Part shown: positions 1-25,440 of the stretch, one piece after another
How the letters are laid out: every line of letters starts with the position of its first letter
How positions within the stretch are numbered: position 1 is the stretch's first letter
DNA from: a virus
Direction: 5' to 3' (one strand)
IMG/VR virus record: IMGVR_UViG_3300005617_000260
Coordinates: 1-25,440 of that record
DNA: 25,440 nucleotides
Notes under the pieces: model-generated
Seen by the model: the letters and a program-made list of their open reading frames with translations, nothing else
Told to the model about the DNA's origin: nothing
Database searches by the model: none
Translations under genes and position numbers: made by a program

Positions 1-34
1 TAAGTATGCCTCGTCGGAGCGGCATTTCTTTTGA
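1..34 (+). terminator. possible intrinsic terminator at the left edge
   Basis: ATGCC at 6-10 can pair with GGCAT at 21-25, and a T-rich run (TTTCTTTT) follows at 25-32. The stem is only five clean base pairs with a partly mismatched inner part, so this is a weak candidate. It would end a plus-strand transcript entering from the left. The TAA at 1-3 could be the stop codon of that gene, but the window edge makes this impossible to judge. Confidence 0.3.
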
Positions 35-246
35 CCGATAGGCCAACCGTAAGGGGGCGTTCAGACAGACCGCCTTACCGAGTCCACATTGGACGGTAGC
101 GCCGAGTGACATTCGACCCTCGGCCCAAGCACCGGATGCCCCCGACCAGGCCATTCATTTTCGATCTCCGTACCACTCTATAAGTAGAGGGACTTTTTCC
201 GAACGGCCAGAGGCACATATGCCCAGCACGTCCAGTGTGGAGAACG
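35..246. other. non-coding stretch upstream of the DUF2637 gene
   Basis: No convincing gene is seen on either strand: the open frames here have poor third-position G/C bias and no ribosome binding site. The only structure noticed is a small perfect hairpin at 176-190 (CTCTA, loop TAAG, TAGAG). I see no tRNA, recognisable attachment site or repeated operator in this stretch. Confidence 0.4.
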
Positions 247-266
247 CCGCTCGAAAGCGGTATACT
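247..266 (+). promoter_or_regulatory. candidate promoter -10 (TATACT) preceded by a small hairpin
   Basis: TATACT at 261-266 is a good actinobacterial -10 match and lies 121 bases before the start of the downstream DUF2637 gene. No clear -35 box is found at 17-18 bases upstream. Directly abutting the -10 is a perfect hairpin or dyad, CCGCT-CGAA-AGCGG (247-260), which could be an operator half-site pair or chance. It is the best promoter candidate for the plus-strand gene, but the evidence is thin. Confidence 0.35.
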
Positions 267-326
267 AGAAATTAGATCCACCTTCCCCCTCCCGCCGCGT
301 AGAGCACAGCTCCGCGGCCAATCACA

Positions 327-362
327 CGCACCGGACAGCCGCGGGGGCTGTCGCACGGTGCG
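327..362 (+). promoter_or_regulatory. structured 5' untranslated leader of the DUF2637 gene
   Basis: Two nested perfect stems form one long hairpin. The outer stem is CGCACCG (327-333) with CGGTGCG (356-362). The inner stem is GACAGCC (334-340) with GGCTGTC (346-352), around a GCGGG loop, with a three-base bulge at 353-355. There is no following T run, so it is not a terminator. Its place 25 bases before the start codon suggests a leader element acting on translation or RNA stability, or a protein-binding dyad in DNA. Confidence 0.5.
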
Positions 363-371
363 GCAGTTACC

Positions 372-386
372 ACCCCGAGGAGGGGT
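372..386 (+). promoter_or_regulatory. Shine-Dalgarno placed inside a small hairpin
   Basis: ACCCC (372-376) pairs with GGGGT (382-386) around the loop GAGGA. The Shine-Dalgarno AGGAGG, which fixes the start of the DUF2637 gene at ATG 388, lies in the loop and 3' arm of this stem. When folded the ribosome site would be partly masked. The stem is only five base pairs, so the effect may be modest. Confidence 0.4.
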
Positions 387-387
387 C

Positions 388-1026
388 ATGTTCGACGAGC
401 GCGAGCTCAAGCGTATGACGCACCTGCGGTGGGGCGTATTCACCGTCGTCCTGATCGGTATCGCCGCCTCCGTCGCAATGAACGCAATGCACGCCCCCGC
501 CAACCTCTGGGCGGTACGCGTGGTGGCAGGTCTGCCCCCGCTGGCCGTGTTCGCGTGTCTCGAAGTCATCATCCGCATCCCCAGCTCAAGTCGCTGGCTG
601 TCCGCCGTCCGCATCTTCGGAGCGGTCCTGGTAGGCAGCGGCGCAACCGCACTTTCCTACGCTCAGCAGAAGGCAGCGGTCCTGTCCATGGGCTTCCCCG
701 AGTGGCAGTCCTGGATCTGGCCAGCGATCATCGACGGAGTCATGATCGTAATGACCGTTTCGCTGGTGGAGGTAGTTCGGGTGCTCCGCAGGCTAGAGGC
801 CAAGAGGGCGGAGGCGGACGGTGACGTAAAGGCCACGGTGAACGCGATCGCGGAGGCGCTTCCGGTGCCGGTCTCACCAGCCGCACCGGTGGTGTTCCAG
901 CCGCCCGTGGAGCCCAGGAAGAGGGAGCGTCAGCCCGCCGGGCGCGGTGGTCCCCAGGTGATGGGACCGTCGAGGCCGGGGCTGGACGGTAAGACGCCGC
1001 TGCTGGCAGAACCGCCGCAGGTGTGA
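388..1026 (+). CDS. DUF2637 family multi-pass membrane protein
   Basis: Predicted 212-residue integral membrane protein. Four hydrophobic segments lie at about residues 14-35, 42-62, 72-92 and 105-128, followed by a charged and proline-rich cytoplasmic tail of about 80 residues. This layout and the segment spacing fit the actinobacterial DUF2637 family, common on Streptomyces-type plasmids, integrative elements and phages and often described as SpdB-like; its molecular role is not established. The start is set at ATG 388 because AGGAGG lies just upstream; the frame remains open back to 235 but without a ribosome site. It is transcribed towards the late operon and both end at the hairpin at 1039-1081. 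Family assignment is from memory of the pattern, not from a search. Confidence 0.75.
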   Translation: MFDERELKRMTHLRWGVFTVVLIGIAASVAMNAMHAPANLWAVRVVAGLPPLAVFACLEVIIRIPSSSRWLSAVRIFGAVLVGSGATALSYAQQKAAVLSMGFPEWQSWIWPAIIDGVMIVMTVSLVEVVRVLRRLEAKRAEADGDVKATVNAIAEALPVPVSPAAPVVFQPPVEPRKRERQPAGRGGPQVMGPSRPGLDGKTPLLAEPPQV

Positions 1027-1038
1027 GTACGCCAAGAA

Positions 1039-1081
1039 GCGCCGCCGTAGCCAAAGGAAGTGGCTACGGCGGCGCTTTTTT
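1039..1081 (+). terminator. strong intrinsic terminator between convergent genes
   Basis: A perfect 14-base-pair stem (1039-1052 with 1062-1075), a nine-base loop (1053-1061) and TTTTTT at 1076-1081 form a textbook rho-independent terminator for the DUF2637 gene. On the minus strand the same stem is followed only by TTCTTGG, so it may also slow the late operon but is a weaker terminator in that direction. Confidence 0.92.
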
Positions 1082-1086
1082 GTGTC

Positions 1087-1182
1087 CTAGTTCGGGATGA
1101 GCTCCCGTCGCAACAGCTTCAGTGTCGCGGCGGGTATCCCCCGGTCAGCATCGGCCGTTCGGTCGACCCCCGCCGCGCGATG
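1087..1182 (-). other. in-frame open extension after the Ig-like gene stop
   Basis: Directly after the TGA that ends the Ig-like gene (1183-1185), the same frame stays open for 31 codons to a TAG at 1087-1089, just before the terminator hairpin. The readable peptide ends in AATLKLLRRELIPN. It has no ATG, GTG or properly placed TTG start of its own. It could be a readthrough extension, a decayed gene end or chance. Confidence 0.25.
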
Positions 1183-1686
1183 TCACACGTCGGGCGTAAC
1201 CTCTTCCGGCGCGCCCGCGACCACGTTGAGCCGCTCCGCCAGACCGGCCACGACCACGATTGCGAGATCGCCGGTCACCGCCGTGCCGTCCTGGTCCGCC
1301 TCGACGTGCACCGTCGCCGTGCCCAGCGTGCCGACTGCGGCGGCCTCCGCCGTGCCGTCGCCGTTGTCCGTCAGGTTGATGATCGACGAGTCGTCGACCG
1401 TGTACACGACCGTCGACGAGGCCGGTGCCGTGGTGGGGTTGCCGAGCTCGTCGGTCCACTCGATCGAGAGGGCTACCTTCTTGTCCGCCATGAGATCCAT
1501 GAGCAGGTCTACCTTTCCTGTTGGAGTTGTTGCGGTGCCGGTGACCACACGGTCTTCGGCGGTCGTGTCGGTGATTGCGCCGATGTGCCAGGTGAGGTTG
1601 AGGTGGCGGCGTCCTTTGACGTGCCAGATTTCCTGGACGATGACATCGCCCATGTCGGTGAGCTTGCCTTGCAGGTTGGGCCTCAC
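1183..1686 (-). CDS. Ig-like (BIG2-type) domain protein, last gene of the late operon
   Basis: The 167-residue product has two parts. Residues 1-60 are an unrecognised basic to polar region. Residues 66-157 form a beta-rich Ig-like domain with the features of bacterial Ig-like domains of phage tails and surfaces: alternating hydrophobic strands, a D-N-G-D-G-T-A turn at 108-114 and a terminal TGD-x-A-x-VVVAG strand. The chosen start is GTG 1686, which overlaps the stop of the preceding 46-residue gene as GTGA. A second start is possible at ATG 1500 (residue 63), preceded by AGGAAAGG at 1512-1519, where codon use also weakens; the Ig domain may therefore be made alone. Such domains usually bind surface carbohydrate or stabilise virion parts; its role here is inferred. 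Confidence 0.65.
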   Translation of the reverse strand: MRPNLQGKLTDMGDVIVQEIWHVKGRRHLNLTWHIGAITDTTAEDRVVTGTATTPTGKVDLLMDLMADKKVALSIEWTDELGNPTTAPASSTVVYTVDDSSIINLTDNGDGTAEAAAVGTLGTATVHVEADQDGTAVTGDLAIVVVAGLAERLNVVAGAPEEVTPDV

Positions 1687-1823
1687 GGCCACGCTCCAAT
1701 CAGTGCGACGAGTACCCAAAGCGCGAGCCCGAGCGCGGCCAGGTTGATGCGTGGCACGGCAACGGGGATGGTCGCCAGCACGAAGCAGATGAACGCGGCC
1801 AGCAGCAGGATGAAGGTGAGCAT
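1683..1823 (-). CDS. 46-residue two-helix membrane protein
   Basis: This is a very small gene whose product is almost entirely hydrophobic: segment one at about residues 2-23, a short turn containing R25 and N27, and segment two at about 28-44. The start codon ATG overlaps the stop of the upstream holin-like gene as TGATG, and its own stop overlaps the next start as GTGA, so both ends indicate translational coupling. Third-position G/C bias is strong. Small hairpin-type membrane proteins of this kind are frequent beside actinophage lysis genes. It could be a holin, antiholin or pinholin-like partner of the neighbouring membrane protein. Function is inferred from topology and place only. Confidence 0.7.
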   Translation of the reverse strand: MLTFILLLAAFICFVLATIPVAVPRINLAALGLALWVLVALIGAWP

Positions 1824-2182
1824 CACGGCTCCAAAGGTGATTCCGGCCAGCGGTGCAGGCCGGGCGGTTCGGCTTCCATCGCCGCCGTTTCCGTGGCGGC
1901 ATCAGCTTTCGCGTCGGCCTTGGCGTCGTCGAGCATCGCCGCCACCGTCGCCGGGGCATACACCCGTGAACGCGTGAGCCAGCCCGACACCAGCGGCGCC
2001 CCCGCCAGCGCGGTGACCAGAGCGACGATCGCCGTGCCCTGCTGCGCGCTGACACCGATGCCGAAGGAGACCAGCACGACAATGACGGCGGCGGCGATCG
2101 TGCCAAGCGAGGTGTACCCGGCAACCTTCATCGCCGGTTCGGTGGACCCCCGGTCCGGGGGCGGATCGGGAACAGTCGACAT
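1823..2182 (-). CDS. holin-like membrane protein with two transmembrane segments
   Basis: The 119-residue product has a short proline-rich acidic N-terminus, transmembrane segment one at about residues 22-45, segment two at about 49-68, then a charged, alanine-rich tail of about 50 residues. This fits class II-type holins of actinophages. ATG 2182 is preceded by AAGGAGG four bases upstream, one of the strongest ribosome sites in the cluster. The stop is coupled to the next gene (TGATG). It follows a plus-strand gene, so minus-strand transcription has to read through that insertion. It could instead be one of several accessory lysis membrane proteins, as three other candidates lie upstream. 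Confidence 0.65.
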   Translation of the reverse strand: MSTVPDPPPDRGSTEPAMKVAGYTSLGTIAAAVIVVLVSFGIGVSAQQGTAIVALVTALAGAPLVSGWLTRSRVYAPATVAAMLDDAKADAKADAATETAAMEAEPPGLHRWPESPLEP

Positions 2183-2236
2183 CTGACCTCCTTGGATACT
2201 TCCCGGACACCGAACGGCGGATTAACGTCGCGGGTC

Positions 2237-2461
2237 ATGAACATCGACGCCGACACCGTGACGCTGCCCGACGGGCGCATCCGCGAGGTGTGGCGTGACA
2301 CCTGTGCGCGCGGGCATCCGACAGCGCAATGCGGCACCGGGCCGTGCCCACGCTGTGGGGAGAAGACACGCCTGTACTACTGCGCCGACGTGCACTGCGA
2401 CGGCGAAGTCACCTCGTATAAACACGAGGCAACGCATGCCCGCCGGGTTAGCCCTGCTTGA
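2237..2461 (+). CDS. small Cys-rich, probably zinc-binding protein (opposite strand)
   Basis: The 74-residue product has Cys at 23, 32, 37, 40, 49 and 54 and His at 27, 53, 63 and 67. The CPRCG knuckle at 37-41 and CADVHC at 49-54 form a zinc-ribbon-like pattern. Third-position G/C bias is strong in this frame and poor in the other frames. It is encoded on the plus strand inside the minus-strand lysis region, filling the only large gap there and overlapping the end of the upstream minus-strand gene tail to tail by 14 bases. No good ribosome site or promoter is seen before ATG 2237; a TTG at 2192 in frame is an alternative with no better signal. Function unknown; possible DNA-, RNA- or protein-binding accessory factor. 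Confidence 0.6.
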   Translation: MNIDADTVTLPDGRIREVWRDTCARGHPTAQCGTGPCPRCGEKTRLYYCADVHCDGEVTSYKHEATHARRVSPA

Positions 2462-2897
2462 GCGCCACGAAGATGGTGATGACCAGCGCCACGAACGACG
2501 CCGCACCGATCAGGTACGCCCAGCCGGCGTTCAAGCCGGTCGACTTGCCGTCGGTCTTGTCCATCCGCGAGGACAGATCCACGATCTTTTCCACCAGCGC
2601 TTGGTGTGCCGATGCGTACTCGGTGCGTGGCAAAAGCGTGGCCTGGTAGTCGTTGAGCTGGCCACGGAACTCGTTAACCGCCTCAAAGCGCTTTTCGGCC
2701 GCGATCTCGGCCTTGTTTACGGCCTTCTCGGCGGCGGTCATGGCGGCTCGTACGGCGGTTTCCTGCGCGATGAGCGCCGCGGTCAACGCCTGCTGGGAGG
2801 CTTCGAAGCGCTGGTTGTCGCGCTTTTCTTTCTCGGCAAGAAGCGCCTCGAAGTGCTGCCGTAGAGGTATCCCCGGCGGCGCCCGTCTGGTGGTCAT
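2448..2897 (-). CDS. coiled-coil protein with C-terminal membrane anchor
   Basis: The 149-residue product has a long, Ala/Glu/Lys/Gln-rich helix at about residues 12-75 that should form a coiled coil, a further helical part to about 118, and one transmembrane segment at about 124-144 followed by KQG. This is a tail-anchored layout with the helix on one side of the membrane. The start ATG 2897 overlaps the preceding stop as ATGA; an in-frame start 21 bases earlier is ignored for that reason. Similar proteins occur in actinophage lysis regions, where they may act as spanin-like or holin-regulating factors. Role inferred. Confidence 0.7.
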   Translation of the reverse strand: MTTRRAPPGIPLRQHFEALLAEKEKRDNQRFEASQQALTAALIAQETAVRAAMTAAEKAVNKAEIAAEKRFEAVNEFRGQLNDYQATLLPRTEYASAHQALVEKIVDLSSRMDKTDGKSTGLNAGWAYLIGAASFVALVITIFVALKQG

Positions 2898-3298
2898 GAC
2901 GCTGGCTTGGTGGCGCATTCGAGCACCGCGTACGAATCCCGGATCACCTTGAACGACGCCTCGTACTCAGCCCGGCGTTCGGGCGGCTGGGACTCCGGAT
3001 GGTAGGAGCGCAGAAACACCTCGTACAGCGGGCACAACACCTCGTTGGAGGTGCGTTCCTGCACGGCGCTGATCCGGGCGTTGGTCCAGAACAGGTAGCC
3101 GATCAGAACAGCGCACAGGGCCGACAGCACAGCCAGGGCCAGCACGAGCCGCCGGATGCGCCGTACCGTGTGCGCGGCGAGTTCCGCCACGGTCGAACGT
3201 GACGCCAGCTTCGCGACCACATCGGCCAGCGCCCGCACGTCGATGCCCAAAGCGGTGGCCTGCGCCGCTAGCTCATCCTCGCGGTCGTGCTCGGCCAT
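2894..3298 (-). CDS. single-pass membrane protein of the lysis region
   Basis: The 134-residue product has an acidic helical N-terminal part (residues 1-40), Arg-rich residues near 44-49 that suit the inside of the membrane, one transmembrane segment at about 50-72, and a C-terminal domain of about 60 residues with two cysteines (in EVLCPLYE and LECATK), probably disulphide-bonded outside. ATG 3298 lies inside the end of the preceding gene (26-base overlap), and its stop overlaps the next start (ATGA). The topology resembles a type II anchored protein; a spanin-like or antiholin role is possible. I do not recognise a named family. Confidence 0.7.
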   Translation of the reverse strand: MAEHDREDELAAQATALGIDVRALADVVAKLASRSTVAELAAHTVRRIRRLVLALAVLSALCAVLIGYLFWTNARISAVQERTSNEVLCPLYEVFLRSYHPESQPPERRAEYEASFKVIRDSYAVLECATKPAS

Positions 3299-3461
3299 TC
3301 TGCTCCCCGTCCCCGTCCTGCTCCGGTGTACGTTCCAGCTCGGTCTCCAGCCGGTCCACGAACACCTCCAGCTTGGTCACCAGCCGGGTCAACACATCGA
3401 GCGCCGTACGGGACTCCTCAAGCACCGCCTCGGCTTCGGCCGGATCCTGCGACACTGGCAT
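3273..3461 (-). CDS. small acidic coiled-coil protein
   Basis: The 62-residue soluble protein has an amphipathic helix over about residues 8-46, with regular Leu/Val spacing (TRLVTKLEVFVDRLETEL), and a hydrophilic tail. The start ATG 3461 is coupled to the stop of the upstream holin-like gene as TGATG, and its end overlaps the next gene by 26 bases. No family is recognised. Its position between two membrane proteins with coiled coils suggests it pairs with one of them, for example as a cytosolic regulator of the membrane lesion. Confidence 0.6.
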   Translation of the reverse strand: MPVSQDPAEAEAVLEESRTALDVLTRLVTKLEVFVDRLETELERTPEQDGDGEQNGRARPRG

Positions 3462-3814
3462 CACTTGCCCTTGGCTTCCTCGGCGTGACGCTGTTCACCC
3501 ATCTGCTCGGCGACGCGGCCAATCACGTCGGTGGCCCGGGTGAGCTGGGCCACCAGCTGATCGCGTAGGAGCTGGTTGATTTGGGCGAGCTGCGTTTCGG
3601 CACGATCGCATCGAGCGGTCAGCTCGGCGCGTTCCCGGTCATGGTTTTGCACCTGCCGCGTAAACATGATCTTCACCGCGTAGAGGGCCAGCAGGGCAAT
3701 CGCACCGATCGCGCCGTACTGCAACAGGCCGTCCTGCGCCGAGGTCGTCTCGGCCAGCACGAGCCCACCGGCAGTGCCGATGATCGCCAGCTGGGTCCAT
3801 AACACGTTCCACAT
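3461..3814 (-). CDS. holin-like protein with coiled-coil tail
   Basis: The 117-residue product has transmembrane segments at about residues 6-22 and 31-50, a positively charged junction, and an amphipathic, mostly helical tail at 55-110 rich in Arg, Glu, Gln and Leu. It is the first membrane protein after the lysin-like gene, the usual holin position in actinophages. ATG 3814 is preceded only by a weak AACAGG. The stop is coupled to the next gene (TGATG). It is one of at least two holin candidates here; which one triggers lysis cannot be decided from sequence. Confidence 0.7.
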   Translation of the reverse strand: MWNVLWTQLAIIGTAGGLVLAETTSAQDGLLQYGAIGAIALLALYAVKIMFTRQVQNHDRERAELTARCDRAETQLAQINQLLRDQLVAQLTRATDVIGRVAEQMGEQRHAEEAKGK

Positions 3815-3871
3815 CCTGTTGGGGGCTGGTGCTTACCGCGGCGGGGTCTGGGCCGACGGGTTGTGCTGGTG

Positions 3872-4756
3872 TTATCCCTGCAAGTGCGACTTGTTGAGCT
3901 CGTCGCGGATGACCGCACGCATCGCCGCCGCCAACGACTCGGCGTCCAGCGTGGGCGAGGTTGATGCCGGAATCGCGGTAAGTGCTTCTTTCAGCTCCGC
4001 CACTTCGGCCGCGAGAGTGTCGAGCTTCTTGTTGGCCTCGAACGCGTACGCGTTGGCGTAGCGCAGAAAATCCGCCGCCGTGGCGGTGCTGCCCGGCGCG
4101 CTCGGGTTGGCGAACGTCTCGCTCCAGCTCATGTCGTCTCCTCCTGAAATGCCGGGCTTCCACTGGCCGTAGTCGGCCTTCATCGCGCGGTCAAGATCGC
4201 AGTCCGCGCCGTCGATCGGAACCCCGTTGTGGTACTGGGCCAGATGCGCGAACGGCGCCAGCTGCCCACCCGTTCCACCCGACCAGGCCGTGGCCGCGGT
4301 GCACTGCCAAAACCACTTCGCCAGGTCGTCACGCTGCGCCCACAACATCGCCCAACGCGAGCCGTAGACGCCCGTGCGAGCCACACCGTGCACCGAATGG
4401 ATGCCCTTGAAATAGGCGGTCACCTGCGCCCAGTCGGACTGTTGCGCGTCCCAGTCGAGCGAGTAGTAGATGGGCCGGTCGCTGGGCATTCCGCACGCGC
4501 CGAACGCGGCCAGCGCGCTCTTGGCATGCGTGACACCCATCGCGTAGCCATTCAGCGCAGACTTCTGGGACTGCTCCGCGTTCGCTACCAGCCACAGACC
4601 GGCGTCGGCCAGAGCGTGGGCCTCGGCGACGGTGATCAGCTTCGTGCCCGAGCCCGGCCCGCCGTAGCGCACGGCGAAGCGCTTCCCGGCCCGGACCAGC
4701 TCGGACGGGCGCGGATGCGGCGTGAACGCGTAGTCGACGCCTTCGACGGTGGCCAT
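3872..4756 (-). CDS. DUF1906 glycoside-hydrolase-like lysin
   Basis: The 294-residue product has at residues 1-195 a DUF1906 (Rv2525c-like) TIM-barrel domain. Its acidic residues are in place: D8 in GVDYAF, D101 and D103 in SLDWDAQ, and D182, D185 and D187 near the barrel end (HNGVPIDGADCD). Residues 207-285 are helical with a coiled-coil stretch at about 239-262 and could mediate oligomers or anchoring. The family is related in fold to GH25 muramidases, so cell-wall glycan cleavage is likely but not proven. The gene opens the lysis cluster, after the minor tail genes, supporting an endolysin role; a tail-borne wall hydrolase is the alternative. TAGGAGG, overlapping the preceding stop, lies five bases before ATG 4756. 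Confidence 0.8.
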   Translation of the reverse strand: MATVEGVDYAFTPHPRPSELVRAGKRFAVRYGGPGSGTKLITVAEAHALADAGLWLVANAEQSQKSALNGYAMGVTHAKSALAAFGACGMPSDRPIYYSLDWDAQQSDWAQVTAYFKGIHSVHGVARTGVYGSRWAMLWAQRDDLAKWFWQCTAATAWSGGTGGQLAPFAHLAQYHNGVPIDGADCDLDRAMKADYGQWKPGISGGDDMSWSETFANPSAPGSTATAADFLRYANAYAFEANKKLDTLAAEVAELKEALTAIPASTSPTLDAESLAAAMRAVIRDELNKSHLQG

Positions 4757-4765
4757 CAGGACCTC

Positions 4766-5269
4766 CTAAGACGTCCGGGTGAGCAGCAGCGCCGACCCTG
4801 CGCGGATGATCGAGTTGGAGGCGTTGGCGGTGTTCTGCGCCCATTGAAGCTTCAGCGTCCCCGCGGTGCTGCTCGTGAGGACCACGCCCCAGAAGTGGAA
4901 GCTGACGTCCGCCGCGATACCACCCAACGCCAACGTGGTGGCCTGCGTGAACTGACTGTTGACCAGCAGCGCGCCGGTCGTGTCCACGTAGATGCCCGAC
5001 CATGACATCGTCGTACTCGAAGGCACCACCCATGCGATCTTCAAGTCGGGGGTGACGCCGCTGTTGGACACAATGTGCAGGTCGAAGTTGTAAACCGCGT
5101 TCGCCTCGACGGCGACCTGAAGCTCGTCGTCGTCTTGCAGCGCCGCCGAGTTGTTCACGGTTTCATCAGCTGTCTTGCGGGCGAAGACCGGCCGCAACTC
5201 GTTGATCAGCGCCGTAAGGGTTGAGGCGTAGAGCCTTGCCCCCGCGCTTGGCAGGGTGGTGAACGCCAT
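4766..5269 (-). CDS. beta-rich virion protein, probable minor tail component
   Basis: The 167-residue product is rich in Ser, Thr, Ala and beta strands. Residues 1-35 form a helical start, and the rest alternates strands and turns. It ends in LQWAQNTANASNSIIRAGSALLLTR, split here as LQWAQNTANA followed by RAGSALLLTR, a C-terminal strand pattern often seen in actinophage proteins encoded next to the minor tail gene. ATG 5269 follows GGGAGA at four bases. It sits between the large minor tail gene and the lysin-like gene, so a role as baseplate or tail-tip decoration is likely. The exact function is unknown. Confidence 0.7.
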   Translation of the reverse strand: MAFTTLPSAGARLYASTLTALINELRPVFARKTADETVNNSAALQDDDELQVAVEANAVYNFDLHIVSNSGVTPDLKIAWVVPSSTTMSWSGIYVDTTGALLVNSQFTQATTLALGGIAADVSFHFWGVVLTSSTAGTLKLQWAQNTANASNSIIRAGSALLLTRTS

Positions 5270-5278
5270 CGATTCTCC

Positions 5279-7435
5279 CTACAGTGCCAGGGTCGCGGGG
5301 TAGCGGATGTGGATTGCCGCACCGGCGGTTTGGGCTTTGACGACGGCGTTGACCGAGCGGGTGACGGTGAACGTTTGAGGCGACGATGCGCCGCTGACGA
5401 CGGTCACGGTCATCACCTCACCGGCGACGATGATGTCGAAGGGCACCTCGGCGGCGTCGGTCGTCCACAGGTCCCTCACGTCGGTGGTGGTGACGCTGAT
5501 GGAAGTAGTGCCGCTCGCGACGTCTGCGGTCAGCGTGGACGTGGCGGAGTCGAGCCGGCCCAGCAGCGGGTCATCCATGACGGCGACCGAGTACGGCGAT
5601 GCGGGTGTGGTGTTGAGCTCGGCCACCCAGGCGACCTGGTTGAACGCTTCGCTGTAGCCGTCGACGATCGCGTCGATGGCGTCGGGGGCCATCTGGGTGG
5701 GCGGGTTGGACAGGCTGATCCGTTTACCGAGGGCGAAGCCGAGCCAGGTGGGGATCAGGCTTGACGCGCCGCCGTGCAGTTGCAGGCGCAGCGAGGGCCA
5801 GCGGACTTCGTCGACGGTGCCCAGGTGCACCCGCCAGGACGCTTCTTGCGCTACTTGGCTGTCGGCGTAAACGTTGAGCGTCGCGCTGTCGGGCCACACA
5901 CCGATCGCGCGGGTGCCTTTGTTGCCGTTGGCTTCCGTGGCGGTGACGCTGGCACCGCCGGAGCGCGATATCGTCCACCGGTTGCGGGTGAACTGGTCGT
6001 CGTCGGTGGGTGCCGGTACCCCGGCGATGTGTCGCTGGTGGAAGTCCAGCGCCATGGCGACGGGCTGGTTGTAGCGTTCCCGCACCGACTGGTAGCCGAT
6101 GCCGAACTGGTATTCGTAGAGTAGGCCGCCGTCGACGGCCTCGCATTCGCGTAGCAGGTTGAGCAGGTTGTCGGCCGATTGTGGGCCCATCGCGGCGGAG
6201 CCAGGTGCCTGGGTGTAGACGGGGATGCCCGCCTCTGTGCACAGCCTGGCGATACGCACGTGTGCGAGTTCTCCGGTGAAGGCTTGCAGGGCGCTGCTGT
6301 GGCTGGAGGCAGTGAACGCGCCCGCCGTGGCGTAGATCGCGGCGTAGCCGACGCTACATCCCGGTGTTCCGCTTAGGCCGACGTTGTAGCCGCCGAATGC
6401 GGTGAAGTTAGTCAGCGGGCCGAGCGTGCCCGCACCCGACGAGGCGATACCTCGATCGACCCCGTTCTTCCACCACTGCACCTGCCAGTTAGCGCCGACC
6501 TGGGTGCCTTCTAGTTTGTAATGGTGCCAATTGGTAGAGACGGTGGAGTCGGCGGCCGTGGTAATGCCAAGCACCTGGGCAAACCCACCGGCCGAATACA
6601 GAATCTGTGCGATCGCGGGACCATCCGTCGCACCACTGGTGGGGCGCAGAATCGAGAACTCAACTGTCCATGGCGCGGCGACGCTCACATTCGCGGCCAG
6701 GTAGCCGTTTTGGAGATCGGGCGCGCTGTTGGTCCCACCTGGCGGTGCGGCCAGGGTCGCCCATCCGACGGCACCCGCCTGCTGCACCATCGGTGGCCCG
6801 CCCACCAGGGCGCTCGCCGCGAACGTCGACCCCGACGGGTCGTCCATGCGCCAGTAGTACGTTGGGTTGCTCGACAGGATCGTGCGGTTGAGCGAATCGT
6901 CGACATCGCCACTTTGCGCCAGCCGCCGCATGATCCCGCCGCAGCGGATGGTGATGAACGAGTCCGCGCCCGAAGCGTCACTCCAGCTGGCGGGCCACTC
7001 GTTGACATAGCCGAAGTAGCGGTCCACAAAGCCCGAGCCCGGGTTGAGCTGAATCCAGATCGGCGTGTTCATCGTCAGCAGCCCGTAGTAGGGGCTGGCG
7101 GGGTTGAGGCGGCACAGGTACCCGTCGGTGTTGGTGACCTTCAGCTGGCCGTCGGACGGGCCGACGAGGCTGGACTGGTCGCGGCGCCCGACGCGGTAAG
7201 AGACGCCCAGGTCGGTGCGCACACGTGGGGTGATGTCCAGCCAGTTCCACGTCAGATAGGAGGCGGCCGGGTTCGGGTTCAGCGCGACGTAGACGCGTAT
7301 GCCACTGCCCGCCAGCATCGGCGTCGCAGGGAACGTGACCGGCGCGGTCAGCGTGCCGTAGGTGCCCCCGAATCCGCGGCTACGGCGCCGCTGGGCGGAA
7401 GGCCCGCCGAGACTGTAGCGGCGTGCGATCGGCAC
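5279..7435 (-). CDS. minor tail protein with inserted LamG/concanavalin-like domain
   Basis: The 718-residue product belongs to the large actinophage minor tail (tail tip) type. The N-terminal 170 residues hold the conserved strands around ITPRVRTDLGVSYRVGRRDQ and the asparagine-rich turn LNPASPYYGLLT. At about residues 190-388 a LamG-type jelly-roll starts with the typical YYWRMDD and ends before FTGELAHVRIARL; this is a candidate carbohydrate-binding module for the host surface. The C-terminal part is mixed alpha/beta and ends in strands. The start is GTG 7435, which shares one base with the stop of the upstream gene (TAGTG). Receptor binding is inferred from the domain and from the position downstream of the tape measure gene. 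Confidence 0.85.
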   Translation of the reverse strand: MPIARRYSLGGPSAQRRRSRGFGGTYGTLTAPVTFPATPMLAGSGIRVYVALNPNPAASYLTWNWLDITPRVRTDLGVSYRVGRRDQSSLVGPSDGQLKVTNTDGYLCRLNPASPYYGLLTMNTPIWIQLNPGSGFVDRYFGYVNEWPASWSDASGADSFITIRCGGIMRRLAQSGDVDDSLNRTILSSNPTYYWRMDDPSGSTFAASALVGGPPMVQQAGAVGWATLAAPPGGTNSAPDLQNGYLAANVSVAAPWTVEFSILRPTSGATDGPAIAQILYSAGGFAQVLGITTAADSTVSTNWHHYKLEGTQVGANWQVQWWKNGVDRGIASSGAGTLGPLTNFTAFGGYNVGLSGTPGCSVGYAAIYATAGAFTASSHSSALQAFTGELAHVRIARLCTEAGIPVYTQAPGSAAMGPQSADNLLNLLRECEAVDGGLLYEYQFGIGYQSVRERYNQPVAMALDFHQRHIAGVPAPTDDDQFTRNRWTISRSGGASVTATEANGNKGTRAIGVWPDSATLNVYADSQVAQEASWRVHLGTVDEVRWPSLRLQLHGGASSLIPTWLGFALGKRISLSNPPTQMAPDAIDAIVDGYSEAFNQVAWVAELNTTPASPYSVAVMDDPLLGRLDSATSTLTADVASGTTSISVTTTDVRDLWTTDAAEVPFDIIVAGEVMTVTVVSGASSPQTFTVTRSVNAVVKAQTAGAAIHIRYPATLAL

Positions 7436-7950
7436 TACTCACACCATTCGATCCAGCAGCTCATGTCGACCGCGGTCGTGGGCGTGGTCGCGCGCAGCCG
7501 GACGAACTTGGAGATCGCGATGGTGGGCGCGGCGTCCCAGTCGAAAACCTTGCTGTACTCCATGGTCGGCGCGGCCTCCGCCGACACCGCCGACATGCGC
7601 ACGATGTCCAGCGTGCGGGTGACCGTGGGTGCGGTTTCGGAGCTCGACGTGAACCCGGTCGCCGAAACGCCGAGCGTCAGCAGCGAGGCCGGGATGCCCG
7701 ACGGGACCGGCTGCACACCGGCGGCGACATGCGCGGTGACCGTGGCGGCCGTATCCGACTCGATCAGGTCGTAGATGGCGTCGGCGCCAGGCGGGTCGTC
7801 CAGGCTGTAGCCCCACGCCAACAGCTTGATCATGCGGGTGGACGGGGTCGACAGCTGCAACATCGTCTTGATCGTTGTTCCGGTGGACACCGAGGCCATC
7901 GAAGCGGTGGTGGCCATCGCGGAGTTGTAGCATCGATACCGATGAATCAC
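7435..7950 (-). CDS. putative minor tail protein downstream of the tape measure
   Basis: The 171-residue product is mainly beta, Thr- and Ser-rich, starting MIHRYRCYNSAM. GTG 7950 is chosen because AAGGAG, eight bases upstream, overlaps the tape measure stop region; the longer open frame has no ribosome site. Its position between the tape measure and the large minor tail gene is where siphophages encode distal tail proteins, and this family is seen in many actinophages at that place. A strict distal-tail fold cannot be confirmed from sequence alone. Confidence 0.7.
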   Translation of the reverse strand: MIHRYRCYNSAMATTASMASVSTGTTIKTMLQLSTPSTRMIKLLAWGYSLDDPPGADAIYDLIESDTAATVTAHVAAGVQPVPSGIPASLLTLGVSATGFTSSSETAPTVTRTLDIVRMSAVSAEAAPTMEYSKVFDWDAAPTIAISKFVRLRATTPTTAVDMSCWIEWCE

Positions 7951-7963
7951 CTGAGTCGCTCCT

Positions 7964-9904
7964 TTACGCCGCGCCGAAGGCGGAGGGGTCGCCGCCGTTG
8001 ATGCGGACTCGATGGATGAAGTCGGGCCACAGGGCGTCGAGGAGGACGTCTTTGAGCGCATCGCCCGTGGACTTGCCCGAGTCGGAGAGGGAATACCGGG
8101 AGCCGCCGGAGGCGCCGGACATCATCGCCGCCGTCTGGGCGGCGCTGGAGATGGTCCCGCTGCCATCAGGGCTGAAGAACTCGGGCCCCTTCTCGCCCAC
8201 CAGGTAGCCGCGGCCAGCCAAGGCCCGTCCGCCACCGGCGCGGGCTTCGAACTGCGGCCACATCGTGCCGTCCTTCACCTCGTGGCGTTCGATAGTGCGG
8301 AAAGCCGCCCATGCCGCCGCGTCGCCACCGGCCTTGAGGTTGAGCTGGATGTCCTTGGCGTCAGGCAGCTGCTGCCACTGCTGGAAGAAGATGTCGACCT
8401 CTTTGGCGGCGAAACCCGTCTTGAGCGCCAGCTCGCGCAGGTACTCGATCTGCTGCGAAAACTTCAGCGTCGCCTGATCGAGGGGGACACCCATCGCGAT
8501 CTGGGCCTCGCGGAACCGTTCGGCCACCTCAACCTGCGCATCGAGCGCCTGGCGGTTCTTGATGCCTTCGTCGGAGTTCAGGCTCAGCGTCCGCTTGCCG
8601 TTCTTGAGTTCCGTGGTGAGCGCGCGCAGCCCAGCCGCCCACTGGACGTTGGCCTGCTCCATGTCCATGGTCACGTTGAACAGATCTTTGATCGCCTGAT
8701 CGATGTCGGCGATGTCCTGCGCCGTGCGGTCAGCCGCCTCGCCCATGCCGAAGATCTGCTGGGTGAACTCGTCGGAGGAGTTGACCGCCTTGTCCATGTC
8801 GTCGAGCAGCGCCTGGTACTTGGCGTGCTGCTCATCCAGGGTGCCCGCCCACTTCTGCCCCGCCAGGCCCGTGAACTCCAGCCACGAGGTGGTCTTACGC
8901 CCCAGGTCGAACATCATCTCGGCGTTCTTGACGCCGCCCTTGTACATCAGGCCCAGCGCCTCGACGAACCGGCCCGCGAACACCAGCGTGTTCTGGATGA
9001 CCTTCGACAAGACGATGAAGCCCAGCGTCGAGGTCTGCGTGTCCTCCGAGGTGATCTGGAAGAAGTCCCCGATCGCCTTGCCGATCTTCGGCAGTTCCGT
9101 CGACATCGCCCGGATCACCGGCAGCGAATTCTGGAACGCCGCCGTCAGCCCCGGCATCATCTCCTGCACCAAACCCAGCAGGCCCTTGGTCAACGGCACC
9201 AGGGCCGGGGCGAGGATGTCGAAGTCGTGGCGCAGATCCCCTGCGATCTCCCGCCCCGCCTGCTGGATCAGACCCAGCGCCTCGATCATCGGAGCGGCCA
9301 TCGGCTCGCCGACACTCTTGAAACTCGAACCCAGCGACGTCAGCAGACCGCTTCCGGCCGCCTTGACTTGCGGATCCTGGAACGCGGCCACCGCCCCGCC
9401 GATGACACCACCAGCGCCGACCGCACCAGTGACGGCGCCAGCCACCATCGCACCCAGCGCGGGCAGCGCGGCAGCGACTACGCCTACGAGAGCCGCGATG
9501 GCGATCGGGCCGCCGGCCTCGATCGCTGCGGCGAAGTCCATCGAGAAGCCCTTGCCCGCCGTCTCGCCCAGGCTGGACATCTCGCTGGCCAGCCGCTCGA
9601 ACTGGCGGATCTGGCGTCGGCCCTTGTTGATGTCGCCGAGCAGGCCCGCATCACCGCTCTGGTCGAACTGCTTGATCAGCGCCAGCTGCGCGGCCTTGAG
9701 CTCGATCAGCTTGCGCTTGAGGTAGTCGGCGTCATGCGCGGCCAGGCGCATTTCCTCGCCGGACTTGTCGGCCTTGCGGCCCATCTGGCCCAGGTTGTCG
9801 CCCGCGCTGTCCGCTGCCCTGCCGACGCCGGTCAGCCCGGCCTTGACCGCGTTCTCGCCGGTGATGCGCAGTTCGGTACGCAGCTCGTTGCGGGTAACGG
9901 TCAT
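7964..9904 (-). CDS. tail tape measure protein
   Basis: The 646-residue product sets tail length and is expelled ahead of DNA. An N-terminal helical and charged part (1-130) precedes a glycine/alanine-rich hydrophobic stretch at about 137-195, long enough for several membrane spans. The C-terminal part is helical, and near its end the classical tape measure motif G-GRALAGRGYLVGEKGPEFF is present. At about 1.5 angstrom per residue the tail would be near 97 nm. ATG 9904 is preceded by AAGGA at ten bases; an in-frame GTG at 9922 is possible but has a poor ribosome site. It follows the frameshifted chaperone genes as expected, but with a plus-strand gene wedged between. Confidence 0.93.
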   Translation of the reverse strand: MTVTRNELRTELRITGENAVKAGLTGVGRAADSAGDNLGQMGRKADKSGEEMRLAAHDADYLKRKLIELKAAQLALIKQFDQSGDAGLLGDINKGRRQIRQFERLASEMSSLGETAGKGFSMDFAAAIEAGGPIAIAALVGVVAAALPALGAMVAGAVTGAVGAGGVIGGAVAAFQDPQVKAAGSGLLTSLGSSFKSVGEPMAAPMIEALGLIQQAGREIAGDLRHDFDILAPALVPLTKGLLGLVQEMMPGLTAAFQNSLPVIRAMSTELPKIGKAIGDFFQITSEDTQTSTLGFIVLSKVIQNTLVFAGRFVEALGLMYKGGVKNAEMMFDLGRKTTSWLEFTGLAGQKWAGTLDEQHAKYQALLDDMDKAVNSSDEFTQQIFGMGEAADRTAQDIADIDQAIKDLFNVTMDMEQANVQWAAGLRALTTELKNGKRTLSLNSDEGIKNRQALDAQVEVAERFREAQIAMGVPLDQATLKFSQQIEYLRELALKTGFAAKEVDIFFQQWQQLPDAKDIQLNLKAGGDAAAWAAFRTIERHEVKDGTMWPQFEARAGGGRALAGRGYLVGEKGPEFFSPDGSGTISSAAQTAAMMSGASGGSRYSLSDSGKSTGDALKDVLLDALWPDFIHRVRINGGDPSAFGAA

Positions 9905-9942
9905 CCGGTCACCGTCCTTCACCGATCGAGGGAGGGTGATCT

Positions 9943-10515
9943 ATGGCGTCGTGCGGCTACCCTGCGGCCATGCCCGGCAACGACACGCTGATCCGCATCG
10001 GTCCCGGCGTCCCGCAGCCCAAAGGACCGCGCAAGCTAAAGCCAGCGGCCTACTGGGTGCTGGCCGCCGCGGTGCTCATCGCTGTCGGCCTGATGGTGTG
10101 GGCGACCACGATCGGTGCACCGAAACCCGTGGTCGTCACCGTGCAGGCGTCGGACATCGACAAGCGCGTGGAATGCACGGCCGTCACGCACGCCTACGAC
10201 AGCTGGTGGCCCGGCCACGACAAGCTCGTGACGCTGCCCTACGTGGGCCCGGATGTGGCCGCCGTCCAGCTGGACACCCTCGACCACGACTCGAAGGCGT
10301 TCTTCGACGCCGCATCCGGCGACGGCGACCAGCCATCCAGACAGCTCGCGGCCGCCATCGCCGCGTACCGCGTCGAGCTCGGCTTCATCGCCGTGCGGCT
10401 AAAGCTGGACGCCAACGCGCGCATCGACGACGCGCAACTTAAGAAGACGATTGCCGCCTGGGATGCGGCCGGTGTGGCATACGCCGACTTCGCCGAAACC
10501 TGCCAGGCGAGCTAG
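9943..10515 (+). CDS. membrane-anchored extracytoplasmic protein on the opposite strand
   Basis: The 190-residue product has a basic N-terminus (KGPRKLKP at 27-34), one transmembrane segment at about 36-57, and a largely helical outside domain of about 130 residues. Two cysteines in that domain (C78 and C187) probably form a disulphide. ATG 9943 follows GGAGGGTGATCT, a strong ribosome site; ATG 9970 is a weaker alternative. Third-position G/C bias is strong. It lies on the plus strand between the tail chaperones and the tape measure, 38 bases from the tape measure start and tail to tail with the chaperone gene, sharing the palindromic stop CTAG. No clear promoter was found. Independent orientation suggests expression in the lysogen; superinfection exclusion is a reasonable guess but unproven. 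Confidence 0.85.
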   Translation: MASCGYPAAMPGNDTLIRIGPGVPQPKGPRKLKPAAYWVLAAAVLIAVGLMVWATTIGAPKPVVVTVQASDIDKRVECTAVTHAYDSWWPGHDKLVTLPYVGPDVAAVQLDTLDHDSKAFFDAASGDGDQPSRQLAAAIAAYRVELGFIAVRLKLDANARIDDAQLKKTIAAWDAAGVAYADFAETCQAS

Positions 10516-11035
10516 TCGCGCTCGGCGAACGCCTGAAGAAAACCGTCCGTCTCCGACGGGGTCAACTGGCGCACCTCACGCGGAGGCATCTGCCACGCCC
10601 GCCAAAACCACGGATACAGCAGCTTGAGTCCGTCTCTTACTGATCGCTCCCCGAGTGTGGCGGGGAGCTCCCATCCGGGGGGACCGGATCATCCTCCTCG
10701 CCGTCCGGCGCGGGCTTCACGTCGGATGCGTCCGGGACCGACCGATAGTCGGTGGCAAGCGTGTTCGGCCTGAAGTCGGACCAGCCCGGCTCGGTGATCC
10801 CCGCGAGCTGACGGGCAATCCACTGCACGCCCCGGAAACCCAGCGCCGTCTTCAGCGGCCAATGGAAAGCCAGCAGCGACGCGAGCGACAGACTGTTCTC
10901 CACGAGGATGTCGCGTTCCAAATCCGCCAGCTCATCCCAGCTCAGCTGCGCGAGCGCATCTGGGTCGAACGGAACCCACTCCGGCCCGCCGTACTGCACG
11001 TGATCTTTCGCGCCCAGTTTGAACTCGTACCGCAT
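10512..11035 (-). CDS. tail assembly chaperone fusion made by -1 frameshift (gpG-T type)
   Basis: The frameshifted product joins 120 residues of the zero-frame chaperone to 54 residues read in the -1 frame, for about 174 in total. The -1 frame has no start of its own, keeps good codon bias and reads sensibly (ERSVRDGLKLLYPWFWRAWQ, then MPPREVRQLTPSETDGF), ending at TAG 10512-10514. This is the normal way siphophages make the long chaperone that, with the short one, coats the tape measure. The stop overlaps the stop of the opposite-strand membrane gene. Confidence 0.85.
10637..11035 (-). CDS. tail assembly chaperone, short form (gpG type)
   Basis: The 132-residue zero-frame product has a conserved body with LSWDELADLERDILVENSLS and a long Pro/Asp/Glu-rich acidic tail, ending at TAA 10637-10639. 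It should bind the tape measure protein during tail assembly and be absent from the finished virion. ATG 11035 overlaps the preceding stop (TGATG). Position one gene-equivalent before the tape measure, small size and the slippery heptamer near its end all agree. Confidence 0.87.
   Translation of the reverse strand: MRYEFKLGAKDHVQYGGPEWVPFDPDALAQLSWDELADLERDILVENSLSLASLLAFHWPLKTALGFRGVQWIARQLAGITEPGWSDFRPNTLATDYRSVPDASDVKPAPDGEEDDPVPPDGSSPPHSGSDQ
10676..10682 (-). promoter_or_regulatory. -1 ribosomal frameshift site C CCC CCG
   Basis: On the minus strand the zero-frame codons are GTC CCC CCG GAT, and the heptamer C CCC CCG fits the X XXY YYZ rule exactly. After a -1 slip the ribosome reads CCC CCC GGA TGG GAG and continues for 54 codons. 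The downstream 20 bases are G/C-rich and can form local pairing, but I see no long stable hairpin directly after the slip. Confidence 0.82.
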
Positions 11036-11529
11036 CAGCTCTCACGTCCGATCTGCTCGAGAACCCCGCTCATCGCCTGGTCGATGCGCTTGAACGCCCG
11101 GGGCGACGCGAAGCGCATCGGCACCGAGATGAAGCCGGGCCGGATGCGGGTGGTCGACCACGGGTTCGGCTTGTATTCGCCGCTCTTCAGCCGGCGCAAC
11201 CGGCCGTAGACCGGGTGGCGCAGGATGCCCTTTTCCAGGCGTTGCACGTCACGCTGGTGGCCGCGCGCGCCGTGGGCGTAGACGGTGACCGCCACACCCC
11301 GGTTGGAACCACGCAGGACCTCGGTCCGCGATGCCACCGACAGCCGGAACACCTCGTCATAACCGGACGGTGTGAAGATCTCCGTCGAGGTGAGCACCGC
11401 GCGCCCCAGGTCGTCTCCGGCCGCCTTGAGTCCTTGGTCGAGACGGCGGTCGAAGTCGGCGCCGGCCGCCTCGATGCACGCCTGGCCGAAGCTGACGTAG
11501 GCCGCCGCACCTACGATCTTGACTTCCAT
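11035..11529 (-). CDS. HK97 gp10-like head-tail joining or tail completion protein
   Basis: The 164-residue product has an N-terminal helical part, a beta core, and the motif GILRHPVYGR with NPWSTTRIRPGFIS after it. These are hallmarks of the gp10-like family in actinophages, involved in closing the head or finishing the tail. ATG 11529 follows the preceding stop by two bases; its stop is coupled to the chaperone start as TGATG. Its place after the tail tube genes, rather than between adaptor and terminator, is less common. Family call rests on motif recognition. Confidence 0.75.
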   Translation of the reverse strand: MEVKIVGAAAYVSFGQACIEAAGADFDRRLDQGLKAAGDDLGRAVLTSTEIFTPSGYDEVFRLSVASRTEVLRGSNRGVAVTVYAHGARGHQRDVQRLEKGILRHPVYGRLRRLKSGEYKPNPWSTTRIRPGFISVPMRFASPRAFKRIDQAMSGVLEQIGRES

Positions 11530-11531
11530 GG

Positions 11532-11963
11532 CTAGAAGGTCGTCACCGTCAGCGCGTTGTCCATGCGCAGCGTCGCCGAGAACGGCACCTTGTCCTTCAC
11601 CGCCGCGTCGACGGTGAAGTTCTCCAGCCAGCACTCGCCCGTGTACTTGATACGCCCGGACGTGTTGGAGTCCGGGCCGTACTCGAACGTCGACGTCGCC
11701 GCGGCGGTGCGCAGGCCGTTGAAAACGGTCGCCGAGCCGGTGGTGGCCGCGTTGTCGAACTGGCCGGACACGGTGAACGTCAGGCCCTGAAGACCTGGGA
11801 GGAAGCGCTCGCCGGTGTCTGTGAACGACGTGACGTCGGACAGGGCGCGGGCGCCAGGCAGGCCCGACACGGTGTCAACGTGAGCTGAGATGTTGCGAAG
11901 AACGCCGCCACTGTCGTCGATAGCAAAATAGGCGTCCTTGCCGTGCGCTCTTGCCAAGATCAT
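11532..11963 (-). CDS. tail tube protein (short paralogue)
   Basis: The 143-residue, beta-rich product is of the size and pattern of siphophage tail tube subunits. Residues 43-70 hold DVT-x4-TGE-x-F-x-PG followed by VSG-x-F, a block shared with the 236-residue protein encoded upstream. ATG 11963 is preceded by AAGGGG three to five bases away; a TTG at 11966 is ignored. Because both paralogues have complete beta domains, this one could be the main tube or a specialised ring, for example at the tail end. Confidence 0.8.
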   Translation of the reverse strand: MILARAHGKDAYFAIDDSGGVLRNISAHVDTVSGLPGARALSDVTSFTDTGERFLPGLQGLTFTVSGQFDNAATTGSATVFNGLRTAAATSTFEYGPDSNTSGRIKYTGECWLENFTVDAAVKDKVPFSATLRMDNALTVTTF

Positions 11964-11988
11964 CAACCCCTTGTTGACTTGATTGCAT

Positions 11989-12017
11989 GCCGATGACCCC
12001 GGCCAGATCGGCGGGGT
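11989..12017 (-). promoter_or_regulatory. interleaved inverted repeats between the two tail tube genes
   Basis: In the 71-base gap two perfect six-base inverted repeats are interlaced: GCCGAT (11989-11994) with ATCGGC (12007-12012), and ACCCCG (11996-12001) with CGGGGT (12012-12017). In the RNA they can form either of two competing hairpins; loops are too short for an easy full pseudoknot. The element lies 26 bases before the start of the short tail tube gene, so it could set the ratio of the two tube proteins. Confidence 0.4.
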
Positions 12018-12034
12018 AGCTCAGAACGGGAAAA

Positions 12035-12745
12035 TCAGCGCCGGGCGCAGGCCACAGCGAACGTGCAGGAACCGGCGCCGGTGACCGTCCACAGGCTGCG
12101 CAGGTAGCGGTTGACGGTGCCGGTGACCTTCTGGCGCTCCCACGTGGTGGCGGTGACCGTGGAGAACGTGATCAGGTCGAAAAACGAGATGTTGTCGGTG
12201 CTGTGCTGCACCTTGGCCACGATGTTCGTGAAGCCCGAGAAGGCCGTGACATGCAGCGAGGCAACCGCCCCGCCCGTCGACCCGGCCGCGTTGTCCACGG
12301 ACGTGCTGTTGCTCGACGCCGTCTCCGCGCCGAGGACGTGCACCGTGACGCCCAGATCGACGCCATCATCCGGCGTGCCAGTGATGTCCACCTTCACGAC
12401 GTCCTTCACCGCGGCCGGATAGGTGCGCGCGGAGACGTTCCCGCTGCCGATGAACGCCAGCGACCCGATCGCCGGGGTCACCGGGAACGCCGTCACCAGC
12501 AAGCCACCAGCCGCGGCGGCGGCAGTGTCAAGCGTGGTGACGATGTCGCCGGTTGTGGGCTCGAAGTAGCCACTCACGCCGAGCGAGCCGGCCAGCTGGC
12601 CGGGCTGGAACTGCTCGCCGGTCGAGAGCAGATTCGTCACGTCGGCGTAGTTGCGGCTGTGCTCGAAACGCCAGCCTGATACCTGGCCTGACACGTGCAG
12701 GTTGTTGACGATGACGCGGGTTGCGCTTCCATGGTTACGTGCCAT
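12035..12745 (-). CDS. major tail tube protein (long paralogue with C-terminal domain)
   Basis: The 236-residue product has a tube-type beta domain (about residues 1-130) with DVT-x4-TGE-x-F-x-PG at 35-49 and VSG-x-F at 57-61, matching the short paralogue with the same spacing. A separate beta domain follows at about 160-236, starting near SLHVTAFSGFTNI and ending in TFAVACARR, resembling the surface domains added to many tail tube proteins. ATG 12745 is inside the end of the preceding gene (11-base overlap), with GGAGGT eight bases upstream. The extra domain would decorate the outer tail surface and may be a target for glycosylation. Confidence 0.82.
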   Translation of the reverse strand: MARNHGSATRVIVNNLHVSGQVSGWRFEHSRNYADVTNLLSTGEQFQPGQLAGSLGVSGYFEPTTGDIVTTLDTAAAAAGGLLVTAFPVTPAIGSLAFIGSGNVSARTYPAAVKDVVKVDITGTPDDGVDLGVTVHVLGAETASSNSTSVDNAAGSTGGAVASLHVTAFSGFTNIVAKVQHSTDNISFFDLITFSTVTATTWERQKVTGTVNRYLRSLWTVTGAGSCTFAVACARR

Positions 12746-13148
12746 CGACGTTTACCTCCACGTTGAATAGGGCGCCGAGGTATTGGATGCCTGCGTGGTC
12801 GATGTCGCCGTAGGCAGTCACGCCGGTGACGCGGGTCCAGTCGGCGACGCCGCCGAGCGTGCCGTCGCCCTCGATCGCCGCCTTGATGGAAGAGCTTCCG
12901 GAACCGGCCAGGTACGGATCGAGGTTTCCCTGCGCGATGGTTTCAGTGGCGCGCTGCACCAGCAGCTTGATCGTGAAGGTGTAGAGGTCCGATCCGCGGG
13001 CCATCGACTCGTCGAACTCGATGCTCCCTGGGACGGGGAACGCGGCGGGTGTGGTGATCGTGCCAGGCGCCGTGTCGCTGGCGTTGAGGCCGGTGATCGT
13101 CGCCAGCCGGGTTTCCAGTCCGGTGCGGATGCTCGACAGCGACGCCAT
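12735..13148 (-). CDS. tail terminator-like protein
   Basis: The 137-residue product begins MASLSSIRTGLETRLATI and has the pattern of actinophage tail terminators: a first helix, a proline-containing strand region, F-T-I-K-LLVQRATETIAQ, a helix near SIKAAIEGDGTLGG, and final strands around IQYLGALFNVEVN. It would close the tail top and contact the head connector. ATG 13148 overlaps the adaptor stop as TGATG. Position between the adaptor and the tail tube genes supports the call; a head-closure role is the alternative. Confidence 0.75.
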   Translation of the reverse strand: MASLSSIRTGLETRLATITGLNASDTAPGTITTPAAFPVPGSIEFDESMARGSDLYTFTIKLLVQRATETIAQGNLDPYLAGSGSSSIKAAIEGDGTLGGVADWTRVTGVTAYGDIDHAGIQYLGALFNVEVNVDGT

Positions 13149-13774
13149 CAGGCCACCAGGACCATGTCGCGGCAGTACGGGCCGATCATCATCATGGCCA
13201 TCGGGTTCGCGCGCACGCGGATCGCGCCCCACTCGGACATGCCGATCACGCCATAGGGGGCATCCTTGAGCTTGAACGTCTCCTCGGCCACGGTCAGGCA
13301 AGCTTCCTTCACGCCCGCCGGTACCGCTGTCCAGCCCCATTGGGCGGTCACCTGTAGCGGCGCCCGCCGAGGCGTATAGCCGTAGCGCACCGGGAAGTAG
13401 CGCGACGCGACTGCCCTGATGCGATAGTTGGGCCAGCCCGACTCGCCGTTGACCACGCCATTGAGCGGCTCAAGCTGATAGTCAGCAGCCACCCAGGTCG
13501 TCTCATAGACGCCGTCGTTGTCGCCGTCCGTAGCGATGACCAGGCCCGTAGTGGTGTAGAAGTCGTCCGGCTCGGCAAGGCAGGTGTCGCACGGGTAGAA
13601 GACCCGCGCCGTGGCCGAGGTCGCCTGATTGAACTGGCGACGGCACACGTGCTCAATCCCGCGCGAGGCGACCGCCAGAGCGTTGGTCATGGCCGCGTCG
13701 TCGCCTGATCCCGCCACCCCGCCGAGCCTGACCTTCAGCTCGGCGAGGGTCGCGTAGCTGTCACCCAAAGCCAT
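13148..13774 (-). CDS. head-tail adaptor (connector) protein
   Basis: The 208-residue product starts MALGDSYATLAELKVRLG, the typical first helix of gp6/gp15-like adaptors, has helices around GIEHVCRRQFNQ, then a beta insertion, and a late helix near VKEACLTVAEETFKLKD. It should bind the portal ring at the capsid vertex. The C-terminal part is Met-rich (RANPMAMMMIG). ATG 13774 overlaps the end of the epimerase gene by 14 bases, which ties the glycosylation cassette to the morphogenesis operon. Confidence 0.82.
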   Translation of the reverse strand: MALGDSYATLAELKVRLGGVAGSGDDAAMTNALAVASRGIEHVCRRQFNQATSATARVFYPCDTCLAEPDDFYTTTGLVIATDGDNDGVYETTWVAADYQLEPLNGVVNGESGWPNYRIRAVASRYFPVRYGYTPRRAPLQVTAQWGWTAVPAGVKEACLTVAEETFKLKDAPYGVIGMSEWGAIRVRANPMAMMMIGPYCRDMVLVA

Positions 13775-14591
13775 CGCTCACCACCTCCAGCGCCCGCTTG
13801 ACGCCTTGCTCCAGCGACACCTGGGGGACGTAGTAGCGATGCAGCAGCGCCGGATCGCCGACGCGGTATGGCATGCCCGCGGGCTTGTCCATCCGGGGCG
13901 AGAACCGTGGCGTGTAGCCGGCGTGGGCGCAGGCCATCTCGGCCAGCTGCCGCATCGACGTGCCGATGCCAGTGCACAGGCTCACCGGCTCATCGACGGC
14001 CGATTGCGCGACCGCGAGCGCACCCGCCACCACATCGTCGACGTGGATCCAGTCGCGCACCTGGGTTCCGTCGCCCCAGATCTCGAACGGATCCTCATGG
14101 CGGCGTGCCCGCTCGATTAGCGCGCGGAACGGGAAGTCTGGCGACTGGTCTTCGCCGTAACCCGAATACGGCCGCACGACAGTGACCTTGACCCCCGTAG
14201 CACGGGCGTTGCTCGCAAGTCGTTCCCCGGTCAGCTTGGTCGCCGCGTAATCGTCGACAGGACCGTCGGCCGCGGCGCACGACGACAGGTAGAGCACGTG
14301 CGGCTGTCCTGTGCGGATCGCCCAGTCGAACATGGCCGCATCGAGCATCACGTTGTACGGGTGCATTCCGGGATCGCCGTCGATCGCCGCGCGGTGCGGT
14401 GATCTCGCGGCGGCGTGAACGATCAGGTCGTAACGCTGGATACAGTCGCGCCGGATTTCCTGGCCGAAGATGAACATCGCGTCCAGCCCCAGAGTGATGT
14501 CGGCGCGCGACACGACCCAGCCTTGTCGGGCCAGCTCGGCGGTGAAGTGACGTCCAACGAAACCGGCCGCTCCTGTTACCAGCGCCCTCAT
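13761..14591 (-). CDS. NAD-dependent nucleotide-sugar epimerase/dehydratase
   Basis: The 276-residue extended short-chain dehydrogenase has the Rossmann motif GAAGFVG at 7-13, the LSS strand end at 102-104, the catalytic YAATK (Y115, K119), and the family motifs VRPYSGYGEDQ and VRDWIHVDDV. It most likely makes or modifies a sugar nucleotide (4-epimerisation, dehydration or reduction cannot be told apart). ATG 14591 overlaps the preceding stop as ATGA; the long open frame upstream is a shadow of the methyltransferase gene. As the last gene of the cassette it would supply an unusual sugar for the neighbouring glycosyltransferases. Confidence 0.88.
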   Translation of the reverse strand: MRALVTGAAGFVGRHFTAELARQGWVVSRADITLGLDAMFIFGQEIRRDCIQRYDLIVHAAARSPHRAAIDGDPGMHPYNVMLDAAMFDWAIRTGQPHVLYLSSCAAADGPVDDYAATKLTGERLASNARATGVKVTVVRPYSGYGEDQSPDFPFRALIERARRHEDPFEIWGDGTQVRDWIHVDDVVAGALAVAQSAVDEPVSLCTGIGTSMRQLAEMACAHAGYTPRFSPRMDKPAGMPYRVGDPALLHRYYVPQVSLEQGVKRALEVVSDGFG

Positions 14592-15130
14592 CGGCAGGCC
14601 CACACGCCGAAGCAATACGACGGGGCAACCTCGGCGTATTCGGCCGGCTCGAAACCGGCCGCCGCAAGCATTGCCTCGACGGCCTCGCGATCCCACGCCC
14701 AGTAATGCTCGGGGTTCTCGTCGGACCACGCGTCGACCGGTGTCGACAGCAGGAGCAGTTTGGTCTTGGCGCGGATCGCGGCGAGAACGCTGACGGGATC
14801 GTCGAGGTGCTCGATCGTCTCGCAGCACACGAACAGATCCACGTCCTCGATCCCGGCGACGGTCTGCTCGATCGGCCCGGTGAGTTCGTGGCCGGGCGCG
14901 AAATCGCCGAACAGGCGCCGGTTCGCGGGCAGCGCCGACAGGATCGCCCCGTTGCCGCACGAAAGGTCCGCAGCTGATCCGACACCCGTACCGGCCAAGC
15001 GGCATCCGACCGCGACAGTGACGTCCACCCGCGCCTGATGGTCGGGCCATTGGCGGTGGTCGTGTGGCTGCGCGTACAGCCGCGCCAGCTCGGCGTCCGA
15101 CCATGCCGGGCGCAGACGAACCCGCTTCAC
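14588..15130 (-). CDS. class I SAM-dependent methyltransferase
   Basis: The 180-residue product has the SAM-binding motif DLSCGNGAIL at 55-64 and the post-motif FVCCETIEHLDDP at 100-112, followed by LLLLSTPVD. It ends with an aromatic-rich region (EHYWAWDREAVEAML, AGFEPAEYA) and starts with HDHRQWPDHQARVD, a region seen in phage sugar or small-molecule methyltransferases. The start is GTG 15130, overlapping the previous stop as GTGA. It resembles the C-terminal domain of the upstream fusion gene and is probably its paralogue. O-methylation of a virion sugar is the likely role; protein or DNA methylation is less likely from this context. Confidence 0.85.
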   Translation of the reverse strand: MKRVRLRPAWSDAELARLYAQPHDHRQWPDHQARVDVTVAVGCRLAGTGVGSAADLSCGNGAILSALPANRRLFGDFAPGHELTGPIEQTVAGIEDVDLFVCCETIEHLDDPVSVLAAIRAKTKLLLLSTPVDAWSDENPEHYWAWDREAVEAMLAAAGFEPAEYAEVAPSYCFGVWACR

Positions 15131-16386
15131 GACTTGACCGCCATCAGCACCTGGAACCTGTTGACCCGCCGCGATGCCTTCACCGTGAACCCGGCCTGCT
15201 CGACCAAGGTCCGGTAGCCGGTTTCATCCCAAGCAAAGGTGTGGAACTCATACGCGCGGCCAGGGCGTTCGTCTGCGGGCGACGAGCACACCAGCACGCG
15301 GCAGTTCTCAGCGATCCGGGCGACGAAACCGTGCGGGTCGAGGAGATGCTCGAGCATTTCGGTGCACACCGCAATATCCGCCCAGTCGATGTCACCAGCA
15401 ACGGCATCGCCGAGTCGGACGTCAACTCCGCGTTCCTTCGCGGCCTCGATATTGGCAGGCATCAGGTCGTATCCCCACGCCCGCAGACCCGGCCCAAGCA
15501 GGGACAGCAGGCCACCATCACCGGCACCGAGGTCTACGACGGTGCGAAGCCTGTTGCTGAACGCCGCCTGCGCAACGTATGCCGCGGCGAGCATGAGGCG
15601 TTCTCGGTGCCCATCCTGTTCCAGGTGTGGGGCGTGCTCGCGCCCGGCGTACCACTCGGGTTTGGTGTAGTCCGGCACGGTGCCTTCGTCGAACAGGCGC
15701 CACTCGTGCGTTCCGTCCAGGCGCCAGGCGTCGTCAGGATGGCGCAGCCGGCCGAGTGCGTCGAAGGCCTGGCCCACGAATTCGAATCCGGCGGCGGCGG
15801 GATGCCGAGGCACGGGAATCCGCTGCGTCGTCTCGCCGGGGAACAGGGCGAACTCGTCGTGGATGAGCGCCTTGTCGCGGGCGATCGGGTAGATGTGGTC
15901 ACGTAGCCAGAGCTGGTCGACGAACCGGTGATCGCTATCCGGCATCGACGGCAGCAGCGGGGCGATGAGGCTTGCGCCTTGCGCGGTGCATCCCCACAGG
16001 CCTGCCATCATCGGCATGCGGTGCTCGGGGTGATCGCGCATGATGTGGAACGGCTCGTCGGAGGCTTCCCATTGGGCCACGGCGGCGGCCTCGCGCGCGG
16101 ATATGCGTGAGTCGCAGTCGCGGAACAGGTGCGCCTCGATGGCCGGGTCGGTGAGCGTTTCGAAGCGCCACATCAGCGCCGACCAGTCCTGGGCCCGGTC
16201 CGAACAGTCGACCACCTGCGCACCGCAGTCCTCAAGCTTCTCGGCGGTGGTGGCCATTGCCGTCGGGCCGCAGTAGAACCTGCACGTCCAGCCGGGAAGG
16301 TGTTGCCTGGCCAGCTGCGCGTTGGCCAAGGCGCCAGCCGTGTATGTGGGGTCGGTGCCGAACAAGCTGAAGGAGATGACCTTCAA
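15127..16386 (-). CDS. glycosyltransferase-methyltransferase fusion protein
   Basis: The 419-residue product has an N-terminal GT-A-type domain at about 1-200: MKVISFSLFG, PGWTCRFYCG, and a DXD motif D90-C91-D92 in LFRDCDSR for metal and sugar nucleotide. A linker with basic and aromatic residues follows. Residues 265-419 are a class I SAM methyltransferase: VVDLGAGDGG at 283-292, CTEMLEHLLDP at 341-351, and FHTFAWDETGYRTLVEQAGF at 381-400. The start is TTG 16386, overlapping the previous stop as TTGA; no other start keeps the conserved first strand. The fusion suggests that sugar transfer and methylation are coupled. Confidence 0.82.
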   Translation of the reverse strand: MKVISFSLFGTDPTYTAGALANAQLARQHLPGWTCRFYCGPTAMATTAEKLEDCGAQVVDCSDRAQDWSALMWRFETLTDPAIEAHLFRDCDSRISAREAAAVAQWEASDEPFHIMRDHPEHRMPMMAGLWGCTAQGASLIAPLLPSMPDSDHRFVDQLWLRDHIYPIARDKALIHDEFALFPGETTQRIPVPRHPAAAGFEFVGQAFDALGRLRHPDDAWRLDGTHEWRLFDEGTVPDYTKPEWYAGREHAPHLEQDGHRERLMLAAAYVAQAAFSNRLRTVVDLGAGDGGLLSLLGPGLRAWGYDLMPANIEAAKERGVDVRLGDAVAGDIDWADIAVCTEMLEHLLDPHGFVARIAENCRVLVCSSPADERPGRAYEFHTFAWDETGYRTLVEQAGFTVKASRRVNRFQVLMAVKS

Positions 16387-17093
16387 CTGGCCATCACCTC
16401 GCGCAGCGCCTTGACCTTGGCGACATCGGACTCGAAGCCGTCTCGGCCGTACAGGTATGCCTCGTAGGCCTTGCGGTCGTGTTCGCCGACCTCGGGCGCG
16501 TTGACCCGCTGATAGTTCTCGTCCCATGGCGCCTTACCCGCGATCGGGTGGCGGTGTTCGACGATGACGTCGGGCAGGTAGCGCAGGCAGTCGGCGGCCT
16601 TACCCAGGTCGCGCCAGAAGTTGTCGACATAGAGGTGCTTGAGACTCGGCGGCGCCATGAAGCCCAGCGCGCGCACGATGTCGCTGGTCATTGCGCATTG
16701 CGTCGGGAGGCGGTGGCCTTGGAGGAGGTCGTTGCCGTAGACGATGCCCGTGCCGAGCTCATGAAGGGCGTCGAGGTAGGCCTGGTCCCAGCCCTTCGTA
16801 CGGGGCATGTGGTCGTCGCCCATGAAGCCGAGCGCAAATGGCGGAGCATCCGCCATGGCGCGCGAAACAGCGGAGGCATTAAGCGCCAGGACCATCGTCG
16901 CTGGAGCCCCGCCACTTTCGATCGTGTTCACCGGCGGCCCAGCGAGCGCCCAATACTCCTCCCGGCGGGGATCGTCCTCATCGATCGCGAACACCAGCTG
17001 CGCTGTCGTTCGGGTCGCCCCGAACGCCTGGATCAGAGTGGCCGCGGCCTCGGGGCGACCGCGCGAGGGAACGATGACGACGAGCTCACTCAT
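16383..17093 (-). CDS. GT-A glycosyltransferase
   Basis: The 236-residue product opens with the GT2-like strand VVIVPSRGRP and has FAIDEDDP at 36-42 and GDDHMP at 92-97 as metal and nucleotide-sugar site. A late helix-strand part contains DNFWRDLGK. No signal peptide or membrane segment is present, so it acts in the cytoplasm, on protein subunits or on a carrier. ATG 17093 lies eight bases inside the preceding gene and its stop overlaps the next TTG, so translation is probably coupled through the cassette. Confidence 0.85.
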   Translation of the reverse strand: MSELVVIVPSRGRPEAAATLIQAFGATRTTAQLVFAIDEDDPRREEYWALAGPPVNTIESGGAPATMVLALNASAVSRAMADAPPFALGFMGDDHMPRTKGWDQAYLDALHELGTGIVYGNDLLQGHRLPTQCAMTSDIVRALGFMAPPSLKHLYVDNFWRDLGKAADCLRYLPDVIVEHRHPIAGKAPWDENYQRVNAPEVGEHDRKAYEAYLYGRDGFESDVAKVKALREVMAS

Positions 17094-17289
17094 CCGGGCT
17101 TGCCTTCGTCGCCTTCTTCGCTGGCGCCTGCTTGGCCTGCGCGGGAGGCGTGATCGGCTCGAACAACTCCGGCCGCGCCAGCACCACCGGGTGATCCGAA
17201 TCGATCGGGGTACCCGTCTCCAGCAGGATCGACGACCCGTCGCCGTAACCCACCCAACCGTCGATCAACGGACGCGACTGGCCGCTCAT
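17086..17289 (-). CDS. small virion-associated protein of unknown function
   Basis: The 67-residue product has a short beta-type core (PLIDGWVGYGDGSSILLETG), DADDP-like residues, and VVLARPELFEPI, followed by a Lys/Ala/Pro tail. The core resembles small proteins that actinophages encode close to the capsid gene, whose role is not known to me. ATG 17289 overlaps the previous stop as ATGA; the much longer open frame in which it lies is a shadow upstream of that point. It sits between two glycosyltransferases, so it might be an acceptor, a capsid decoration or a cofactor. Confidence 0.65.
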   Translation of the reverse strand: MSGQSRPLIDGWVGYGDGSSILLETGTPIDSDHPVVLARPELFEPITPPAQAKQAPAKKATKASPDE

Positions 17290-18047
17290 AGCCCAACCCC
17301 CACATGCGAGGGCGCGAGCAGACCCCGCGCCAGGAAGTAGCTCTCCATCGTCAGCAGCCGATCCTTGACGTGGCCGATCTGCACCGCCGTGTTCACATAT
17401 ACCGGGATCTGCAACAAGCCCGCACGCCAGCAGAAGGCGATGTCCTCCGACACCGGCTTGCCGTCGTGCTCCAGCTCCTGGAACCACGGGAACGCGTCGT
17501 TGAAGCCGACCTTGCCCGGGCGGTTGGGATGCTCGAAGTCGCGCATCCGCTCCAGCGCCGACTTGTGAATCAGCAGGCACGCCGCGCCAGTCGCGACCAC
17601 CTGGAACATGGTGTCCACGGGCCACTCGTCGAAGCGGACCACGTCGAGATTGGCCGGGTCGTCGGCGTCGCCCATCAGGCCGTACATCGTCGGGACGATG
17701 TCGCCGCGGTCGTCTAGGCCGAAGCACAGCGCGCCGACGATCGGGGCCTTCTCGGGATCGGCATTCTCCAGCAGCCGCTCCACCGTGTCGGGAGCGAAGA
17801 CCATGTCCGAATCGACCATGAACAGCCAGTCGGCTTTGCCGAACGCCAGGAACTTGCGCACGACCTCGTTGCGCGGCCCGGACAGGTTCGCGCCCGCCCG
17901 GAACGGCAGCCGGCCACCGCCCTCGGTGATCCTTCGATGGGTGGCGAAGTCGTACATCAGCAGGTCCGCCAGGCATTCCATGAAATCGCCATGGACCAGC
18001 GAGGGCCGCAGGTATGCGATGACAACCTTTTCTTGCGGGTCTCTCAA
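17286..18047 (-). CDS. GT-A glycosyltransferase directly after the capsid gene
   Basis: The 253-residue product has PRNEVVRKFL and the DXD motif D79-S80-D81 in FMVDSDMVF, with the flanking pattern (ADWLFMVDSD) typical of phage and bacterial GT-A enzymes. EDIAFCWRAGLLQIPVYVNT is a conserved later stretch, and the His in QIGHVKDR is a likely metal ligand. The start is TTG 18047: GGGAGG lies six bases upstream and no ATG or GTG fits better. That ribosome site is exactly complementary to the loop of the hairpin just upstream, so translation may be controlled. Likely role: first sugar on capsid or tail proteins. Confidence 0.85.
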   Translation of the reverse strand: MRDPQEKVVIAYLRPSLVHGDFMECLADLLMYDFATHRRITEGGGRLPFRAGANLSGPRNEVVRKFLAFGKADWLFMVDSDMVFAPDTVERLLENADPEKAPIVGALCFGLDDRGDIVPTMYGLMGDADDPANLDVVRFDEWPVDTMFQVVATGAACLLIHKSALERMRDFEHPNRPGKVGFNDAFPWFQELEHDGKPVSEDIAFCWRAGLLQIPVYVNTAVQIGHVKDRLLTMESYFLARGLLAPSHVGVGL

Positions 18048-18053
18048 GGATTT

Positions 18054-18101
18054 CCTCCCAGGTAGGCGGAAGCCCCGACCCTGGGAGGTGTCGGGGCTTC
18101 C
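18054..18101 (-). promoter_or_regulatory. hairpin with loop complementary to the next Shine-Dalgarno
   Basis: A perfect 12-base-pair stem (18068-18079 with 18090-18101) encloses a ten-base loop. Nine loop bases (18080-18088) are exactly complementary to 18054-18062, which is the Shine-Dalgarno region of the glycosyltransferase starting at TTG 18047. There is no T run, so it is not a normal terminator. Two interlaced pairings are possible: the stem (ribosome site free) or the loop-to-Shine-Dalgarno helix (site masked). With a five-base linker a complete pseudoknot would be strained, so a switch between two states is more likely. Confidence 0.65.
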
Positions 18102-18148
18102 TTCCCCACGGCGCTACCGCAGGGCGTTGAGAACATTTGGTGAAGCGG

Positions 18149-19633
18149 TCAGGCCAGCGCGGTAGACGCCGCCACCTGGTTTAGCTGCAACAATCTAAAA
18201 GCGTCTGCATTGACTACATCCGCCCCTACGCGCCAGTGGGCATACCAGCCGGCTTGCCCAGTCGGGGCCGCACCTGAGGCGGTGGTCTTGACCAGCGGGT
18301 CATAGATCACCGACATACCGATGCGGTCGACGATGTAGTACTGGCTGAAGTCTCCGGCCAGCAGGATGTTGGTGCCGTTGCCGACAACCGAGGTCATCGA
18401 CGCCGACTTCATCGCCGGGGCGCCCAGCAGAAGCGGGGGCTGGCCGACATTCAGGTTGGCCCAGAAGCCGCCACCACCGGAGGTGTCGAACTGGCGCACC
18501 TTCGAGTAGATCGCCTTGTGCGCCAGCCAGCCCAGGTTCTGCTCCTGGCGTGGGTTGACCGCGTTGGACGTGTTGTGCACGTCCGCGACCACGAAGGCGC
18601 CCGTCGTCACCGAGGTGACGATGCTGGCCGTGACCGCGGCGACAGCCGCCATCACACCACGCGGGATCGTGGCGCCAGTGTTGGCGGTCGCGAACGCGGC
18701 CTCCTCCAGCCGGGTTTTCGCGTCGCCGAGCAGCCGGCCCAGTTCGTTGGAGAAGCCGGTGTCTTCGAGCACCTCGTACGATCCGGTGAGCCACGCGTCG
18801 GCCTTCTTGGCTACGATGGTCGGCTGGACGAAGGTCGGCGAGTCGTCGGTGGTCGCCGTCGCCTCACCGGTCCACTGCGCGGTGATCCCGGCGGAGGTGA
18901 CACCTTCCCACTGCTTGACCGCGATCGTCTTGACCGTGGACAGGCTGCGGATGGTGCCGCCATAGACGCCCGCGTTGGTGATGATGATCGTCGGGTCGAG
19001 GAAGTGGGGGACGAGCACACCACCGTTGCCCGCGGTCAGGCTCATCGCGGTACGCAGCAGCTCGGGAACGTACTTGCCCATCGAGCGCACGTACTCCATG
19101 AACTGGCTGCGGTATTCGGGTGAGCCGGTTAGCACGATGTGGCGTGCAATGAGCGGGGTGTTGATGTCGTCGTCGCCGTCGAGCAGCAGGTGCAGGCGCT
19201 GCTTGGTGTCGTCGCTGACCCAGCGGGGCACCTTGTCGACGCTGCGCTTGGCCCGCTCGATGGTGGAGTCGGCGTCGAAGTTGACGACCTCGGCGCGTTT
19301 GGCGCTGCGCATCAGTTCGCGCAGTTCCGAGTTGTCTTCGAACGGGTCGACGTTGTTGCGCTTGACCTCGACCTTGCTACGGTCCCAGGCGGCCGCGCCG
19401 TCGCCGTTCTCGGTGTTGCCGTGTTCGAGTGCGGCCCGCTTGACCTCGTCGACGCGACGTTCGCGTGCGATCGCCTTGTCGTAGTCGACCTTCTTGGCGT
19501 CCCACTCTTCGAGGCAGGCGTCGGCGCGGGCGAGGTCTTCCTCGCCGGGATCTTCCATCTCCTCGATGACTTTGACTTCTGCGCGGAGGACTTCCATCTC
19601 CTCGGCGAGAAGCTCACTTCGCTTGCGTGGCAT
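18149..19633 (-). CDS. HK97-fold major capsid protein with N-terminal scaffold domain
   Basis: The 494-residue product has residues 1-75 as a highly charged helix (LLAEEMEVLRAEVKVIEEME), the expected delta or scaffold domain removed by the protease. A linker to about 150 is followed by an HK97-fold core: LTAGNGGVLVPHFLDPT at the start, then SSYEVLED-like TGSYEVLEDTG and RLEEAAFATANTGA of the spine region, and a C-terminal part with NGTNILLAGDFSQYYIVDR. ATG 19633 follows GAGGAG at ten bases, which overlaps the protease stop; longer frames upstream are shadows. The gene is followed by an RNA hairpin that probably marks its transcript end or a processing point. Confidence 0.93.
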   Translation of the reverse strand: MPRKRSELLAEEMEVLRAEVKVIEEMEDPGEEDLARADACLEEWDAKKVDYDKAIARERRVDEVKRAALEHGNTENGDGAAAWDRSKVEVKRNNVDPFEDNSELRELMRSAKRAEVVNFDADSTIERAKRSVDKVPRWVSDDTKQRLHLLLDGDDDINTPLIARHIVLTGSPEYRSQFMEYVRSMGKYVPELLRTAMSLTAGNGGVLVPHFLDPTIIITNAGVYGGTIRSLSTVKTIAVKQWEGVTSAGITAQWTGEATATTDDSPTFVQPTIVAKKADAWLTGSYEVLEDTGFSNELGRLLGDAKTRLEEAAFATANTGATIPRGVMAAVAAVTASIVTSVTTGAFVVADVHNTSNAVNPRQEQNLGWLAHKAIYSKVRQFDTSGGGGFWANLNVGQPPLLLGAPAMKSASMTSVVGNGTNILLAGDFSQYYIVDRIGMSVIYDPLVKTTASGAAPTGQAGWYAHWRVGADVVNADAFRLLQLNQVAASTALA

Positions 19634-19647
19634 GTTGTTGCAGCTCC

Positions 19648-20481
19648 TCACAGTCTTCTGGCTAGTAGTTCCGCACGGAGGCGGATCTTGCGCTGCCGAA
19701 GTGACTGCGTCTGCTGCGGGTCCTCGGCGCCGGGTCCCCGTTGGGGACTGGCAAGGATGTGCGCCATCTCCGAATCCCATCCCTGGGTTTGCGAGAGGGC
19801 GCGGATGAGCTCTTCGCGGCCGTCTGCGTCCAGGCGGGCGAAGTCTTCGGCCAGCTCGGCGGCTGACCGTACGGCGGTGATTTCCGCCGTCGTGTACCAC
19901 GGTGTCGGCGTCGGTCCGTAGTTGCGCAGACCCATTTCCATCCGCCTGATTTTGGGTAGTGGATATCCTGGCCGGGCTTTGCCGGGCCGGGAGCTTGGGT
20001 TGGAGCGGTAGATGGGGCCCTCATACGAGTAGGCCCGGATGTCACCGTTCTTGATCGACGCCAGAACGCTGTCGGTGAATTCGCCCTCGTTGTATCGGCT
20101 CACGGTGAGCAGGCCGCGTTTGTCTGCGCGGACTTCTTGGGGGTGGCCGATGGGGACGGTGGGCAGGCCGCCGGATTTTCCGCGTGCGTCGAAGCCGTGG
20201 TTGTACAGAACGAGTGCCCGTTTGGCGGCGCCGGAGTTGATGACGGCATTGAAGGCGACGGGGTCGTTGGATTCGATGTAGTCGCCGTGCTGGTCGTGGA
20301 TCTCCTGCGGCACGTTGAAGACGGCCGCGTACGCCTCGACTGTGCGCCCGTCGGGGTAGCCCTTGGCACGGGTGAGGATTTCGATGCCTTCCAGCTCGTA
20401 CACGCGCCGGTAGGTCAGCGGCGTTTGTGTGGGCTGGTCCGCAGGAGGGTTTTTGACCGCCACGGCATTCGTATCAGTCAC
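19648..20481 (-). CDS. HK97-type prohead maturation protease
   Basis: The 277-residue serine protease belongs to the prohead protease family, which trims the capsid scaffold domain. The likely catalytic His is H95 in LYNHGFD and the likely Ser is S152 in AYSYEG, with the usual spacing. The N-terminal strand region has YAAVFNVPQEIHDQHGDYIE. The C-terminal 80 residues are helical and charged. The start is GTG 20481, with AGGAGG nine bases upstream. It lies directly before the capsid gene as in most siphophages, and may also process the portal and the composite Nudix/ART protein. Confidence 0.9.
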   Translation of the reverse strand: MTDTNAVAVKNPPADQPTQTPLTYRRVYELEGIEILTRAKGYPDGRTVEAYAAVFNVPQEIHDQHGDYIESNDPVAFNAVINSGAAKRALVLYNHGFDARGKSGGLPTVPIGHPQEVRADKRGLLTVSRYNEGEFTDSVLASIKNGDIRAYSYEGPIYRSNPSSRPGKARPGYPLPKIRRMEMGLRNYGPTPTPWYTTAEITAVRSAAELAEDFARLDADGREELIRALSQTQGWDSEMAHILASPQRGPGAEDPQQTQSLRQRKIRLRAELLARRL

Positions 20482-20599
20482 CGGAAAGAGCCTCCTTTGG
20501 GCGCATCGCTGTTTTGCTGCACATGCAAGAGTCCCGCAACCAGATGCGCTGGTTGCGGACTCTTATGGAGCTGATATTCGGCCTAAAAGCCGTTACCGT
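20482..20599 (-). other. intergenic gap before the protease, with a bulged 15-base-pair hairpin
   Basis: This is the longest gap in the right half of the operon. The hairpin at 20527-20564 pairs AAGAGTCC/GCAACCA with its complement, with one bulged C and a seven-base loop (GATGCGC). It lacks a T run in either direction. A smaller dyad, CGGC-CTAAAA-GCCG, lies at 20580-20593. No convincing -35/-10 pair was found. The gap probably holds an RNA-processing or stability signal separating ejection proteins from the highly expressed capsid genes. Confidence 0.45.
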
Positions 20600-20824
20600 T
20601 CAGTCGAATTCTTCGGGTACATCCATCGGGTCGTCCCACGCCTGGCGCGGGAGCTGCTCGAGCTCCTGGATGCGGGTCTTGATTTCCGCAGGCAGCCGAT
20701 CCCAAGTTCCGGCCTTCTCGTAGGCGTCACGGATCGCGATCCGATCGTCCGGGTGCACGTCGCGGGTGCCGAGCAGTTCGACCAGACGTTCATACAGGTC
20801 GGCTTGCGGCGTCGGTGCGGTCAC
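20600..20824 (-). CDS. small acidic protein between the ART/Nudix gene and the protease
   Basis: The 74-residue soluble, helical product is strongly acidic at its end (WDDPMDVPEEFD). It contains DLYERLVELLG, RIAIRDAYEKAGTWDRLPAE and KTRIQELEQLP. The start is GTG 20824, overlapping the stop of the large upstream gene as GTGA, so it is made in step with it. Small proteins with a similar layout occur at this place in actinophage head modules; their role is not known to me. Being coupled to an ART gene, an immunity role is possible, but a scaffold or portal-associated role is equally so. Confidence 0.65.
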   Translation of the reverse strand: MTAPTPQADLYERLVELLGTRDVHPDDRIAIRDAYEKAGTWDRLPAEIKTRIQELEQLPRQAWDDPMDVPEEFD

Positions 20825-23784
20825 TGCTCCTCCAACACGATCAGAACTGATCGATTGAGGACCACATAGTTCGGGTTGTTGTGGCTTGTCGCCGAATGGC
20901 CCGGCGGGATCCGGACCATGTCGTGGCCCCTGGCTGCGGCATAGCGGCCCTCATCCCACAGCGTAGCAACCTCGTGCGATTTACCCTTAGCCTTCGAGTA
21001 GCGCTGGCCGTGGGCCTGGGCCTGCCGCTCAATGGTCTTGTGCTCGGCGATCTTTGCCGACTTGGGGACAAGTGCCCGTAGCACCGAGCCTTTGGTGTTA
21101 TCGGAATATCCCACGGCGATGGACCGGTCTGTGGCGAAGTAATAGCCGTTGCCGTAGATGCCCGTGCCGTAATAGGCCGATCCCGTGCGGAACTCTTCGT
21201 GGATCTGCGCGGCCGTCTTGGTGCGAGTCACGGCACTGCCCCGCGTGGGGCCGGTGTATGAGCCGGCACCCTTGACGCCGCGATACACCTCGATGTAATC
21301 GCCGCTGGCCTTGAGCTTGTCGTACTCGCCCTTGGTGACAACCGTTGGCACATCGTCGAAGCCTTGCATGGCGGCGATGGCGGCGAGACGATCATCGGCC
21401 GTCTTTCCGGCGTACAGCTTGCGGGCCTTGGTGACGTCTTGACGCAGCTTGTCGCGCGAGGAGTCGTCGCCAATCAGGTCGCGGCCAAGTGATGGCTTGT
21501 GTGTCTTCGCCGTCGGCGCGTTGACCGTCGGTGTGCCGGTGAGGCGCTTTGGCCGCACGTGAACCAGTCCCGGGCGCCCCACCGTCGTGGGCGCTACGTG
21601 GGTCGGCGGGAACAGGGTGAGCACGTTCTGCTGGAGTTGCCCACCGGCGAGTGGTGCGAGCAGCTTTCCGCTTGTTTGGAGTTTGTCGATTTCCGCGCGG
21701 GTCATCCATTTGGCGTCGGAGGTTTCCGCTCTTGCCTCTGGCGTGGACAGGTCGGGTTTGAGTTGACGATCTACGGTTGCGGCGATACTGACGTATGCCC
21801 ATGGGACTGTGCCGCCGTGAAGTCCGGGTACTTGAACTCCCGGAACCTCTTTCGTGTGGGTGCCGTGGACGCGCGCGTTGTCGAGGTCGTTGTTTTTGAA
21901 GCCGAGTTCCTCGGCTACTTCCCGTGTCGCGCCTTGATAGAAGTCTTCCTTTTCGTCTTTGGCGCCGCCTGGGAATTGCCATTTGCCTGGGTCTGAGATT
22001 CCCGGCCCGCGCTGGATCATGAGGAAGCGTTCTTCGCCGTTGGCGTCGACGTGGCGCAGCATCAGCCCCGCCGCGCCGTATTGGCCCCAGGGGCCGCTGG
22101 TTCCGCTCGCGGTGCGCGTCCAGCCGTCTCCGCTTTTTCCTGTCTTGCCGTGGGGAAGCCGCGACAGCAGGCCGGGCGTTCCGGCGGGGTCGGCGACGCG
22201 GGTCTGCGATGCGGTGACGTTCGGTGGCGGCAGAACGGCTTGCTTGGGAATCTGGCCGTGGGCGGTGCCCGGGGGCGTGAATCGGTCGATAAGCTTGGAC
22301 GCCTTGGTGGCGTTGGGGCCGCTTTTCGACGTGGTCTCGATGTAGGCCAGATCGGCGAGCACGCCCTGCTTCTCGGCTGGGCCGAGCTGATCGAAGTGGC
22401 TGCGCCGAAGACTTCCATACACTTCGAGCTGGCGGGCGATGGTGTGGCCCTTGGGGTCCCTGCCGTAGAGAATGTCTAGTGCGCCTTGGATTTCCGGGCC
22501 ATGTGGGCTGCCTTGAGGCAGGACCGGACCAGAGGCCTTGGTCGTTTTCCCCGGCGGATTCGGCATTGCTGCGACCAGTGCGGCAATCGCCGCTGACTTG
22601 CTCGTGTGCTGAGAGTTGTTTATCGGCACACCGTTTGGTCCATCGGCGATAATCGTGTAGCCGAAATCGTGAACGGTCCCGATCGGGGTGCCGTTCTCGC
22701 TAATCTCCCACGAGCGACGTGCTGGACCGAATATGCCACGGCGTCCATGCACGGGCAGCTCGGTCAAGTTGAGACCGGCAAGTCCCGGCCCTGAGACCTT
22801 TCGTGGCATGTTCGCTTGAACTAGGGCGTCAACCGCCGCCTTTTCAGTTTGATAACCGTTGCCGACGCCCGGGTTGACGCGGACAACGTTGCCGAGCGGC
22901 GTGTTGCCCGTCCCGTGTGGAAAGTAGCCGCCGCCCGAGGCGTGCACGACGATTCCGATGTCATTCCCGTTGACCTGAACATTGATCGTCGTTTGATTAT
23001 TGGGCCATGGCGTGCCCGGCGACGTTGTGATGATAGGCGGACCCGCCTTGGGAAGCGTGAACGTGCCTGAAGCGTTGCCCCCCTGCCTAGTGGTTAGATC
23101 CGCCAGTAGCTTCGCCGCGATCGAGTCGCGGTCTTCGCCACGTTTGAGTGTGATACCGCGCGTCTTCGCGGCCTTCATCAGCTGGTCACGCGAATACCCG
23201 TCAAACGGGTGAGTCTTGCCCGTGCCGCCGGCCTGATGCAGCCGGATCGATGCCTTGAGCCGGTCGACGATGTCCAGGAAATGGCCCGTCGCGGGGTCGC
23301 GCGGATGCTTTGCCGGGTCCCAGACGGCCGCACGCCCGAGATTGGCCTCATCATCCAGCTCCGCCATGGCCTGCAATAGGGCGGCCGTCTCGTCGTCAAG
23401 CTCGCCGACCGGATCGTCGTCGATCTCGGAACGCCGCCCGTGCTCCTGGCCCGGCCAGACACCCAGCGCCTCATGGTGGTATTCGGCGCACAAACCCTTC
23501 GGGTCGCGCACGTACTTGCCCAGTTCAGCCACGCAGCGGTCGAAGTCGCCGGGAACACCCCAGCCGATCTTCACCGCGCCTTCACCCTTGGTCCAATACC
23601 GGCGAAGCTTATGGTCGGAGATGTTGCGGGCCAGTCGATCCATTTCGGCGCGAGCTTCTCTGGCACGCTTAGCGCGATCATCTTCGGCGGCGGGACCAGC
23701 GGCCGAGAATGGACCAGAGAGATCCCAATCCGGATTCAGTGTGGATATCCGCTCGATGGCCTGCTGCGTCGTCAGTGCGTCCAT
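20821..23784 (-). CDS. composite virion protein with Nudix hydrolase and C-terminal ART domains
   Basis: The 987-residue product is modular. Residues 58-115 hold RRYWTKGEGAVKIGWG and GDFDRCVAELGKYV, a block known to me from actinophage head proteins. Residues 154-170 carry a WDPAKHPRDPATGHF linker. Residues 195-230 resemble a SAP/HeH motif (YSRDQLMKAAKTRGITL). Two related modules lie at 267-326 and 358-407. A Nudix domain at about 569-705 has the complete box G607-x5-E613-x7-R621-E622-x2-E625-E626-L-G-F. The ART domain at 780-987 has VYRG (R835), GIYGNGYYFAT (875-885, PARP-like) and NYVVLNRSVLIV at the end. ATG 23784 is coupled to the portal stop (TGATG). Placed right after the portal, it is probably packaged and ejected; targets are unknown. 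Confidence 0.85.
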   Translation of the reverse strand: MDALTTQQAIERISTLNPDWDLSGPFSAAGPAAEDDRAKRAREARAEMDRLARNISDHKLRRYWTKGEGAVKIGWGVPGDFDRCVAELGKYVRDPKGLCAEYHHEALGVWPGQEHGRRSEIDDDPVGELDDETAALLQAMAELDDEANLGRAAVWDPAKHPRDPATGHFLDIVDRLKASIRLHQAGGTGKTHPFDGYSRDQLMKAAKTRGITLKRGEDRDSIAAKLLADLTTRQGGNASGTFTLPKAGPPIITTSPGTPWPNNQTTINVQVNGNDIGIVVHASGGGYFPHGTGNTPLGNVVRVNPGVGNGYQTEKAAVDALVQANMPRKVSGPGLAGLNLTELPVHGRRGIFGPARRSWEISENGTPIGTVHDFGYTIIADGPNGVPINNSQHTSKSAAIAALVAAMPNPPGKTTKASGPVLPQGSPHGPEIQGALDILYGRDPKGHTIARQLEVYGSLRRSHFDQLGPAEKQGVLADLAYIETTSKSGPNATKASKLIDRFTPPGTAHGQIPKQAVLPPPNVTASQTRVADPAGTPGLLSRLPHGKTGKSGDGWTRTASGTSGPWGQYGAAGLMLRHVDANGEERFLMIQRGPGISDPGKWQFPGGAKDEKEDFYQGATREVAEELGFKNNDLDNARVHGTHTKEVPGVQVPGLHGGTVPWAYVSIAATVDRQLKPDLSTPEARAETSDAKWMTRAEIDKLQTSGKLLAPLAGGQLQQNVLTLFPPTHVAPTTVGRPGLVHVRPKRLTGTPTVNAPTAKTHKPSLGRDLIGDDSSRDKLRQDVTKARKLYAGKTADDRLAAIAAMQGFDDVPTVVTKGEYDKLKASGDYIEVYRGVKGAGSYTGPTRGSAVTRTKTAAQIHEEFRTGSAYYGTGIYGNGYYFATDRSIAVGYSDNTKGSVLRALVPKSAKIAEHKTIERQAQAHGQRYSKAKGKSHEVATLWDEGRYAAARGHDMVRIPPGHSATSHNNPNYVVLNRSVLIVLEEQ

Positions 23785-25440
23785 CACGAGAGGACCTGCT
23801 CAATGTCTACGACAGTAACGGTGACCGTTCCTGGCAACGGCGCGTTCGAGAATTGCTCCCTGCGAACACCGAGCACCTTAAAGCGGCCTGTCGACAACCA
23901 CTCCTGGTTGCCTTTGTAGTCATCGTGCGTGCTGTCGCGGACGTCGAGCGAACGCGATCCTGGACGCAGGCGAAGCATGACCGATCCGGGTCCACCGAAT
24001 CCCGCATACACGAGGCCGATTCGTTCTTTTTGAGTGAACGAACTTAGGCCAAGGTCTATGTCCTGACCCCTTTTTGGCACCTTGTCGCGCGGAATCCTAT
24101 AAAGACCGCGGTAGAGGAGCGGCGCCGACGGTGGCGCTGCGGCTGCCGTTCGGAGCAGAAGAGCGCCGTCGGTGTCGGCATTGGGTTCGTGATGGGCAGC
24201 CTTTGCCTCTTCGATGATCGTCTGCTTCGCGCTCGTGCCGTCCGGCGCTGTCCAAGCTTGGATGGAGCGATGCAACCGAGCTTCAGTCGGATCCTTTTGA
24301 TCCAAGCTCCCGCCGCCATTCAACTTCGCGGCCATTTGTCCCTCGCGTCCCACCGCCCGCGCGGGGCGGGGCGTCGTTTCGGCGTGAGGCCTCTTCGGGG
24401 CCTTTGGCCGACTCGGTCGCGGCGACAAGGAGGAGGGCTTCACGTCCGGCTTGTCCTTTGCGGCCGCGATCGCCTTCTTGTAGTCCGCCGACCCTTTCTT
24501 CATGAACTTGCCGCCGAGCGGATGCCCCTTGGGGTAGCGCGGGTGCAGATCGGGCGTGAACGCGCGCAGCGCATGCAGAAGGCGGTATCGAGAAGTGTCG
24601 GCACGGCTCAAGCGCGGCCGGACCGGCGGGGTCTGGCTACGCGCCGCCGGAGCGGCGGGATCTTTTGGGACCACATCACCGGAAGGCTGCCCATCCGGCC
24701 CCGGCGGCTGCAACTGCACCGAATACAAGCCGCTGTGCTGGCCCAGCAGCGCCGTCAAATCGTTGGTCTGAATGAACAACGTCGCCGAATCGGGGTCCAT
24801 GCCACCGTCGACCAGGGTGCGCCAGGCGGAGGCCTGCGCCTGCTGGATATTCGCGACATCCAGCTGATCGTCATGTAGGAACGGGATGTCACGGGCGTCG
24901 TACCACAGGCGCGACCCGTTAGGCACCGGCACCAGCGGCTCCAGCGAACCTGCGGCGTTCTGCCACAGATGCCGGAACGTCGTATCCACCGTGTTGCGCT
25001 TCGCGGCGGTGTAGTTCCCAGCATTGAGCGACGAACCCTGCATGCCCTCCGACAGGCCCACAATCACCGGGTGCACGCCCGCGGCCGCGGCGAGCCGAGT
25101 CTCGCCCGCGCCCTGCGTCACCTTGAAATCCAGCTGCTGCATGTTCGCGCCGATGACCGTCACATCAGCGCCGCCGCCCGTATACAGGGTCTTGTAAGCG
25201 TTGTCGACACCACGGTGGCTGGAGTCCATCTTCTCTACGAACGACGCGAACTGCTCCGGCGTGATCTCCTTCGGTAGCGACACCGCGACGTTGGGAGTGG
25301 CGGCGTTCTCGAAAAACTTCAGCTTGTGCTTGGTCGCGCTGGTGTCGGCCTGAAGTTCACGGATCACCGGCGTGAGCCACGACATGCCGCGGTAAATCGC
25401 CACGGGGTCGGGCATCGGCGCGAAGTGCGAGTATTCCCCG
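23784..25440 (-). CDS. portal protein with C-terminal ADP-ribosyltransferase domain (5' part off window)
   Basis: The C-terminal 551 residues are present and the start lies beyond the right edge. Numbered from the in-window methionine at 25415, residues 1-235 are portal core: HFAPMPDPVAIYRGMSWLTP around residue 1, then KLKFFENAATPNVAVSLP and VHPVIVGLSEGMQGSSLN. Residues 275-305 contain RYPKGHPLGGKF, a short linker motif. Residues 365-543 form an ART fold of the R-S-E type: LLYRGLYR (R436), LGLSSFTQ (S458-T461) and NQEWLSTGRFKV (E505). The residue two before the catalytic Glu is Asn, not the usual Glu or Gln. The portal part is certain by context; the ART call rests on the three motifs in order. 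Confidence 0.85.
   Translation of the reverse strand, partial: GEYSHFAPMPDPVAIYRGMSWLTPVIRELQADTSATKHKLKFFENAATPNVAVSLPKEITPEQFASFVEKMDSSHRGVDNAYKTLYTGGGADVTVIGANMQQLDFKVTQGAGETRLAAAAGVHPVIVGLSEGMQGSSLNAGNYTAAKRNTVDTTFRHLWQNAAGSLEPLVPVPNGSRLWYDARDIPFLHDDQLDVANIQQAQASAWRTLVDGGMDPDSATLFIQTNDLTALLGQHSGLYSVQLQPPGPDGQPSGDVVPKDPAAPAARSQTPPVRPRLSRADTSRYRLLHALRAFTPDLHPRYPKGHPLGGKFMKKGSADYKKAIAAAKDKPDVKPSSLSPRPSRPKAPKRPHAETTPRPARAVGREGQMAAKLNGGGSLDQKDPTEARLHRSIQAWTAPDGTSAKQTIIEEAKAAHHEPNADTDGALLLRTAAAAPPSAPLLYRGLYRIPRDKVPKRGQDIDLGLSSFTQKERIGLVYAGFGGPGSVMLRLRPGSRSLDVRDSTHDDYKGNQEWLSTGRFKVLGVRREQFSNAPLPGTVTVTVVDIEQVLS

What the first reader, a model, noticed from the sequence alone, without database searches (positions are those of the whole stretch)
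20821..25440. Two different ADP-ribosyltransferases and a Nudix hydrolase in consecutive virion genes
The portal ends in an R-S-E type ART (LLYRG, LSSFT, NQEWL) and the next, translationally coupled gene ends in a PARP-like ART (GIYGNGYYFAT, YVVLNRS) after a complete Nudix box. Both genes lie in the head module, so both enzymes may be carried in the capsid and ejected with DNA. ART enzymes modify host targets with NAD; Nudix enzymes cleave NAD, ADP-ribose or NAD-capped RNA. Phage T4 ejects ART enzymes and encodes Nudix proteins, but separately. A built-in ART-Nudix-ART set in head proteins would be a new arrangement for host takeover or for countering NAD-depleting defences.
Basis: partly seen in the sequence, partly recalled or inferred. 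Interest (0 to 1): 0.85.

Follow-up and report, generated by a model that had tools for sequence, protein, structure and literature searches.

The report
Head-borne ADP-ribosyltransferases with a likely antidote

Summary
The portal ends in an R-S-E-type ADP-ribosyltransferase (ART1, supported by motifs only). The next gene, coupled by a GTGA overlap, carries a complete Nudix domain (Pfam 2.4e-14) and ends in a PARP/PolyVal-like ART (ART2). Related portals, up to 78% identical, mostly end without such a tail, so ART1 is an add-on.

Searches for relatives added three things. (1) Nudix-ART2 is a mobile cassette in at least 25 other viral contigs; ART2 is fused to three kinds of portal, to MuF, or encoded just after them. 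(2) ART2 is followed, usually by a 4-nt overlap, by a 57-79 aa, mostly acidic, unannotated protein ("ASP"): in 27 of 28 ART2 contigs, in no ART2-free related portal locus of 80, and all 21 loci found with ASP have ART2. In the window ASP is 20600-20824 (-). (3) R-S-E ART plus ART2 in coupled head genes recurs in two unrelated contigs.

Best reading: head-delivered effectors of the MuF polymorphic-toxin kind, here tethered to the portal, with ASP the likely immunity protein. ARTs and Nudix domains fused to portal or MuF are already published; the ART2-ASP pair and the tandem were not found in the searched literature. Packaging, catalysis and ASP function are untested.

The parts
24666..25440 (-). 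Portal protein core (5' end beyond the window)
   Evidence: Pfam Phage_portal 1.6e-17; 230 bits to a solved portal, 9lw9; 49-57% identity to Gordonia and Rhodococcus phage portals
24504..24545 (-). Junction motif HPRYPKGHPLGGKF between portal and ART1
   Evidence: this motif class occurs 18 times in 298,836 residues of ORFs against 4 in shuffled, mostly at effector junctions of head proteins
23787..24350 (-). ART1, R-S-E-type ADP-ribosyltransferase tail of the portal (R436, S458/S459, N503-x-E505)
   Evidence: three-motif pattern; tail absent from nearly all related portals; no profile or structure support
23784..23787 (-). GTGA overlap of portal stop and next start (translational coupling)
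   Evidence: equivalent 4-nt overlaps in L015 and L036
20821..23787 (-). 988-aa head-module effector protein
23431..23646 (-). 'YWT.GEGA' domain (phrog_6439, residues 48-119), shared with capsid protease/MuF fusion proteins of actinophages
   Evidence: PHROG 4.6e-27; 171 phage records
23278..23307 (-). Junction motif HPRDPATGHF
23095..23199 (-). SAP/Rho-N-like stretch (residues 197-231), also between portal/MuF and effector in L018 and L031
   Evidence: sequence comparison; Rho_N or SAP called by Pfam only in L043 and PSS2
21682..22041 (-). Nudix hydrolase domain (residues 583-702), complete Nudix box at 21898-21969
   Evidence: Pfam 2.4e-14; Foldseek 6uuf RenU 2.9e-9
20824..21540 (-). ART2, PARP/ART-PolyVal-like ADP-ribosyltransferase (R836, Y883; PARP Glu position is N973)
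20600..20824 (-). ASP, 74-aa acidic protein directly after ART2 (GTGA overlap, GGAGGAG upstream): candidate immunity protein
   Evidence: no Pfam or PHROG family
19648..20481 (-). Prohead protease (S78)
   Evidence: Pfam 2.5e-5
18149..19900 (-). HK97-type major capsid protein
   Evidence: Pfam 1.2e-38

Best explanation
This is a portal-tethered, head-delivered effector cassette of the polymorphic-toxin kind. The portal carries ART1 at its C-terminus. The next gene makes a head-associated protein whose tip is Nudix plus ART2, and the third gene, ASP, makes a small protein that binds and restrains ART2 in the cell where heads are built. ART2, and probably the Nudix domain and ART1, enter the next cell with the DNA; free of ASP, ART2 modifies host targets with NAD. 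The Nudix domain would then hydrolyse ADP-ribose, NAD derivatives or other nucleotide substrates. Shown here: domain identities (ART1 by motif only), gene coupling, add-on nature, mobility between portal types, and the strict ART2-ASP association. Inferred: catalysis, packaging and ejection, and ASP as immunity protein.
For: (1) ASP directly adjoins ART2 in 27 of 28 ART2 contigs and all 21 loci found by searching with ASP contain ART2. It is absent from 80 related portal loci that lack ART2. Some adjacent ART2-ASP pairs have no Nudix (L031, L036, L037, L041, L042, L045), so ASP tracks ART2 and not the Nudix domain. (2) Gene order, size and coupling match effector-immunity pairs, e.g. the MuF-ART Bxa with its inhibitor Bsi (PMC11699363) and the small ORF after 89% of MuF toxin genes (PMC5576092). 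(3) Head link: ART2 is fused to HK97-type (L037), Mu-type (L018) and phrog_776 (L019) portals, fused to MuF (L022, L043), or lies in the gene after them. (4) Add-on: 76 of 80 related portals, up to 78% identical, have tails under 150 aa; the window's is 293 aa. (5) Exchange: Nudix-ART2 is 74% identical to L008 while capsids are unrelated by BLAST.
Against: No experiment. ASP neutralisation is untested and it has no known family. The three cultured phages with distant ART2 relatives (GodonK, PSS2, SP-15) have no detectable ASP. Ten of twelve longer ART2 contigs have neither a tyrosine integrase nor a serine recombinase, whereas MuF toxins were reported only in temperate phages; these contigs may be incomplete. 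ART1 has no small partner of its own. ART2 lacks the PARP catalytic Glu. ART1 rests on motifs.
Confidence: 0.5

Rival explanations
1. Host takeover or anti-defence cargo without toxicity. The ARTs reprogramme host proteins as T4 Alt does, the Nudix domain removes ADP-ribose or NAD-type signals, and ASP is a chaperone or loading adaptor that keeps ART2 inactive or unfolded for packaging.
For: Same placement and domains. Published surveys propose early-infection roles for head-fused ARTs and Nudix domains (PMC9503650). Most longer ART2 contigs lack an integrase. MuF-VIP2 ARTs occur in lytic Microbacterium phages.
Against: A dedicated small partner found only beside ART2, in effector-then-immunity order, is the usual sign of self-protection. 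A general head chaperone should also occur without ART2, and none was seen in 80 relatives.
Confidence: 0.3
2. The proteins are made late and act inside the infected cell, for example on competing phages or host machinery, and are not ejected.
For: Position in late genes is compatible with either; packaging was not tested.
Against: Direct fusion of ART2 or ART1 to portal and MuF proteins in several families places the enzyme in the head.
Confidence: 0.1
3. ART1 is not an ADP-ribosyltransferase; only ART2 and Nudix are real, and the tail is an unrelated add-on domain like those in L048 and L049.
For: No Pfam, PDB or hhalign support and a failed model. N503 replaces the usual E/Q of the ExE motif.
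Against: The three motifs in order, with R-S-E spacing, were not matched in 22.6 million shuffled residues; the local alignment with the L015 R-S-E ART is in register over the SSF and QE motifs.
Confidence: 0.15
4. The domains are catalytically dead and serve as structural or binding modules.
For: ART2 has Asn where PARPs have the catalytic Glu.
Against: The Nudix box is complete and its R-E-x-x-E-E core is kept in the relatives; R and Tyr of ART2 are invariant in 20+ relatives. By general knowledge, mono-ART PARPs also lack the Glu.
Confidence: 0.07

Closest known systems
MuF polymorphic toxins (Jamet 2017, PMC5576092) and Bxa with Bsi/BAH (Alexei 2024, PMC11699363)
   Same: ART at the C-terminus of a head-module protein, followed by a small ORF; in Bxa the small protein Bsi binds and inhibits the ART
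   Different: The window has no MuF domain; the anchors are the portal and a YWT-domain protein. It has two ARTs of different kinds, a Nudix domain beside ART2, and an immunity candidate in no Pfam or PHROG family
Head-fused ARTs and Nudix domains (Iyer, Burroughs and Aravind 2022, PMC9503650)
   Same: ARTs and Nudix domains fused to portal, MuF or head protease, proposed to be ejected
   Different: No Nudix-ART fusion with a paired small gene, and no tandem of two ART kinds, was found in the passages read; its figures were not readable here
Phage polyvalent proteins and ART-PolyVal (Iyer 2017, PMC5512222; PF18760)
   Same: ART2 scores weakly on ART-PolyVal and PARP profiles; multidomain head cargo
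   Different: Motif 1 is R instead of H, and the Glu position is N, Q or other; below the Pfam cut-off
MuF-VIP2 ART of Microbacterium phages (e.g. Rasovi gp5, Percival gp4; PMC7302621)
   Same: R-S-E ART on a head protein after the portal
   Different: No second ART; no ART2 or ASP was seen by annotation in the following genes of Rasovi
Phage T4 Alt and NudE
   Same: Virion ART and a Nudix enzyme
   Different: Separate genes, no portal fusion, no partner gene (general knowledge)

Membership tests
Nudix hydrolase | Complete GX5EX7REUXEEXGU box in the Nudix fold | tested here: met
PARP / ART-PolyVal superfamily (ART2) | ART fold with motif 1 and G-x-G-x-YF motif | tested here: met
   AlphaFold domain mostly pLDDT above 90 with ART order of elements; PolyVal ART among viral structure hits; weak profile hits
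PARP / ART-PolyVal superfamily (ART2) | H-Y-E catalytic triad | tested here: not met
   R836-Y883-N973; H replaced by R, E not conserved in the family
R-S-E ART, VIP2/Alt type (ART1) | R, STS and ExE motifs in order | tested here: met
   with N instead of E/Q at the first ExE position
R-S-E ART, VIP2/Alt type (ART1) | Profile or fold match to R-S-E ARTs | tested here: inconclusive
MuF polymorphic toxin | MuF domain on the toxin | tested here: not met
   No PF04233 in the window; MuF is present in 18 of 31 ART2 contigs, in L022 in the same protein
MuF polymorphic toxin | Small immunity ORF directly downstream | tested here: met
   ASP position and co-occurrence; neutralisation not tested
MuF polymorphic toxin | Toxicity neutralised by the partner | not testable with these tools
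   -
Virion-ejected effector | Protein present in virions and transferred to the cell | not testable with these tools
   Only fusion and neighbourhood evidence

The most novel reading that the evidence does not exclude
ART2-ASP is a widespread, previously undescribed toxin-antidote pair carried in phage heads and exchanged between unrelated portals. Together with ART1 and Nudix it forms a coordinated two-ART, NAD-based infection programme, used largely by non-temperate phages that need the antidote to protect their own production cell.
Probability: 0.25. Interest if true: 0.8.

Novelty: new variant of a known kind. Interest (0 to 1): 0.62.

Why it matters
It extends head-delivered polymorphic toxins from MuF to portal proteins. 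It adds an ART subfamily with a matched small partner family that no library names, and it shows a recurring pairing of two different ART chemistries in coupled head genes. Because the partner is short and strictly paired, the idea is directly testable: co-express ART2 with and without ASP. It would also give a clean case for asking why a phage needs an antidote to its own cargo.

Tried and rejected
Close relatives of the portal ART1 region in viral contigs and of either ART or the Nudix region in cultured phages: none for the ARTs, only weak Nudix hits. First genome scan with the ART2 alignment: nothing; the second gave one distant Pseudonocardia locus without a convincing ASP. ASP in 397 genomes of that phylum: none, without a positive control. 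ART2 in plasmids: none. Single-sequence AlphaFold of ART1 failed, so no fold search was made with it. hhalign of ART1 against four R-S-E ARTs: not significant. ASP alignment A7 was too divergent for a scan, so the closer subset A8 was used. A guessed accession for Microbacterium phage Schubert returned an unrelated phage and was not used. Considered and rejected: no small ORF between ART2 and the protease (one is there, coupled); ASP as an ordinary head protein (absent where ART2 is absent); association of ASP with the Nudix domain (ASP occurs beside ART2 proteins without Nudix).

Full report
What is in the window. G000 is a 25.4-kb IMG/VR virus fragment. On the minus strand its head module reads: portal (cut at the window edge), a 988-aa gene, S78 prohead protease, HK97 capsid. 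The portal core is 49-57% identical to Gordonia (Nymphadoravirus) and Rhodococcus (REQ1 group) phage portals. In the examples examined, Polly and Madraxi, the portal is 472-504 aa long and is followed directly by the protease or by a protease-capsid fusion. So the 293-aa portal tail and the whole next gene are additions.

Check of the domains. The Nudix domain is certain. ART2 is supported by weak hits to two ART profiles, by a confident domain model from 23 aligned sequences, by a PolyVal ART among the viral structure hits, and by invariant RG and GNGxY motifs; it has R instead of the PARP His and no conserved Glu. ART1 is supported by its three R-S-E motifs in order, matched by nothing in 22.6 million shuffled residues, but not by profiles or a model. 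I treat it as likely, not proven. The pattern was drafted with this tail in view, so the chance figure is optimistic.

The tail is an accessory. Of 80 viral contigs with the nearest portals, four have tails longer than 200 aa, and the L047 portal, 78% identical to the window's, has a 6-aa tail. The long tails (L048, L049, L087, L109, and L031) carry different contents but share junction motifs, HPR..GG(K/R)F or HLPG(K/R)H(D/N)Q..HG and variants, or SAP-like stretches. Both window proteins carry the HPR motif. This is the polymorphic-tip pattern.

Nudix-ART2 is a mobile cassette. A degenerate pattern and then an alignment scan recovered 28 contigs with ART2. Seventeen of them, and eight more found through ASP, also carry the Nudix domain just before it. 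The placements differ: fused to a phrog_776 portal (L019, L020), to a Mu-type portal (L018/L045), or to an HK97 portal (L037); fused to MuF (L022, L043); or in a separate large gene after portal and MuF (L021, L023, L028, L033, L035). Against L008, Nudix-ART2 is 74% identical while the capsids show no similarity by BLAST.

The missed gene. Directly after ART2, with a GTGA overlap and a GGAGGAG sequence upstream, lies a 74-aa ORF at 20600-20824. Searching with the window sequence alone finds it after ART2 in 18 further contigs, and just before ART2 in L031, at E 3.1e-8 or better. A profile finds it in 27 of the 28 ART2 contigs and in none of the 80 portal relatives. A profile built only from the Nudix-ART2 group and L031 still hits the exact position in L036 (3e-9), L041 (3e-7) and L037 (9e-7). 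The reverse search found 21 loci, all with ART2 adjoining. Substitutions fall mostly on third codon positions (616, 465, 1203), as expected for a real gene. No Pfam or PHROG family matches. I call it ASP.

Two ART kinds in tandem. L036 has MuF with a C-terminal R-S-E ART (PF03496, 3.9e-15) and then, with a 4-nt overlap, a 2H-phosphoesterase-like plus ART2 gene and ASP. L015 has MuF with an R-S-E ART (3.8e-28) and then a coupled ART2 gene; the next protein begins with a weak ASP-like stretch (0.059). Among 32 records only three matched PF03496, and two of these are the adjacent cases. With the window this makes three coupled tandems on different head scaffolds. The partner domain beside ART2 is Nudix in the window and 2H-like in L036; both are enzyme types that published work places in the ADP-ribose network (PMC9503650).

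Reading. [quoted passage not shown] By analogy ASP is most likely the ART2 immunity protein and the cassette is head-delivered. A chaperone or loading role for ASP, with a non-lethal takeover function, is the main rival. Ten of twelve longer ART2 contigs show neither a tyrosine integrase nor a serine recombinase, which speaks mildly against a purely lysogeny-linked role, but the contigs may be incomplete.

Limits. No packaging or activity data exist. ART1 is motif-based. ASP was not detected beside distant ART2 relatives in the cultured phages GodonK, PSS2 and SP-15. Literature was searched only in open PMC papers, figures could not be read, and absence there does not prove novelty.

Noticed in passing
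window 23431-23646 (-); L002 3956-4183; L003 2965-3171; L004: The YWT.GEGA.K domain (phrog_6439, unknown function) occurs inside capsid protease/MuF fusion proteins and portal-effector proteins, and alone as 68-75 aa ORFs in Gordonia phages and an M. abscessus prophage.
   Followed up: partly
window 24504-24545, 23278-23307; L015, L019, L022, L023, L031, L045, L048: Short motifs HPR..GG(K/R)F and HLPG(K/R)H(D/N)Q..HG sit mostly at junctions between structural head parts and effector domains; possible processing or docking signal.
   Followed up: partly
L009 2144-5131; L011 2894-5935: Arthrobacter phage Sonali gp3 is portal-Nudix-MuF in one protein; Pseudanabaena phage Pam4 has MuF-Nudix.
   Followed up: partly
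L152 1524-6023: Cyanophage PSS2 minor head protein is MuF, Zeta toxin, weak Rho_N/SAP-like stretch and an ART2-like domain in one 1499-aa protein.
   Followed up: partly
L151 2752-7447: Cultured Gordonia phage GodonK gp67, directly after the portal, has an HPRGADGRW motif and an ART2-like domain (1.1e-20), followed by two small acidic genes not detectably related to ASP; a convenient experimental system.
   Followed up: partly
window 13761-18047 (-): Between the capsid and connector genes lie glycosyltransferase-like, methyltransferase and sugar-epimerase-like genes; possible capsid or glycan modification set.
   Followed up: no
L031 4638-10988: One contig has a portal tail with SAP-like and ParB-like parts, then ASP before an ART2 that is N-terminal in its gene: the order is inverted relative to all others.
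   Followed up: no
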